A stretch of 64,000 nt of DNA from an uncultured Campylobacterales bacterium (GTDB lineage: Bacteria; Campylobacterota; Campylobacteria; Campylobacterales; Arcobacteraceae), in the NCBI GenBank assembly GCA_947503785.1, contig CANNFB010000002.1, forward strand, positions 62,001 to 126,000. The letters are read 5' to 3'. Of the stretch, positions 1 through 64,000 are shown piece by piece. Every line of letters starts with the position of its first letter. Position 1 is the first letter of the stretch. The position numbers and the translations under genes were made by a program. The notes under the pieces were generated by a model. It searched no databases, was not told the origin of the DNA, and saw only the letters and a list, made by a program, of their open reading frames with translations.

Positions 1-148
1 ACCAAACTTTAAAGGTGATTCACAAGGTGGAAGAAAACCTGCTACTTTAGAATGTGGTGCTGTAGTTCAAATTCCATTTCACTTAATTGAAGGTGACATT
101 ATTAAATGTGATACTAAGACAGGTGAATACGTAGAGAAAGTTAAGTAA
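1..148 (+). CDS. efp: Elongation factor P, C-terminal part (5' end outside window)
   Basis: Reading from base 2, 48 codons run to a TAA stop. The peptide contains [17 protein letters not shown] and ends [19 protein letters not shown], the C-terminal OB-fold of EF-P, which relieves ribosome stalling at polyproline stretches. The N-terminal domain, with the lysine that is modified in some bacteria, is outside the window. A strong hairpin follows the stop. Identity rests on the conserved C-terminal pattern only, but it is distinctive. Confidence 0.88.
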
Positions 149-169
149 TTAACTTCTCCTCATAATAGC

Positions 170-202
170 AAAAACCTATATCATTTTGATATAGGTTTTT
201 TT
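170..202. terminator. Bidirectional terminator between efp and ribD
   Basis: A perfect 14-bp stem (arms 170-183 and 187-200, loop TTT) has an A-run on one side and a T-run on the other, so it can stop transcription from both efp (+) and ribD (-), whose ends converge here. Confidence 0.85.
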
Positions 203-206
203 ATGT

Positions 207-1217
207 TTAATTTTTTCTCTTTAAAAAAACTATCTTTTCATTTCCTATATAATTTTCATGTATTATTTCAAAATCTAAATCAATTTCATTTAGAGCATTC
301 AAACCTTTTTTAATCTTTGGATTGATTAATAAAATTATAAAATCAAGTTTCTCTTTTAAGATATCAAGTAACGTATAAGAACCTTCAACCATAATAAGTT
401 TATAATCAAGTAATTTAAATAAATCAGCACTAATAATAACTTCTCTATTAGGTACATGAAAAAGTGGTATTTTATTATCAAAGATTTTATTTTTTGAATA
501 AATCATAATATTTGGGGCTCGTCCAGCTATATATCTAGCATCTAAAGTTGGTCTATCAATTCTTACCGTATTCCCTCCAATTAACATTAAATCGCTTTTA
601 TCTCTTAATGCATGAACATAAGCTTTTGCTCTATTTTCTGATATTTGTCCATCTATTGAACCATTTAATGTTTGTGCCATTTTGTAAAAGATAAAACTTC
701 CACTATTCCATTTTATAAATGGATATAAAAGCTCATAAGCCTCTTTTTTCATGCAACCCATGTGAGTATCAATATTTACTTCTTGTAAGCTCTCATACCC
801 ACCTGAAGCGACTTTATTTATATCTTCATGTGCAATAATTAGTTTCTTTGGCTTTATTACTTTTAATAAATTTGAGCAAGCTGGTGTTTTTCCTATATGA
901 TTACAAGGTTCTAGTGTTACATAAACTTTACAGTCATTAAAAAAATTCTTGTGATTATTGATTAAATAATCATGTATTTCATTTGAAGTTTTTTTTGTTT
1001 TTAATAAGTCATTTGGATGATATTTTAAGTAAGCAACTTTGAGTGCATTTACTTCAGCATGTGGCATTCCAGCTTCTTTATGTGCTTCAATAGCTAATAT
1101 TTCGCTCTCACCTTTTACAACAACACAGCCAACTGCAGGATTTGGATAAGTTAAAAGTTGATATTTCCAAGCTTCATCAAGTGCTAGTTTCATAAAAAAT
1201 TCGTCATTTATTTTCAT
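207..1217 (-). CDS. ribD: Bifunctional riboflavin deaminase/reductase RibD
   Basis: Catalyses the second and third steps of riboflavin synthesis from GTP: deamination of the diaminopyrimidine and NADPH-dependent reduction of the ribose side chain. The N-terminal deaminase domain shows the zinc site: HAE at residues 53-55 and PCNHIGKTPAC, with cysteines 105 and 114. The C-terminal half (about 170-336) is the RibD reductase domain. Length 336 aa is slightly short of the usual 360. An insertion of about 30 residues (roughly 68-95) separates the two zinc motifs. The ATG has only a weak upstream purine stretch. It stands alone, convergent with efp; no FMN riboswitch is visible upstream. Confidence 0.9.
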   Translation of the reverse strand: MKINDEFFMKLALDEAWKYQLLTYPNPAVGCVVVKGESEILAIEAHKEAGMPHAEVNALKVAYLKYHPNDLLKTKKTSNEIHDYLINNHKNFFNDCKVYVTLEPCNHIGKTPACSNLLKVIKPKKLIIAHEDINKVASGGYESLQEVNIDTHMGCMKKEAYELLYPFIKWNSGSFIFYKMAQTLNGSIDGQISENRAKAYVHALRDKSDLMLIGGNTVRIDRPTLDARYIAGRAPNIMIYSKNKIFDNKIPLFHVPNREVIISADLFKLLDYKLIMVEGSYTLLDILKEKLDFIILLINPKIKKGLNALNEIDLDFEIIHENYIGNEKIVFLKRKN

Positions 1218-1294
1218 TAGTTAAATCTTTCGTAAATAATATGTATTTTTGAAGGTTAGTATATTTAAAGAGTAATTAATTAGGAGTTAAAAGA

Positions 1295-1315
1295 TAATAG
1301 AGTTAGACTCTATTA
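1295..1315 (-). terminator. Hairpin at the 3' end of rimP
   Basis: Inverted repeat TAATAGAGT / ACTCTATTA with a 3-nt loop. It overlaps the rimP stop codon, and in the minus direction the stem is followed by the U-rich ATCTTTTAA. It probably ends the infB operon transcript; the U-run is weak. Confidence 0.5.
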
Positions 1316-1741
1316 CCATTCGAAATAAGTTGAAGCAGATAAAATAGAACCATATTCTATTGTCTCTTCTCCAAATTCAGTTTCTATTGTGATTTTATTT
1401 TTATCAGCAGCAATCAATTTACCTTTGTAAACATCAGTTGCGATATCTTTTACTTTTACATTTTCACCAATTGAGGCAATAAAATGATTAGTAGCTTTTA
1501 ATTTTCTTTCAATACCAGGAGAACTTACTTCTAATCTATAATTTCCACCAAGAGGTTCATCTAAGTCTAATATTGGTGAAATCATTCTTGATACTTCAGC
1601 ACATTTATCTAAGCTTACACCATCTTTTGCAGTAATACTTACTCTATAAATAGTGTCACTGTGAACTTTGGCAGTTGTTATATCATAAAGTTCCGCACCT
1701 AAGCTTTCAACAGTTAGTTTAATTGATTCTTCTAAATTCAT
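1313..1741 (-). CDS. rimP: Ribosome maturation factor RimP
   Basis: Needed for late assembly of the 30S ribosomal subunit. The 142-aa protein shows the RimP core: an N-terminal alpha/beta domain with [16 protein letters not shown] and the conserved [14 protein letters not shown] segment (about 68-81), followed by a small SH3-like C-terminal domain. Its ATG overlaps the rbfA stop by one base (TAATG), indicating translational coupling. It is the last gene of the ylxR-infB-rbfA-rimP block, an order conserved across Campylobacterota. Confidence 0.92.
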
Positions 1742-2097
1742 TAGTCTTCGCTTTTATTTTTATTAATTTGAGCAAATAATGCTTCAATATTTCTTGATTT
1801 TTCTAAAGAAGTATCATTAACAAATTTAAAGTCAGGACATTTATACCAACCTGTACTTGCTAGAATATGTGACTTTAGTCTTCCATTTGCTTTATTTAAT
1901 AGTGATACAATTTGAGTAATCTCTTTTTTTTCAAAATCAGAGCCATCAAAATAAACTAATGCATCATATTTACCATTTTTACAGTTTACACCTGTAATCG
2001 CAAGTGAGTTAATCCTAGCATCCGATAAATCAGATAATGCTTCAGGAATTAACTCCATTAATAAAGATTCTGTTCTTTGTAAATTAACACTTTTCAT
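1741..2097 (-). CDS. rbfA: Ribosome-binding factor A
   Basis: Cold-shock-linked factor that binds the 30S subunit and matures the 5' end of 16S rRNA. At 118 aa it has the usual family size. The N-terminus ([18 protein letters not shown]) and the KH-like core ending in [21 protein letters not shown] match RbfA. It lies 2 nt downstream of infB and overlaps rimP by one base, so the three are surely co-transcribed. Confidence 0.9.
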
Positions 2098-2099
2098 AA

Positions 2100-4841
2100 T
2101 TAGTCGTCAATCGAAACTTTTTCTTCAATTTGAATAAATGTTTCAATAAAATCGCCTGCTTTAATATCATTAAATTTATCAAACATAATACCACACTCAT
2201 AACCGTTAGCAACTTCTTTAGCATCATCTTTAAATCTTTTTAATGATGATATTTTACCAGTATAAGTAATAACACCATCTCTAATGATTCTAGCGTGACC
2301 ACCTCTGATTACTTTACCATCTGTTACTAAACATCCAGCAACTGTACCAATTTTTGGAACAACAAATACATCTCTAACTTCAGCTTGTCCAGTATTTTCT
2401 TCTCTTATAACAGCACTCATCATTCCAGATAATGCATCTTTAACATCATCAAGTAAATCATAAATAATTGTATAAGTATTAATAGTAACACCATCAGCTT
2501 TTGCTTTAGATTTAACAGAACCAGTAGGTCTTACATTAAATCCTAAGATAATACAACCCTCAGATGCACCAGCAAGAACTAAATCAGATTCAGTAATTCC
2601 ACCAACTGCTGCGTGAATAACTTTAACTTTTACTTCTTCATTAGCAATTTTTTCTAATGAACCTTTAATAGCTTCAAGTGAACCACCAACATCAGTTTTA
2701 ATAATTACTGGAAGTTGCTTGATTTTACCTTCTGCAATTAATCCACTCATTTCTTCTAAAGTTACTTTAGTAGATTTTGATAATTCTTTTGCTCTTGCAT
2801 GTTCAGCTCTAGTTGTTGCAATATCTCTTGCTTCTTTTTCAGAATCTTGAGCAACCATTACAGCACCAGAAACAGGAACATCATTTAGACCTAAAACATT
2901 ACCTGTTTCAGAAAGACCAAGTTCTTTAACTGGCTTTCCTTGATCATTAGTAATTGCTTTTACTCTACCATAAGTAGTATCACAAACAATATTATCACCA
3001 ACTCTTAATGTACCATTTTGAACAATAATAGTAGCAACTGGACCTCTACCTTTTTCAAGTAATGATTCAACAACTGCACCTTTTACTTTAGCAGTTGGAT
3101 CTGCTTTAAGTTCTAACATTTCAGATTGAATTAAAATATTTTCTAATAACTCATCAATACCAGTACCATTTAATGCAGATACCCCAATAAATTCAACATC
3201 TCCACCCCAATCAACAGGAGTCATTTCTCTCTCTGCCATCTGAGCTTTAACCATATCCATGTTTGCTGATTCTTTATCAATTTTATTAACTGCAACTATA
3301 ATAGGACATCCAGATGCTTTTGCATGTGAAATCACTTCTTCAGTTTGAGGTTTAACACCATCATCAGCAGCAACAACAATAATAATAATATCAGTAACAC
3401 CAGCACCTCTTGATCTCATAGCAGAGAAAGCAGCATGTCCAGGTGTATCAACGAATGTAATTTTTTGACCATTTTGATCTACTGTGTACGCAGAAATATG
3501 TTGAGTAATTCCACCAGCTTCACCTGAAGCTACTTTTGCAGATCTAATTTTGTCTAATAATGAAGTTTTACCATGATCAACGTGACCCATGATTGTAACA
3601 ACTGGAGGACGTGTAACGAAATTAGTTTCATCAATATCTTCTTCAGCATAATCTTCAACATAATTAACATCTTCTAAAGCATCTTTAACAGTTACTTCAA
3701 TATCAAACTCTTCACCAAGAATTTCTAATTCATCTTGTTTTAAGAAGTCATTTTTAGTAACAAGCATTCCTAAACCAAATAATACAGAAATTACATCAGA
3801 TGCAGTTTTTCCACAAGCTTCAGCAAATTCATAAACTCTACATTCTTCAGGAATAGTAACTTCAGTAATATCAATAGCTTCTTCTTCTCTTTTAAATCTT
3901 TTCTTTCTCTTACCTCTTTTTAAACCTTGAGGTCTATTTCCAAAAGCAGCTGGTCTAGAAGATCTAGATTGTTTATTTTGTTTTTGAGGTTTTGTTTCTT
4001 CAAGTAATTTAGATTTATCTGCTAATCCTAAGTCAAGTAAGAATACTTCTTCACCTAATATTGAATCAGTACTATTAGAAAATTCATCTGGAGTTTTTCT
4101 ATGAACATCAAGTCTTGTACCATGATCTTGAGCTCTTACATTAGTTTTCTTTTTATCTTTTTTAGGTTTAGCTCTATTATCAGTTAAATCTTTTTTATCA
4201 TCATTATTATTTCCTAAAATCTCACTAAGTGATTTCATTTGTTTTTTAGGAGCACCAGCTATTGGAGTATTAAATTCTACTTTTGGAGCTTCAACTTCTC
4301 TTGGTTTCTTCTTTTTAACAATTTTAAGACCTCTTCTTTTAGGAATGATCTTTTTAATTTTAGGAACATCAGAATCAGCATCATCAACTTTTTTAGCTGT
4401 TTCAACCTCTTTAGTTTCAGTTTTAACTTCTTTTTCTTCTTTAACTTCAGGTGCTATTTTAACTTCTTCTATATTTTCTTTTGGAGATGCATTACTATCT
4501 AGAGGCTTAGGCTTAGATATCCCAACTTTTTTAACAGTTGTTTTACTTTCAACTTTTTCTTCTACTATTTTTTCTTCTACTTTAGCTTCAGTAACTTCTT
4601 CTTTCGTTTCTTCAACTACTTCTTTTACTGCAGCTTTTTTTACTTTTACTGGTTCTTTTTTTTCTAATTTAGAACTTTTACCAGTCATAATATATTTTGT
4701 AATCTCTTCAGCATCTTCATATGATACTGCGCTTTGTGGTGATTTTAGTTCTATTTTTAAATCTTTTGCTTTTGCAATTACATCTGAGCTAGAAGCTCCT
4801 GCCTCTTCTGCAATTTCATAAACTCTTACTTTATCTGACAT
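2100..4841 (-). CDS. infB: Translation initiation factor IF-2
   Basis: GTPase that places fMet-tRNA on the 30S subunit and promotes subunit joining. Residues 1-55 form an IF2_N domain. About 55-330 is a long, low-complexity Lys/Glu-rich linker, and a second IF2_N-like segment follows at about 333-385. The G domain has P-loop GHVDHGKT at 419-426, DTPGH at 465-469 and NKID at 519-522. Domains II-IV run to residue 913. The start overlaps the ylxR 3' end by 11 bp. The linker gives rise to long open frames on the opposite strand that are not genes. Confidence 0.97.
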   Translation of the reverse strand: MSDKVRVYEIAEEAGASSSDVIAKAKDLKIELKSPQSAVSYEDAEEITKYIMTGKSSKLEKKEPVKVKKAAVKEVVEETKEEVTEAKVEEKIVEEKVESKTTVKKVGISKPKPLDSNASPKENIEEVKIAPEVKEEKEVKTETKEVETAKKVDDADSDVPKIKKIIPKRRGLKIVKKKKPREVEAPKVEFNTPIAGAPKKQMKSLSEILGNNNDDKKDLTDNRAKPKKDKKKTNVRAQDHGTRLDVHRKTPDEFSNSTDSILGEEVFLLDLGLADKSKLLEETKPQKQNKQSRSSRPAAFGNRPQGLKRGKRKKRFKREEEAIDITEVTIPEECRVYEFAEACGKTASDVISVLFGLGMLVTKNDFLKQDELEILGEEFDIEVTVKDALEDVNYVEDYAEEDIDETNFVTRPPVVTIMGHVDHGKTSLLDKIRSAKVASGEAGGITQHISAYTVDQNGQKITFVDTPGHAAFSAMRSRGAGVTDIIIIVVAADDGVKPQTEEVISHAKASGCPIIVAVNKIDKESANMDMVKAQMAEREMTPVDWGGDVEFIGVSALNGTGIDELLENILIQSEMLELKADPTAKVKGAVVESLLEKGRGPVATIIVQNGTLRVGDNIVCDTTYGRVKAITNDQGKPVKELGLSETGNVLGLNDVPVSGAVMVAQDSEKEARDIATTRAEHARAKELSKSTKVTLEEMSGLIAEGKIKQLPVIIKTDVGGSLEAIKGSLEKIANEEVKVKVIHAAVGGITESDLVLAGASEGCIILGFNVRPTGSVKSKAKADGVTINTYTIIYDLLDDVKDALSGMMSAVIREENTGQAEVRDVFVVPKIGTVAGCLVTDGKVIRGGHARIIRDGVITYTGKISSLKRFKDDAKEVANGYECGIMFDKFNDIKAGDFIETFIQIEEKVSIDD

Positions 4842-5106
4842 CTGTTAGCATCTCCTTAAGTTGTTCAACATACTTATCTTTATTTTTGCACTCTCTAAAA
4901 AGTGACTTTTCTATTTTTTTATAGGCTTTCTGATTAATATCTGATTGTAATAAATTAATACAATCCCTACAGATATAAAAACTTCTACCATAATTGTTAT
5001 AGGGTACAAGTTTTTTATCTTCACATTTTAATCTAAAAAGTTCTTTTTGTTCTATTTTTTTTCTACAAACAATACATGTTCGAAGTGTTGTTTTCAAATT
5101 AGCCAA
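4831..5106 (-). CDS. ylxR: YlxR-family (DUF448) RNA-binding protein
   Basis: Small basic protein of 91 aa with the DUF448 signature RTCIVCRKK near the N-terminus and an RSFYICRDC-type motif in the middle. Members usually sit upstream of infB, as here, and are thought to bind RNA; a nucleoid or RNase P modulating role has been proposed in other bacteria. Here the 3' end overlaps infB, so the two are coupled. Confidence 0.85.
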   Translation of the reverse strand: MANLKTTLRTCIVCRKKIEQKELFRLKCEDKKLVPYNNYGRSFYICRDCINLLQSDINQKAYKKIEKSLFRECKNKDKYVEQLKEMLTDVR

Positions 5107-5143
5107 TGATTATACCTAAAATATTCTTAATATCAAAACTAAC

Positions 5144-6025
5144 TTAAATTTCAACACGAACACCACTATTATCAAAGTCACTTATAAACACTTTGAAATG
5201 TGGAAACTTGCTCTTAAGTGCTTTCTCTATTCTTTTAGCATCTTCTGCAAAACAGATAGAAAATAAAGTAGAACCTGAACCTGAAAGTGTACTCATTAAA
5301 GAACCTGATCTTAATGAAGTTTTTTGAACATCAAATAATTCTGGCATTTGTTTCATTCTGTATTTTTGATGTACCTTATCTAAGGATGCAGTACGTAACA
5401 TCTTCCAATCTTCACTCATAAATGCAGCAGTTAATAATGATGAATGTGAAATATTAAAAATCGTATCTTCTTTAGAATATTTATATGGTAGCGCTTTTCT
5501 TGATAATTGCGTTGAAATTGGTCTATTTGGAACAACAACAACTGCTCTTAAAATATTTGGAATAGATTTATTTATAAACTTTACTTCATTATCTTGTACA
5601 GTTGCCACATTAAATCCACCCATAACAGCAGGTGTTATATTATCTGGATGATTTTCATAAGCAAGTGCTAAATTTAATAATTTTGATTTTTCTAATTTTA
5701 TTCCCTCAATTGCATAAGCAGATGCAATTGCAGATACAATAACAGCAGAAGAACTTCCCAGTCCACGTGATAATGGAATTTCATTGTAGAATTCAAATCT
5801 ATAGTGTCTTTTTCTAACTGCTAAATTATGATAAAAATCATTAAAAATTGAGATAAACATATTGTTATCTTTAAGCACGGGATTATTAGCACCCTCGCCT
5901 TTTAATGATACACTATGAAATTTTGATGGTTTAATTATTACTTGGTTCTTCATGGCAATTGCTAAGCCTAATGAATCGAAACCTGGTCCCAAGTTTGCAC
6001 TAGTTGCGGGAACGCTTACTTTCAT
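5144..6025 (-). CDS. thrB: Homoserine kinase
   Basis: Phosphorylates homoserine with ATP, the committed step toward threonine. It is a GHMP-superfamily kinase of 293 aa. The N-terminus VSVPATSANLGPGFDSLG is typical of ThrB. The ATP-binding loop PLSRGLGSSSA lies at residues 84-94 and the C-terminal GHMP motif STLSGSGSTLFS near 245-256. It sits between ylxR (37-bp gap) and tsaB (12-bp gap) in the conserved lpxC-tsaB-thrB-ylxR-infB run. Confidence 0.93.
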   Translation of the reverse strand: MKVSVPATSANLGPGFDSLGLAIAMKNQVIIKPSKFHSVSLKGEGANNPVLKDNNMFISIFNDFYHNLAVRKRHYRFEFYNEIPLSRGLGSSSAVIVSAIASAYAIEGIKLEKSKLLNLALAYENHPDNITPAVMGGFNVATVQDNEVKFINKSIPNILRAVVVVPNRPISTQLSRKALPYKYSKEDTIFNISHSSLLTAAFMSEDWKMLRTASLDKVHQKYRMKQMPELFDVQKTSLRSGSLMSTLSGSGSTLFSICFAEDAKRIEKALKSKFPHFKVFISDFDNSGVRVEI

Positions 6026-6037
6026 CTATTTCCTTAT

Positions 6038-6490
6038 TTAAACAGCTGGTAAATTATATATTGGCAGTGTTTGTTTATTAAAATTTATTTTATCTATACT
6101 ATTAGGTAATTTAAAGTCGCGAATTGTATCGTCTTTTTCTAAAAAATCAACTTTAATTTTATCTTTATCTTGAATAAAGTACTTTTTACCTAAAGCTTTT
6201 ATAGGTGAATTTTCATTAAACTCAAACCCATTACAAGCCATAAGTTCAATATTTTTAGAAATAGAAATAGTCTTTAAAAAGATATAAGCAACTTTTATTG
6301 CCATATAAGACCCAGGAGAGTTTACATAATTTATTCTTTTAATATCAAATTCTTTTAAAATACGTGAGAAAAGAGATGGTAATAAATCAGAAGTTTTTCC
6401 TTCTAATTTATACTCTTTTATTAATTTTTTATTTTCATAAATACCAATTAATAATGGTTTTGAAATACTAATTACTAAAACTTCAATCAA
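6038..6490 (-). CDS. tsaB: TsaB-like tRNA t6A synthesis partner, short form
   Basis: A 150-aa protein in the position that tsaB (YeaZ) takes in Campylobacterota, between thrB and lpxC. TsaB is an inactive ASKHA-fold partner that scaffolds TsaD/TsaE in making N6-threonylcarbamoyl-adenosine on tRNA. The segment NYVNSPGSYMAIKVAYIFLK (about 56-75) corresponds to the TsaB signature region (GPGSFTGLR-like), but the key residues are degenerate. The protein is much shorter than the usual ~220 aa and lacks most of the C-terminal lobe. The assignment leans on context as much as on sequence. Confidence 0.65.
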   Translation of the reverse strand: MIEVLVISISKPLLIGIYENKKLIKEYKLEGKTSDLLPSLFSRILKEFDIKRINYVNSPGSYMAIKVAYIFLKTISISKNIELMACNGFEFNENSPIKALGKKYFIQDKDKIKVDFLEKDDTIRDFKLPNSIDKINFNKQTLPIYNLPAV

Positions 6491-6499
6491 TTAAAAACC

Positions 6500-7405
6500 T
6501 TATACTTCAACTTTTGAATAAGCTAATTCAAATACTTCAGCTTCTTCGCTAGCTTCTTCTAAATCAATAATTTCATAATTTGACGCATCTTTATAAAGCT
6601 CTTTTGTTAACAAGTGATTTAAGTGATGACTTCCAGCAACTGCATCATACTCGCCAATCATCGTATATCCTAATAAAGCCATATCCCCAATTGCATCAAG
6701 TATTTTATGCCTTACAAACTCATCATCAAATCTTAAACCTTCAGGATTTAAAACTTTTGATTGATCAAGTACGATTGCATTTTCCATAGAACCACCTTGC
6801 GCTAATCCTATACTTCTTAAATACTGTACTTCATGTAAAAATCCAAAAGTTCGAGCACGTGAAATATTTTCTTTATACTCTCCAATTGAATAATCAAAAT
6901 GAAAATTTTGCTTTCCAATAGAAGGATGATCAAAAGATATTTCAAAATCGTATATAATTCTATTTGATGGTTTTAAAGTAACTCTTTTTCCATCATCAGT
7001 TGTAACTTCAACTTCTTTTTTAACTTTTATAGCTTTTTTACTTTTATCAAGTTCTTTGATACCCGCTTCTTCAATAAGCATACAATAACCAGAAGAACTA
7101 CCATCTAAAACAGGTACTTCATCATTATCAATAACTACTCTTAAGTTATCAATTCCATAAGCATATAAAGCTGATAATAAGTGCTCAATCGTAGAGATAA
7201 CAACACCCTCTTTCCCAATAACTGTAGCCATTTTAGTATCCACCACATTTTCAATTGCCAAAGGTATTGTAATTCCTGCATCAACTCTATAAAAAATTAT
7301 TCCTGCATCTGAACCTAATGGTTCTAATTTCATTTTTACAGGAACGCCTTTGTGAAGACCTATTCCTACAATTTCAATTTCTTTTGCTAGTGTTCTTTGT
7401 TTCAT
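6500..7405 (-). CDS. lpxC: UDP-3-O-acyl-N-acetylglucosamine deacetylase LpxC
   Basis: Zinc amidase for the first committed step of lipid A synthesis, acting in the cytoplasm. The 301-aa protein carries the expected metal ligands: H75 in STIEHLLSAL, and H233 and D237 in FVRHKILDAIGD. The catalytic-histidine segment AGSHHLNHLL is near 258-266. The N-terminal HKG (18-20) is also typical. Its start overlaps the M23 peptidase stop by 4 bp, so two envelope genes are coupled. Confidence 0.95.
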   Translation of the reverse strand: MKQRTLAKEIEIVGIGLHKGVPVKMKLEPLGSDAGIIFYRVDAGITIPLAIENVVDTKMATVIGKEGVVISTIEHLLSALYAYGIDNLRVVIDNDEVPVLDGSSSGYCMLIEEAGIKELDKSKKAIKVKKEVEVTTDDGKRVTLKPSNRIIYDFEISFDHPSIGKQNFHFDYSIGEYKENISRARTFGFLHEVQYLRSIGLAQGGSMENAIVLDQSKVLNPEGLRFDDEFVRHKILDAIGDMALLGYTMIGEYDAVAGSHHLNHLLTKELYKDASNYEIIDLEEASEEAEVFELAYSKVEV

Positions 7406-8787
7406 TTGCTGTCAATCACTTTCTTTGCATTGTTAATTGTTTTAGTAATATTTTCTCTAACCCAATATTTACTAAGCCATTCAGATGGATTAACTTCAAT
7501 TCCTTGAATTAATACTCCAAAATGTAAATGGTCACCAAATACAGCACCAGATGAGCCAGTATTTGCTATATATTGCCCTGCTCTTACTTCCTCATTTACT
7601 TCTACTACTGATCTACTTGTATGAGCATACAATGTTGCTAGTCCAAATTTATGATCAATAATAATTGTATCGCCATAAATTCCTAAATAATCATTAAAGA
7701 TTACTTTTCCACTATTAGTTGTAAAAATTTTTGCTTTTTTTACACTAGCCCAATCCATTCCAAGATGCCATGCTTCATCGATTTTTTTGCCATTATATGT
7801 ATAATGTCTTCGTTCACCAAAGCCAGCAAATGTCATTGATGATGGCAATTGTTTAAATTCTTTAATATTAAATTTTGAAACTTTGTCTTTATTCATATTG
7901 TTTCTAGTTTCACTTTTAATAGTATCAATATTTCTTTTTCTTAAATCTTTATTTTGTTTAACAAAAACCTCTGCTTGATTATCAGGAATATCATAACCAC
8001 TCTTTGCAAGTACATTTTTACTTACTTTATTAATAAACTTATCTGATATTTTAATATTGTCAGGTTTTGCTTTTAACTCTTTTATATATAATGGTACTTT
8101 TGTAACTGTTTTATTTCTTGCTTTATCAATTGCAACAAGGTTAACTCTTTCGAATTCTTCTATTTCTATAGGCCATGTAATTATTGCAATATAGAAATTG
8201 TCTTTATAAAATGGAAATAATTCAAATCTCTCTTTATTATTAAATGAAATATAAAAATCTTTTAAATTTTCATCTTTAACTTCAACAACTACAGCAGCAC
8301 TTCCACCTTGTTTTATTAAATAAGAGTTAGATAATACATTTGCAATTGGGCTTTTTTTATCTACTTTAATCTTAATCTCTTTAGTAGCTTTATTTCCCAT
8401 AAAGAAATTCCACTTACTTGTATCTGAAACCTCAATTTTTAACATTGCATTCTTTATTTTTTTATTTAACTCAATTTTGGGTGCAATTATATGTAAGTCA
8501 ATTGAGCCTTTTGATGAATTTAATGTTTTTGTATCAAGTTTGATTTCATTATTATCATCAAAATATGTAATTATATATGATGAGATTTCATTGTCATCTG
8601 TAAAATTAACCTTTAAAGGTGATGTTAAATTCCAATAAATTTCATTTTCTAATGAAACTTTAGGACTGTTTTTCTCAAAAGTTGGAGATAAGAATACAAA
8701 TGCTCCAAGTCCAATTGCTATTGCAATAACGATATATATCAATACCATTTTTGCTTTGTTTTGTTTTTTTCTATTTGTATAATTCAA
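7402..8787 (-). CDS. M23-family cell-wall metallopeptidase, membrane-anchored
   Basis: Predicted periplasmic peptidoglycan endopeptidase or carboxypeptidase. One N-terminal membrane anchor (about 14-33) is followed by a long non-catalytic region (40-310) and a C-terminal M23 (LytM) domain. The zinc site is HLGMD at 341-345 and HLHF at 420-423, with a further catalytic His in YAHTS (389). The position upstream of lpxC matches the M23 gene of this block in Campylobacter; related peptidases there and in Helicobacter (Pgp3, Csd3 types) shape the helical cell. Substrate bond not determinable from sequence. Overlaps the DHH gene by 17 bp and lpxC by 4 bp. Confidence 0.85.
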   Translation of the reverse strand: MNYTNRKKQNKAKMVLIYIVIAIAIGLGAFVFLSPTFEKNSPKVSLENEIYWNLTSPLKVNFTDDNEISSYIITYFDDNNEIKLDTKTLNSSKGSIDLHIIAPKIELNKKIKNAMLKIEVSDTSKWNFFMGNKATKEIKIKVDKKSPIANVLSNSYLIKQGGSAAVVVEVKDENLKDFYISFNNKERFELFPFYKDNFYIAIITWPIEIEEFERVNLVAIDKARNKTVTKVPLYIKELKAKPDNIKISDKFINKVSKNVLAKSGYDIPDNQAEVFVKQNKDLRKRNIDTIKSETRNNMNKDKVSKFNIKEFKQLPSSMTFAGFGERRHYTYNGKKIDEAWHLGMDWASVKKAKIFTTNSGKVIFNDYLGIYGDTIIIDHKFGLATLYAHTSRSVVEVNEEVRAGQYIANTGSSGAVFGDHLHFGVLIQGIEVNPSEWLSKYWVRENITKTINNAKKVIDSK

Positions 8788-9757
8788 AAATTTCCTTTAA
8801 AACTAATTCTTTTGCTTTTTCTATATCATCTGTATCAACTGAACAACCAGCTGCATTAAAGTGTCCACCACCATTAAAATGTCCTGCAATTTTTGATACA
8901 TCAACACTTCCTTTTGAACGTAAAGATATTCTTACTTTTTCTGAAACTATTCTTATAAACAAAGCAACTTTTACTATTGACATACTCATAATCATATCTA
9001 AGGCATCTTCACAATCTCTATTGTGTGCTCCTGTTTCTATAAACCACTCTTTTTTAGCAATTATTACAGCAATCTCACCCTCTTTAAATAGCTCTAAACT
9101 ATCTAGTACCTTTGGTATAATTCTATATTTTGCTAAGGAATCTCTTCTTAAAAGTTTATTTGCAATTCCTGAGGGACTTGCACCACACTGAACTAAAAAG
9201 TTAACTTTATCAAATGTTAATTCATCACATCTTGCTAAAGAAAAAGCTAAAGAGTCATCATATATTCCTACATAAAGTGCAGTTGCCGAATCTTTTGTAA
9301 TATATAAACCATTATGTTTAAAAAAATCATAGATTATTTCAGCAGTTGAACTTTTCATTGGATCAACTATATTTAAAGTACCAAAACCATTATTTGATTT
9401 ATGATGATCAAAATTAATCAAAGGAATATTTTCATCTAATGTAAATCCAAGTCGGGGATATGTTCCACAATCAACACTAATTGCTAAATCAAAAAACTTT
9501 GGTAGTTGGTCTGTAATTTTGTCAAATCTATTAAGAAAATCTAAATTTTGTGGTAAATCAGAACTAATATTAAAAACTTTATGTTTTATTTTATTTTCAT
9601 AAAATAAATTTGATAAAGCAAGTGCAGAAGATATACTATCCGCATCTGGATTTACATGAGTAATAATCAAAATATATCTACTTTTTTCAATTAATTCTAA
9701 AGCTTTTGTGTATGCCGACATATCAATTTTGTTACTTACTATGAAATCTTTTTTCAA
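8771..9757 (-). CDS. DHH/DHHA1-family phosphoesterase (NrnA-like)
   Basis: Predicted Mn-dependent phosphodiesterase of the RecJ/NrnA superfamily, which degrades short oligonucleotides, pAp or cyclic dinucleotides in the cytoplasm. HVNPDADS at 34-41 is the first metal-binding motif and FDHHKS (DHH at 117-119) the second. The C-terminal DHHA1 domain has GHFNGGGHFNAAG near 300-312. At 328 aa it is the size of NrnA (nanoRNase), not of the larger RecJ. The true substrate cannot be decided from sequence. First gene of the run leading to the M23 peptidase and lpxC. Confidence 0.82.
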   Translation of the reverse strand: MKKDFIVSNKIDMSAYTKALELIEKSRYILIITHVNPDADSISSALALSNLFYENKIKHKVFNISSDLPQNLDFLNRFDKITDQLPKFFDLAISVDCGTYPRLGFTLDENIPLINFDHHKSNNGFGTLNIVDPMKSSTAEIIYDFFKHNGLYITKDSATALYVGIYDDSLAFSLARCDELTFDKVNFLVQCGASPSGIANKLLRRDSLAKYRIIPKVLDSLELFKEGEIAVIIAKKEWFIETGAHNRDCEDALDMIMSMSIVKVALFIRIVSEKVRISLRSKGSVDVSKIAGHFNGGGHFNAAGCSVDTDDIEKAKELVLKEIFELYK

Positions 9758-9826
9758 TACCTATCCTTATAATTTATGTTCTATATTTTCTATTCTATAT
9801 AATTAAAACTAACCAAAAGTTAATGA

Positions 9827-10648
9827 TTAGTCAAACTTCATTGAGAAGTCTAACCAAGTTGCTTGATGAATAATACTTCCGCTACTAATTGCATCTACAC
9901 CAGTTTTTGCATATTTACTTATTGTATTAAGATTTATATCTCCACTAGCTTCCAATAAAATATGTGGATAGTTTTCATTTCTGAATTTAACTACATTTCT
10001 TATTTCATCTGTATTCATATTATCACACATGATAATATCAGCACCTGCATCCATTGCTTCTTTCACATTATCAAAAGTTTCACACTCAATTTCAATCTTT
10101 GTAACCCATGAAATTCTTTTTCTAGCTCTTACAATAAACTCTTTTAAGTTTTTAATTGTTCTCATATGTGTATCTTTTAACATCAAACAATCATCAAGTC
10201 CAAGTCTATGATTTATCGCCCCACCCACTCTAGAAGCATACTTTTCAAAATCTCTAAGCTGTGGTCTTGTTTTTCGAGTATCTAATAAAACAACACCAGT
10301 ACCCTCCATAAGTTTTGCATATTTATTTGCCATTGTAGCAATTCCTGAAGCGTGTTGAAGCATATTTAAAAAAGTTCTTTCACTTGATAAAAGAATAGAA
10401 GCTTTTCCCTCAAGTTCTGCAATAACCTCACCTGCTTTAATTACATCACCATCTTGCTTTAAAAACTTACAATCAAATTTTTCAGTTCTTGCTAATACTT
10501 TTGCATATTGAATACCTGCAATTATTCCATCAGACTTTGAAATAGCTCTTGCTGTAAATCTACCTTTGGGAGCAACATCAAAAAATAAATCTCCTCTTCC
10601 ATTATCTTCTACTATTGCATTTTTTACAAACTTTTTAATATTAATCAT
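9827..10648 (-). CDS. nadC: Nicotinate-nucleotide pyrophosphorylase (quinolinate phosphoribosyltransferase)
   Basis: Converts quinolinate and PRPP to nicotinate mononucleotide in de novo NAD synthesis. The 273-aa sequence shows typical NadC features: NMLQHASGIAT and LLDTRKTRPQLRDFEKYA (substrate-binding Arg/Lys), GGAINHRLGLDDCLMLKD, and the C-terminal LEASGDINLNTI. Overlaps the nadA stop by 4 bp, so the pair is translationally coupled. nadB is not in the window. Confidence 0.95.
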   Translation of the reverse strand: MINIKKFVKNAIVEDNGRGDLFFDVAPKGRFTARAISKSDGIIAGIQYAKVLARTEKFDCKFLKQDGDVIKAGEVIAELEGKASILLSSERTFLNMLQHASGIATMANKYAKLMEGTGVVLLDTRKTRPQLRDFEKYASRVGGAINHRLGLDDCLMLKDTHMRTIKNLKEFIVRARKRISWVTKIEIECETFDNVKEAMDAGADIIMCDNMNTDEIRNVVKFRNENYPHILLEASGDINLNTISKYAKTGVDAISSGSIIHQATWLDFSMKFD

Positions 10649-11634
10649 ATTTCAAACATCCTTTCAAGAGCTAGCCTTGCATATTTTGTATTTTCTTCTG
10701 ATACAACAATTTCTGTTTCTTTCATAATATTATCATCTTTGATTGATTTTAAAGTATTATAAACATCTTGTAAAGTAGTTTCATTCATAGTAGGACACTC
10801 AGGTTTTGTTGAACTTAAAATATAAGTATTTTTTGTTCTTAACCTATTTACCATATTAAACTCCGTACCAACTGCAACTTTTTGGTCAACTGGTAATTCT
10901 TTTATATAAGTAATTAATTGAGAAGTGGAACCAACATAATCAGCTGCATCACAAACTTTTGGATCACATTCAGGATGAACTGCAATTAAGATATCAGGAT
11001 ACTTTTCTCTATAAAACTCTATATCCTCAACAGTAAATTGTTGGTGAACTGAACAAAAACCATTATAACAAATAATATCGGCTTCTTTTAAATCACTTCC
11101 ATCTCCAACTATTGCAGACTTTAGATTTAAGGATTTTGCAAAGTTTTGACCTAAACATCTATCTGGTACGAAAAATATTTTCTTTCCAGATTTAAGTCCC
11201 TTTTCAATAATTTTATATGCATTTGATGATGTACAAACCATACCACCCATTTTCCCAACTCTAGCTTTTACAGCTGCACTTGAATTGATATATGTAATTG
11301 GTAAAATATCTTCATTAGGAATTCCAGCTTTATTGATTTCTACAAGGTTTTGCTCATAATAACCCTCATCAATCATTCTAGCCATTGCACAACATGCAAT
11401 CTTTGGCATTAAAACTCTTTTTTCAGGACTCATTACTTTTACGCTTTCACCCATAAAACCAACACCACAAAATACAATAAATTCAGAATCAGTGGCTTTC
11501 GCTCTTTTTGCTAACTCTAATGAATCTCCTGTAATATCAGCTAACTCAAAAACTTCATCTCTTTGATAATAGTGAGCTACTAATGTTACATCTAATTCTT
11601 CTTTTAACTTTATAATCTCTTCTTTTAAATTCAA
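10645..11634 (-). CDS. nadA: Quinolinate synthase A
   Basis: [4Fe-4S] enzyme that condenses iminoaspartate with dihydroxyacetone phosphate to quinolinate. At 329 aa it has the three NadA cysteine regions: CC at 81-82, MVCTSSNA near 131-138 and PECPTMNETT near 277-286. HYYQRDEV (21-28) and the GDS segment are also conserved. It heads the nadA-nadC operon. A 21-bp palindrome 37-57 bp upstream may be its operator. Confidence 0.95.
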   Translation of the reverse strand: MNLKEEIIKLKEELDVTLVAHYYQRDEVFELADITGDSLELAKRAKATDSEFIVFCGVGFMGESVKVMSPEKRVLMPKIACCAMARMIDEGYYEQNLVEINKAGIPNEDILPITYINSSAAVKARVGKMGGMVCTSSNAYKIIEKGLKSGKKIFFVPDRCLGQNFAKSLNLKSAIVGDGSDLKEADIICYNGFCSVHQQFTVEDIEFYREKYPDILIAVHPECDPKVCDAADYVGSTSQLITYIKELPVDQKVAVGTEFNMVNRLRTKNTYILSSTKPECPTMNETTLQDVYNTLKSIKDDNIMKETEIVVSEENTKYARLALERMFEI

Positions 11635-11670
11635 AACAAACCTTCAATTAAATGTTTTTATAAATGATAA

Positions 11671-11691
11671 TATAACAAAATCTTTGTTATA
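11671..11691. promoter_or_regulatory. Perfect palindrome in the nadA/plsY divergent promoter region
   Basis: Arms TATAACAAA and TTTGTTATA are separated by ATC, a perfect 9-bp inverted repeat. It overlaps a good -10 box (TATAAT, 11688-11693) for plsY and lies 37-57 bp upstream of the nadA ATG. The form fits a dimeric repressor operator, possibly controlling NAD synthesis; the regulator is unknown. Confidence 0.5.
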
Positions 11692-11725
11692 ATCCATTTA
11701 ATTAAACAAATCACAAAGGTAATAG

Positions 11726-12349
11726 ATGGATTTTTTCACTAACTCAAATATTTTATTTTACATAAGCGCTTACTTAATAGGATCAATTCCTTTTGGACTA
11801 CTACTTGCAAAGTTTTTTGCAGGAGTTGATGTAAAAAGTGCAGGAAGTGGTTCAATAGGTGCAACTAATGTATTAAGAGTAGTAAAAGAAACAAATCCAG
11901 CATTAGCAAAAAAGCTAGGACTTGCAACTGTTATACTTGATGCACTTAAAGGTACACTTGTTTTACTTGTTGCTATGAGTATGGGAGCTAGTGAATCAAC
12001 ACTTTGGGGAATCGCTGTTTTATCTGTACTTGGTCATTGTTATTCAATATACTTAGGACTTGAAGGTGGAAAAGGTGTTGCAACTGGACTTGGCGTTTTT
12101 ATTGCACTTATTCCTATTCCTACATTAATAGGGGCTGTTACTTGGATAGTTTGTGCAAAAGTTCTTAAAATTTCTTCACTATCTTCACTTCTTGGACTTA
12201 CAGCTGTGATAGTATCAGCTAGTTTTTTAAATGATGAATTAAATGTTGGTTCAAATATCCCTATGTATATTATTGCCTTCATTATATACTACAAACATAT
12301 TCCAAATATTATAAGAGTTATTAAAGGTGAAGAGAAAAGAGTTGTATAA
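11726..12349 (+). CDS. plsY: Glycerol-3-phosphate acyltransferase PlsY
   Basis: Inner-membrane enzyme that transfers an acyl group from acyl-phosphate to glycerol-3-phosphate, the first step of phospholipid synthesis. The 207-aa protein has about five membrane segments and the family motifs: SGSIGATNVLR (41-51), GHCYSIYLGLEGGKGVATGLG (split here across about 106-126), and a third loop near the C-terminus. It has a clear TATAAT promoter (11688-11693) and its stop overlaps the folB start by one base. Confidence 0.94.
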   Translation: MDFFTNSNILFYISAYLIGSIPFGLLLAKFFAGVDVKSAGSGSIGATNVLRVVKETNPALAKKLGLATVILDALKGTLVLLVAMSMGASESTLWGIAVLSVLGHCYSIYLGLEGGKGVATGLGVFIALIPIPTLIGAVTWIVCAKVLKISSLSSLLGLTAVIVSASFLNDELNVGSNIPMYIIAFIIYYKHIPNIIRVIKGEEKRVV

Positions 12350-12660
12350 TGAAAGTAGAAATAAAAGACTTAAGCTTTAAATGTATTATAGGAATACTTG
12401 ATTTTGAACGAGTAAAAAAACAGAAAGTAGTCGTAAATATATCTTTTGAATATAAGTTTAAAAAAGATATATTTATTGACTATAGTAAAGTATCCTCTTT
12501 CATAGAATCTCAAATGAAAAAGAAAAAATTTTTACTTATAGAAGATGCAATAATTTTTTTAGAGGCCAAACTATACAAATTGTATAAAGTAAATAACTTA
12601 AATATCAAAATATCTAAACCTGACATCTTAAAAAACTGTATTGTTTCAGTTTCCAACTAA
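12349..12660 (+). CDS. folB: Dihydroneopterin aldolase-like protein FolB
   Basis: Predicted folate-pathway enzyme that splits 7,8-dihydroneopterin. At 103 aa it is slightly short (usual about 120). The N-terminus IKDLSFKCIIGILDFERVKKQKVVVNI matches the FolB start (split here: IKDLSFKCIIGI, then LDFERVKKQKVVV). The central DYSKVSSFIES and the C-terminal NLNIKISKPDIL fit the T-fold. Coupled to plsY by TAATG, as in other Campylobacterota. Catalytic activity is inferred from family only. Confidence 0.8.
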   Translation: MKVEIKDLSFKCIIGILDFERVKKQKVVVNISFEYKFKKDIFIDYSKVSSFIESQMKKKKFLLIEDAIIFLEAKLYKLYKVNNLNIKISKPDILKNCIVSVSN

Positions 12661-12732
12661 TAAATTACAAATAGTAATAATCTTATTTTTACGGCTTCCT
12701 AGCTAAAATTAACCTTAAATTAATCGTTAATT

Positions 12733-12751
12733 AACAGTACAAACTACTGTT
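12733..12751 (+). terminator. Hairpin after folB, possible weak terminator
   Basis: A 7-bp stem AACAGTA / TACTGTT with loop CAAAC is followed by TTT. It lies about 75 bp after the folB stop and upstream of the porin promoter. The stem is AT-rich and short, so it could also be a protein-binding inverted repeat. Confidence 0.35.
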
Positions 12752-12778
12752 TTAAGAAAACTTTAAAATTTAGTGGTG

Positions 12779-12848
12779 TAGAATAGCCATAACGGGATGT
12801 CGGAAAAGGTTCAAATAAATCATTTTGAATGAGTTCGCGCGCTCCGAC
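12779..12848 (+). promoter_or_regulatory. Porin promoter and structured 5' leader
   Basis: A -10-like TAGAAT sits at 12779-12784, predicting a leader of about 100 nt. Inside it, GTCGGA (12799-12804) pairs with TCCGAC (12843-12848), enclosing a second stem TTCAAA (12810-12815) / TTTGAA (12824-12829). This GC-rich patch (also GCGCGC) stands out from the AT-rich surroundings. The ribosome site TAGGAG lies outside the structure. It could stabilise an abundant mRNA or bind a small RNA. Confidence 0.45.
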
Positions 12849-12889
12849 AGACTGAAATAAAGATTTCGAAATTTTAGGAGAACAAACAT

Positions 12890-13948
12890 ATGAGAAAATT
12901 AGCAAAATTAAGTTTAGTAGCTGCAGTAGCAGTAGCAGGATTAACAAACGTAAACGCAGCATCTTTAGAAGAAGCAATTAAAGGTGTAGATGTATCTGGA
13001 CAATTCAGATTTAGAGCACAAGAAAAATCATCAGGTCAAGATAATTCTGATGTAGAAATTGAAGTAGGTGTAAAAGTTCCAGTAACTGAAGAAATAACAG
13101 CAGTATTTAAAATTGATAATGCTCCAAATAAATCAGGTGCTGATACATCAAAAGATCAAATTGATATTGAAGATTACTACTTCTCTTACAACTCTGGAGC
13201 ATTAACAGTTAACGCTGGTCAACAAAATATCCCTGGTAGAATGACTGATGGTGCACAAGGTGATGGTGTAGTTGCATTATATAATATGGGTGCATTCACT
13301 GTTGGTGCTGCGGCATTCATGAATCATAATGTATCAACAGTAGAAGATGCAAGAGCATTATCTGCAATTGCAATGGGTAACTTAGGTCCTGTGTCTCTTT
13401 TAGCTCAATTTACTGATGTTGAAGATGTATTAGAAGCTTACAACTTAAAAGCAGATGCTTCTGTTGAAATGATTAGACTTGGTGCTGAATATACTTCACT
13501 AGAATTAGATTCAGGTGCTAATAATGATGAAAGAACTACTACAAAAGCGTATATTGCAGCAAAAGCTGGAATTGTAAATGCTACAGCTAGTTATGCAAAA
13601 ACTGGTGACAACGGTTCTGGTTCAATAGATAACCAAACTCAAACTGAAACTGAAACTCCTGCTGAATACTTATTATGGAATTTAGGAACAGCAAGTAATG
13701 CTGATATGGATTTATATGCTATTGATGCATCAGTTGCTTTAACTGACAAAATTTCATTAAGAGCTGCTTATGCTGCTGGTGAAATTGGAAATGGTTCTAA
13801 CAATGATGTATACGAAGCTTTAGGTCAAGTTTCTTACAAAGTATCTAAAAATTTAAATACTTATGTTAGATATGCTGAATTTGATAACTCTGCTACAGCT
13901 GATACAGCTGATCAAAGAGTTAGAGTTGAAGCTAAATATACTTTCTAA
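12890..13948 (+). CDS. Major outer-membrane porin, Campylobacter/Arcobacter type
   Basis: Predicted beta-barrel porin of 352 aa. A clean signal peptide (about residues 1-23, cleaved after NVNA) is followed by a mature protein rich in alternating hydrophobic/polar strands, ending with Phe (VRVEAKYTF) as BAM substrates do. The early segment FRFRAQEKSSGQDNSDVEIE and the region near SYKVSKNLNTYVRYAEFD resemble trimeric diffusion porins of this group. It has its own promoter, a strong SD (TAGGAGAAC) and a strong terminator, all signs of a highly expressed single gene. Substrate unknown. Confidence 0.82.
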   Translation: MRKLAKLSLVAAVAVAGLTNVNAASLEEAIKGVDVSGQFRFRAQEKSSGQDNSDVEIEVGVKVPVTEEITAVFKIDNAPNKSGADTSKDQIDIEDYYFSYNSGALTVNAGQQNIPGRMTDGAQGDGVVALYNMGAFTVGAAAFMNHNVSTVEDARALSAIAMGNLGPVSLLAQFTDVEDVLEAYNLKADASVEMIRLGAEYTSLELDSGANNDERTTTKAYIAAKAGIVNATASYAKTGDNGSGSIDNQTQTETETPAEYLLWNLGTASNADMDLYAIDASVALTDKISLRAAYAAGEIGNGSNNDVYEALGQVSYKVSKNLNTYVRYAEFDNSATADTADQRVRVEAKYTF

Positions 13949-13977
13949 TTCTTAGATAGAATTTTACTAAACTTATT

Positions 13978-14011
13978 AAAGGCTAGAAGATTTATCTTCT
14001 GGCCTTTTTTT
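13978..14011 (+). terminator. Strong terminator of the porin gene
   Basis: A 13-bp stem (13978-13990 / 13995-14007, one G-U pair) with loop TTTA is followed by a run of T. Classic Rho-independent form. Confidence 0.9.
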
Positions 14012-14066
14012 ATGTCCTAAAATATAAGAATACTTATGCTAAACTATTCCTTTTAAAAGGATTTAT

Positions 14067-14702
14067 ATGAGAATAATAACGCCATTTGCAATAACGCTTT
14101 TTGCAACAACTACGCTTTTTTCACAAACAACTATGTGTTTTAAAGAAAACCACAATTCAATGTCAACAATCGAATCAACAAAACTTAATGGTGGAGAATG
14201 TAGAAGTACTTTCAATTTAAATGAAATGAAAGAAAAAGGTTGGAGTGTTGATGATATCAAAATCACAACAAAAGACTCAAAATACAGCTTTATTTATATA
14301 CTAAAAAAAGGTACTGTATCTACTACATTAGTCGCTCCAAATGCTAACTTAAATGAACAACAATTAGAAGATAAGATTTTAAAAAGACTTGAAGATAAAA
14401 AAATTCAAGAAGAAAAAGAACAAAAAATTGAGAAAATACTAAAAAGTAAAATAGAAGGTAAAGAAATTTACATAAAGAAATGTCAATCATGTCATGGTGA
14501 AAAAGGTGAAAAAGCAGCTTACAATGTAGGAAATGCTTTAAAAGACTTATCTTTAGATGATATTGAACATGCGATTGGTCAGTATACAAATAGAAGTGAT
14601 TATGGTTATGGTTACAATATGCTAATGAAGCCAATTGCTGCAAATACAACTAAAGCACAATTAGCTAAAATAAAAGATTATTTAAACTCAATAAATAAAT
14701 AA
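14067..14702 (+). CDS. Periplasmic c-type cytochrome with an N-terminal extension
   Basis: Secreted protein of 211 aa. The signal peptide covers about 1-20. Residues 24-90 form an unfamiliar domain with two cysteines (C24, C45). A charged coiled-coil-like stretch follows at 95-130. The C-terminal class I cytochrome c domain has heme site CQSCH at 139-143 and a likely Met axial ligand near NMLMKPIA (about 190). Probably an electron carrier; partner unknown. It is 19 bp upstream of prfB and may share its transcript. Confidence 0.78.
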   Translation: MRIITPFAITLFATTTLFSQTTMCFKENHNSMSTIESTKLNGGECRSTFNLNEMKEKGWSVDDIKITTKDSKYSFIYILKKGTVSTTLVAPNANLNEQQLEDKILKRLEDKKIQEEKEQKIEKILKSKIEGKEIYIKKCQSCHGEKGEKAAYNVGNALKDLSLDDIEHAIGQYTNRSDYGYGYNMLMKPIAANTTKAQLAKIKDYLNSINK

Positions 14703-14721
14703 ATATTAGGACTATATATAA

Positions 14722-15816
14722 GTGGACGCATACGAATATTCGCAAATTTTAAAACTATTAAATACCAAATTAGAAAATATTGAAAGTATTTTAAAACCTG
14801 ATTTATTAAAAATCAGATTAGATGAAATCATTAAACTAGAAGCAGACCAAAATTTTTGGAATGATGTAGCAAATGCTACAAAAATTGGTATTGAAAAAAA
14901 TAGAATATTATCAAAACTTTCTAAGTTTAATAAAGCGAATGAAGCATTAAGTGGTACAAATGAACTTTATGAATTAGCCTCTACAGAGAGAGATGAAGAA
15001 ACTTTTGAACTACTTTTTGAAGAAGCAGCAGAATTAGAAGAACTTATCAAATCAACAGAAATTTCTGTAATGCTTTCAAGTCCAGATGATGCTTCAAATG
15101 CTATCATCACTATTCATCCAGGAGCTGGAGGAACAGAATCGCAAGATTGGGCACAAATGCTTTATAGAATGTATCTAAGATGGGCTGAGAGACAAAACTT
15201 TAAGATTGAACCTCTTGATTATCAACCAGGCGAAGAAGCTGGTATCAAAGATGTATCATTTATCATAAAAGGTGAAAATGCCTACGGATATTTGAAAACA
15301 GAAAATGGTGTTCATAGACTTGTAAGAATCTCACCTTTTGATTCAAACTCAAAAAGACATACTTCTTTTGCTTCAGTTCTTGTGAGTCCTGAAGTTGATG
15401 ATAATATTGATATTGAAATAGAAGATAAAGATATTAGAATTGATACATATAGAGCTAGTGGTGCTGGTGGTCAACATGTTAATAAAACAGAAAGCGCCAT
15501 TAGAATCACACATATAGAAACAAATATAGTAGTTCAATGTCAAAATGACAGATCACAACATAAAAATAAAGCAAGTGCTTTAAAGATGTTAAAATCACGT
15601 CTTTATGAGTTTGAGTTAGAAAAACAACAAGCAGAAAAAGACGGTGTTGAAAAATCAGAAATTGGTTGGGGACATCAAATCAGATCTTATGTAATGCAGC
15701 CATATCAGCAAGTAAAAGATACAAGATCAAATATTGGCTACTCTAACGTAGACGCAATACTTGATGGAGATATCACAAAAATCATAGAAGATGTTTTAAT
15801 CTCTAATTTAAAGTAG
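14722..15816 (+). CDS. prfB: Peptide chain release factor 2
   Basis: Ends translation at UGA and UAA. The 364-aa protein has the RF2 tripeptide SPF (in [15 protein letters not shown]) that reads the stop codon, and the GGQ motif in [14 protein letters not shown] that triggers peptide release. The gene starts with GTG, with AGGA about 10 nt upstream. Unlike E. coli prfB it is one uninterrupted frame, with no in-frame UGA programmed-frameshift site, so the usual autoregulation is absent. Confidence 0.96.
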
Positions 15817-15844
15817 TTCTAGTTTAGCTTTTCAAAATTTTGTT

Positions 15845-18205
15845 TTACCTATTGCATATAGTAGAATATGGACAATAGGTACAAACTACTTTTTCTTCAC
15901 ATTTTTCAAAACTTATCTCTTTTTTTGATAACTCTTTAAGTTCAGAGAATTTTTGAGTTAATAACTCTAGCTTTTTATCTAGTGCAATTTCTTCTTCTAA
16001 TTTTGTATTATTTAAATCATAATAAAAGGCATTTACTTTATCAGTTTTGTATATCTCACTCATGGCAAGATAATAAAACTCTAATTGGAAATCATTTGAT
16101 TTTTCATAGTTTTTTAAAGAATCCACCTTTAAAGAAGACGACGTTTTATAATCAATCACTTCATAAGTATCATCATATAAATCAACTCTATCAATCACAC
16201 CTTTTATTTTTATATCATCAAAAGTAATATTAAAGTTTTTTTCGAGTGCTATAATCTTTCTATTTTCTAATCTTTCTTTATCATAAAGATAAAAATTATA
16301 AAGTTTCTTTTTCCAAATCTCTAAGTCAAGTGCTAAAAAAGGATTTGATGTTCTATACTCATAAAATAAATTTTCTATTACTTTATATGACAAATCATTT
16401 GTTTCATTTATATAATACTTTTCTAGTATAGAATGAACAATACTACCTAACTCAAAACTTTTTGGTTTTAGTGAAATTGTATGCTCTTTAATTTTTAAAA
16501 TATATTGAAAATAAAACTTTCTTTTACACTCTAAAAAATTCTTAAATGAAGTTGCTGACCACTCAAATTGAGTCAAGTCAATCTTCTCTATAATATCACC
16601 TTCATAATGAGAGATATTATGATTATTATATAAAATATGCTTATATGAGTTATCACTTCTATTTATATCTATTTTTTCTAAAAATAGCTCATTTGCAAAT
16701 CTTGAGATTTGATTTGTATCTGAATTTACATAAGAGATAAAAAGATTAGAAGATGAATCTATCAATCTTTTATAATAATATTTTTGCAAAGATTCTCTAT
16801 CATAAGAAGTAGGAAGATTAGCCATGCTTTTTATTTTTGTAGATAAAAACTTATCTTTTATAGATCTTTTTGGAATAAAGTTTTCATTAAAATCACAGAT
16901 AATAACAGTATCAAAACTAACAGCTCTAGTTTCTAATAATCCTAAGACTGTAATCTTCCCAGAATTAACATCATCAAGAGTTATTTTAGATATTTTTTGT
17001 AAAAATATTTTATATAAATCTTTTACTAAAATACTATTTTCAGCTGAAAACAGTAAAATATTTAGTTTATAGATTACTTCATCATATTTTTCAAGTATCT
17101 CAACATTGTCTTCATTTGATTTTATAAATGTACAAATAAGTTCAAAATTATCTTTTGTACTGATTTTATTCCAAATAGTTTTTATGTCTTTATCTATGAA
17201 GGTTTTATCGATTTTTAAATACTCCAAATTAGAAAGATTTTTAACTTCATCTTCATTTAGATACGAATTTACTGCATATGCAACTTGATATAACTTATAG
17301 TTTTTAATATTTCTTCCCATAGCATAATTAAAATACTTCTCATTATCAAATAACTGAAGCCAAGAGGCAAAACTCTCATCAGGTAATACCAATGCAATAG
17401 AAGATGGATTAACTCCATTTGCTATAGCTTTTGTGATACTTGATTTAATATATGCTATTTGATTTATTCTTGAATTAAAGCCTTTTATATCTAATGATAC
17501 AATTTTATTTTCAATTTCTTCTTTTTTTATTAGAGTTTTATTTGTAAGTGATATTTCGTACTTTTTGTTTTCTTCTATTTTCTCTTCTAGAAAGTCAAAC
17601 TTTTCTAATGATTTTTGATTATATTTATTTGAATAAAAACTAATATTCAAATTAACAAGGGAAGAAATATCTTTTATAATATCAAACTCAACTCTTGTAA
17701 AGTAACCTTCAAATACAAAATCTATACAATCAAATCTTTTTAAAAAACTTTCATTAACTTTATAATGCATAGACATATTTATTCTGTCAACACAAGAGTT
17801 TTCATCTAATATTTTTATATAATTAGCTCTAATTTCTTCTAAGATTGATAGATGTTCATTGAAGTATTCATAAGTATCTGCATTTCTAATATCATTTATT
17901 TCTACTTTTTCACTTGATAATTCAAGAAAAAAACGATAGATATAATCATTTTGTTTTAAAAATTTTGTAAAATTATCTGATATTCCAAGTTTTTTGATAT
18001 CTGTATTTTTGATAGATTCTTTTAAGTATAAAAATCTTTGCTCTTCATCGATAAACTTTTTATTTTCAAAAGATATCGATTTTTTTAAAAACTCATCAAT
18101 AGTTAGTATTGATGGGAGCAAAGTATTTTTATTTTTTTGTAAAGAAATATGAGCTCTTACAGCTCTTGATGTTGGAAAAACTAAAAGTTTTTGTTTAAAT
18201 TGCAT
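15845..18205 (-). CDS. addB: AddB-like recombination nuclease subunit (PD-(D/E)XK)
   Basis: Predicted AddB subunit of an AddAB (RecBCD-type) double-strand-break resection enzyme. The N-terminal two thirds resembles an inactive helicase fold: it begins LLVFPTSRAVRAHISL and no intact Walker A is seen. The C-terminal PD-(D/E)XK nuclease has GSIVHSILEKYY, then GVIDRVDLYDDTYEVIDYKTS with catalytic Asp and Lys. The last residues include CEEKVVCTYCPYSTIC, the cysteines of the AddB iron-sulfur clasp. At 786 aa it has the short form seen in Campylobacter. addA, adjacent in Campylobacter, is not next to it here. Overlaps the FixH-like gene by 11 bp. Confidence 0.8.
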   Translation of the reverse strand: MQFKQKLLVFPTSRAVRAHISLQKNKNTLLPSILTIDEFLKKSISFENKKFIDEEQRFLYLKESIKNTDIKKLGISDNFTKFLKQNDYIYRFFLELSSEKVEINDIRNADTYEYFNEHLSILEEIRANYIKILDENSCVDRINMSMHYKVNESFLKRFDCIDFVFEGYFTRVEFDIIKDISSLVNLNISFYSNKYNQKSLEKFDFLEEKIEENKKYEISLTNKTLIKKEEIENKIVSLDIKGFNSRINQIAYIKSSITKAIANGVNPSSIALVLPDESFASWLQLFDNEKYFNYAMGRNIKNYKLYQVAYAVNSYLNEDEVKNLSNLEYLKIDKTFIDKDIKTIWNKISTKDNFELICTFIKSNEDNVEILEKYDEVIYKLNILLFSAENSILVKDLYKIFLQKISKITLDDVNSGKITVLGLLETRAVSFDTVIICDFNENFIPKRSIKDKFLSTKIKSMANLPTSYDRESLQKYYYKRLIDSSSNLFISYVNSDTNQISRFANELFLEKIDINRSDNSYKHILYNNHNISHYEGDIIEKIDLTQFEWSATSFKNFLECKRKFYFQYILKIKEHTISLKPKSFELGSIVHSILEKYYINETNDLSYKVIENLFYEYRTSNPFLALDLEIWKKKLYNFYLYDKERLENRKIIALEKNFNITFDDIKIKGVIDRVDLYDDTYEVIDYKTSSSLKVDSLKNYEKSNDFQLEFYYLAMSEIYKTDKVNAFYYDLNNTKLEEEIALDKKLELLTQKFSELKELSKKEISFEKCEEKVVCTYCPYSTICNR

Positions 18206-18752
18206 TTGTCTTTATAAAAAGAGAACCTGTTATTCCATCTACTTCAAATGTTCCTGTAATATTCCAATTGTTTTTATCTGTTATTTCAAAAGTTGAAGTA
18301 TATTGTTTATCATTATTTTTAAAATTTTCATTACTTAGTAAAATATCAGATTTATTTGATATACTTTTTGTAATTTTTAGTGCAATATTAACACTCTTTT
18401 TTTCATTTGTAATTTTATCACGTACAACTAATAGTATTTTGTTTAAACCATATTTTAGTATATTTTTATGTTCAGACTTTTTTTCTAAAACTCGTTGAGA
18501 GTACTTAATATCTTCAGTAGTTAGACCGAAGTTTTTATCATTAACATCTAAACTAAAATTATACTTTTTTAAAAATACTTGATTTGAAATCATAATAGAA
18601 TTATAGTTTGCATCAACATCTTGATAACTTCTTAAAAAACTTTCATCTTCATTTACAGGTAGCTTAATTGCACTCATAACAGTCCAAATAATCATTCCTA
18701 ATGTGAATGAAAATATACTAATAAATAATAAAGGCCAATAATTTCTCTTCAT
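18195..18752 (-). CDS. FixH-like membrane protein of the cbb3 oxidase cluster
   Basis: A 185-aa protein with one N-terminal membrane helix (about 7-28) and a periplasmic beta-rich domain. The size, topology and NYWPLLFISIFSF-type start resemble FixH/CcoH-region proteins that help copper delivery or assembly of cbb3 oxidase. It sits downstream of ccoP and the TPM-like gene in one orientation, with no space between it and the latter. No metal-binding motif is evident. Role inferred from context and weak resemblance. Confidence 0.6.
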   Translation of the reverse strand: MKRNYWPLLFISIFSFTLGMIIWTVMSAIKLPVNEDESFLRSYQDVDANYNSIMISNQVFLKKYNFSLDVNDKNFGLTTEDIKYSQRVLEKKSEHKNILKYGLNKILLVVRDKITNEKKSVNIALKITKSISNKSDILLSNENFKNNDKQYTSTFEITDKNNWNITGTFEVDGITGSLFIKTNAI

Positions 18753-19388
18753 TTACTTTCTTCTCTTTTCTCTTAAAACTACAAAAGTATAAACAAGTAA
18801 ACCAATTACAACAAGAGTATACATCATCACTCTCCAAATTGTACTAGCTATTTTTCCTTGACTTCCAATACTTGTTTCTAATTCAATATTTTTTTCATCT
18901 GCAATTATATCTGCCATAGCAGCATATCCATTTAAACTTGCAGCACTTACTTTCGCATATAATGTATTTTTGTCTTTTGATGCTAACAAAGGAACTACAT
19001 ATCCATCTAAAATATCATCTTTATCAATAATCTTTTCTAAACCTTCACTTACTAATAAGTTTACATGTTGTTCATCAATAGACATAGTCATTAAGGCATA
19101 TGGCTTTTTTAAAGCTTCTAATACTTTTGTTTCATGATTTTTTAGATAGATAATCTTATCTTCACCTTTTACTTTATCGCCTAATCCATAAGTAGATTTA
19201 ACATAAAGATAAATATTTACACCTAATTTTTCTCTAGATTCTAAACCCATTTGAGTAATTTTTTCTTTTGCTCTTGGATCAATTAATCCGTCATCACTTA
19301 AGATAAACTCATTTGCTAATATATTTTGTGATAAAAAAAATAGGAGTGAAAAAATCACTCCCATTTTTAAATTTTTAATAGTCTTCAT
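18753..19388 (-). CDS. TPM-like domain membrane protein
   Basis: A 211-aa protein. An N-terminal signal peptide (about 6-25) precedes a periplasmic domain of about 150 residues, then a C-terminal membrane helix (about 185-205) and a basic tail. The segment LSDDGLIDPRAKEKITQMGLESREKLGVNIYLY (read in two parts: DPRAKEKITQM, EKLGVNIYLYV) resembles the TPM (YgcG-type) fold. Such domains occur in several membrane-repair or photosystem-assembly proteins. Here the location between ccoP and the FixH-like gene suggests a link to oxidase biogenesis. Confidence 0.55.
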   Translation of the reverse strand: MKTIKNLKMGVIFSLLFFLSQNILANEFILSDDGLIDPRAKEKITQMGLESREKLGVNIYLYVKSTYGLGDKVKGEDKIIYLKNHETKVLEALKKPYALMTMSIDEQHVNLLVSEGLEKIIDKDDILDGYVVPLLASKDKNTLYAKVSAASLNGYAAMADIIADEKNIELETSIGSQGKIASTIWRVMMYTLVVIGLLVYTFVVLREKRRK

Positions 19389-19389
19389 T

Positions 19390-19482
19390 TTAACCTATAA
19401 ATATTTTTGCGTCATTAAAAAAGCTAAAATATACAGTCATAACCGCAGATACTACTAGTAATAATCCTATAATTTTGTCCAT
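19390..19482 (-). CDS. Tiny (30-aa) single-span membrane protein in the cco operon
   Basis: Not a standard-length gene, but well supported. The ATG at 19482 is preceded by AAAAGGAGCTAAG, a near-perfect Shine-Dalgarno at good spacing. It encodes MDKIIGLLLVVSAVMTVYFS followed by FFNDAKIFIG and TAA. Residues 4-22 form one hydrophobic helix. It lies between the DUF4006 gene (11-bp gap) and the TPM-like gene (1-bp gap), all in one direction. Small single-helix subunits are typical partners of cbb3 oxidases (CcoQ, CcoH, CcoM types), so an oxidase subunit or assembly role is plausible but unproven. Confidence 0.7.
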   Translation of the reverse strand: MDKIIGLLLVVSAVMTVYFSFFNDAKIFIG

Positions 19483-19493
19483 CTTAGCTCCTT

Positions 19494-19757
19494 TTACTTA
19501 GCAAGAATATAATTTTTATTTTGTTCTTCTGGAGTTTTTTGTTTTCTATCTGAGAAAACACTTCCTGAAGTTAAACCATTAATATCTTGGTTAATTTTAT
19601 AAAAATTTGTTGCTTGATCTTGTTGTACTTTAATACCACTAATAGTTAATACAACTAGTATTGTTAATAACAATACAGTTGCTATTAACATACCAGTAAT
19701 ACCACTTAACTTAAAGATTCCTCTTTCGTTTTCGTTCATTTGTGTATTTCCAGACAT
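19494..19757 (-). CDS. DUF4006-family small membrane protein
   Basis: An 87-aa protein with one membrane helix (about 16-42) and a short hydrophilic C-terminal tail. It resembles the DUF4006 proteins found directly downstream of ccoP in Campylobacterota; its position (1-bp gap after ccoP) agrees. Probably a cbb3 oxidase accessory component. Function unknown. Confidence 0.7.
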   Translation of the reverse strand: MSGNTQMNENERGIFKLSGITGMLIATVLLLTILVVLTISGIKVQQDQATNFYKINQDINGLTSGSVFSDRKQKTPEEQNKNYILAK

Positions 19758-19758
19758 C

Positions 19759-20646
19759 TTACTCTCCTAAACTTCTTAAGTATGCAGCAAGAGCTTTTTG
19801 TTGTGTTTCATTTAGTCTTCCGTCAAAACTTGGCATCATACCAAGATTTCCTTTTTTACCATCTTTTAACACAGCAGAAACTAACGCATCATCATATTCT
19901 CTGATGTTTGGGGCAACATAAGGCATACCTTCACCATTTGCACCATGACATCCTGCACAAGTAGCATAAGCAGCAGGTTGTTCACCCTTAAATCCACCAG
20001 CAACATACTCAGCAATAATTTCAACATCTGGTCCAAAAGCCATACCACCTGGCATTCCACCTGGATATGCAGTTTTTAAGCTATTAGAACCGTTATTGAT
20101 CACATGAATAACTTGATCTTTTGCAATTCTTTTAGTTAAATCTTGCGCTTTACCTTCAATACCTTCAGCATCAACACCATGACAAGGTGAACACTGAACT
20201 AAGAAAGTAGACTGACCCATTGCTTCTAAAGTTTCAGTAGAAGGGTTGTCCCATTTCTTCTCAAACTTAGCATTGTAATCTAGTGCTTCTTCATTCCATT
20301 GACCAATTTGTGAAAAGCTATTAATTGGATAACCAATAGTCATATACCAAAACATCCAAATAATTGTTCCAATAAATGCTATAGCCCAACCTGTTGGAAC
20401 ATTATTTTGGTATTCACCAATTCCGTCCCAATTTTCATCTTTTAATTCACCACTAGCTGTATCATTTTTCATTTGATTAACATATTTAAGTGAAACGAAT
20501 ACTGTAATTACAAGAATTGCGATCGCACCTAACATTGTTAAACTATTTATATAATCGTCACCGATAAAAGCATCACCTGCTGCCAAGTAAGTTCCTGCTA
20601 TTAAAGCGATGACAAGAATAATTCCACCTATAACCATAGATTTCAT
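19759..20646 (-). CDS. ccoP: cbb3-type cytochrome c oxidase, diheme subunit III
   Basis: Membrane-anchored diheme cytochrome that passes electrons from soluble cytochrome c to CcoO/CcoN. Three hydrophobic segments (about 3-24, 35-55, 86-106) are followed by two c-heme domains: CSPCH at 152-156 and CAGCH at 230-234. Candidate Met ligands lie in GGMPGGMAFG and GMMPSFDG. 295 aa is normal. It is 1 bp after ccoQ. Confidence 0.95.
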   Translation of the reverse strand: MKSMVIGGIILVIALIAGTYLAAGDAFIGDDYINSLTMLGAIAILVITVFVSLKYVNQMKNDTASGELKDENWDGIGEYQNNVPTGWAIAFIGTIIWMFWYMTIGYPINSFSQIGQWNEEALDYNAKFEKKWDNPSTETLEAMGQSTFLVQCSPCHGVDAEGIEGKAQDLTKRIAKDQVIHVINNGSNSLKTAYPGGMPGGMAFGPDVEIIAEYVAGGFKGEQPAAYATCAGCHGANGEGMPYVAPNIREYDDALVSAVLKDGKKGNLGMMPSFDGRLNETQQKALAAYLRSLGE

Positions 20647-20647
20647 A

Positions 20648-20866
20648 CTATTTCTCCTTGTTATCTATATTATTTGTTCTTTCTTCAAGAGGAGAAGAGG
20701 ATGATGCATCATCATGAACTAGGTTTGAATACTTCTCAAAATCTGTTTCACCAGTTTTATCTCTTTTATATATAGAATAAGCATAAGAGTAAAATACAAC
20801 AAATACAAATAAAATTAAAAAGAACTTCGCATAACCTTGAATGTTCAATAATGTTTCATAATCCAT
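20648..20866 (-). CDS. ccoQ: cbb3 oxidase small subunit CcoQ
   Basis: A 72-aa protein with one membrane helix (about 12-30, AKFFLILFVFVVFYSYAYSI) and a Ser/acid-rich cytoplasmic tail. It lies between ccoO and ccoP, where CcoQ belongs. CcoQ stabilises the core complex in other bacteria. Confidence 0.85.
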   Translation of the reverse strand: MDYETLLNIQGYAKFFLILFVFVVFYSYAYSIYKRDKTGETDFEKYSNLVHDDASSSSPLEERTNNIDNKEK

Positions 20867-20877
20867 CTTTTAACCTC

Positions 20878-21561
20878 TTACTTTAAAGAATTTAAATATG
20901 CAATTAATGCAACTATTTCAGGAATCTGACCATTTGCAACAGCATCTTTTACAGCTTTGTTTTTCATATCAGCTGCAATAAGTTGCGCATCTGCTTTAGC
21001 TTTTGCTATAGCAGTTGTGTGATCACCTAACTCAACGTCAATTTTACCATCACCATCTAAATCTTGATCATATGGAGTAGCAAAAACAGTTTTAACTGTA
21101 TAAGCTTCAGCATATGCTGTATCTAAATCAGCAATATTCTCAAAGTGATGAGGATATGCTGGCATAACAGTTCCAGGTACAACAGATGCTGGATCCATCA
21201 TGTGATTTTCATGCCAGTCAGTAGTTCTATAATTACCAACTCTCATTAAATCTGGTCCAGTTCTTTTTGATCCCCATAAAAATGGTCTATCATAAGCGTA
21301 CTCACCAGATAATGAATACATACCATATCTATCAGTTTCTGATTTAAATGGTCTAATTAGTTGTGAATGACAAGCATTACAACTATCTTTAATATAAACT
21401 TGTCTACCAGCTAATTCTAAAACCGAATAAGGCTTAGTACCAACAGTAGGTCTACTTTGTTTTGCAAAATCTGGAATAATTTCAATTATTCCTGCGAATG
21501 CAACAAACACGAATACTAGAACCGCAAAGAAAAACGGTCTTTGTTCAAACCAATGAAACAT
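20878..21561 (-). CDS. ccoO: cbb3 oxidase monoheme subunit II
   Basis: Membrane-anchored monoheme cytochrome c that feeds the catalytic subunit. It has one N-terminal helix (about 9-30) and heme site CNACH at 61-65. The segment RTGPDLMRVG (100-109) and the VVPGTVMPAYP loop with the likely Met ligand (about 133) are typical. Unusual: residues 165-175 read DQDLDGDGKID, an EF-hand/dockerin-like calcium-binding loop, in an insert after TPY. Operon ccoN-O-Q-P with gaps of 14, 11 and 1 bp. Confidence 0.94.
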   Translation of the reverse strand: MFHWFEQRPFFFAVLVFVFVAFAGIIEIIPDFAKQSRPTVGTKPYSVLELAGRQVYIKDSCNACHSQLIRPFKSETDRYGMYSLSGEYAYDRPFLWGSKRTGPDLMRVGNYRTTDWHENHMMDPASVVPGTVMPAYPHHFENIADLDTAYAEAYTVKTVFATPYDQDLDGDGKIDVELGDHTTAIAKAKADAQLIAADMKNKAVKDAVANGQIPEIVALIAYLNSLK

Positions 21562-21575
21562 ATTTTCTCCTTTTC

Positions 21576-23045
21576 TTACGCAGCTACAGGTGTAGTGTTT
21601 GTAGGTTCTTTATCAAGTACTCTTCCACATTTAATAGTTTTATAAATATTATATGCGAACATAAAGAATCCAATAAGGTACAATAACCCACCAACTGCTC
21701 TAATTGTGTAATATGGTTGTAATACAGTTACTGTATCAATGAATGAATAAACTAAAGAACCGTATTCGTCATACGCTCTCCACATCATACCTTGAGTAAT
21801 ACCTGCAATCCACATAGAAGTAAAGTATAAAACGATACCTGTAGTTTGTAACCAGAATTGTGTATCCATTAATGATTTAGAGTAAAGTTCTCTCTTATAC
21901 ATTCTTGGAACCATATGGAATAATGCTGCCATTACCATAAATACAACCCATCCTAAAACACCATCATGAACGTGACCTGGAATCCAATCTGTAAAGTGCG
22001 CAATTGCATTTACTGATTTGATCGCTTGAATAGGACCTTCAATAGTTGATAACATATAGAATGTTGATGCTAATACCATAAACTTAATTAGTGTATTAGT
22101 TTGTAACTGTTGCCACTCACCTTTCATAGTTAAAAGCATATTAATAGCAGATCCCCATGATGGTAAAATTAATACAACTGACATTACAGAACCCATTGTT
22201 TGCATCCAGTCAGGAACAGTTGAATAAAGAAGGTGATGACCACCAGCCCATAAGTAAACAAACATTAATCCCCAGAAAGCTAAAATCGAAAGTTTATATG
22301 AATAAACATTTTGACCAGATTCTTTTGGAAGGAAATAATAAATCATTGCAATAATTGGAGTTGTGAAAACAAATGCAACCGCATTGTGTCCATACCACCA
22401 TTGTACTAATGCATCATTTGTACCTGCATACATAGAAACTGAATGCATCCATGAACCATAACCTGATACTAATGCAGTTGGAACTTCCATGTTATTAAAT
22501 AAATATAACATTGCAATTGCAATAAAAGTAGCAATGAAGTACCATAATGAAATATACAGAGTTCTCTCTCTTCTAATTCCTATTAAACCAAAAATAGAAA
22601 CTCCCCATAAAACCCACCATACAACAACTAAAATATCTAATGGCCATTCTAATTCAGCATATTCTTTAGATGTAGTATAACCCATAAATAGAGTTACTAC
22701 TGCTAAAAGAATAGTGATAAAATAAAGTGCAAAATGTAATTTTGCAATACCCATTAAAAATGGAGATTCTTTTAAAGAAACTTTTAATACTCTTTGCCCA
22801 ATGTAATACCATGAAGCAAAAACACCACTTAAAGTAAAACCAAATGCAACACCATTTGTGTGTAAAGGTCTTAATCTACTAAATGTACCATACTCCCCAG
22901 CTAAGTTATTTAACTCAGGAAACGCCAATTGAAACGCAAGTACAACACCGATCGTCATACCTATGATACCAAACAAAATTGTTGCAAATGTAAAGGCTTT
23001 TGCAACTGAGTAATCGTACTCAATTTGTGCACCGTTTTGCATCAA
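21576..23045 (-). CDS. ccoN: cbb3-type cytochrome c oxidase catalytic subunit I
   Basis: Heme-copper oxidase subunit of 489 aa with about 12 membrane helices; it reduces O2 with high affinity in the inner membrane. The low-spin heme His lies near RLRPLHTNGVAFGF, the CuB His in WWYGHNAVAFVFT, the further CuB His pair in GGHHLLYSTVPDW, and the high-spin heme His region in PGHVHDGVLGWV. The ribosome site AGGAGGAG precedes the ATG at close spacing. First gene of the cco cluster; a 459-bp AT-rich region lies upstream. Confidence 0.97.
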   Translation of the reverse strand: MMQNGAQIEYDYSVAKAFTFATILFGIIGMTIGVVLAFQLAFPELNNLAGEYGTFSRLRPLHTNGVAFGFTLSGVFASWYYIGQRVLKVSLKESPFLMGIAKLHFALYFITILLAVVTLFMGYTTSKEYAELEWPLDILVVVWWVLWGVSIFGLIGIRRERTLYISLWYFIATFIAIAMLYLFNNMEVPTALVSGYGSWMHSVSMYAGTNDALVQWWYGHNAVAFVFTTPIIAMIYYFLPKESGQNVYSYKLSILAFWGLMFVYLWAGGHHLLYSTVPDWMQTMGSVMSVVLILPSWGSAINMLLTMKGEWQQLQTNTLIKFMVLASTFYMLSTIEGPIQAIKSVNAIAHFTDWIPGHVHDGVLGWVVFMVMAALFHMVPRMYKRELYSKSLMDTQFWLQTTGIVLYFTSMWIAGITQGMMWRAYDEYGSLVYSFIDTVTVLQPYYTIRAVGGLLYLIGFFMFAYNIYKTIKCGRVLDKEPTNTTPVAA

Positions 23046-23184
23046 TCTCCTCCTACTAATTTTATATACAAGTCACAATACGTCACTTATGAATTGATAT
23101 TAACTAAAGTGCTCTAAAATTTTACTTAATTTTAGTACAATTTAAGAATAATATTTAGATAAAAATAATATTAAGTAGTAAATA

Positions 23185-23200
23185 GATAATGATTATTATC
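23185..23200. promoter_or_regulatory. Fur-box-like inverted repeat upstream of ccoN
   Basis: GATAAT, a 4-bp centre (GATT), then ATTATC form a palindrome that resembles the classical Fur consensus (GATAATGAT-A-ATCATTATC). It lies about 140 bp upstream of ccoN. Because the region is very AT-rich, a chance match is possible. If real, it would link oxidase expression to iron. Confidence 0.3.
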
Positions 23201-23370
23201 ACAAAGTTTACTTGAGTACCAGTATTTCATAATATTCTAATAGTTATAACTTGTACTTATAATCTAAATTTTAAGTAGATTTAGTAAAAGAGATACTTTT
23301 TGTCCTATTTAGCTATTTCTAGGATATCTTATAATCATAACTATTATCAAAATTATTATCTGTTTAAGAA

Positions 23371-23391
23371 ATTTATAATTTATAATTTATA
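23371..23391. repeat. Three tandem AATTTAT units
   Basis: Exact 7-bp unit repeated three times in noncoding AT-rich DNA. Copy number could vary by slippage. Too far from ccoN (about 330 bp) to act as a promoter spacer; likely neutral. Confidence 0.6.
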
Positions 23392-23504
23392 AATATTAAT
23401 AAATATTTTTTTAGTTTAAGTTTATTTTTTTTAATTCAACTTACAAAAAAATAATAATTTTACACCTTTCTAATCCAAGTAAAAAGTATAATTATATGAG
23501 TAGA

Positions 23505-23981
23505 TTAATTCCAGTTTTTAATAGCTATTTGAGTCTCTCTTTGCATAGTTTTTTTCTTCAAATCTTCTCTTTTATCATGAAGTTTTTTACCTTCTGCCGT
23601 TGCTATTTGAACTTTTACCTTATTTCTATCATTGAAATACATTTTTAAAGGAACAATAGAGATACCATCTTTTGTAACTTTTACAAAAAGTTTTGCAATT
23701 TGCTTATTATGTAAAAGAAGCTTTCTCTCTCTTCTTTCATCAGGTCTATATGTAGTGTGAGCAGTACTTAAATGTGAAATATGCATATTAAACAAAAATA
23801 CTTCACCTTTAATAATACGAACAAATGAATCTTTTAAGTTTGCACGTCCTTCTCTTAAAGCTTTAACCTCACTACCTTCTAAAACAATACCAGCTTCCAT
23901 TGATTCCATAATTGTGAAATCATGAAAAGCTTTTTTGTTTTTAAAAACTAAATTCTTTTTTTCTTCTTTTTTCTTAGCCAT
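23505..23981 (-). CDS. smpB: SsrA (tmRNA)-binding protein SmpB
   Basis: Binds tmRNA and guides it to stalled ribosomes for trans-translation. At 158 aa it shows the conserved SmpB core: [20 protein letters not shown] (about 15-34), [19 protein letters not shown], and the C-terminal [10 protein letters not shown] with basic tail. Last gene of uvrD-truB-ispE-smpB; overlaps ispE by 8 bp. Confidence 0.96.
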
Positions 23982-24738
23982 TGTTTACCTTAAAAAATGA
24001 ACTTCCACTACCACTAAAATACCAATCTTTTTTAGCATAAGCTTTTAATTCTGGTTTTGTCGTAATTGCAGGTTCATATAAATCGTTTGCTTCATTTATA
24101 TTAAACTCATTTAAAATAGCTAAAGAGTTCATTGATAATAATCTTTTTGCATCTTCTTTTGAAATTTGCTTGTAAAACTTTTCTCTAAATTCTTTAAATA
24201 TCAAACCTGTATCACATTCTATTTTAGGTGTAATTGTATCTATATTTAAAATATCTTCATCAAACTTTTTTACAATCTCTCCAATACCCGTAACATTCGC
24301 ACTATTATACTCATACACAAAGAAAGGAACATCTGCTCCAATTCGTACTGCAATATTGCAAAGCTCATCTTTTGATAAGTTTAACTCGCAATATTTATTT
24401 AGCATAATCAAAAAAGTTGCAGCATTTGAGCTTCCACCACCTAATCCTGCAAACTCTGGTATATTTTTTTCTACTTTAACACTATAAGTTTTAAAAAACT
24501 CTTCAACACCTTTGTACTTTTTGAGTAAGGCATAAGCTTTATATATAGTATTAGATTCTAGTTTACACCCAAAACTTCCTATAATGTCAAAGTCATTTTT
24601 ATTAGTTTCAATAAAAGATATTTCATCATACAAATTATGTACTCGTACAAATCTTGAAACAAGTTCATGATAATTATCTCTTTTATCTGCAATTTTTAAA
24701 AAAATATTTACTTTTGCATAGGATTTAAAAGTAATCAT
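23974..24738 (-). CDS. ispE: 4-diphosphocytidyl-2-C-methyl-D-erythritol kinase
   Basis: GHMP kinase of the MEP isoprenoid pathway. The N-terminus [11 protein letters not shown] and the ATP loop [17 protein letters not shown] (about 94-110) are diagnostic. The C-terminal [11 protein letters not shown] is the third GHMP motif. At 254 aa it is slightly short. It overlaps truB by 4 bp and smpB by 8 bp, so translation is coupled. Confidence 0.93.
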
Positions 24739-25583
24739 CGAAGTACCTTATTTAATAAATAGTTAACTTCCTTATCAATAATTTCAATAATACTAAAGAA
24801 GTCATCAAAAACGATTAGATATTTTCCATCTTCTTTTGTTTCTAAATAATCTAGTGAAATCTTTTTTCCATCAAATAACCATTCTTTAGTTCCTAAATAT
24901 TTTACAGTAGGAATATCTAAATAATCTAAAGGATTTAAATCTTTTTCATTTTCATAAAAAAACTTTCCTTCATTTAATCTTTCAAGAAAAGATAAAGTAC
25001 CACTAGTATTTAATCTTTTACACAATATTTGTGCTAATGACCTAATATATGAACCTTCACTAACACTTGCTTCAAAAGTTATAAAAGGATGATTATAGTT
25101 TATAAATTTTGTATCAATAATATTCATAATTGATTTCTTCATCTCAAACTCAACACCTTCTCGTGCTAAATCATAAGCTCTTTTACCATCAATCTTTTTT
25201 GCGGAAAACTTTGGTGGAGTATATTCAATCTCACCTTTTAGCTTTTCAATCTCTTTTATTATTGTTTGCTTATCTAAAATTTTTGATTCATTTATACTTG
25301 TTACATTTTCTATATCAAAAGAATCAGATTCTACTCCTAACCAAATAACAGCTTTATATGTTTTTGGAGTTTTACTTAGGTACTTAAATAGTTTTGAATA
25401 TTGTCCAAAAGCTACAATTAGACATCCGCAGGCAAAGGGATCTAGTGTTCCACTGAAACCTGCTTTTTTATTTTTGTATTTTCTTTTAATTTTATTTAAA
25501 TATGAATTAGAAGATGTAAAAATTGGTTTTTTAACAACCACTAACTTATTTAGTGGTTCTTTATTATAAAGTCTTTTTTGCAT
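24735..25583 (-). CDS. truB: tRNA pseudouridine(55) synthase TruB
   Basis: Makes pseudouridine 55 in the T-loop of tRNAs. The catalytic Asp lies in GFSGTLDPFACGCLIVAFG (about 43-61). The motif with ISSSN-like FTSSNSYLNKIK (22-33) and the later EGSYIRSLAQILCK (about 177-190) fit TruB. 282 aa, with a short C-terminal extension in place of a PUA domain. Confidence 0.94.
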   Translation of the reverse strand: MQKRLYNKEPLNKLVVVKKPIFTSSNSYLNKIKRKYKNKKAGFSGTLDPFACGCLIVAFGQYSKLFKYLSKTPKTYKAVIWLGVESDSFDIENVTSINESKILDKQTIIKEIEKLKGEIEYTPPKFSAKKIDGKRAYDLAREGVEFEMKKSIMNIIDTKFINYNHPFITFEASVSEGSYIRSLAQILCKRLNTSGTLSFLERLNEGKFFYENEKDLNPLDYLDIPTVKYLGTKEWLFDGKKISLDYLETKEDGKYLIVFDDFFSIIEIIDKEVNYLLNKVLR

Positions 25584-25599
25584 TGTTATCTTGGCTTAA

Positions 25600-27654
25600 T
25601 TATATTTTTTCTACGAAAGATGATAATATATCTCTTGATGTTCCACCAAAATTAATTGTAAGTTTATAGTCTTTTCCAGCTTTATTAGCTTTTTGTACTC
25701 TTCCCATACCAAAAATTTTATGTTGAATTAAATCACCTTTTCTATAAGCAGAATGTTTTTCAATTGTCAAAGAACCTTTAATTAATCCTGATTCACTTAA
25801 AAATCTACTTTTTTGCAAAAGAGCACGCTTTCCTTTATAAAATCTCGAATGAACAAAAGATAGAGTTAAATTATCCATAGCTCTTGTAATTGCAACATAT
25901 CCAAGTCTTCTTTCTTCTTCAATATCAGAACCATCTCCTGTTAAAGGAAAAAATCCTTCTTCAAGTCCTATAATAAACAAGTTTCTAAACTCCAAACCTT
26001 TTGAAGCATGAATACTCATCATAGAAATAGCTTCACTATTATATTCACCATTTTCACTCTCTAAGGCAATTTCATTTAAAAAATCTTTTAATTCCAAATG
26101 AGGATTTTGCATAAAGTAATCTCTTATATACCCATAGAATTCATCAACATTTCCTTGTCGTTCAAAACCATCTGGAATATTGTCATAAGAGGCTCGATAA
26201 TCAAATGTATCTTCAAAAGAATCTAAGAACTTCATTTTAGATTCCTCTAAAACATCTTTTAAATCCATTATAGAAGCTTCAAATACTTTTAGTGTTCTTG
26301 AATTCTTTTTACCTACAATTTCTGCCAACTCTTCAGGACTTAACTCTTGAATTAGTTGAAAAATAGGCTTAGTAGTTTGGATTGACCTAGCTTCAAGCTT
26401 ATCAATTGTAGTTTTACCAATACCACGTTTTGGCTTATTTACAATTCTTTTTAAAGAGAAGTTATCATTTGAATTTGTAAGTATTCTAAAGAACGCTATT
26501 AAATCTTTTATTTCAGCTCTCTCATAGAATTTCATTCCACCTACAAGTTTATAGTTTAATCCAGCTTTATTAAAACCTTCTTCAAGTGATCTGGAAAGTG
26601 CATTAACTCTAAATAATACAGCAATATCTTTTGCACTAGTTCCATTATCTAATAATGATTTAATATCATCAATTAGTTTTCTAGTTTCTTCATTTTCATC
26701 ATGTGATTCATAAACTTTTATTGAATCACCTTTTTTTCTTGTACCTACTAGCTTTTTCCCTAACCTATCACGATTATGTTCAATTAATTGATTTGCATGA
26801 TTTAATATCGTATCTGTTGATCTATAATTTTTTTCTAGTTTTACAACTTTTGTATCTTCAAAATCTTTTGAAAAATTTAAGATATTTTTAATTGTTGCAC
26901 CTCTCCAACCATAAATACTTTGGTCATCATCACCAACAACACAAAGATTATTATGAGTTGAACATAATAATCTTAATAGTCTGTATTGAAGTTCATTTGT
27001 ATCTTGGTACTCATCAACCATAATATATTGATATCTTTGACTTGTTTGAGCTGCTAGTTTTTCATTCTTTTTTAAAATTTCGTAAGGTAAAAGCAATAAA
27101 TCATCAAAATCAACTAAATTGTTTTTTAATAAATATTCTTGATATTTTTGATAAACAATTGCAATTTGTTGATATAGTTTTAATTGAGCAGCGGCAATTG
27201 CTTCAGTTGGAGAAATTAATGTATTTTTATATTTTGAAATCTCTGAAACTAAAAGGGCTGTTGTGATTTCTTTATCTATTGATTTTATAATTCTTTTCTT
27301 GTCATCTGTATCAATTATAATAAAATTGTTTTTTCTTCCTAATTCACCCATATGAAATTTAAGAAACAATAATCCAAACTTATGAAAAGTACATAATAAA
27401 GGGGGAGTATTTAATGATGCTTGATCAATTAAAGAATAAGCTCTTTCTCTCATTTCTGAAGCTGCTTTATTAGTAAAAGTTAACGTTAATATTGAACTTG
27501 GGTCTATTCCAATTGAAATTAAATAAGCTAATCTAGTGGTAATAGTTTTTGTTTTTCCCGAACCTGCACCTGCAAGTATAAGTAGTGAACCATCAATATG
27601 CTCAGCTGCACTTTTTTGCGAATCATTTAATAATGATAATAAATTTCCAGACAT
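25600..27654 (-). CDS. uvrD: UvrD/PcrA-type superfamily I DNA helicase
   Basis: ATP-dependent 3'-5' DNA helicase for repair and replication-fork maintenance. The 684-aa protein has Walker A in LAGAGSGKTKTITTRL (about 27-42), Walker B VDEYQDTNELQYRLL (near 215), GDDDQSIYGWRGA, the motif IV region KNYRSTDTIL, and motif V/VI MSIHASKGLEF and RRLGYVAITRAMDNL. The C-terminus has a Tudor-like segment (DLIQHKIFGMGRVQ). It lacks the nuclease domain of AddA or RecB. First gene of its operon, divergent from the LysR gene. Confidence 0.93.
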   Translation of the reverse strand: MSGNLLSLLNDSQKSAAEHIDGSLLILAGAGSGKTKTITTRLAYLISIGIDPSSILTLTFTNKAASEMRERAYSLIDQASLNTPPLLCTFHKFGLLFLKFHMGELGRKNNFIIIDTDDKKRIIKSIDKEITTALLVSEISKYKNTLISPTEAIAAAQLKLYQQIAIVYQKYQEYLLKNNLVDFDDLLLLPYEILKKNEKLAAQTSQRYQYIMVDEYQDTNELQYRLLRLLCSTHNNLCVVGDDDQSIYGWRGATIKNILNFSKDFEDTKVVKLEKNYRSTDTILNHANQLIEHNRDRLGKKLVGTRKKGDSIKVYESHDENEETRKLIDDIKSLLDNGTSAKDIAVLFRVNALSRSLEEGFNKAGLNYKLVGGMKFYERAEIKDLIAFFRILTNSNDNFSLKRIVNKPKRGIGKTTIDKLEARSIQTTKPIFQLIQELSPEELAEIVGKKNSRTLKVFEASIMDLKDVLEESKMKFLDSFEDTFDYRASYDNIPDGFERQGNVDEFYGYIRDYFMQNPHLELKDFLNEIALESENGEYNSEAISMMSIHASKGLEFRNLFIIGLEEGFFPLTGDGSDIEEERRLGYVAITRAMDNLTLSFVHSRFYKGKRALLQKSRFLSESGLIKGSLTIEKHSAYRKGDLIQHKIFGMGRVQKANKAGKDYKLTINFGGTSRDILSSFVEKI

Positions 27655-27767
27655 TTCTTCTCCCGTAATATATAATTATACCATATCTTAAATAAATTCA
27701 TTATCCTTAATTATTCTATGTATAAATAAATGTTATGATAAACATAAATTTTTACACGGAGGATATA

Positions 27768-28664
27768 ATGCTAACAGATTTTGCTAAATTACAGACATTT
27801 CTAACTGTTGTTAGAGAAAAGTCTTTTTCAAAAGCTTCAGCAAAACTTGGTATTTCACAACCTGCGGTTACACAACAAATGAGATTTATTGAAGATTACT
27901 TAGATGTTCAAGTAGTTGATAGAAAGAAGAATGGTATTAGACTTACAAAAGAAGGTCAAATGCTGTATTCTATTGCTTTAAAAATAGAAAAGTGTGTTAC
28001 TAATGGAGAAAAGGAATTACTTAAGATTATGAATAAAGATGTAACTTTTATATTTGGTGCATCATTTATTATTGGGAATTATATATTACCAAGATTTTTA
28101 AATAATTTAAAAGAGAATATTAATAATGAAGTTTCAATTAATGTTTCTGTTTCACATGAAGCAATAGAAGATTTATTAGATAAAAAAATAGACATTGCTT
28201 TAGTTGAAAACTATGTAACTAATGATGATATTATTTATAGAGAATGGATGGAAGATGAAATAGTAATTTTCTCAAATCAGAAACTACCAGCAAAAGCTAA
28301 AGCTGAAGATTTATTATCATACAAATGGGTATGTAGAAATCCTGAATCAAATACAAGACTCTTATTTAAAGAAAATCTTGATAAAGCTAACTTTCCTGAT
28401 TGTGATACTTTTGATGTTACAAGTGAAGTTACAAGTGCTACAACTATTGTACAAACAGTTCTACACTCAGATAAAAATATCACACCTACAGTTTCAATAG
28501 TTTCTAGAAATGCAATTGATTCTTTATTAAAATCAGGTGCATTATTTGAATCAAGAATTAGTAATCAAAAAATGACAAGAAAATTATATATAGCATATAG
28601 AAAAGATAGAAAACATGATGCATTTATTGACAATGTAGTTGATTATCTACTTAAAATCAAATAA
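27768..28664 (+). CDS. LysR-family transcriptional regulator
   Basis: Predicted DNA-binding regulator with a small-molecule sensing domain. The winged helix-turn-helix lies at about residues 5-63 (FLTVVREKSFSKASAKLG, ISQPAVTQQMRFIEDYL). A PBP-like effector domain (about 90-295) follows. I choose the ATG at 27768 because CGGAGG lies 5 nt upstream; a farther in-frame ATG at 27735 has no ribosome site. 298 aa is normal. It is divergent from uvrD and convergent with an unknown gene, so no target is obvious. Confidence 0.88.
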   Translation: MLTDFAKLQTFLTVVREKSFSKASAKLGISQPAVTQQMRFIEDYLDVQVVDRKKNGIRLTKEGQMLYSIALKIEKCVTNGEKELLKIMNKDVTFIFGASFIIGNYILPRFLNNLKENINNEVSINVSVSHEAIEDLLDKKIDIALVENYVTNDDIIYREWMEDEIVIFSNQKLPAKAKAEDLLSYKWVCRNPESNTRLLFKENLDKANFPDCDTFDVTSEVTSATTIVQTVLHSDKNITPTVSIVSRNAIDSLLKSGALFESRISNQKMTRKLYIAYRKDRKHDAFIDNVVDYLLKIK

Positions 28665-28690
28665 TTATTAGGTTTCTTCCTAATAATTAT
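28661..28690. terminator. Bidirectional hairpin overlapping two convergent stop codons
   Basis: A perfect 12-bp stem (28661-28672 / 28679-28690, loop TTTCTT) includes the LysR-gene stop and the last codons of the opposing gene. AT-rich, without a long T tract; likely a shared terminator. Confidence 0.6.
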
Positions 28691-29547
28691 CTTGTTAACT
28701 TTTTATTAAAAGTTTTTATATAATCTATTTTTGACCTATCTAATATATAAACTTTTCCACCATCATTATGAGAAGTAATAAATTTAAATCCTAATCTTTC
28801 TGATAATTTTTTACCTTCAAGAGAATATACATTGATAATAATTGATTCTAAATTCTTATACCTTAGTAGTATTTCAATAAATGAGAATAATAGTCTTCTT
28901 AATAATTGTGGTTTTCTAAAATCTTTTTCAATAACAATAGTAGGAACATATATGTATTTAATATTTTTAATATTATTAGTTCCATTTTTTAAATCTACTT
29001 CGTTTAGAATACCTTTTTTCATTAATTCATATTCTGAAGTATTAATAGCAATACCACCAATATGTGCAATGATTATTCCTGATAATACAAAAGCTAAATA
29101 TAGCTCTTTATTTTTTGTTCTAATGTCAATCCAATGTTTAATTTCATCATTATCTATTTTATAATTCTCAATTAACTTAGCTGATAAGCGTACAGAGTCA
29201 AGAACAACATCGTAGATACTCCAATGATTTTTTTCAAAATCTTGGTAAGTATATAAATATGCATTATTGATATTTTCTAAATAGAAAGCTTTTAAGTAAG
29301 TATAAAAGTATTCACACATTTCGGGATCACTAAGTAAGAAATATGTATAAATGATTTCTATTGTAACTTCTTCATTAATAAGTGCATTGTTTTTTATAAT
29401 TTGATTTTTAATAAATGCTAGTCGTTCTATTTTATATTTTGAACTATCTTCTTTAAGTATTTTATCTATAACTTCAAGTAAAAGATTTTTATTATTTTGA
29501 AAGTCTTTATTTTCAATTATGTTTAATAATATCTCTTTGTTTATCAT
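28687..29547 (-). CDS. Unknown protein with GNAT-like C-terminal region
   Basis: I do not recognise the family. The 286-aa protein is mostly helical in its first two thirds and has no signal peptide. The C-terminal third (VIEKDFRKPQLLRRLL ... SLEGKKLSERLGFKFI) resembles the acetyl-CoA-binding and last-strand parts of GNAT acetyltransferases, without the full RxxGxG/A loop. I choose the ATG at 29547: it has GGAAAAG upstream and forms an ATGA overlap with the preceding gene's stop, so the two are coupled. It may read out a signal from that membrane protein. Confidence 0.6.
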   Translation of the reverse strand: MINKEILLNIIENKDFQNNKNLLLEVIDKILKEDSSKYKIERLAFIKNQIIKNNALINEEVTIEIIYTYFLLSDPEMCEYFYTYLKAFYLENINNAYLYTYQDFEKNHWSIYDVVLDSVRLSAKLIENYKIDNDEIKHWIDIRTKNKELYLAFVLSGIIIAHIGGIAINTSEYELMKKGILNEVDLKNGTNNIKNIKYIYVPTIVIEKDFRKPQLLRRLLFSFIEILLRYKNLESIIINVYSLEGKKLSERLGFKFITSHNDGGKVYILDRSKIDYIKTFNKKLTR

Positions 29548-30683
29548 GTTTTTCTTTTCCATTTTTTTAAAAATATTATAATGATTAATACAAATAAAGA
29601 AATAGATAAAGAATAATTTTTTGTAGAAAAATCTTTTAAGAAACCATATACTTCAAAAATAAAAACAATAAGTGCAATGCTAAATAAGATTATGTTTTCT
29701 TGCTGTAGCTCAATTGTCTGTTTAACATTAATTTTATGATTTATAAAATCTTGATACTGCTTATATTGATCATATTTTTCTTTTGTTTCAAATTTTATTT
29801 CTAATTCATTAGCAAGGTTTTGCGCAGAAATATATTTAAAAATACTAATATCCCAAAAGGCAACAGTTTTACTAAACTCATCATATAAAACATCTAATTC
29901 GTTTATATCAATTTTTTCTTTTTTAGTTAACTGTTTTAGCATCTTATTATTTGCTCTATTTATTGCACATTCTTTAAACATTAAAACTTCCATAATAAAT
30001 AAAAAGATGATATCACTTTTTAATTTATTTGTATAATTCTTTCTTTTATCGATTCTTATTACAGTATTTTTTGCAGCATATAAATCACTACTGTTATATT
30101 GTGCAATATTTTCATTTGTATTTTTAAAATATTTATCTGGTTTTAATGAAGCATTCATTGCTTGAGAATCAAATGTTTCATTTGCAAAATAATTAGGATA
30201 TAAAGCATCATCTATTTCTTTGTTCGCTGAAATACAAGCCTTATTACTACCTAGATAATCTAAGTTATATTTAGTTTTTAGATATTTGTCTAAAGAAATA
30301 TCTTTATTATCAATACATATCTTAATATTGTTTTGAGAAAGTCTATCTAGCATTTGAGAAATTTCGATTTTTGTTTTAAAGAAAATAACAGTAATAATTG
30401 TAAGACCCGTTATTTTATCATTACTCATAAATAAATGTGCTTCTTCAGTTTTATTTACATCTAAAGACTCATTATCGTCTAAATAATAAAAATCAAAAGA
30501 ATCTAAATAAGTTCTTTGTATTTCTTTCCCAATATTACTTGTAATTTCTAAATCAAATTGTTTGTTTAGGAGATTTAAATATTTTTCTGAAAAATTATTC
30601 TTTTTATTAGATTGAATATCTTTTTTGTTTAAATTATTATATGTAAAGAATAAATATAAATTACCATCAAAAACTTCTTTCAT
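29544..30683 (-). CDS. Unknown membrane protein with CorA-like topology
   Basis: 379 aa; family not recognised. A long soluble N-terminal part (1-325), partly coiled coil near 240-330, is followed by two C-terminal membrane helices (about 330-349 and 355-372) and a basic tail (KKWKRKT). The short loop between helices begins YGF, where CorA Mg transporters have YGMN, so the layout recalls CorA, but the GMN signature is absent. AGGAG precedes the ATG at good spacing. Coupled by ATGA to the GNAT-like gene. Confidence 0.6.
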   Translation of the reverse strand: MKEVFDGNLYLFFTYNNLNKKDIQSNKKNNFSEKYLNLLNKQFDLEITSNIGKEIQRTYLDSFDFYYLDDNESLDVNKTEEAHLFMSNDKITGLTIITVIFFKTKIEISQMLDRLSQNNIKICIDNKDISLDKYLKTKYNLDYLGSNKACISANKEIDDALYPNYFANETFDSQAMNASLKPDKYFKNTNENIAQYNSSDLYAAKNTVIRIDKRKNYTNKLKSDIIFLFIMEVLMFKECAINRANNKMLKQLTKKEKIDINELDVLYDEFSKTVAFWDISIFKYISAQNLANELEIKFETKEKYDQYKQYQDFINHKINVKQTIELQQENIILFSIALIVFIFEVYGFLKDFSTKNYSLSISLFVLIIIIFLKKWKRKT

Positions 30684-30699
30684 TATCTACTCCTATTAC

Positions 30700-30725
30700 A
30701 ATAGATAAATCAAATTTTATCTATT
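30700..30725. repeat. Inverted repeat between the radical SAM gene and the unknown operon
   Basis: A 10-bp perfect stem AATAGATAAA / TTTATCTATT with a 6-nt loop. It sits 14 bp past the end of the radical SAM gene and just upstream of the unknown operon's ribosome site, so it could be a weak terminator, an operator, or part of the leader. Confidence 0.4.
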
Positions 30726-30738
30726 ATAATTAAATATT

Positions 30739-31701
30739 TTAATAATTAAACCCTACTTCTTCCAAAGCTAATCTAATTTTTTTCATTTGTGTATGCTTAT
30801 CTCTACACCAATCTGGTGATAATAAACTATCATCATTAATTCCAGCTGTTATTCTTTGAACTGAAATATGAGAAGGTAAATCAACAATTGACTTAACAAC
30901 AGTATCAATATACAACTCTTCACTAATTGGAGTAAATCTACCTTTTCTAAACTCATTTGTAAGTAAAGTATTTTTAACTACATACAAAGGATGAAATTTA
31001 ACAGAATCTACATCAAGTTCAACTGCTTGTTTAAAAGTTTCCAGCATCATTTCTTGAGTTTCATTTGGAAGTCCATAAATTAAATGTCCACAAACATTTA
31101 AACCTTTTTCTTTACTTCTTCTAATCCAGTATTTCATATTTTCAACATTATCACCACGATTAATAGTTTCTAATGTTTCATCATAAAATGATTGGATTCC
31201 ATACTCAATCCAAATCTCTTTATCTTTTGATAACTCTTTTAGATAATCTAAAATCTCATCAGTAACACAATCAGTTCTTGTACCAATACTAAGTCCTATA
31301 ACATTATCAAAACTCAAAGCTTTTTCATATAAAGCTTTTAATGTATCAAAAGGAGCATATGTATTTGTAAAAGATTGAAAATAAACTATAAACTTTTTAG
31401 TTCCAGACTTATTACCAAGTCTTTGCTTTGTAGCGTTAAACTGTAACTCTAATTGTTTTAATTGATTATCTAAATATGGATTTTCATTTATTCTTGGGTT
31501 TAATTTAAACTTTGTTTTCTTTTCTTGTAAATTAGGAGAAAAAGAGTCATTCTCACAAAAAGAACAACCACCTTTTGCAACAGTTCCATCAATATTAGGA
31601 CAGGTAAATCCTGATATTGAAATAGGAACTTTATATACTTTTTCACCAAATTTATTTTTGAAATATCTTCCAATAGTTAAAACATTTTTTAATTCATTCA
31701 T
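30739..31701 (-). CDS. Radical SAM protein, YhcC/TIGR01212 type
   Basis: A 320-aa radical S-adenosylmethionine protein. The iron-sulfur cysteines occur as C-X12-C-X2-C (in GFTCPNIDG ... GGCSFCENDSFSP), the spacing of the YhcC family. The GxIxGxPxE-like HLIYGLPNETQ and IEYGIQSFYDETLETINRG are also conserved. Substrate unknown. It lies 1 bp after purF, same strand. Confidence 0.86.
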   Translation of the reverse strand: MNELKNVLTIGRYFKNKFGEKVYKVPISISGFTCPNIDGTVAKGGCSFCENDSFSPNLQEKKTKFKLNPRINENPYLDNQLKQLELQFNATKQRLGNKSGTKKFIVYFQSFTNTYAPFDTLKALYEKALSFDNVIGLSIGTRTDCVTDEILDYLKELSKDKEIWIEYGIQSFYDETLETINRGDNVENMKYWIRRSKEKGLNVCGHLIYGLPNETQEMMLETFKQAVELDVDSVKFHPLYVVKNTLLTNEFRKGRFTPISEELYIDTVVKSIVDLPSHISVQRITAGINDDSLLSPDWCRDKHTQMKKIRLALEEVGFNY

Positions 31702-31702
31702 T

Positions 31703-33052
31703 TTACTCTTTTACGAAATAGTCCCCATCAAAGCTTTCTAAGGCATAATTTCTATCATTACCAATTGCATTTACTAAATCATCAACAGATAAATACTCTA
31801 AAGAATCAGCTTCAATATAATCTTTTACTTCATCTTTTGACATATTATTAGAAATAAGTTCTTTTTTATTAGGAGTATCAATACCATAATAACAAGGGAA
31901 TTTAATCTCAGGAGATGCAACTCTAAAGTGAACTTCTTTTGCACCTGCATCTTTAAGCATTTTAACAATTCTTTTAGATGTAGTACCACGAACAATAGAA
32001 TCATCAATAACAAGTAATGATTTACCTGAAATCAAAGATCTCATAGGTGAAAGTTTCATTCGTACTTTTAGGTTTCTCATTTCTTGTGTTGGCTCAATAA
32101 AAGTTCTACCAACATAGTGATTTCTAATTATTCCATATTCAAAAGGAATTCCACTTTGTGCTGCATAACCAAGTGCTGCAGGAACTCCTGAATCTGGAAC
32201 AGGAATAACCATATCATATTTAACTTTTGATTCAGTATCATTTTTAGCTAAAGCTCTACCCATATTTTCTCTTGATTTATATACATTTTTACCATCAATC
32301 TCAGAATCAGGACGAGCAAAATATACATATTCAAAAGCACAAGGTCTAAACTCTGGCTCAAAAAGTTGAATTGATTCTGGCTCTTCATAATCTTCACTAA
32401 AGATTAACATCTCTCCTGGTTTAACATCTCTTATAAATGTAGCATCAACTAAATCAAAAGCACATGTCTCAGAAGCAACTATATAACCACCTGATTTTAA
32501 TTTTCCTAGTGATAATGGTCTAATACCGTATTTATCTCTTATTACAAATTGTTTTGATCTTGATTGAACAATAAAACAATATGCTCCTACAGTTCTATCT
32601 AATGCTTCTTTAATTCTATCTCTTAATCTATCTTTAGTATTTTTAGCAATAAGATGAATTAAGTTCTCAGTATCCATTCCTGTTTGAAAAATAGCACCTT
32701 TATCAATTAGATCTTTTCGTACTTCATCTTTATTAATTAAATTTCCATTGTGAACAATAGATATTTCACCAAGCTTATACTTAGCAAATACAGGTTGAGC
32801 ATCTAAAATAGAATCTCCACCAGCAGTTGAGTATCTGTTATGACCAATAGCCATATTACCCTTTAGTATTTTTAATGCAGACTCTTTGAATACATCTGAA
32901 ACTAAACCTCTATTTTTTATCGTGTGAATCTTTCCATCACATGAAGAAGAAATACCAGTTGCCTCTTGACCTCTGTGTTGCATTGCAAAAAGAGCTAAAG
33001 AAGCTAGTCTAGCAGCATTATCATTACCATAAATTCCAACTATTGCGCACAT
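31703..33052 (-). CDS. purF: Amidophosphoribosyltransferase
   Basis: First step of purine synthesis: transfers glutamine amide nitrogen to PRPP. The N-terminal Ntn glutaminase begins MCAIVGIYG with catalytic Cys2 after Met removal, followed by MQHRGQEATGI. The phosphoribosyltransferase domain has the PRPP loop VIDDSIVRGTTSKR (about 349-362). 449 aa, usual length. Confidence 0.96.
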   Translation of the reverse strand: MCAIVGIYGNDNAARLASLALFAMQHRGQEATGISSSCDGKIHTIKNRGLVSDVFKESALKILKGNMAIGHNRYSTAGGDSILDAQPVFAKYKLGEISIVHNGNLINKDEVRKDLIDKGAIFQTGMDTENLIHLIAKNTKDRLRDRIKEALDRTVGAYCFIVQSRSKQFVIRDKYGIRPLSLGKLKSGGYIVASETCAFDLVDATFIRDVKPGEMLIFSEDYEEPESIQLFEPEFRPCAFEYVYFARPDSEIDGKNVYKSRENMGRALAKNDTESKVKYDMVIPVPDSGVPAALGYAAQSGIPFEYGIIRNHYVGRTFIEPTQEMRNLKVRMKLSPMRSLISGKSLLVIDDSIVRGTTSKRIVKMLKDAGAKEVHFRVASPEIKFPCYYGIDTPNKKELISNNMSKDEVKDYIEADSLEYLSVDDLVNAIGNDRNYALESFDGDYFVKE

Positions 33053-33134
33053 TTATTTAACCTTATAAAAAAGAAAAAGTGAAAGTGAAAATATCTTTTT
33101 TCTTTTAGTTTTATTTTATTTTATTGTTTACTTT

Positions 33135-33908
33135 CTATAGACCTAAAGCATCATTGATTGAGTATAATTTTGGTTCTTTTCCAATAATCCATTTAGAAAC
33201 TTTAATAGCACCTTTTGAAAAAGTGTTTCTTGATGTTGCTGTATGATTTAATTCTAAAAATTCACCATCATTATACAAGCCAACTGTATGACGACCTACA
33301 ATGTCCCCACCTCTTAATGCCATAACTGCGATTTCATCTTTAGTTCTAGCACCAATTTGCCCATCTCTACCTGAAACTCTAACTTCATCAAGATTTAATT
33401 CTCTAGCATTTGCAGCATGTTCTGCAAGTGTAAGAGCTGTTCCAGAAGGAGAATCAACTTTATGCTTATGATGTTGCTCAACAATCTCAATATCAAAATC
33501 TCTTAAAGTTTTAGATGCAAGGGCAACTAGTTTATTTAAAACAGCAACACCTAAACTCATATTTGTTGCATATAAAATTGGAACTAATTTACTAGCTTCA
33601 AATAATAAATTTTGCTGATGTTTAGTAAAGCCTGTAGTAGCTATTACTAAAGGTTTTCTAGCACCATTCTCAACAACTTCTGTTAATAAAGCTTCAGTAG
33701 CACCTGGTGCAGAAAAATCAATAATTACATCTGAAGAATCAAATAATATTTTCATATCATTTGTAACAACCGTATCTTCAGGTAATTGCTTTGTTAATTT
33801 ATCAAAAACATGAACTGCAGCAACTCTTGCTTGCTCATCATGTTCTAAATCATCAATTAATAATGAACCTACTCTTCCAGTACTTCCTAGAATTCCAACT
33901 TTAATCAT
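33135..33908 (-). CDS. dapB: 4-hydroxy-tetrahydrodipicolinate reductase
   Basis: Reduces the dihydrodipicolinate precursor with NAD(P)H in lysine and peptidoglycan synthesis. [13 protein letters not shown] is the dinucleotide loop (about 5-17). [18 protein letters not shown] (about 139-156) holds the catalytic His and Lys. 257 aa is normal. A gap of 82 bp separates it from purF downstream, and 17 bp from trxB upstream. Confidence 0.95.
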
Positions 33909-33925
33909 ATTTTATAGTTTCCTTT

Positions 33926-34855
33926 TTATCCAATATATTCAATAATATTAACAGCAGCAGTAGCACCATCACCAGCTGCACAAACAACTTGTTTTGAAGC
34001 TTCAATTCTAATATCACCAGCTGCATATAAACCAGGCACATTTGTTCTCATTCTTAAATCAACTATAACTTCTCCAGCTTCATTAGTAGCACATAAAAAT
34101 GATTCATCTTCTTGTTTTAAAGGATCGTTTAGTACATTTCTTCCAACAAATACAAATACACCAGGTGTTGGTAAATCTCTTATTTCACCAGTTATTTTTG
34201 ACTTAACTTTTAGTCCTAATACTCCAGAGACATCACCAAATGCTTCTTCAATATCAACGTTTGTAACTTCTTCAATATTTTCAGCTGCTTTCATATGTGC
34301 AATTGTTGAAGGAGCTGCTCTATAGGTATCACGTCTGTGTACTAAATAAACTTTTGAACACATTTTAGATAAGTAAACTGCTTCTTCTAAAGCCGAATCA
34401 CCTCCACCTACAACTGCAACTTCTTTTCCTTTATAGAAAAAACCATCACAAGTAGCACAAGTAGAAATACCTCTACCAAATAATTCATCTTCACCTTTAA
34501 ATCCAGCACGTCTAGGAACAGAACCTGTTGCCATTAAAACAGTTTTGGCCTCTTGAGTTTTTCCATCTGCTGTTGTAAGTGTAAAAACTTCATCTTTTTT
34601 CGTTACAGACATAACTTGATTCATTTCATGTTTTAAACCAAATCTTTTACATTGTTCTGGCCAATTTTCCATTAAATCCATTCCAGTTACAATTTCGCTT
34701 TGCCCTGGATAATTCTCTATTTCTGAAGAACCTGTGATTTGTCCACCAGGCATTCCCATTTCAAACATTGTAACGTTATTTAAACCACCTCTAGTTGCGT
34801 AAAGTCCCGCTGTTAATCCTGCAGGTCCTCCGCCAATAATTGCTAAATCTAACAT
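33926..34855 (-). CDS. trxB: Thioredoxin reductase
   Basis: FAD enzyme that reduces thioredoxin with [22 protein letters not shown] (8-24) is the FAD loop, CATC at 133-136 the redox pair, and [14 protein letters not shown] the NADPH loop. The C-terminal GLYAAGDIR segment is also typical. 309 aa. The thioredoxin gene trxA lies 4.7 kb away in the same window. Confidence 0.96.
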
Positions 34856-35005
34856 ATCAATTCCTTATATTTTATTGTTTATAATTTATAGTATTTATTA
34901 AAAAGCTAATAATACTAAAATCTTTGTAAGTTACAGTTTAATTAAAAGCTTTTAACTATTGGATATATTTTATCTTTTAATAATTTATATCTAATTTAAG
35001 TCTGT

Positions 35006-35662
35006 TTATTCTAACTTTACACTTTTATTCAAAGAGTATCCCATTCCTTTTGTAATTACAATTGAATCAGATGGAATTTTCTTTCTTAGTCTTTTTATCA
35101 TTGCTCTAATATTCGTAAGATTTGTATCATCACCTTCCCATACATACTCTTCTATCTCTTCATAAGTTGCTACATGGTGTAAGTTTTTTGAAAAAAGTTC
35201 TAAAAAAAGTATCTCTTTTTTTGTTACTTCAATTTCTTTTTTATTTTCATATAAAATATGATTTATAAAATCAAACTCATAGACCTCATCAAATTTTAAA
35301 AATCTTTTTTGTATTAGACATAACTTTTTTACTTTTTGAACTAATTCTAAAATATAGAAAGGTTTTTTTATATAATCATCACAACCTAATTCATAAGATT
35401 TTTGTACTTTTTCTAAATCATGATTTGAACTAATTATAATTACAGGAGTATTTTTATGATTAATTCTTAATAATTCAAGAAGTGATATCCCATCAATTTT
35501 AGGAACATTAATATCTAAAATAAAACAATTATAGCCATTGTCAAGTGCATTTAAAGCCTCATCTCCATCAATAAATGTATCAATTTTATAGTTCTCTTTT
35601 TCTAAAGCCATTTTCATTACATTTAATAATCTTTCATTATCTTCTAATATTAATATTTTCAT
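35006..35662 (-). CDS. OmpR/PhoB-family response regulator
   Basis: DNA-binding response regulator of 218 aa. Receiver domain 1-115: acidic pocket E7/D8, phospho-acceptor D50 in FILDINVPKIDG, and K in CDDYIKKPF. The C-terminal winged helix (about 125-218) has LTNIRAMIKRLRKKI as recognition helix. Its ATG overlaps the stop of the kinase gene by one base (TAATG), so they form a pair. A GTCATAT direct repeat upstream of the nearby DASS transporter is a candidate target. Confidence 0.9.
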   Translation of the reverse strand: MKILILEDNERLLNVMKMALEKENYKIDTFIDGDEALNALDNGYNCFILDINVPKIDGISLLELLRINHKNTPVIIISSNHDLEKVQKSYELGCDDYIKKPFYILELVQKVKKLCLIQKRFLKFDEVYEFDFINHILYENKKEIEVTKKEILFLELFSKNLHHVATYEEIEEYVWEGDDTNLTNIRAMIKRLRKKIPSDSIVITKGMGYSLNKSVKLE

Positions 35663-37842
35663 TATACACTCCCTAAAGTCATTTTAAAACAAGCTCCATC
35701 TTTTATATTTTCTACTTCTATTTTACCATTCATTTTATCTTCTATTATCATTTTTGCCATATATAAACCAATTCCATGTCCATCTTTTTTTGTAGAATAA
35801 TATGGCCTAAAAATCTTTTTTAGCTTGGGTGTTTCAATACCTCCCGCATTATCTTGTATTTTAATTAAAAGTTTTTTGTTTTCATTATAAAACTTAATAT
35901 CTATTTTTCTATTTTTTAAATCATTCTTCAATAACTCATCTTTAGCATTATTAATAATATTTAAAACTGACTGCATAAATTCGTTTCTATATCCATATAT
36001 ATTTGTATTTGTATTTTTTAATACTTCTATATTTACATTTATATAGTTATATTTAATATTATGATTAACAATTTCAAGTATTGAAACTATTGATTCTTTT
36101 GCATCAAATACTTTTTTTTCATTTGATGGAACAATAAAATTCTGAAAGTCATTAATTGTATTATTCATATAATCAACTTGTGTCATTATATCTTTTACAT
36201 AGGACTCATCTTCACTTGTATTTGTATTTGAAGAATAAAAACTCTCTTGTGCTATAGTAGTAATTTCCACTAATGGTGATTTCCACTGGTGTGCAATGGA
36301 TGAGAATATTTCTCCAATTTCTGCTAGTTTTGATTGTTGAATAACAAATTCTTGGTTTTTTTCTTGCTCTAATTCAAACTTTTTTTCTTTTGTAACATCT
36401 GTAAAAATTGTAACTGTTCCTGATTCTTTTGTTTTGCTATCACAGTAAGAAGCTTGCTTAATAAAATATATCTTATTTTCATTTTTTGAAGTTTGAAAGT
36501 TAAAAAAGTTATTTTGTTTTTTATCTTCTTCATATTTATCTAATATGTCTATAAGTTTTAAAGCATTTTTATTATCTTTAAAGTCATTTAGTTTTTTTCC
36601 ATATATATCTAAATTTTTTAAACCAAGAAAATTAAAAAACTTTTTATTTGAATCAACTATTTCTCCATCTTTATTTTGCCAAAAGATTGGGCTTTCAATT
36701 GCATTCAAAAGTACTGAGTCAAACTCTATTCTTTGAATAAGAATTTTTTCTGTTTTCTTTCGTAAATATATATTATGAAATAATCCAATTATTAAAAGAA
36801 CTAATATAGGAGATATTGTAAATACAAAATCTATTAAGCCTCTATTTTTATCATAAAAAGTTAGTCTTCTATTTACTATTTTATAGTCATGAGGTACTTG
36901 ATTTACAGCGAGAGTAAACTGATCTAATTTTTTGGCATCAAATACATAGTCAAAATCATTAAAACCTTTAATCTCATAATTTTTATTTTCTATAATATCT
37001 AAAGCCATTAATCCTGCAGAATTTCCAAACTTCACTAAATCAACTATTTTCCCACCAACAGCACCTTTTTTATTAAAAATAGAATCAGTAATAAATACAG
37101 GAACTTTAGAGTTTTTTATAAATTTCTCTATAGCTTGATTTTTATTTAATTTTCCATCACTATCTTTATAAAAACGAATAAATAAAATACCACTATTCTC
37201 TTCATATTTTGAAAATCTTTTTTCTAAGTCTTTTAAACTATTTTCCCTTAAATAAATTAGTTTATATTTATTATGAAACTTATCAAATAACTCTTTTATC
37301 AAAGGCTCGGTATGCTTGGCATTTATACTTTTGTCATTTATTACATATAGTTTTTTAATAGTAGGAATTATTGTTTCAATTAATTTTACATTAGCAGATA
37401 AATCTCTTTTTTCAAGTAATGCAGATACTTTTTTTTCAACACCATGTTTTCTTGCTTTCATTTCTGAGAAATTTTCAATTCCAACAGCTAAAATAGCTTC
37501 ATCAACAAAAAACTCATCATAGTTTTCTAAAACAAAATCATAAGCAAATCTATCAACTGCTATTACTAAATCATACTTACGATTTTGAAGTTGAACTTTA
37601 TAAAGGTTTTTTAAGTTTTTAAAATACTCTTGGGATGTTATTCTTTTTGAATCCATATATAACAAGTTAAAATCTATATCTTGATATTTGTGGAGTTCTT
37701 CTTCTAGTCCAGAAATTATCTTATCACTAAATTCATAACCTTTATGATAAGAATTAATAATTAAAATTGAGCTATTTGCAAAAAGAAAAGTTGACAAAAA
37801 GAAAGTACAGAAAATGAAATAAATGATTAATAGTTTTTTCAT
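35662..37842 (-). CDS. Sensor histidine kinase with ABC substrate-binding-like periplasmic domain
   Basis: 726-aa membrane kinase. Signal/first helix 1-22; periplasmic domain (24-330) resembling ABC_sub_bind (LILIINSYHKGYEFSDKI, then AVDRFAYDFV); second membrane helix at about 341-361; PAS domain at about 375-490; HisKA with H518 in IAHQWKSPLVEI; ATPase with N box NIINNAKDELL, G1 DNAGGIE and G2 GHGIGLYM. The periplasmic domain probably senses a small ligand. Placed 91 bp downstream of the DASS transporter, behind a terminator. Confidence 0.88.
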   Translation of the reverse strand: MKKLLIIYFIFCTFFLSTFLFANSSILIINSYHKGYEFSDKIISGLEEELHKYQDIDFNLLYMDSKRITSQEYFKNLKNLYKVQLQNRKYDLVIAVDRFAYDFVLENYDEFFVDEAILAVGIENFSEMKARKHGVEKKVSALLEKRDLSANVKLIETIIPTIKKLYVINDKSINAKHTEPLIKELFDKFHNKYKLIYLRENSLKDLEKRFSKYEENSGILFIRFYKDSDGKLNKNQAIEKFIKNSKVPVFITDSIFNKKGAVGGKIVDLVKFGNSAGLMALDIIENKNYEIKGFNDFDYVFDAKKLDQFTLAVNQVPHDYKIVNRRLTFYDKNRGLIDFVFTISPILVLLIIGLFHNIYLRKKTEKILIQRIEFDSVLLNAIESPIFWQNKDGEIVDSNKKFFNFLGLKNLDIYGKKLNDFKDNKNALKLIDILDKYEEDKKQNNFFNFQTSKNENKIYFIKQASYCDSKTKESGTVTIFTDVTKEKKFELEQEKNQEFVIQQSKLAEIGEIFSSIAHQWKSPLVEITTIAQESFYSSNTNTSEDESYVKDIMTQVDYMNNTINDFQNFIVPSNEKKVFDAKESIVSILEIVNHNIKYNYINVNIEVLKNTNTNIYGYRNEFMQSVLNIINNAKDELLKNDLKNRKIDIKFYNENKKLLIKIQDNAGGIETPKLKKIFRPYYSTKKDGHGIGLYMAKMIIEDKMNGKIEVENIKDGACFKMTLGSV

Positions 37843-37880
37843 GAAGTAATTATAGTAGATTATTGCTAACTATTAGATAT

Positions 37881-37909
37881 AAAAAAAGGTATCAAGAAAA
37901 CTTGATACC
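37881..37909 (-). terminator. Terminator of the DASS transporter gene
   Basis: Perfect 9-bp stem GGTATCAAG / CTTGATACC, loop AAAA; in the minus direction it is followed by a run of seven T. It separates the transporter transcript from the two-component genes downstream. Confidence 0.9.
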
Positions 37910-37933
37910 TCTTACAAATTATTTACAAGTTAT

Positions 37934-39346
37934 TTAAAGAATTGCATATCCTAGAAGAACTAACGCTCCTAGATAAATAGCTCCAAAAATAGCTCCTAAT
38001 TTCCACCATGTAGCTTGATCTATGTACCCTGCTCCATACCAAATAGGTGATGGTCCAGTTGCATAAGGTGTTAAAATTCCCATAAGTCCTAAAGAACCTA
38101 CTAATAATAAAGCTAAAGGTTGAATCATTTCAGCTGGTAATAAATTAACAGCCACTCCTAAGAATAGTGGTAATAGTGCAACTGTATGTGCAGTAACACT
38201 TGCAAAGAAATAATGGAACACAAAGAATAGCACAACTAAAAGTATCACTATCGAAACAGGATCCATTCCAACTAAACCACCTGAGATTAAACCTGCTGCC
38301 CATTTTAGAAATCCAACTTGTTTTAAACCAGAGGCCATGGCAACTAAAGTAGCAAACCAAATAAATACATTTATAGCAGCTTTATTCGTGATAACATCTT
38401 CCCAAGTAATAACATTTGTTAAAACAAGTAAACATAATACTGCAAGAGCAGCTGTTGTTCCATTTACTCCAATTTGTTTACCAAATATCCACATAACAAG
38501 TGCTAATATGCCAAGACCTAACATAATTAACTCTTTTTTACTAACAGGCCCCATAGCAACTAACTCTTTTGCAGCCCAAGCAGGTGCTTCAGGAGATTTT
38601 TTTTGTTCAGGTGGATAAACTATATAAGTTAAGTAAGGTACTAAAAGAAATAATGGAATCATTATAATTGCTAATGTACCAAACCATTGACCCCATTCAA
38701 TCATAATTCCTGTACTTTTTTCTACTAAAGAAACTGCAAGTAAATTTGGTGCAAGTGCAGTTAAAAACATAGAACTAGTTACACAAGTTGCTGCAATTGC
38801 TACCCATGAAATATATGAACCAATTTTTCTAGGTTCATTTTCAGGAGTTGAATTAAACATTTGAGGAATGTTAATTGCTATTGGGAAAATAGTTCCTGCA
38901 CTTCTTGCTGTATTTGAAGGCATGAAAGGTGCTAAGATACCATCAGCAAATGCAACAGCATAACCAAGCCCTAAAGTTGTTTTTCCAAGCACTTTTACAA
39001 GTAGTAAAGCTATTCTTTTTCCTAAACCTGATTTTCTATAACCAAGTGCGAACATAAATGCTGCAAAAATTAGCCAAATTACTCCATTTGAAAAGCCACT
39101 TAAAGCCCAAGTTCTACTAGCTTTTGCAGTCTCTCCAACAAGTCCAAATGTTGCAGCGAAAGAAACTCCAATTAAACCTATTAATGCAGCTGGAATTGGT
39201 TCTAAAATCAATCCTACAATCACTCCTAAAAATAGTGCGAAGAAATAGTGTGCATTTACACTCAAACCTTCAGGTGTTGGTAAAACAGCAACTACTATCG
39301 CAATTATAATAGGTAGTGCCATTTTCATATTGTTACTTAGTGTCAT
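37934..39346 (-). CDS. DASS-family (SLC13/CitT-type) anion transporter
   Basis: Inner-membrane transporter of 470 aa with about 11-12 helices. The repeated IT-superfamily features include LAPFMPSNTARSAGTIFPI (the SNT motif, about 136-154) and LTPYATGPSPIWYGAGYI (second motif, about 424-441). Homologues carry citrate, tartrate, succinate or sulfate with Na+ or by exchange; the substrate cannot be told here. Upstream DNA carries a direct repeat and an 18-bp palindrome. Confidence 0.86.
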   Translation of the reverse strand: MTLSNNMKMALPIIIAIVVAVLPTPEGLSVNAHYFFALFLGVIVGLILEPIPAALIGLIGVSFAATFGLVGETAKASRTWALSGFSNGVIWLIFAAFMFALGYRKSGLGKRIALLLVKVLGKTTLGLGYAVAFADGILAPFMPSNTARSAGTIFPIAINIPQMFNSTPENEPRKIGSYISWVAIAATCVTSSMFLTALAPNLLAVSLVEKSTGIMIEWGQWFGTLAIIMIPLFLLVPYLTYIVYPPEQKKSPEAPAWAAKELVAMGPVSKKELIMLGLGILALVMWIFGKQIGVNGTTAALAVLCLLVLTNVITWEDVITNKAAINVFIWFATLVAMASGLKQVGFLKWAAGLISGGLVGMDPVSIVILLVVLFFVFHYFFASVTAHTVALLPLFLGVAVNLLPAEMIQPLALLLVGSLGLMGILTPYATGPSPIWYGAGYIDQATWWKLGAIFGAIYLGALVLLGYAIL

Positions 39347-39401
39347 AATAAACTCCTTATTTGTTTATTTAATTTATTTATATTGAAATAATAAAGAAGA
39401 G

Positions 39402-39419
39402 ATATGACCTTAATATGAC
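39402..39419 (-). promoter_or_regulatory. GTCATAT direct repeat upstream of the DASS transporter
   Basis: On the minus strand: GTCATAT-TAAG-GTCATAT, an exact 7+4+7 repeat with 11-bp period, like PhoB/OmpR-type operators. A TATTAT -10 candidate lies 8 bp downstream and the transporter ATG about 56 bp downstream. The two-component regulator encoded just beyond the transporter is the natural candidate. Confidence 0.45.
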
Positions 39420-39425
39420 TTTTAG

Positions 39426-39443
39426 AATGAAATATATTTCATT
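39426..39443. promoter_or_regulatory. 18-bp perfect palindrome upstream of the DASS transporter
   Basis: AATGAAATA followed directly by TATTTCATT. It lies 7 bp upstream of the direct repeat; a dimeric regulator could bind. AT-rich, so chance cannot be excluded. Confidence 0.35.
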
Positions 39444-39484
39444 TTGTTAATTTAGCGTTTTACAAGTTGATAGATTTTGGGCAT

Positions 39485-39522
39485 AAAAAAAGGCAAGACT
39501 ACAAAAGTCTTACCTTTTTTTT
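39485..39522. terminator. Terminator downstream of trxA
   Basis: Stem AAGACT / AGTCTT, one mismatch, then GG/CC, flanked by A7 on one side and T8 on the other. It can stop trxA transcription (-) before the DASS promoter region. Confidence 0.85.
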
Positions 39523-39540
39523 AAAAATTGATAGTATTTA

Positions 39541-39858
39541 TTACATTAATGAGTTAATTTTGTCAGTAAATGCTTGTTTAGATGAAGCACCAACCATTTG
39601 ATCAACAACTTCACCATCTTTCATAAAAATGATAGTAGGAATAGATCTGATTCCATATTTAACTGCTAAATCTTGCTCTTCATCTGTATTTACTTTACAA
39701 ATGTTTGCTTTTCCTTCAAACTCTTCTGCTAATTCTTCAATTACAGGAGCGATCATTCTACAAGGACCACACCATGGAGCCCAAAAGTCAACCATTGAAA
39801 CACCTTTATTAGTGATTTCTTCAAAGTTTGCTGGAGTTAATTCTGTATATTTACTCAT
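39541..39858 (-). CDS. trxA: Thioredoxin
   Basis: Small cytoplasmic dithiol carrier (105 aa) that reduces ribonucleotide reductase and other proteins. Active site WCGPC (C30, C33) in VDFWAPWCGPCRMIAPV; cis-Pro in IRSIPTIIFMKDG. Divergent from alaS, monocistronic with its own terminator. Confidence 0.97.
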   Translation of the reverse strand: MSKYTELTPANFEEITNKGVSMVDFWAPWCGPCRMIAPVIEELAEEFEGKANICKVNTDEEQDLAVKYGIRSIPTIIFMKDGEVVDQMVGASSKQAFTDKINSLM

Positions 39859-40037
39859 TTTATTTCCTTTTGATTATTAAATTTTATTTCCGTTTATTTA
39901 AAAAAATTATAAATTAAACTCGTTTAGTATAACTTTAAATAACTTAAAATAAGTTTTATCTATATCTTAATTCTTTACTAATCTTTTATAAATCAATTTT
40001 TTGATAATATATTTAAAATTTAACACGGATGATTCAC

Positions 40038-42593
40038 ATGGATATTAGAAAAGAGTACTTAGAATTTTTTAAAGATAAAGGACATGACATTATTTCTTCA
40101 ATGCCATTAGTTCCTGATGACCCAACACTTATGTTTACAAATGCTGGTATGGTTCAATTTAAAGATATTTTCACAGGAGCAATTCCTAAACCTGCAAACC
40201 CAAGAGCGACTTCTTGTCAACTATGTATAAGAGCTGGTGGGAAACATAATGACTTAGAAAATGTTGGATATACAGCACGTCATCATACGCTATTTGAAAT
40301 GTTAGGGAACTTCTCTTTTGGAGACTATTTTAAAAAAGATGCTATTGCTTATGCTTGGGAGTTTATTACTGTAAATCTTGAACTTCCTATAGATAAATTA
40401 TGGGTAACAATTCATGAAAGTGATGATGAAGCTTATGAATTATGGCAAGAACATATTGATGCTTCAAGAATCAAAAGATTTGGAGATAAAGATAACTTCT
40501 GGTCTATGGGAGATACAGGTGCTTGTGGACCATGTAGTGAGATATTTTATGATCAAGGTCACGAAAACTTTAATACTAGCGAAGATTGTTTAGGTGGAGA
40601 GGGAGATAGATTTTTAGAAATCTGGAACCTTGTATTTATGCAATATGATAGACAAAAAGATGGAACATTAACTCCACTTCCTAAACCTTCAATTGATACA
40701 GGTATGGGACTTGAAAGAGTTATTGCTATTAAAGAAGGTGTTTTAAATAATTTTGATTCATCAAATTTCCAACCAATAATTAAAAAGATTGAAGAGTTAG
40801 CAGGAAAAACTGCAAATAGTGAGACTATTGGTTCATTTAGAGTAATCGCAGATCACTTAAGAGCAACATCATTTATGTTATCTCAAGGTATTTTATTTGG
40901 AAACGAAGGGAGGCCTTATGTTTCTAGAAGAATTTTAAGACGTGCTGTTAGACATGGATATTTATTAGGGTTTAGAAAACCATTCTTAGCAAAAGTATAT
41001 GATACTTTATGTGATATTTTAGGTTCACATTATCGTGATTTAAAAGAACAAGCTGATTATATAAAAGAACAATTAACTCTTGAAGAAGAAAGATTCTTTA
41101 AAACTATTGATTTAGGAATGAGTATTTTTAATGGCGAATTAGCAAAAACAAAAGAATTATTCTCAGGTGCTGTTGCTTTTAAACTTTATGATACTTATGG
41201 ATTCCCTTTAGACTTAACAGAAGATATGTTAAGAGATAAAGATTTAAAAGTTGATAATGCTACATTTGATGAATTAATGTTAGCGCAAAAAACTAAAGCA
41301 AAAGCTGCTTGGAAAGGTAGTGGAGATGCTGCTACTGAAGGTGATTTTAAAACATTACTTGAAAAGTATGGTAAAAACACTTTTGTTGGTTATGAAAAAA
41401 CATTTGAAAACTCAACTATTACAGCTTTACTTGATGAAAAGTTTCAAGAAGTTAATACTTTAAATGAAGGGCAAACGGGATGGGTTATGTTAGATAAAAC
41501 TCCATTTTATGCTACATCTGGTGGACAAAGCGGAGATACTGGAGCTTTAGAAGATAATAAACATATTGCTATAATTTCTGAGACTTCAAAATTTTATGAT
41601 ATCAACCTTTCAAAAGTAAAAGTTGAAAGCTCAACACTTAAACAAGGTGAAAAAGTTCAAGCTGTAGTTGTAAACAGAAATGAAATTGAAAAGCATCATA
41701 GTGCAACACACCTTTTACAATCTGCTCTTAAAATGGTTTTAGGTGAAACTGTAGCACAAGCTGGTTCTTTAAATGACACTTCAAAACTAAGATTTGACTT
41801 TACATATCCAAAAGCTATGACTGAAGCTCAAATTAAAGAAGTTGAAGACTTAGTTAACTCTATGATTGCTAGAGGAATTTCTGGTGATGTTGAAGAGTTA
41901 CCAATTGAAGAAGCTAAAAACAAAGGCGCGATTGCTATGTTTGGTGAAAAATATGGTTCTAGTGTTAGGGTTGTAAGTTTTGGAGATGTTTCTGTAGAAT
42001 TTTGTGGAGGAACACACGTAAACAATACTTCAGATATTGGTTCAATTTATATAACAAAAGAATCAGGAGTAAGTGCAGGAGTTCGTCGAATTGAAGCTGT
42101 TTGTGGATTAGCAGCAATTGAATATACAAACTCAATAATTAAAAAATATCAAGATGTTCAAAGCGAACTTAAAAATAAAGATGCAATTGCTGGAATTAAG
42201 AAATTAAAAGAGCAAGTAAAAGATCTTAAAAAAGAAGTTGAACTTGCACAAAGTCAAACAGCAGCTCCTGTATATGAAGAAATGATAGGTGATGTAAAAG
42301 TTGTTGTTGATATTGTAGAAAATGGCGATATTAAAAAAATAGTAGATGATTTAAAAAATGCAAATGAAAAATTAGCAGTATTATTACTTCAAGCAAAAGG
42401 CGAAAAAGTTATGCTAGTTGCTGGTAATAAAAATACAAATGTAAAAGCTGGTGATTGGATTAAAGCAATTGCACCAATCGTTGGTGGTGGTGGCGGAGGT
42501 CGTCCTGACTTCGCACAAGCTGGTGGAAAAGATGTTAGTAAAATAAAAGAAGCAAAAGCTGAAGCTCTTGAATATGCTAAAGCGAATATCTAA
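40038..42593 (+). CDS. alaS: Alanyl-tRNA synthetase
   Basis: Charges tRNA-Ala and edits Ser/Gly mischarges. I start it at 40038 ([16 protein letters not shown], the standard AlaRS N-terminus), with CGGATG as ribosome site 6 nt upstream; the in-frame ATG at 40029 lies inside that site. Class II catalytic domain 1-450; editing zinc site HHSATH and CGGTHV; C-terminal C-Ala domain ending with [17 protein letters not shown]. 851 aa. Confidence 0.96.
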
Positions 42594-42595
42594 TA

Positions 42596-43075
42596 ATGAC
42601 TGAATTATTTAACAATTTTTCTTCATTAATAGTTTTTTTACATGTAATATCAGCAGTATTATGGGTTGGAGGAATGATTGCAATTAGATTTGCAGTTCAT
42701 TACTCTATTCAAAATATTGCAGAACCAAAAATAAAAATAGAAAGAACACTAGAGAATTTAAAAAGATTTTTCAATATGGTAATACCTGCAATTTTAATCT
42801 TGCTTATAACAGCTATTATAATGATAATAGCTTTAGGATTTAAAGGAACACCTTTATATAGTTTTGTAATAGCTAAAGAGGCTATCTGGACTATTATGAC
42901 TATAATCTTTATTACTATCTATATAAAAAGAAACAAAGCAGAGAAAGCTTTTATTGAAGGTGATTTTTTAAGTGCTAAAAATAACTTGGCACCAATTGCA
43001 AAATACTATATTCCTATAAATATTATTTTAGGAATTGTAGCTATTTACTTAGGTGTTACATTAAGAGGATTTTAG
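42596..43075 (+). CDS. Four-helix membrane protein, CopD-like
   Basis: 159 aa with about four membrane helices (9-29, 57-77, 87-110, 135-155). The first helix contains FLHVISAVLWVGGMIA, resembling CopD/heme-exporter-type domains in which the His can bind copper or heme. It begins 3 bp after alaS, so is co-transcribed with it, an association without obvious meaning. Confidence 0.6.
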   Translation: MTELFNNFSSLIVFLHVISAVLWVGGMIAIRFAVHYSIQNIAEPKIKIERTLENLKRFFNMVIPAILILLITAIIMIIALGFKGTPLYSFVIAKEAIWTIMTIIFITIYIKRNKAEKAFIEGDFLSAKNNLAPIAKYYIPINIILGIVAIYLGVTLRGF

Positions 43076-43107
43076 AAGAGAGGACTAAATTAAACTAGCC
43101 CTCTTTT
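43076..43107. terminator. Shared terminator overlapping the MFS stop codon
   Basis: A 12-position stem (43076-43087 / 43096-43107, one mismatch and one G-U) with T-run at one end. It starts right after the CopD-like stop and covers the MFS stop codon (TAG). Confidence 0.7.
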
Positions 43108-44243
43108 AAAAACAGACTTTTAGATTTAAATACTATAAAAACCATTAAAGACAAAATACCTATAAAACTGTAAATCATCACATCCCATCCATACTTTTCA
43201 TAAATAATAGAAGGAATAAAAGAGCCCGCTGCTCCTCCAAAATAATAAAAGCTAAGATACATTCCCGAAGTTAAGGCTTTTTGAGAAGATTTCATTGAGT
43301 TTGCAAGTCCCGTACTTACTGTATGAATTGTAAACATTCCAATACAGAACAAAAAAAGTATTATAAATAAAGATATAAGATTTGTTGTTAAAAGAAAAAA
43401 TGCAATAAAACAGAAAAAAAGTAATGCATACATAATAGTGCGATGTTCGCTTTTGAAAAACTTTATTATTCTTTTTGAAGATAAAGAGACAACGATTCCC
43501 ATTCCATATCCTAAGTATAATAAGCTTATTTGAAACTCTGAAATATCCATAGAAATATCTTTTACTCTAAAAGGTAAGACATTTAAAACTCCTGCAAAAA
43601 CATAGAACATACAAAACATTAGAAGATACACAAGAGTAAAACGCTTATCTTTTAAAATATTACTTATATCTTTTAATTTAGGTTTTACGATAGTTGCTTC
43701 ACCTTCGTATGATAGTTTTTGAATTAAAAACAAGGATATAAATAGTGCAAAACTTAATGAGTAAAAAACGTACTCATAAGAAAAATTTGTAGCTATAAAG
43801 CCTGAAAAAAGTCTTCCGATAAGACCTCCAAAGACTGTGGAAGCTACATAAATAGACATATTAAACTTTATATTTTCCTTATCAATATTTGCTAGAATAG
43901 ACATAAGTGCTGTTAAAATTGCAGGTGTTACAATAGCCTCACAAACTCTAAAGAAAAGAAAACTTTCATAAGAAGTTGAGAAACCTAAAAATATATTTGT
44001 AACTAAAAGAGTAAAAGTTGCGATTAGAAGCATCTTTTTTGCACATACTTTTTCTAGAATGTATCCATAAATAATAGGAGAGATTGCTAGAAAAAGCATT
44101 ATAATAGCTGTGAATTGAGAAGCTTTGATAATTGAAATATTAAATTTTTCAGCTAATAAAGGTTGCAAGGGTTGTGTTGCGTACATAACTGACAAAATGA
44201 TAATAATAGAATATATAACTATAAATAAATTAATCTTTTTCAT
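43095..44243 (-). CDS. MFS transporter
   Basis: Major facilitator of 382 aa with 12 predicted membrane helices. The N-terminal IYSIIIILSVMYATQPLQPL and the A-like loop between helices 2 and 3 (YILEKVCAKKMLLIA) fit drug/metabolite MFS exporters related to the YnfM-type group (PLLPLLA-like start). Substrate unknown. Its 3' end shares a terminator hairpin with the opposing gene. Confidence 0.78.
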   Translation of the reverse strand: MKKINLFIVIYSIIIILSVMYATQPLQPLLAEKFNISIIKASQFTAIIMLFLAISPIIYGYILEKVCAKKMLLIATFTLLVTNIFLGFSTSYESFLFFRVCEAIVTPAILTALMSILANIDKENIKFNMSIYVASTVFGGLIGRLFSGFIATNFSYEYVFYSLSFALFISLFLIQKLSYEGEATIVKPKLKDISNILKDKRFTLVYLLMFCMFYVFAGVLNVLPFRVKDISMDISEFQISLLYLGYGMGIVVSLSSKRIIKFFKSEHRTIMYALLFFCFIAFFLLTTNLISLFIILFLFCIGMFTIHTVSTGLANSMKSSQKALTSGMYLSFYYFGGAAGSFIPSIIYEKYGWDVMIYSFIGILSLMVFIVFKSKSLFLKEG

Positions 44244-44263
44244 TAAAAGATTATATCTAAACC

Positions 44264-44470
44264 TTAATGACCTCTTCCTCTTCTATGTGAATAATGTTTT
44301 CTATGAGAATGATGATGATTTCTTTTATATCCATGATGATATTTAGTAGTATAATGAAATGGACTAAATATGATTGCAGGACGTATAACCGTACTAACAT
44401 TATGATGATATCTATGACATCCAGAAAAAAGTATTACAGTTACAACAAACAGAAATATACTTTTAAGCAT
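44264..44470 (-). CDS. Small histidine-rich lipoprotein
   Basis: 68-aa predicted lipoprotein. Lipobox LFSGC places lipidated Cys at 18. The mature 51 residues contain 13 His, many in clusters (YHH, NHHH, SHRKHYSH), plus many Arg and Tyr. This composition suggests Zn, Ni or Cu binding at the membrane surface. It follows the lipoprotein gene upstream by 83 bp. A ribosome site AAAGGAGTTAAA precedes the ATG. Family not recognised. Confidence 0.65.
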   Translation of the reverse strand: MLKSIFLFVVTVILFSGCHRYHHNVSTVIRPAIIFSPFHYTTKYHHGYKRNHHHSHRKHYSHRRGRGH

Positions 44471-44553
44471 TTTAACTCCTTTACTAATTACTATTTATAT
44501 ATTATTAGCAAAGATTGTGCACAAATTGTATATTTAAATTATCTATTGAAGCT

Positions 44554-45144
44554 TTAATCTAAAGCTTCAAATTCTTGGTTAAAATAGTTTTTAATTATAT
44601 TTTGGTTTACTAAACTGCTATTATAATTTAATGAGAATCTTGGTTTATCTAAGTATTTATTTTTATAACTTATATCAAACTGTCTGATCATCTTTGTAAA
44701 AAGCTTACCTTTATAATCAACAATAAATTTATTTTCATTTCCCCAAAATTCATATATTAAATTTACTATATATTTATCATTGATTAAATAAGTACTAAAT
44801 TCATGTGATTTAAAATCTAACCTCTCAAGTGCTACCATTGTTTTAATAGCATTTTTTTCTTTGAATAAATCATCAAAATATGATCTTTGAAAACCATTCC
44901 ATTCGCAATTACTATGTAAACTAACTTGTTCAATAAATATATCTCCATATTCAGGACTTGAAGTATTCAAAATATAAGAACTAAAGGCACAGTTATCACT
45001 TGTAAATTGTTTATTTGCTTTTGATAAATCAATATAGTTATTTATACTATTTACCCTGTTATGATTGCTAAAATTTGTTGAAGTACATGCTGTAAAAAAT
45101 AAAGCCATAGAGGCAATAAAATATAAATTAATTAACTTAAACAT
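44554..45144 (-). CDS. Lipoprotein of unknown function
   Basis: 196 aa. The signal ends with lipobox FFTAC (Cys 20). The rest is a soluble alpha/beta protein with several Trp/Tyr/Phe and two further Cys (53 and 80 approx.), which could form a disulfide in the periplasm. No known domain is recognised. An AAAGGAT ribosome site precedes the ATG. Divergent from the first NlpC/P60 gene. Confidence 0.6.
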   Translation of the reverse strand: MFKLINLYFIASMALFFTACTSTNFSNHNRVNSINNYIDLSKANKQFTSDNCAFSSYILNTSSPEYGDIFIEQVSLHSNCEWNGFQRSYFDDLFKEKNAIKTMVALERLDFKSHEFSTYLINDKYIVNLIYEFWGNENKFIVDYKGKLFTKMIRQFDISYKNKYLDKPRFSLNYNSSLVNQNIIKNYFNQEFEALD

Positions 45145-45232
45145 TTGTATCCTTTATAAAAAAATTATCTTTTATTATAGCACTATAAAGGTATAGCTTG
45201 ACATAATTTAAAATTTAAATTATCATGTTTAT

Positions 45233-45760
45233 ATGAAAATACAAAAAACAATATTATTTGTACTACTTATATTTCTTTTTATTGCTTGTTCTAAAAGAGA
45301 CCTAGAACTAACACAAACAAACTTACCATATCCAAGTGCTTCTTTACAAAAGACTATTATTCAGAAAAAACAAATACTTACAATTAAAAATAAGAATTCT
45401 AAAAACTTTTCAAAGTTCTACAAAGAATGGAAAGGTGTAAAATATAGATTTGGAGGGAATTCTAAAAGAGGTATTGATTGTTCTGCTTTTATTCAAAAAG
45501 CTTATAAAAAAACTCTTAATATAAAAATTCCAAGAACTACACTTCAACAATCAAAGAAAGGCAGAAAAATTCAAAAATCACAATTAAAATTAGGTGATTT
45601 AGTGTTTTTTAAAACTGGAAGAAATTCACGTCATGTTGGAATATATATCGAAGATGGAAAGTTTATGCACGCTTCTACTAAAAAAGGTGTGACTATTTCA
45701 AGGCTTAATAATGTGTACTTTAACAAGCACTATTGGAAATCTAAAAGGATTCTTGATTAA
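45233..45760 (+). CDS. NlpC/P60 peptidoglycan hydrolase lipoprotein 1
   Basis: 175-aa predicted lipoprotein (lipobox FIAC, Cys 19) with a C-terminal NlpC/P60 cysteine peptidase domain (about 60-175). Catalytic Cys in RGIDCSAFIQKAY, His in RHVGIYIE, and third residue His in MHAST. It probably cleaves peptide stems of peptidoglycan from the outer membrane. It is a close paralogue of the next gene, both having WKxVKYRFGGNSK before the Cys. Confidence 0.85.
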   Translation: MKIQKTILFVLLIFLFIACSKRDLELTQTNLPYPSASLQKTIIQKKQILTIKNKNSKNFSKFYKEWKGVKYRFGGNSKRGIDCSAFIQKAYKKTLNIKIPRTTLQQSKKGRKIQKSQLKLGDLVFFKTGRNSRHVGIYIEDGKFMHASTKKGVTISRLNNVYFNKHYWKSKRILD

Positions 45761-45810
45761 GTGAAATAAGGCTATAATTAGTAATATAACAATTAGTACA
45801 AGGAGTAGGA

Positions 45811-46410
45811 ATGATTAAAAAATCTTATTTAGCATTACCATTATTTTTATTTTTTATTGGCTGCCAAAGTAAATCAGAGGTATTTGTAGAAAATACTTTA
45901 TATAAGAATATTACGGATGTTGAAGAAAAGAATAATCCTTTATTAAAAGAAGCACCTGTAGTTTCATATGAACCGATTATTACTCCAGAAGAATATAAAA
46001 AATTATTAGAAGAAGAAAGTAGTGTATCAAAAAATAATGTAAAAGATATGAATGAAGAAATTATGGACTTCTATAATGAATGGAAGAATGTAAAATATAG
46101 ATTTGGAGGAAACTCTAAAAAAGGTATTGACTGCTCAGCTTTTACTCAAAGAATTTATAAAGAGAAATTTGACATAAAAATTCCAAGAAGTACTAGGACT
46201 CAAGTAAAAGTTGGTACTGAAGTGGCTAAATCTGAACTTGAGTTAGGAGATTTAATATTCTTTAAAACTGGAAAAGTTGATAGACATGTTGGTGTATATA
46301 TGGGTAATGGTGATTTTATGCATGCCTCAATTAAAGGTGTAAAGTTCTCAAAAGTAGATAAACCTTTTTATAAAAAAGCCTACTGGACGTCTAGAAGAAT
46401 TATAGATTAA
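45811..46410 (+). CDS. NlpC/P60 peptidoglycan hydrolase lipoprotein 2
   Basis: 199-aa lipoprotein (lipobox FIGC, Cys 18). It has a longer acidic linker (20-85, Glu-rich) than its neighbour and an NlpC/P60 domain at about 85-199. Catalytic Cys in KGIDCSAFTQRIY, His in RHVGVYMG, and His in MHASIKG. The pair looks like a tandem duplication with a diverged linker. ATG preceded by AAGGAGTAGGA. Confidence 0.85.
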   Translation: MIKKSYLALPLFLFFIGCQSKSEVFVENTLYKNITDVEEKNNPLLKEAPVVSYEPIITPEEYKKLLEEESSVSKNNVKDMNEEIMDFYNEWKNVKYRFGGNSKKGIDCSAFTQRIYKEKFDIKIPRSTRTQVKVGTEVAKSELELGDLIFFKTGKVDRHVGVYMGNGDFMHASIKGVKFSKVDKPFYKKAYWTSRRIID

Positions 46411-46422
46411 TCTCTTCTAGAC
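46389..46422. terminator. Hairpin shared by NlpC/P60 gene 2 and the AEC gene
   Basis: Perfect 10-bp arms GTCTAGAAGA (46389-46398) and TCTTCTAGAC (46413-46422). The left arm is inside the final codons of the NlpC gene and the right arm covers the AEC stop. Works for both strands; lacks a T tract. Confidence 0.5.
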
Positions 46423-47343
46423 ACCACCATATAAATACAACATAATTGGTATATAAATTACTGATATTAAATTACTTAGTAAAACCGTAAAAGATGCTTT
46501 TTGCGGCTTTGCGTTTAGTAATACTGCTAATGTTATTGTATTTCCAGCAAGTGGTACAATTGAAAATAAGAATAAAACATCATAAATATCTTTACTTAAT
46601 AATCCAAAGAAATTTTTATCTATAAATATAATTAAAAGTATAGAAGCAGGCCAGAAGAAAAATTTAAAGAAATATGCAATTTTTATAAACTTTTTATCCA
46701 TATCTTCAGCTAAATTAAAACCTTTCATTCCCATTCCAAGCATCATCATTCCAAGTATTCCATATCCCCATTTTAGTATTTCAAAATACGGCACTACAAA
46801 CGAAGGTACATCAACTCCGATAATATTTAAAGACAAACCTGCAATAAAAGCATAAAGTAATGGCAATCTTATAATTTTAACCATTGATTGTCTTGCGGTA
46901 AAAGAGCCTTTCGCTGTTACATAAAAGCCTGTAGTATTTTCATAAAATAAAGAAGCTAAAGTTGCAAAAATAAAAATATTAGCATTTTCAGGGCTTAATA
47001 AAATCATAGCAAGAGGAATACCAAAGTAGCCAGTATTTCCAGTACCACAAGTAAAAGCAAGAGTATTTATACTAGCATCTTTCCATTCATCTTTGTATTT
47101 ATGTAGTACAAAAAATGCAATACTAGAACCAAAAACAAATACAAATATAGGTAAAAATAAAAGTTGCATATTAATATTAATTGATAAAGTTGCAAAGAAT
47201 ATTACAACAGGTCCTAATATATAAATAAGAATAAAAGCGACATAATCTCTTCTAATTTTTAAATATTTTGTTAATATATATCCGATTATGATATTTAAAT
47301 ATAAAGGTGAAATTTTTGTTAATAAGATTAGAAATAGATTCAT
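46417..47343 (-). CDS. AEC-family transporter
   Basis: Auxin-efflux-carrier type permease of 308 aa with about 10 helices in two halves. The conserved TGNTGYFGIPLAMIL (about 102-116) and the second-half VPLAGNTITLAVLL (about 265-278) are the broken-helix motifs. Relatives move malate, malonate or other carboxylates. Substrate unknown. Confidence 0.83.
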   Translation of the reverse strand: MNLFLILLTKISPLYLNIIIGYILTKYLKIRRDYVAFILIYILGPVVIFFATLSININMQLLFLPIFVFVFGSSIAFFVLHKYKDEWKDASINTLAFTCGTGNTGYFGIPLAMILLSPENANIFIFATLASLFYENTTGFYVTAKGSFTARQSMVKIIRLPLLYAFIAGLSLNIIGVDVPSFVVPYFEILKWGYGILGMMMLGMGMKGFNLAEDMDKKFIKIAYFFKFFFWPASILLIIFIDKNFFGLLSKDIYDVLFLFSIVPLAGNTITLAVLLNAKPQKASFTVLLSNLISVIYIPIMLYLYGGV

Positions 47344-47508
47344 TGAATAGTCACTTTTGCTAAGATGGGCTAATTGTAACGAATGTAAGTAAAAAAAAGA
47401 GTAAATGCAAATTATTTATAATTTAGGAAGCAGAAAGGATACAAATGAGTTTGCATCTACCTTTTTTATATCAAAATTATACATTAGTGATATGATAATT
47501 GTATGATT

Positions 47509-48807
47509 TTATGAGAGATTTAAGTAATTTGATACAAAGTATAAACATAAGACACATACCACATACATTTTTAAAGCATAAAGAATATTTAATTTAAATA
47601 TTCTTTTACCTTCAACCTTATATCTAGCAACAATTGTAAGATTTAAACCACTAAAAGGAGACGTTGAAACTGTAGTAGACCAAGCCATTAAAAATGTAAT
47701 TGCTAGTAGAGTGTGATTTACACTTGACAAAAGATCTCCAATAATTGCTATTGTAATAATTGGATGAATACCTATAAAAGCTAAAAATATAAAAATAGCT
47801 AATAAAATTGAAGCAATAAACCAATCAAACTTTTCAAAGGGTAAAGATAAATCAAGTCCTATTAAAATTGAACCAATTGAAATACCAAACATTCCTGCTA
47901 CTAAAAAAAGTGACATTTCCATTTTCATATTTGGAAGGTCATTGTTTATATGATTTATAAACTTCTGTTTTGCCTTTTTTAAACCTTTTTTAATTGACAA
48001 AACAATTAAAGTAAGTAATATTGAAAAAGCTGCAACTAAGATAATCACTTTAATATCTGGATAAAAATGATTTGTAATTAATACTAAAAAAGCTAAACAA
48101 ATTGGTAAATACAAACTATTAAAAGAAAGAGGGTAACCTCTAAATTCATTTATATCTAAATCTTTATTTTTAATAATTTCATAATAAGAAATCAAAAATG
48201 TAACTATTGCTAAAAAGATTCCATTTATAAGTATTGTAGATGTTGATAAATTTGGAGCATAAGTAACAGCTGCTGCGAAAGCTACAAAAAAGGGTGACCA
48301 ATAAGCATCTGAAGCAAAAGCTCTTGTTAGAAGAATAATCTGTATATTTGTTAGTGGAGCTTTTTTATATAGTTTATCAGCTACTAAAATTAATGAAGAA
48401 AGATTTATAACAGAACCAAATAAATGAACACTTAAATATGTTTTTAAAAAGGAGTTTTTTCCTTTTGGCAATATATTTTGATTTATATGTTCTTGTTTTG
48501 GAATTGCAATCAGTCTTAAAAACCCAACACCTATTAGAAGTGTTAATAAGTATTGGTTTACTGCAAAAACTTTTATGATATTTACATCAAAATCATTTAT
48601 ATATGAAATGAAAAAAGATATAAAACTTAAAGAAAAAAGAATCAATAACATCTTTTTTTTCTTTATCGAAGAGAATAAAATAAAAAGAGCAAACCAAGCT
48701 AAAAGTCCTGAGTATATTAATAATTCAGAATTAAAAAAATATGAATAAAAAGTAGAGATAAAAGAAAGAAAAATTAATATTCCAGAGAAAGCTATAATTT
48801 TATTCAT
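47509..48807 (-). CDS. Polytopic membrane protein, probable IT-superfamily permease
   Basis: 432 aa with about 11-12 helices. Two polar re-entrant-like segments, TRAFASDAYWSPFFVAFAAA (about 166-185) and AWSTTVSTSPFSGLNLTIVA (about 379-398), resemble the paired SNT-type motifs of ion transporters (ArsB/NhaD/DASS class). No family is recognised with certainty. Located 6 bp after the EamA gene. Confidence 0.55.
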   Translation of the reverse strand: MNKIIAFSGILIFLSFISTFYSYFFNSELLIYSGLLAWFALFILFSSIKKKKMLLILFSLSFISFFISYINDFDVNIIKVFAVNQYLLTLLIGVGFLRLIAIPKQEHINQNILPKGKNSFLKTYLSVHLFGSVINLSSLILVADKLYKKAPLTNIQIILLTRAFASDAYWSPFFVAFAAAVTYAPNLSTSTILINGIFLAIVTFLISYYEIIKNKDLDINEFRGYPLSFNSLYLPICLAFLVLITNHFYPDIKVIILVAAFSILLTLIVLSIKKGLKKAKQKFINHINNDLPNMKMEMSLFLVAGMFGISIGSILIGLDLSLPFEKFDWFIASILLAIFIFLAFIGIHPIITIAIIGDLLSSVNHTLLAITFLMAWSTTVSTSPFSGLNLTIVARYKVEGKRIFKLNILYALKMYVVCVLCLYFVSNYLNLS

Positions 48808-48813
48808 TAAGAT

Positions 48814-49695
48814 TTATACCTTTTTTAAAAAAATTGATAGGTAAATACCAATTCCTATAAGCAAAATACCTGCAAGATGATAAGCTTCTAGTCTTTCTCC
48901 TAAAAATATATAAGCTAAGATTGCGCCAAATATTGGCATAAGATGTGTAAATTGTCCAGCTTTATTTGCTCCTATTTCAACAATAGAGATATTCCAAAAA
49001 TAAAATGCAAGTAAGGATGGGAAAATTACTATATAAATTAAAGAGTATAAAACCTCATCTTTTTGTAAAAAGCTTAATTCAAAACTGTATCCTAAAGAAA
49101 AATACACAATAGCAAGCACTAGTATTCCAATAAATACAGTAACACTTAAAAAATCAAAAGCATTTAATTCTTTTGGCTTAAACTTTAAAAGTACAGTATA
49201 CAAAGCCCAAGTTACACAAGCAATAAGTATCCATAAATCTCCACTTGTAAACTCTAAAGTGATAAAATTTTCTATATCACCTTTTAATATTAAAAATATT
49301 ACACCTAAAGTTGAAAGAAAAATTCCTATACTTTGTATCTTAGTGATTTTTGTATTTAAAATAATTGCAGATAATACAATAATCATAATAGGTATACTGG
49401 AATTTATCAATAATGCGTTGGTAGCTGTAGTAGTTTGCAAACCATAATATAATAATGTATTAAATGCAGAAACACCTAAAATAGAAAATACAATTATAAT
49501 AAAATACTCTTTTTTAAAAATCTTCATAATATACTTAAATCTATAAATGAAATATGGTAATAAAATTACTGCTACAAAAAACCATCTAAAAAAAGCTAGT
49601 TGTACAGGTTCAACTTCAGGTGAGATTAATCGTCCAAAGACAAAATTTCCAGACCAAAATAAAACGGTAAGGGTTAAGAATAAATAATATTTCAT
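48814..49695 (-). CDS. EamA/DMT-family transporter
   Basis: 293 aa with 10 helices from two EamA repeats (about 5-135 and 148-290). FWSGNFVFGRLI (13-24) and the second-repeat FLGERLEAYHLAGILLIGIGIY are typical of drug/metabolite exporters (RhaT/YdcZ-like). Substrate unknown. Divergent from the OprD-like porin. Confidence 0.85.
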   Translation of the reverse strand: MKYYLFLTLTVLFWSGNFVFGRLISPEVEPVQLAFFRWFFVAVILLPYFIYRFKYIMKIFKKEYFIIIVFSILGVSAFNTLLYYGLQTTTATNALLINSSIPIMIIVLSAIILNTKITKIQSIGIFLSTLGVIFLILKGDIENFITLEFTSGDLWILIACVTWALYTVLLKFKPKELNAFDFLSVTVFIGILVLAIVYFSLGYSFELSFLQKDEVLYSLIYIVIFPSLLAFYFWNISIVEIGANKAGQFTHLMPIFGAILAYIFLGERLEAYHLAGILLIGIGIYLSIFLKKV

Positions 49696-49811
49696 TTGGC
49701 TACTTTATTTTTTTTTATTATACATAAAAAAAGTCCTAAATAAGACTTGTATCTTTAATAATTTCAATACTTTTTATTGTAAATCTATATGATTATTAAA
49801 ATTACTAAAAT

Positions 49812-49844
49812 TGCGATTATTATGCGATTGTATTAAAGTATATT
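49812..49844 (+). promoter_or_regulatory. Promoter/operator of the OprD-like porin (shared element, copy 1)
   Basis: TGCGA at 49812-49816 and again at 49823-49827 (11 bp apart), then 11 bp to a -10 TATATT at 49839-49844. The same arrangement, same spacing and almost the same bases (N6 TTATTA vs TTTTTA; TTAAAG vs TTTAAAG before -10) occurs in front of dmpQ. As 7-mers, TGCGATT-N4-TGCGATT is a PhoB/OmpR-style repeat overlapping the -35 position. Confidence 0.65.
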
Positions 49845-49873
49845 AAATGTTGAACATAAATAAAAGGAATCAT

Positions 49874-51097
49874 ATGAAAAGAATTACAAAATTAAGTTTA
49901 GCTACGGTTGTTGCTCTAGCTTCGTTATCTACTGCTGCAAGTGCAAGTCAGAGTTTATCTGATGCATTTACAAATGGAAAAGTAAAAGGGGAAATCAAAG
50001 CTGTATACTCTGATTCTAATTTCTTAGGAAAAGCAAAATCTGATGATATTACAGTACTTGGCGGAAGTTTAGGCTATACAACAGGTTCATTTTATGGATT
50101 AACTGCTGGAGCTACATTTCAAACTTCTCATGTTTTAAATGAAGATAATAACAATGGTGTTTTTGCTAATGACTTAGATGCCTCAGGATCAGTTTTATCA
50201 GAAGCATATTTAGAATACCAATTAGCAAATACTAATATTAAAGCTGGTAGACAATTTATCTATACACCTTTAGTTAGTACAGCAATTGATGGAAAATCAT
50301 CAGAAAGTTTACTAAAAGATTCTTTTGAAGCTTATATGTTAACAAATACAGATATTCCTAATACTACTGCTTCGGTAGGATATATCTCAAAATATTTAGC
50401 AAAAACAGATGGAACGGGTGATGTTGGTGAGTCAGATGATTTATCGGGGACACATGATGATGCATATACAATTCTTCTAAAAAACAATTCTATTGAAAAC
50501 TTAACACTTCAGGCTCAATATCTTAAAATAAACAAAGAAAATTCTGGAAGTAAAGATATTAATATTACATATTTACAAACAGACTATACTATTGCAAATC
50601 AAACATTATCTGCACAATATGTAATGTCAAAAGATGACAATCAAGCTGCAGGGAAAGAAGATGGTGCAGCTTTTGGATTAAAGGCTACAGGTCCTTTAGG
50701 AATTTCTAACTTAGGGTATGTAGTTGCATTTAATACAAGTACTAAAGATGGGGATGTAAATACGGGTATTGGTGCTGGTACAAATGATACATTATTTACG
50801 TCAATTCCTGTAAATGGTGGTGGTGTTCCTGCTCGTGCAAATACTGATACTCTTGTTGGTGCAGTAGTTTTACCAATTGCAGGTATTACAACAATAGGAT
50901 ATTTAGGGCATTCTTGGTCTAATGGTGGACTAGGAGATGTATTAGCAACAGGTGCAATGGCAATTTACCCAATTAATAAAGATATTTTATTAAAAGTGAA
51001 TTATGAGCATGCTGAACTTGAGCATACTATTTTACCAGCAGGAATAGTTGAAGGAAATACTGACGTAACAAGAGTTTATTTATCATATAAATTCTAG
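49874..51097 (+). CDS. OprD-like outer-membrane porin
   Basis: Predicted substrate-specific beta-barrel channel of 407 aa. Signal peptide 1-24 (MKRITKLSLATVVALAS then ASA). The mature part starts QSLSDAFTNGKVKGEIKAVYSD, like Campylobacterota OprD-family porins (read in two parts), and ends with Phe (RVYLSYKF). I choose ATG 49874: AAAGGA lies 5 nt upstream, and the predicted transcript start (about 49851) lies after the ATG at 49847. Shared promoter element suggests it admits an aromatic compound or is induced with the phenol genes. Confidence 0.82.
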   Translation: MKRITKLSLATVVALASLSTAASASQSLSDAFTNGKVKGEIKAVYSDSNFLGKAKSDDITVLGGSLGYTTGSFYGLTAGATFQTSHVLNEDNNNGVFANDLDASGSVLSEAYLEYQLANTNIKAGRQFIYTPLVSTAIDGKSSESLLKDSFEAYMLTNTDIPNTTASVGYISKYLAKTDGTGDVGESDDLSGTHDDAYTILLKNNSIENLTLQAQYLKINKENSGSKDINITYLQTDYTIANQTLSAQYVMSKDDNQAAGKEDGAAFGLKATGPLGISNLGYVVAFNTSTKDGDVNTGIGAGTNDTLFTSIPVNGGGVPARANTDTLVGAVVLPIAGITTIGYLGHSWSNGGLGDVLATGAMAIYPINKDILLKVNYEHAELEHTILPAGIVEGNTDVTRVYLSYKF

Positions 51098-51144
51098 TAA
51101 CAAACAATTTACCATATAGCGCGCTTTCTTATGGTATTAAAATG

Positions 51145-51176
51145 AAAGGTAATTGTTATAAATACAATTACTTTTT
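51145..51176 (+). terminator. Terminator of the OprD-like porin
   Basis: Stem 51145-51156 / 51164-51175 (12 bp, one G-U), loop 7 nt, ending in a T-run. Located 48 bp after the porin stop. Confidence 0.75.
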
Positions 51177-51182
51177 ACTTCT

Positions 51183-51224
51183 AAAATATGTCCTTTTTTT
51201 CTCCTAATAAAAAGGACATATTTT
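51183..51224. terminator. Long perfect hairpin between the convergent porin and dmpD
   Basis: Perfect 16-bp arms (51183-51198 and 51209-51224) with a 10-nt loop; both outer ends are A/T runs, so it can act on both strands. It lies 45 bp past the dmpD stop and likely ends the catabolic operon. Confidence 0.7.
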
Positions 51225-51268
51225 ATTAAACTACTTAAAAAATCAAACTTCTTTTTCTCTTATGTTAA

Positions 51269-52090
51269 TTATTTTTCACAAAAAAAGTCTAATAGAAGTT
51301 TATTAAATCTTGTATTATGTTCAATTTGACTCCAATGCCCACACTCTCCAAAACTATGTAGTTGTGATTTTGTGATTAAGTGATGTAGTCTTACTGAGTT
51401 TTCAAAAGGAATAACTTTATCATCTCTTCCATGAATAATTAAAGTATCTTTATCAATTTTTGCAATTTCACTTTCATTACTTGCCATTGCTACAACCGAA
51501 GTTTGTCTAGGAGAGGGAAACATAGAACCAAATGATTCTTGAAAACCAGGTCTAATACTTGCATCATATCTCATTTTTGCTAGCTCATCAGTTACTAAAA
51601 CTCTTGAATAAGCAAAAGTATCAAGTAGTGATTTCATATTTTCTAAACTAGGAGTATAGCCCCAAGCTTGCTCAAGACCATCAGTAATTTCAAAATCTAC
51701 ACCCATTGAACCCATGAGAACAATTTTATCAAATCTTTTTGGATATTTTATACATAAGGCTAAAGCTAAAGCTCCACCAAAAGAGTTACCTACTAAATTT
51801 GTTTTTTCAATACCTAAAGCATCCATTAAATCAATTGTTTGCTTAACCCAAACATCCATATTATATGTCATATCTTTAGGTCTATCTGAAAAACCAAAAC
51901 CTGCCATATCAGGAGCAATTACTCTAAATTTTTCAGATAATGAAGGCATACATAAACGCCAATTTGCAAATGCTGAAACGCCAGGTCCTGAACCATGAAT
52001 AAACATAATAGGTTCACCTTCTCCTAAATCATGATAGTTTGTATTAAAACTTCCTGTTTTTATATTTTTTGCTATTTCTGGATTTGACAT
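51269..52090 (-). CDS. dmpD: 2-hydroxymuconic semialdehyde hydrolase
   Basis: Alpha/beta hydrolase of the meta-cleavage pathway; it hydrolyses the ring-cleavage product to 2-hydroxypentadienoate and formate (or an acid for substituted substrates). Nucleophile Ser in LVGNSFGGALAL (about 100-111), Asp in HGRDDKVIPF, His in CGHWSQIEH. N-terminal HGSGPGVSAFANWR is the oxyanion-region signature of DmpD/XylF. 273 aa. It is the last gene of the operon here, not next to dmpC as in Pseudomonas. Confidence 0.9.
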   Translation of the reverse strand: MSNPEIAKNIKTGSFNTNYHDLGEGEPIMFIHGSGPGVSAFANWRLCMPSLSEKFRVIAPDMAGFGFSDRPKDMTYNMDVWVKQTIDLMDALGIEKTNLVGNSFGGALALALCIKYPKRFDKIVLMGSMGVDFEITDGLEQAWGYTPSLENMKSLLDTFAYSRVLVTDELAKMRYDASIRPGFQESFGSMFPSPRQTSVVAMASNESEIAKIDKDTLIIHGRDDKVIPFENSVRLHHLITKSQLHSFGECGHWSQIEHNTRFNKLLLDFFCEK

Positions 52091-52124
52091 ATTTTTTCCT
52101 TGTTTTAATTTAATTTTTAATCTC

Positions 52125-53138
52125 TTATTTCTCTAAAGCAAATTCTTTTGCTAAAAGTTCGTATGATTTTTTTCTTTTTTCAAAAGAATAAGTAACATTT
52201 ACTATCATCACTTCATCAACCTCATACTCTTTTGCTAATTTTTCTATTTGTTCTTTACACTGTGCAGGTGTTCCTAAAATCATAGAATTTAAAGTTTCAT
52301 GATAATATGCTTTATCTTCAAAGCTTAATTTTTCATATAATTTTTTTATATTTTTAGGACTTTGAAAAGCATCTCTTTTAGGATGTCTAAAAGCTTGTAC
52401 TTTCCAATATGTATGAGAACTTGCAAGTTCAATTGCTTCTTCTTTTGTATTGGCACAAATACAAGCAACAGCAATCATAGCTTTTGGTTTTTTGAAGTTT
52501 TTTGAAGGAGTGAAATTATTTTTATATGAAGCCATGATTTGAGTAGGTCTATCATGAGTTCCTATAAAAAGTGCTAAACAAAATCCAGCACCAAGTCGTC
52601 CTGCTAAGACACTACTTCCATCACTAGAACCTAGTAAATAAACAGGAGTTGAATCAACTCCTTTTGGAGATAAATTAACTCCATGAAAATAATCATCAAT
52701 AGGAACTTTGTCATCTAAATAGTTTATAAGTTCATATGCCTTTTGAGTATAGTCACCACTATTTGAATTATGTAAAGCACGTGCTGCTAAAAAATTAGCA
52801 CCACTAGCTCGTCCAATCCCTAAGTCAATTCTATTATTGTGTAATGCACTTAAAGTATTAAAAGTTTCCGCAACCTTAAAAGAGCTATAGTGATTTAGCA
52901 TTACTCCACCACTTCCAACTCTTATTTTTGAAGTAGCATTTGCTACAGAACTTACCATAATTTCTGGATTTGCACTTGCATAACCAGGAGTATCATGATG
53001 TTCTGCACACCAATATCTATAATAACCTGAGGCCTCACAAGAAACTGCAAGTTTTATAGTATCAAAGAGACCTTCTTTTGGCTCTTTATCATCATGAATT
53101 GGTGACTGATCAAGTACACTTAACTTCAATAAAGACAT
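52125..53138 (-). CDS. LLM-class flavin-dependent oxidoreductase (MsnO8-like)
   Basis: Luciferase-like TIM-barrel protein of 337 aa. LKLSVLDQSPI (5-15), YYRYWCAEHHDTPGYAS (about 39-55) and RVGSGGVMLNHYS (about 74-86) fit the LLM/MsnO8 subgroup that uses reduced FMN and O2. Such genes are not part of classical dmp or xyl operons. Its place between dmpI and dmpD (gaps 8 and 34 bp, same strand) suggests co-transcription and perhaps action on an aromatic or aldehyde side product. Substrate unknown. Confidence 0.82.
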   Translation of the reverse strand: MSLLKLSVLDQSPIHDDKEPKEGLFDTIKLAVSCEASGYYRYWCAEHHDTPGYASANPEIMVSSVANATSKIRVGSGGVMLNHYSSFKVAETFNTLSALHNNRIDLGIGRASGANFLAARALHNSNSGDYTQKAYELINYLDDKVPIDDYFHGVNLSPKGVDSTPVYLLGSSDGSSVLAGRLGAGFCLALFIGTHDRPTQIMASYKNNFTPSKNFKKPKAMIAVACICANTKEEAIELASSHTYWKVQAFRHPKRDAFQSPKNIKKLYEKLSFEDKAYYHETLNSMILGTPAQCKEQIEKLAKEYEVDEVMIVNVTYSFEKRKKSYELLAKEFALEK

Positions 53139-53146
53139 GACTTTTA

Positions 53147-53338
53147 CTATCTACCCATCTTTTTTACACTTTGACCTGCTATTCCAAAATGTTGTTTAGG
53201 CATTTCATTTAAAATAACACGTACATTTGCAACAGGAGCATCTATTGCTTCATGAATTGCAAGAGTAACTTTTTCTATTAGTTTCTCTTTTTGTTCATCA
53301 CTTCTACCTTCAACAATATTAATTGTAGCTATTGGCAT
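53147..53338 (-). CDS. dmpI: 4-oxalocrotonate tautomerase
   Basis: 63-aa subunit of a hexameric enzyme that isomerises 2-hydroxymuconate to 2-oxo-3-hexenedioate. After Met removal the catalytic Pro1 is exposed (PIATINIVEGRS), with Arg11 in EGRS and Arg39 in NVRVILNE, the known active-site pattern. Gap of 30 bp from dmpH. Confidence 0.93.
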   Translation of the reverse strand: MPIATINIVEGRSDEQKEKLIEKVTLAIHEAIDAPVANVRVILNEMPKQHFGIAGQSVKKMGR

Positions 53339-53368
53339 ATTTTGTCCTTTTATTTTGTAGGGTAAAGC

Positions 53369-54157
53369 TTATATAAACTTCATTGTTAATGTACCTAAGT
53401 CTTGAAACTTAACCGTAACATTATCGCCTTTTTTTACACTCATTGCAGCTGTAATTGCCCCAGATAGAATATATGAACCAGCTTTAAGTGTTTCACCACG
53501 CTCACCCATCATATTTGCAAGCATTGCAATTGCAGTTGCAGGGTGACCAAGTACAGCAGCACCAGCGCCTAGTTGTACCACTTCTCCATTAATTTCCATT
53601 ACAACACCAAGTGTTTTAAGATCAAGATCTTTAATATCTCTCATTCTTCCACCTGTTACATATCTTGAAGATGAAGAGTTATCTGCAATTACTGATTTTA
53701 AATCAAATTTAAAATCTTTATATCTTGAATCAATAATTTCAACAGCAGGCATTACAAAATCTGTTGCAGCTAAAACATCACCAATATGACATCCAGGTCC
53801 TGTTAAATCATCTTTTAAAATAAATGCAATTTCAGCTTCAACTTTTGGGTGAATTAATTCATCAATAGGAATTTCAGCACCATCACCATATGCAAAATAA
53901 TCTGCTAGATAACCATAACAAGGATTAGGAACACCCATCTGCTTCATTTTAGCTTGAGAAGTAAGACCCATTTTCATACCTACTATTTTAGTACCTCTAG
54001 CTTCTTTGTTTGCTCTTGCTTTCCATTGAATATCATATGCATCTTCATATGTCATTTCTGGATAATCATCAGTAATTTTAGTAATTTCAAAAGCTTCTAC
54101 TTCAGCTTTTTCACAATGAATTGCTAATTTTTCAATTGTTGCTTTATCTAATGCCAT
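53369..54157 (-). CDS. dmpH: 2-oxo-3-hexenedioate (4-oxalocrotonate) decarboxylase
   Basis: Mg-dependent decarboxylase giving 2-hydroxypentadienoate. I start it at 54157 ([12 protein letters not shown]), with AAAAGGA upstream and a one-base TAATG overlap with dmpG; the longer reading frame upstream has no ribosome site. 262 aa. Conserved FAH-like metal residues in HPKVEAEIAF and PAVEIIDSRY. It is a paralogue of dmpE, and the two normally form a complex. Confidence 0.9.
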   Translation of the reverse strand: MALDKATIEKLAIHCEKAEVEAFEITKITDDYPEMTYEDAYDIQWKARANKEARGTKIVGMKMGLTSQAKMKQMGVPNPCYGYLADYFAYGDGAEIPIDELIHPKVEAEIAFILKDDLTGPGCHIGDVLAATDFVMPAVEIIDSRYKDFKFDLKSVIADNSSSSRYVTGGRMRDIKDLDLKTLGVVMEINGEVVQLGAGAAVLGHPATAIAMLANMMGERGETLKAGSYILSGAITAAMSVKKGDNVTVKFQDLGTLTMKFI

Positions 54158-55185
54158 TATATTAATCCTTTTGCTCTTGCCATTTCCATAGCACAATCAT
54201 CAATCATATCTTCTTGACCACCAATCATTCCTCTTTTTCCTAATTCAACTAAAAGAGTTCTTGCATCAATACCATATTTTGCTTCAGCACGACGCGCGAA
54301 TAAAAGAAAAGAAGAATAAACACCAGCATATCCTAATGTTAAAGAGTCTCTAGAAATTCTAGTTGGTTTACCCATAATAGGAAGTGCAATATCTTCAGCA
54401 GCATCTTCAATCATGTCTAAATCAACACCTGTTTCAACACCCATTCTATTACAAACAGCTACTAAAACTTCTGTTGCAGTATTTCCAGAACCTGCTCCAA
54501 AACCTGCTAATGAAGCATCAATTCTTGTTGCTCCTGCTTCTATTGCAGCCAATGAATTAGCAACCCCCATAGACATATTATTATGACCGTGAAATCCAAG
54601 CTCAATTTCGTCTCCAAACTCTTTTTTAAGTGCAGCTATTCGTGAACTAACCATATCAGGTAATAAATAACCAGCTGAATCTGTAGCATAAATACAATTA
54701 GCACCATAAGAAACCATTTTTCTAGCTTCCTCAACTAATCTTTTTTCATCTACCATATGTGCCATCATTAAAAAACCAACAGTATCAAGTTTCATTCCAA
54801 CTGCAGCTTTTATATGTTGTGCTGAACAATCTGCTTCAGTACAATGAGTTGCTACTCTTACAGTTGTAATACCATGATCAACTGCTCTTTCTAAATCTTT
54901 TACAATTCCAATTCCAGGAAGTAAAAGCGCAGAAATTTTTGCTTGAGTCATATTTGGAACAACTGCATCTAACCACTCTTCATCTGTATGTAAACCATAA
55001 CCATAATTTAATGATGAACCACCTAATCCATCTCCATGTGTTACTTCAATCATTGGAACACCAGCTTTATCCATTGCAGTTGACATTGCAGTCATTTGAT
55101 CAAGTGTAAACTGATGTCTAACAGAGTGCATTCCATCTCTTAAAGACATGTCATGTACTGTAATTTTTTTACCTTTTAAATCCAT
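54157..55185 (-). CDS. dmpG: 4-hydroxy-2-oxovalerate aldolase
   Basis: TIM-barrel Mn aldolase that splits 4-hydroxy-2-oxovalerate into pyruvate and acetaldehyde. Metal ligand Asp in [15 protein letters not shown] (about 10-24), metal His pair in [13 protein letters not shown]. 342 aa, usual size. DmpG channels acetaldehyde directly to DmpF. Begins 2 bp after dmpF. Confidence 0.95.
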
Positions 55186-55187
55186 CT

Positions 55188-56075
55188 TTAAACTCCTGCT
55201 TTGATTTTTTCAGCCATTTGTTCTGCAATATTAGTTGCTGCGGCTGTAATAATGTCAAGATTTCCTGCAAATTTAGGTAAATAATCACCTAAGCCTTCAA
55301 CCTCTAACCAAATTGTAATTTTATTTCCATCAAATACAGGTCCATTTTTTAAAGTATAACCAGGAACAAATTTTTGAACTTCTTTAACCATGTCGTTAAC
55401 TGATTTGATTATCGCTTCTTGATTTGGTGTTTGCGTAGTTTGACAATGAACAGTATCTCTCATCATTAAAGGTGGCTCAGCAGGATTTAGAATAATAATT
55501 GCTTTACCTTTTTTAGCACCACCAACTACTTCAATTCCAAGTTTTGTAGTTTCTGTAAACTCATCAATATTAGCACGTGTTCCAGGACCTGCTGACTTTG
55601 AAGCAGCTGTTGCAATAATTTCTGCATATTCAACTTCTTGAACACTTGAAACTGCTGCAATCATAGGAATAGTAGCTTGTCCACCACAAGTTACCATATT
55701 TACATTTTGTGCATCTTGTTCTAAAAGTTCTTTCATATTTACTGATGGTACACAAAAAGGTCCAATTGCAGCAGGAGTTAAGTCAATAACTTTTACACCT
55801 AATTCTGCTAATTTTCTATTATTTTCACCGTGAACATAAGCAGATGTTGCATCAAAAGCAATCATTACTTCATCTTCTTTAATAAAAGGTAATAATCCAT
55901 CAACACCATCTGCTGTGATTTTCATTCCAGCTTCTTTGGCTTTTTTTAATCCATCAGATTCGGGATCTATTCCTACCATCCATAAAGGATTTAAAATTTC
56001 ACTTCTTTGTAATTTAAACATTAAGTCTGTTCCAATATTTCCAGACCCAATTAATGCACAATTAATTTTTTTCAT
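55188..56075 (-). CDS. dmpF: Acetaldehyde dehydrogenase (acylating)
   Basis: Turns acetaldehyde, NAD+ and CoA into acetyl-CoA. I choose the start 56075 ([18 protein letters not shown]): a strong GGAAAGGAAAG precedes it, and it places the NAD loop GSGNIG near residue 10. Catalytic Cys in [11 protein letters not shown]. 295 aa, as in Pseudomonas DmpF (~312). Confidence 0.94.
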
Positions 56076-56091
56076 ATCTTTCCTTTCCTCT

Positions 56092-56880
56092 TTATACAAA
56101 TCTACAAGAAGCAGAACCAATTCCACCTACATTAATAGTCATATTATCACCTGCTTTAATAGTAACCATTGCACATAAAGCACCAGATAGAATAACTTCG
56201 CCAGCTTTTAAACCAACACCAAAAGAACCTAATGTATTAGCAAGCCATACAACTGCATTTACAGGACTTCCAAGTGCTGCTGCACCTGCACCTGTGTGTA
56301 ATAATTCACCATTAGATTCAAGAGTCATACCACAAGTTGTTAAATCAACATCTCTTGGATCTACTCCTTTTCCACCAAATACTATATATCCACAAGAAGC
56401 ATTATCCGAAACCGTATCTTGTACTTTAATTTTCCAATCTTTAATTCTTGAATCAACTATTTCAAAACAAGGCATTACAAATTTTGTTGCTCTTAAAACA
56501 TCAGCAGTAGTAACGCCAGGTCCCATTAAGTCTTCTTTTAGAACAAAGGCAATTTCACCTTCAGCTTTTGGTTGAATCATGCCATTTGTAACATCTATTT
56601 CATCACCATCTGAATAAATCATATCAGATAAAAGGTAACCAAAGTCAGGCTGATGAACACCTAACATATCCATTACTACTTTTGATGTAACACCTATTTT
56701 TTTACCAATAATCTTTACACCATCTTCTTTAATTCTTCTTTGTATAAAATGGTCTTGAATTGCATATGCATCTTCAATAGTAATATCAGCTTCTCTTGAA
56801 GTAATAGGTTCTATTACAGAATTAGACTTTAATGCTTCGTAAAGTTCATTTCCATATTTTTCTATTTTTAATTGTTCCAT
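56092..56880 (-). CDS. dmpE: 2-oxopent-4-enoate (2-hydroxypentadienoate) hydratase
   Basis: Adds water to 2-hydroxypenta-2,4-dienoate giving 4-hydroxy-2-oxovalerate. 262 aa, FAH-like fold; metal residues in [13 protein letters not shown] and [28 protein letters not shown] is the typical N-terminal helix. 11 bp after dmpC and 16 bp before dmpF. Confidence 0.92.
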
Positions 56881-56891
56881 ATTTTAATTCC

Positions 56892-58349
56892 TTACATTTT
56901 TATACAAATATTTTTAAGTTCAGTATAGAACTCTAAAGAGTGGTGACCACCTTCTCTTCCAATTCCAGAACCTTTCATTCCACCAAATGGTGTTCTTAAA
57001 TCTCTTAAGAACCATGAGTTAACCCATACAATTCCTGAATCAATTTTAGAAGCTACTCTATGAGCTTTATCTAAATTTTCAGTAAATACAGTAGAGGCTA
57101 AGCCATATTTAGTATCATTTGCCATTTTAATAACTTCTTCTTCTGTATCAAAAGGAGCAATATGACAACAAGGTCCAAATACTTCTTCTTTTACTACAGT
57201 TGCAGTTTCAGGAAGTCCTGTCCAAATAGTTGGCTCAACCCAAAAACCATCTTTTAAAGCACCTTCCATCTTTGGTGCTCCGCCACCTAAAATAACGTTG
57301 GCACCCTCTTTTTTTGCAATATCATAAAATTCTAAAACTTTATCTCTATGTGCAGCACTTACAACTGGTCCCATATCAACAGACTCGTCATTATGTACTC
57401 CAACTTTTAGTTTTTGACCAGCATCTTTAAGTCTACTTACAAATTCATCAAAAATTGGTCTTTGAACATAAACTCTTTCAGTTCCTAAACAAACTTGTCC
57501 TGAGTTAGCAAATACAGATCTTGCTGTTTCAAAAATAGCTTTATCCATATCACAATCTTCAAAAATAATAGCAGGGTTTTTCCCTCCAAGTTCTAAAGAT
57601 ATATCTCTTACACCATTTGAACAAGCTTTCATAATTGTTTCACCAGTTTTTGTTTCACCTGTGAATGTTAAAGCATCAATATCTTGGTGTGCTGTTAATA
57701 AATTTCCAGTAATTGAACCTCTTCCTTGAACAACATTATAAGCACCTTTTGGTAAACCAACTTTAGTCATAACTTCACCTAAAAGTGATGTAGTAGTAGG
57801 AGTTACTTGAGAAGGTTTAACAACAACAGTATTTCCACAAGCTAATGCAGGACCTACTTTCCAAGTCATAAGTAGTAATGGCAAGTTCCAAGGAGAAATA
57901 ACACCAATAACACCTTTTGGTTGTCTCATAGAATAATTCATTGCTATTTTTCCATCTGGAGTATCCATTCTATAAGCTTCATCAGCAACTGATTTCATAG
58001 TATCAGCGAATACTTTGAAGTTTGCAGCTCCTCTTGGAATATCTATATGTCTTGCGATTGAGTATGGTTTACCAGTATCTAAACATTCAGCTTCAAGGAA
58101 ATCATCAAATCTTCTATCCATTTCATTTGCAATTTCGTACATTAAAGCTATTCTATCATTTAGCTTCATTTGTCCCCACTCACCAGTTAATGCAGCTTTT
58201 GCAGCCGCAACTGCTGCATTAACTTCAGGTTCTCTACCTTGTGCTACTTTTGCAATTAACTCTGCAGTTGCTGGGTTAAAGTTATCAAAAAACTCTCCAC
58301 ATTCTGAGTCTATAAATTGTCCATTAATATAGTGTTGTACTTTTTTCAT
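56892..58349 (-). CDS. dmpC: 2-hydroxymuconic semialdehyde dehydrogenase
   Basis: NAD-dependent aldehyde dehydrogenase (485 aa) that opens the dehydrogenase branch: semialdehyde to 2-hydroxymuconate. Glu base in SLELGGKNPAI, catalytic Cys in ANSGQVCLGTERVYV, and C-terminal GGMKGSGIGREGG. N-terminus YINGQFIDSECGEFF matches DmpC/XylG. It ends 11 bp upstream of dmpE and touches the GlcG/HbpS gene (1-base overlap). Confidence 0.94.
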   Translation of the reverse strand: MKKVQHYINGQFIDSECGEFFDNFNPATAELIAKVAQGREPEVNAAVAAAKAALTGEWGQMKLNDRIALMYEIANEMDRRFDDFLEAECLDTGKPYSIARHIDIPRGAANFKVFADTMKSVADEAYRMDTPDGKIAMNYSMRQPKGVIGVISPWNLPLLLMTWKVGPALACGNTVVVKPSQVTPTTTSLLGEVMTKVGLPKGAYNVVQGRGSITGNLLTAHQDIDALTFTGETKTGETIMKACSNGVRDISLELGGKNPAIIFEDCDMDKAIFETARSVFANSGQVCLGTERVYVQRPIFDEFVSRLKDAGQKLKVGVHNDESVDMGPVVSAAHRDKVLEFYDIAKKEGANVILGGGAPKMEGALKDGFWVEPTIWTGLPETATVVKEEVFGPCCHIAPFDTEEEVIKMANDTKYGLASTVFTENLDKAHRVASKIDSGIVWVNSWFLRDLRTPFGGMKGSGIGREGGHHSLEFYTELKNICIKM

Positions 58350-58777
58350 TATTTTAGTCCTATCTTTTCAATTGCAAATTTTGCACATATAATATCTTCT
58401 TCTTCAGTTCCACCTGAAACACCAATTGCTCCAACTTTTACATTATCTTTATCAAATATTGGTAATCCTCCACCAAAAGGAACTAATCTATCTCTATTAG
58501 AAAAACCTTGTTCTAAATGTGGCATTTCTTTAAAAATATTAGTCCATGTATCTGATGGAAACCCAAAACTTGCACTAGTATATGCTTTGTCTTTTGCAAT
58601 ATCTATAGAATGAATAAAGGAGTTTTCCATTCTTAAAAAAGCCATTTCCAAACCTTTGTTATCTACAACACTTACGTTTATAGATATATTTAATTCTTCG
58701 GCTTTTTTAATTGCAAAAAGACAAGCCTCGATAGAGGCTTGTCTTGATATTGTCTTTTCTGTTATTACACTGCTCAT
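58349..58777 (-). CDS. GlcG/HbpS-family protein in the aphX position
   Basis: 142 aa; domain of the GlcG/HbpS family, often called heme-binding. I start it at 58777 (MSSVITEKTISRQAS), 1 nt after the dmpB stop; the ribosome site is poor, so coupling is likely. Core: NVSVVDNKGLEMAFLRMENS, then KAYTSASFGFPSDT, and GLPIFDKDNVKVGAIGVSGGT, each read separately. In Comamonas aph clusters a gene aphX sits between the catechol dioxygenase and semialdehyde dehydrogenase genes, as here (from memory). Role unknown. Confidence 0.72.
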   Translation of the reverse strand: MSSVITEKTISRQASIEACLFAIKKAEELNISINVSVVDNKGLEMAFLRMENSFIHSIDIAKDKAYTSASFGFPSDTWTNIFKEMPHLEQGFSNRDRLVPFGGGLPIFDKDNVKVGAIGVSGGTEEEDIICAKFAIEKIGLK

Positions 58778-58778
58778 A

Positions 58779-59723
58779 TTATTTATATGCGTGTAATGTG
58801 TAGGCTGTTGTAAATGCACCATTTTCAATACCTGTATGATAGAAAATTCCTCTCCATAATTCATCTTCTGTCCATGTAATAACTGGCATATCAGGCTGAG
58901 CTAAATACCCAAGTCCTGCAAAAGTTTCTAGTCTATGTCCTGATGGATCAAAGAAATAAATTGTTTCACCTCTTGTAATACCATGTCTTTGAGGTGTTAC
59001 ATCAATTTTTACATTATGCATAGCCATAACATCAGCTGCTCTTAAAATATCATTCCATCCATCTAAGAAGAAGGCAAAGTGATGCATTCCAACTTCTGCA
59101 CCTGCAACAAAGGCAATATCATGAGGAGTCGATGAACAAGTAAGCCAAGTAGCAGCTTGTAAAGACCCATCAGGTCCAACTGTAACTTGTTCTGTTAATG
59201 TAAAGTCAAATATATCAATAAAGAATTTAGTTACTTCCATAACAGATTCAGGACCTTGACACATCATTAAAGCATGATCAATCCAGTGTGCTTTAATACC
59301 TTTTCCTGTAAATGGCCAAGGCGCAGGATTTGTATCACCTGTATCTTTTCCTATAAATGCTTTTTCTGCATATAATTGAAAAGCATGTCCACTTGGTAAA
59401 TTGAAAGATAAAACTCTTCCACAATCAGTAACTTCACCTGCATTTAAAAATTTAGTTTCAATTCCATAGTTTTCTATTTTTACTTTTAAATCATCTAAAT
59501 CTGAGTCATCTTTAACTTTGTAAGCAATTCTATTAAAAGTAGCTTCTTCACTTGGTCTTAAAACAAGACTATATTTATCCCATTCATCCCAACATTTTAA
59601 ATATAATGTGCCATCTTTATCTTCTCTTGTAACTGTTAGCCCCATTATGTTTTCATAATAAGTTCTTGATTCCTCAATATTTAATACATTAATATCTACA
59701 TGACCTAATCTCATAATTCCCAT
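58779..59723 (-). CDS. dmpB: Catechol 2,3-dioxygenase
   Basis: Extradiol Fe(II) dioxygenase that cleaves catechol to 2-hydroxymuconic semialdehyde. Two VOC modules, the C-terminal one active: Fe ligands H150 (HWIDHALMM), H214 or H215 (GMHHFAFFLDG) and E266 (HRLETFAG). Conserved RHGITRGETIYFFDPSGH. 314 aa vs 307 in XylE. AAAAGGA precedes the ATG. 20 bp after dmpQ. Confidence 0.95.
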   Translation of the reverse strand: MGIMRLGHVDINVLNIEESRTYYENIMGLTVTREDKDGTLYLKCWDEWDKYSLVLRPSEEATFNRIAYKVKDDSDLDDLKVKIENYGIETKFLNAGEVTDCGRVLSFNLPSGHAFQLYAEKAFIGKDTGDTNPAPWPFTGKGIKAHWIDHALMMCQGPESVMEVTKFFIDIFDFTLTEQVTVGPDGSLQAATWLTCSSTPHDIAFVAGAEVGMHHFAFFLDGWNDILRAADVMAMHNVKIDVTPQRHGITRGETIYFFDPSGHRLETFAGLGYLAQPDMPVITWTEDELWRGIFYHTGIENGAFTTAYTLHAYK

Positions 59724-59743
59724 TTTAAATCCTTTTATTTAAA

Positions 59744-60052
59744 TTAATGTCCAAGCGTATAATGCTTAGATTTTGGTTTTTCTATAAATTCGATTTCCAT
59801 ATCACTTTTTGGAAAAGTTCGACATGCTAAAACTATATTCGAGCTCTCTTCATCTTCTGATATGTGTTTTCTATTCATTTTTAGCTTTTCATATTCACCA
59901 TTATGAATAGTAATTTTACAAATTCCACAAGCTCCATTATGACAACCAATTGGAACTAGATCTTGACAAACAGATAATGAATCCATAAGATTTTTATCTT
60001 CATTGCAAGCTCTTTCTTTTTCTTTGTTTTTTACAAAGATATTATGTTTCAT
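59744..60052 (-). CDS. dmpQ: Plant-type [2Fe-2S] ferredoxin
   Basis: Small ferredoxin (102 aa) that re-reduces the iron of catechol 2,3-dioxygenase after inactivation (XylT/DmpQ role). Cluster ligands C37, C42, C45 in GCHNGACGICKITI and C77 in VLACRTF, spaced CX4CX2C-X31-C, the same pattern as in DmpP. It starts an operon: a 203-bp gap with the shared promoter element lies upstream. Confidence 0.92.
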   Translation of the reverse strand: MKHNIFVKNKEKERACNEDKNLMDSLSVCQDLVPIGCHNGACGICKITIHNGEYEKLKMNRKHISEDEESSNIVLACRTFPKSDMEIEFIEKPKSKHYTLGH

Positions 60053-60134
60053 AAATATCCCTCTTTGAAATTTACAATATAAATAAAAAACTCATATCGT
60101 CATTTGAATTAAAAGTTACCTTTTAAGTATTAAT

Positions 60135-60167
60135 ACTATACTTTAAACAATTCGCATAAAAATCGCA
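60135..60167 (-). promoter_or_regulatory. Promoter/operator of dmpQ (shared element, copy 2)
   Basis: Minus strand: TGCGA (60167-60163), TTTTTA, TGCGA (60156-60152), 11 bp, then -10 TATAGT (60140-60135). The spacing is identical to the copy before the OprD-like porin. It gives a leader of about 75 nt before dmpQ. I found no sigma54 (-24/-12) element in the 203-bp gap. Confidence 0.65.
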
Positions 60168-60255
60168 GTTATCTTTTTTTTTTCAATATTTAAATAAGTT
60201 TTGTAATAGGTTTTTATATTTGTGAGAATAGAGCTTAAAAACTCTATTAGTTTAG

Positions 60256-61029
60256 TTACTTTGTGAAGATTATGGAATCCATTGCCTGATTTCCATACAT
60301 ATATAGACTATTTAAAGCCTTACCTTTTTTAGTTTTTGAAGCTCCTAAAACTATAAAAAATGGTAATAAATGCTCTAAGCTTGGGTGGTTATCATTTAAT
60401 CGGGGTGCCCTTTGCAAAAAACCTGCTAGAGAATTTTCATCACCTTCTTCTACTTTTGATATCATCCAATCTCTAAATTCTTTTGCATAAGATACAACTG
60501 GTGCATTTATATCACTTTGTGAATCTCTTAAATTATGAGTTAAAGTTCCACTTCCTATTATTAAAGCCTCATTTTTAAACTCTTGTAATACTTCTCCAAT
60601 TTTTATTAATTCATTTGTACTAAAATAAATTGGCAATGAAATTTTAATAATTGGAATACTCGCATCAGGATACATTAATGATAATGGAGCCCAGACACCA
60701 TGATCATATCCTTTATGATTTACATCTTTAAAAATTGGAATATTCTTTCTATTAAATTTTTCTACTATTTCTTCAACTTTTAATAAATCATTTTTAATAG
60801 GGTACTTTTTATTATATAGCTCTTTTGGAAAACCATAAAAGTCATAAATTATATTTGGATTTGGATTAGATAAAATTCTTAATTCTTTACTTGTCCAGTG
60901 AGCTGAAACTATAATTATATATTTTGGTTTTTCAAATAACTTGGGCAGATTCTTCAAAAATCTTGCTGATTCATAATCAGTTAAACAAAGGTATGGTGAA
61001 CCATGAGATATAAATATTGAGGGGAACAA
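60256..61029 (-). CDS. DODA-type extradiol (LigB superfamily) dioxygenase
   Basis: 257 aa, class III ring-opening dioxygenase related to YgiD/4,5-DOPA dioxygenase. Metal-binding His candidates: ISHGSPYLCL (about 8-17), VSAHWTSKELRI (about 42-53), and GYDHGVWAPLSLM near 107-119. It starts with TTG at 61029, preceded by AAAAAGGAC. No DODA-type gene belongs to the classic dmp set; here it lies between dmpP and dmpQ. The activity is by family only; the substrate may be a catechol derivative or something unrelated. Confidence 0.8.
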   Translation of the reverse strand: MFPSIFISHGSPYLCLTDYESARFLKNLPKLFEKPKYIIIVSAHWTSKELRILSNPNPNIIYDFYGFPKELYNKKYPIKNDLLKVEEIVEKFNRKNIPIFKDVNHKGYDHGVWAPLSLMYPDASIPIIKISLPIYFSTNELIKIGEVLQEFKNEALIIGSGTLTHNLRDSQSDINAPVVSYAKEFRDWMISKVEEGDENSLAGFLQRAPRLNDNHPSLEHLLPFFIVLGASKTKKGKALNSLYMYGNQAMDSIIFTK

Positions 61030-61044
61030 TTATGTCCTTTTTTT

Positions 61045-61076
61045 AGACGAAAATTTAATTTTTTAAATTTTCGTCT
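61045..61076. repeat. Perfect 14-bp inverted repeat between dmpP and the DODA gene
   Basis: Arms AGACGAAAATTTAA and TTAAATTTTCGTCT, loop TTTT. The T-run follows the stem on the plus strand; in the minus direction an A-run follows instead. So it is not an ordinary terminator for dmpP; it may pause, protect the upstream mRNA 3' end, or end a plus-strand transcript. Confidence 0.7.
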
Positions 61077-61088
61077 TTTTAATATAAT

Positions 61089-61114
61089 CGTTATTTAAAT
61101 TGATTTAAATAACG
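61089..61114. repeat. Perfect 12-bp inverted repeat at the dmpP 3' end
   Basis: Arms CGTTATTTAAAT and ATTTAAATAACG around TG. It includes the dmpP stop codon and last codons, 12 bp from the next inverted repeat. Confidence 0.7.
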
Positions 61115-62153
61115 GGCTTTTTACTTCTTCTTTATATAAATCAGCTCTTGAAAAAAACTTTTCAGTATGAATATCTTTTTCAAATAATCTTCCTTGCATA
61201 AGCACTGTTATACAAGCATCACTCATCATAGGAGGACCACAAAGATATGCTTTATTTCCTGCAAATTGATTATCATATAATTTCTTTGCAACATCATTTG
61301 TAAAGCCTACTTCACCTGTCCAATTTTCATTTTTATTATCAGATAAAACAGGAATATATCTAAAGTTTTCATGTTTATTTTCTAAGTCTCTAAACATATC
61401 TGCATAATATAACTCTTCTTCATTTCTAGCACCATGAAATAAAGTTATCTCTTCTTTACATCCATTTTCTAATTCATCTAAAATCATTGATTTTGGACTT
61501 GAAAGACCTGAACCACCTGCAAAAAATATCATTGGTTTTTGAGCACTTCTTTTTACAAAGAATCTTCCAAAAGGTCCTGTGATTTTTCTTCTATCTCCAA
61601 TTTTTACATTATTATGAATCCAAGGAGTGGCTTCCCCATCTGGAATAATTCCAATATTTAATTCAATAACTTTTCCAGTACTTGGCTGATTTGCTAGTGA
61701 GAATGCACGTGGCTCATCAAATCCTGGAACATGATAATTAATATATTGTCCTGCTTGGAAATCTATTTCTTCATCTAATTCTAACCAAAGACCTAAAATT
61801 CTAGGTGTTAACATTTCTCTTTTTATTACTGTTCCCATAATATCTTTTATAGGAATACTTCTTGCATCAACATCTACATCAATTTCAGCTTCTATTACAA
61901 CATCTTCAACAATTGTAGCAGTACAAGCTAAGCAAAAACCATCATCTCTTTCACTTTCCATTAAAGCAAAAGGAGAAGCATCACCTAAGTCAACTTCACC
62001 TTCTAAGACTTCAACTTTACAAGTCCCACAAAGTCCGTGGTTACATGCATGAGGAAGATAAACACCTTGTCTTAAAGCAGCATCAAGAAGAGTTTGGCCT
62101 TCTTGAACATCTACCATATCACCTGTTGGTTCTATTTCTAATTTACAAGCCAT
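61095..62153 (-). CDS. dmpP: Phenol hydroxylase reductase component
   Basis: FAD/[2Fe-2S] protein (352 aa) that passes electrons from NADH to the hydroxylase. N-terminal ferredoxin domain with C37, C42, C45 (HACNHGLCGTCKVEV) and C77; FAD-binding PRAFSLANQPS (about 149-159); NAD site MIFFAGGSGLSSPKSMI and LCGPPMM. Length equals Pseudomonas DmpP. It follows dmpO without a gap. Confidence 0.95.
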   Translation of the reverse strand: MACKLEIEPTGDMVDVQEGQTLLDAALRQGVYLPHACNHGLCGTCKVEVLEGEVDLGDASPFALMESERDDGFCLACTATIVEDVVIEAEIDVDVDARSIPIKDIMGTVIKREMLTPRILGLWLELDEEIDFQAGQYINYHVPGFDEPRAFSLANQPSTGKVIELNIGIIPDGEATPWIHNNVKIGDRRKITGPFGRFFVKRSAQKPMIFFAGGSGLSSPKSMILDELENGCKEEITLFHGARNEEELYYADMFRDLENKHENFRYIPVLSDNKNENWTGEVGFTNDVAKKLYDNQFAGNKAYLCGPPMMSDACITVLMQGRLFEKDIHTEKFFSRADLYKEEVKSPLFKSI

Positions 62154-62513
62154 TTATGCTCCTACTTTACCTGTTAAAGAAGGTGTTGTAAATCTAATAA
62201 TAGACTTATGTCCCACACCATTTTCTTTTAAACTCTTTGAAAAATCAGGAGTTATAACCGCTCCATCTACTTCCCAAATAACTTCAGTTGTCTCAAAATC
62301 TAAATATTCAAAATCTGGTTCAATACTATAAGTTAAAGGAATAATATCTGTTAATAATGCTCCAAAAGGCATTTCTGGAGGAAAAGGGAAAGCTCTAGGA
62401 GAACAAACCACTCTATGTGCATGCCAATAAATAAATACTAATTGATTACCATGAAAATTTTCTACTTTGTCTTTCATTATGATTGGGTATTCCCCAATTG
62501 ATTGAATTGCCAT
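62154..62513 (-). CDS. dmpO: Phenol hydroxylase component DmpO
   Basis: 119-aa subunit of multicomponent phenol hydroxylase (gamma-type, P4). Pattern DKVENFHGNQLVFIYWHAHRV, then FPFPPEMPFGALLTDIIP matches DmpO/PhhO. One TAA spaced gap before dmpP. It belongs to the (alpha-beta-gamma)2 oxygenase core. Confidence 0.9.
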   Translation of the reverse strand: MAIQSIGEYPIIMKDKVENFHGNQLVFIYWHAHRVVCSPRAFPFPPEMPFGALLTDIIPLTYSIEPDFEYLDFETTEVIWEVDGAVITPDFSKSLKENGVGHKSIIRFTTPSLTGKVGA

Positions 62514-62527
62514 TATCTTTTCTCCTA

Positions 62528-64000
62528 TTACTTATTTTTTAATTTATTCCACATAGCTTCATCTTCTGAACCTACGTAATCCAAGTTATCAACACCATTT
62601 TCTAAGTGATACCATTTTAAAACTTCTGGTATTGTAGCTCCACCACAGTTTCCTTGGAAAATTTGATTTGGTGGAAGCCATGCTTGAATATATTTTTCAG
62701 ATTGATCTTCAAAAATATGCTTACATCCTTTTGAACAAGTGTGAAATTTTTCACCATTATATTCAGAAGTCTCTAATGTATATACGTCTGGATTTCCACC
62801 TTCAATATCAGTAAATCCTAGAGGAATTTGGCAAACTTGACAAACAAGAGGTAAAACTTCAGAATAGAATCTCTCACCTTTTTTCTCTAATTCCATATAT
62901 CTTTCAAACATTGGTCTATAGTATTTGTCAAAAGTATCAGGATACTTTTCGCTTAACCAATTCATTTTATCTTCTTCTGGCATCCATGTATGGAAAGGTG
63001 CTGCATTTGTATGGTTATAGAAAATATTCCATACTTGGTGTGATAAATGTCCTTTTTCAGCAATTATTGTATTAATAATATCAGTAGGTGCTTTTATTCC
63101 ATATTTTTCTAAATCTTTATATAAAGCCATACAGTTTTGCTCAATATAAAGTTCAACCGCTTCGCCCCAAGAAGTTGGAGAATTAGGTAACATATAATCC
63201 ATCATCATAGCTACAAGACCTAACATTCTGTAACCTCTCCATAGCCATTTATCCATCCATTTTTGAACAATTGGTACATTTCCTGCATCTTGTTCTAACA
63301 TAAATTTAATCGCTGAAAGTCCAAGTGTCATATGTCTTGATTCATCACTTTGTGCTGAAAACCCAAAGGTAACAGTTGCCATATCACCGTTATATGCAGC
63401 TCCACTCATAAATGGAACAAATAATAAACTTGTTAATACAAACTCAAAAGAGAATGAAATAGCAGTTAAATATTCAAATGGTCCAGCAGTACTTGCATCA
63501 TCACCAAATGATTTTGGAACTGATAAATACCATACTCTATCATGCATAGTAGTATGCTCACTAAAACCATTAAAATACTTATTATAATGACTCATAGTAT
63601 GAACTTGGGTTTGGAAGTGTCTTAACTCATCAATAGCTTGCATTTGACAAGCGATAGCTGCACCCTCACCTTTAAAAGCACGTGCTGCATGAGAGAAACC
63701 TTGAACAACTTTATATTCTAAAGGTGTAACACCTGTTAAAAATAGTTTTAATGCATTTACATATCTTGCATCAGAAATATTTTTTTGTGCATTATTTTGA
63801 GCAAAAGCATCAATTATTGAATATAGCTTTTTATCTTTTTCAGCTTGTAATTTCCAATAAGAATCCATAGTCATTCTAAATGGATCTTCCCATGCTTCCC
63901 AATCATGAATTTTTAAACCTTCCATATTTGCATAGGGAAAAACATCTTCTTCTTTTTGGTAAGTTGTATCCCAACCAAGTCTAGTCATATACTTATATGC
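62528..64000 (-). CDS. dmpN: Phenol hydroxylase large (alpha) subunit, 5' end outside window
   Basis: Di-iron oxygenase subunit that hydroxylates phenol to catechol. Iron-site motifs include DELRHFQTQVH and DESRHMTLG, plus the Glu-rich EGAAIACQMQ helix. The C-terminus holds CQVC and CSKGC, a likely zinc site. An ATG at 63988 is not the real start: the frame stays open to the right edge (A-Y-K-Y upstream) and aligns with the KYRYLTRDLAW N-terminus of Pseudomonas DmpN. About 25 N-terminal residues are missing. Confidence 0.95.
   Translation of the reverse strand, partial: AYKYMTRLGWDTTYQKEEDVFPYANMEGLKIHDWEAWEDPFRMTMDSYWKLQAEKDKKLYSIIDAFAQNNAQKNISDARYVNALKLFLTGVTPLEYKVVQGFSHAARAFKGEGAAIACQMQAIDELRHFQTQVHTMSHYNKYFNGFSEHTTMHDRVWYLSVPKSFGDDASTAGPFEYLTAISFSFEFVLTSLLFVPFMSGAAYNGDMATVTFGFSAQSDESRHMTLGLSAIKFMLEQDAGNVPIVQKWMDKWLWRGYRMLGLVAMMMDYMLPNSPTSWGEAVELYIEQNCMALYKDLEKYGIKAPTDIINTIIAEKGHLSHQVWNIFYNHTNAAPFHTWMPEEDKMNWLSEKYPDTFDKYYRPMFERYMELEKKGERFYSEVLPLVCQVCQIPLGFTDIEGGNPDVYTLETSEYNGEKFHTCSKGCKHIFEDQSEKYIQAWLPPNQIFQGNCGGATIPEVLKWYHLENGVDNLDYVGSEDEAMWNKLKNK

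Follow-up and report, generated by a model that had tools for sequence, protein, structure and literature searches.

A 30-residue single-helix protein of the cbb3 oxidase operon belongs to the known CcoY family and is conserved across the Campylobacterota

The cbb3 oxidase operon in our window (the whole stretch of 64,000 nucleotides analysed here, from an uncultured Campylobacterales bacterium) holds a 30-codon frame between the DUF4006 gene ccoX and a TPM-like gene, raising the question of whether so short a frame is a gene and, if so, what its product does for the oxidase. Read on the minus strand, the frame starts with ATG at 19482, ends with TAA at 19392-19390 and encodes the product MDKIIGLLLVVSAVMTVYFSFFNDAKIFIG (Table 1). 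The preliminary description had pointed to a strong Shine-Dalgarno sequence, one hydrophobic helix and tight spacing, and these features are borne out: AAAGGAG lies 5 bases (CTAAG) upstream of the ATG, AlphaFold2 (34-row alignment) predicts a helix at residues 2-22 (mean pLDDT 82.5, with 66 for the last ten residues), and the intergenic gaps from ccoP through the 185-residue gene are 1, 11, 1 and 0 bases, the frame lying 11 bases from the ccoX stop and 1 base from the ATG of the TPM-like gene. The 30-mer matches no model in Pfam or NCBIfam.

Table 1. Features of the cco operon and its surroundings in the window, with the basis of each assignment.
Feature	Position	Strand	Description and basis
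ccoN	21576..23045	minus	TIGR00780 match in own genome, E 2.6e-208; PDB cbb3 subunit N matches
ccoO	20878..21561	minus	Frame; 87-91% identity to ccoO of G337 and G373; name presumed from place
ccoQ	20648..20866	minus	FixQ, 5e-08; TIGR02736, 51 bits, below cut-off of 61.55
ccoP	19759..20646	minus	FixP_N, 1e-16
ccoX	19494..19757	minus	DUF4006, one helix; PF13179, E 7e-25, 87.2 bits (cut-off 22)
Gap ccoX-ccoY	19483..19493	minus	11 bases; holds the ribosome site, AAAGGAG starting within the ccoX stop region
ccoY	19390..19482 (stop included)	minus	30 residues, single-helix membrane protein; assigned as orthologue of Cj1485
ccoZ	18753..19388	minus	TPM-like, membrane-anchored, 211 residues; place, TPM in relatives, fold match
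ccoH	18195..18752	minus	FixH-like, 185 residues; named by place
AddB-like nuclease gene	15845..18205	minus	

Among the neighbours, the window's CcoQ and CcoP do not reach the thresholds that NCBIfam sets for TIGR02736 and TIGR00782, respectively, and automatic naming may therefore fail there. The window CcoH has no Pfam FixH match at E ≤ 1; of the proteins at the ccoH position in four relatives, two score above the Pfam FixH cut-off, one is weak (E 0.12) and one has no match, and the C. jejuni gene at this position, cj1483c, is called a CcoH homologue in the accessible text of PMC8267372. The description of the next gene as TPM-like holds for its relatives and its fold: Pfam gives no match to the window CcoZ itself at E ≤ 1, but TPM is matched by 10 of 17 CcoZ relatives (best Pfam E 0.001) and the predicted structure (pLDDT 79) resembles TPM domains, including the photosystem II assembly factor Psb32. 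At the end of the operon there is an 11-base overlap between ccoH and the gene for the AddB-like nuclease, which stand in this order in two other genomes as well (G337 and G373); because of this overlap a gene for oxidase assembly and one for DNA repair would appear to share a transcript.

A lone hydrophobic frame at such a place is weak evidence for a gene, since dinucleotide shuffling of the downstream stretches leaves one in 488 of 5050 cases (9.7%), counting frames of 25-60 aa that start 0-60 bases downstream with no ribosome site required; the real loci were scanned over a wider range (-25 to +60). It is conservation across loci that lifts ccoY above chance. A hydrophobic frame lies directly downstream of ccoX in 96 of 101 ccoX loci, a set that includes the window's own locus (L001) and near-identical species, and pooled pN/pS is 0.39 in frame compared with 0.83 and 1.24 when shifted by one and two bases (22 aligned 30-codon members, excluding L001, identical to the window, and pairs with fewer than three differences). 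ccoY is under purifying selection at the amino-acid level. Conservation of the amino acids in relatives was the comparison proposed in the preliminary description as able to refute it; the frame is conserved, and this, with its ATG and AAAGGAG, identifies a real gene for a 30-residue membrane protein. In the CcoY profile A1 there is almost no variation at the columns I5, L9, A13 and final G. Lysine and arginine are more numerous on the N-terminal than on the C-terminal side of the helix in 66 of 96 loci, equal in 30 and fewer in none, which under the positive-inside rule suggests a cytoplasmic N-terminus.

The gene, first described as hidden, is not undiscovered: its C. jejuni copy carries the locus tag Cj1485c, and a 2021 study deleted it and gave it the name CcoY. 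The accessible text of PMC8267372 describes Cj1485 as a protein of 33 residues with one helix, in the gene order ccoP, cj1486c (DUF4006, ccoX), cj1485c (ccoY), cj1484c (TPM/DUF5130, ccoZ), cj1483c (ccoH). Loss of ccoX or ccoH left no cbb3 activity, and loss of ccoY or ccoZ reduced it with no remedy by copper, in mutants made with terminator-less cassettes to limit polar effects and assayed with ascorbate/TMPD as electron donor (PMC8267372). Nine of 11 primer segments from that paper match our locus L023 (genome G102) exactly and the other two with 1 and 2 mismatches; L023 is a C. jejuni-type locus with a 33-residue frame downstream of DUF4006, and its genome matches A1 at E 1.9e-13. The frame of L021, which differs from that of L023 by two residues, shares 38% identity with the window CcoY, and both belong to one profile that matches 275 of the 397 genomes (E ≤ 1e-3). 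Judged by its position in the cco operon, with ccoX before it and ccoZ after it, its size (30 residues and one helix, against about 33 residues) and its sequence, the window frame is the orthologue of Cj1485/CcoY. The two proteins share one central helix and differ in length and in their tails, DAKIFIG in the window and VNHLHIG in C. jejuni; the effect of ccoY loss on cbb3 activity is documented for C. jejuni only. Our literature search on CcoY/Cj1485c found nothing pertinent beyond PMC8267372 and, for transcript level, PMC7099621, in whose accessible part cj1485c is a 'putative periplasmic protein' down 1.68-fold on treatment with a flagellum-binding protein; no paper was found on HP0148. What stands of the preliminary description is thus a real, tiny, conserved one-helix protein linked to the cbb3 oxidase, and what falls is its novelty: the CcoY family is already known, and the window gene is a further member.

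ccoY is linked to, and co-occurs with, the cbb3 genes. Frames are present in 380 of 397 genomes of the phylum, with ccoN in 381 and DUF4006 in 380. This count combines 275 genomes matched by A1 at E ≤ 1e-3 (316 match at E ≤ 1, 41 of them above 1e-3), 100 genomes of family f2 matched by a second profile, A2, and five in which the frame was identified by inspection (G047, G249, G232, G285 and G365). Of the 17 genomes without ccoY, 15 are also without ccoN, and the remaining two, G230 and G388, are fragmented drafts with ccoN in which neither ccoX nor ccoY was found; conversely, the draft G182 has ccoX and ccoY and no ccoN match. The position of A1 matches was read for 85 ccoX-ccoY pairs and the inspected loci, and in 84 of these pairs ccoY lies on the same strand, 28-54 bases past the ccoX match. 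The exception, G393, was rejected as a case of non-neighbours, ccoG and a contig break separating X from Y. A second ccoX in G205 was discarded as a sub-threshold match within a 305 aa frame.

Family f2, probably the Helicobacteraceae, has a diverged form that A1 misses entirely at E ≤ 1e-3 (100 of the 397 genomes). Profile A2, built from 19 f2 frames at the ccoY place, matches every f2 genome (119 of 119, E ≤ 0.01), including the 100 beyond A1. The two profiles align (hhalign 92%, P 6e-7) at 13% identity, a link that may come partly from shared hydrophobicity, and f2 orthology is therefore assigned mainly by place. The f2 proteins (L061-L079) carry an invariant Glu-Lys before the helix and a Pro after it, and their final Gly is not conserved.

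The CcoY profiles find no relative among solved structures: A1 has no match at E ≤ 10 among PDB sequences, including 5djq, a probable P. stutzeri cbb3 entry that may hold a CcoM chain, and matches of CcoY to BetP and Pr125Pol (E 1.3-5.3) were rejected as noise. The cbb3 oxidase of Pseudomonas stutzeri depends for its stability on CcoM, a single helix of about 36 residues (PMC8267372, accessible text); CcoY resembles CcoM in its single helix and in the stability role proposed below, but no sequence relation was found, and the window protein is probably not a CcoM. CcoQ/FixQ and CcoY are both small one-helix cbb3 proteins of one operon, but the window has a separate ccoQ, the 30-mer does not match FixQ (PF05545) in Pfam, and in G373 a second operon has Y with no Q match. 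The bd-type proteins CioY and CydX are, like CcoY, tiny helices encoded after oxidase genes; CioY, of 34 aa, binds CioA and has a conserved Trp, Pro and Tyr pattern (PMC11955535, accessible part). The CcoY pattern differs, and its gene lies in the cbb3 operon, not after bd/Cio genes.

Rearranged loci help to show which genes ccoY stays with. In the five of 101 ccoX loci with no frame next to ccoX, ccoG, an accessory gene of the oxidase, adjoins it instead, and in all three followed further ccoY comes directly after ccoG (in L103 identified by TIGR02745, 505 bits, cut-off 316.7). ccoG separates X from Y in L103, L104, L105, L111 and L112 and also in L125/L126 (G393), and in L106 X and Y adjoin with no ccoG between; the picture is drawn from six loci of two families, plus G393. 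The single-contig genomes G337 (L107/L113) and G373 (L109/L115) each contain a second cco operon, of order N-O-Q-P-X-Y and N-O-P-X-Y, respectively, followed in both by a nitrite/sulfite reductase gene. Neither ccoZ nor ccoH has a match in the 3.8 kb beyond these operons, and ccoZ is single-copy in each genome; having Y without Z or H beside it suggests that Y goes with the oxidase core and X. The second-operon Y copies, presumed functional, are 50-54% identical to the window Y. Within G337 or G373 the two ccoX copies encode the same protein while those of ccoY do not, a pattern that gene conversion ending before Y would leave.

We propose that CcoY is probably a small helix of the oxidase core that stabilises the cbb3 oxidase or helps assemble it. 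This is suggested by the lowered Cco activity of the C. jejuni deletion mutant (PMC8267372, accessible text), by the co-occurrence of ccoY with ccoN over the 397 genomes, by the second operons, which keep their own Y without Z, and by the retention of Y where ccoG separates it from X. CcoY would be co-translated with the oxidase genes from one tight operon and would lie in the inner membrane with its N-terminus inside and a short conserved tail in the periplasm. Its helix probably packs against the core of CcoN, CcoO and CcoP, perhaps together with CcoX; without it the oxidase would run at a lower rate, presumably for want of stabilisation. Against a core role, mass spectrometry of a high-mass band from C. 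jejuni found nine proteins (CcoN, O, P, H, Z, X and QcrA-C) without CcoY, and ccoY loss reduced activity and did not abolish it (PMC8267372, accessible text); Y is also more diverged than the adjoining X, P, O and N in the second operons, and a conservation stripe on the helix face did not reach significance (permutation p values of 0.08 and 0.07). CcoQ is likewise missing from the band, so the small size of CcoY may explain its absence. CcoY may be a stoichiometric subunit of the oxidase. The broader statement, that it is a core cbb3 subunit phylum-wide in the Campylobacterota, kept without CcoQ, CcoZ or CcoH beside it and strongly diverged in the Helicobacteraceae, we regard as evenly balanced.

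CcoY might instead act together with CcoZ to link the oxidase to the cytochrome bc complex, as a factor of a Qcr-Cco supercomplex and not a subunit proper. In the loci read, Y lies directly upstream of Z, even where ccoG splits X from Y, an arrangement that taken alone favours a Y-Z pairing. The CcoZ model also matches 8ovc_V, a chain from the III-IV supercomplex of M. smegmatis (E 9.1e-4, target TM 0.50), and more weakly 6hwh_O and 6adq_J, and its match to both TPM and 8ovc_V agrees with the published claim for Cj1484; the same paper suggests that CcoX, CcoY and CcoZ may belong to a supercomplex and finds the same type of partial defect on Y and Z loss (PMC8267372, accessible text). The second operons of G337 and G373, however, retain Y with no second Z. 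Electron supply from ascorbate/TMPD bypasses Qcr. The C. jejuni ccoY mutant was impaired even in this assay (PMC8267372, accessible text), and we consider the linking role unlikely, though well short of negligible.

It is improbable that ccoY serves chiefly as a leader that sets ccoZ translation by coupling, its peptide having little function. The single base between the ccoY stop and the ccoZ start in the window, the ATGA overlap in the C. jejuni type and the near-invariant last Gly codon, whose GGN could act as a ccoZ ribosome site, are what such a coupler would exhibit. Yet selection acts on the amino acids, Y with an FVG end is kept where no ccoZ comes next, Y persists where the ccoZ start lies about 100 bases downstream (L054), and of the 75 loci that end in Gly, 42 use GGT as the last Gly codon and 25 use GGA, a usage that a ribosome site would not favour. 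That ccoY is a chance hydrophobic frame in AT-rich DNA, of the kind that shuffled stretches do contain, we reject as having next to no probability, given its recurrence with the same place and motif in nearly all genomes and the purifying selection upon it.

To the published account of CcoY, as far as its accessible text goes, our analysis makes modest additions: its range over the phylum, the diverged family form and the second operons. The amino-acid constraint seen in pN/pS is a further one. The second operons offer a natural experiment that separates CcoY from CcoZ and CcoH, and a near-constant companion of the oxidase with neither a Pfam or NCBIfam model nor a solved relative is a target for structure work and annotation. 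Members of this phylum, major gut and stomach bacteria among them, depend largely on the cbb3 oxidase to respire oxygen. If CcoY is indeed a core subunit, each cbb3 oxidase of these microaerophiles would have one chain beyond those in current models.
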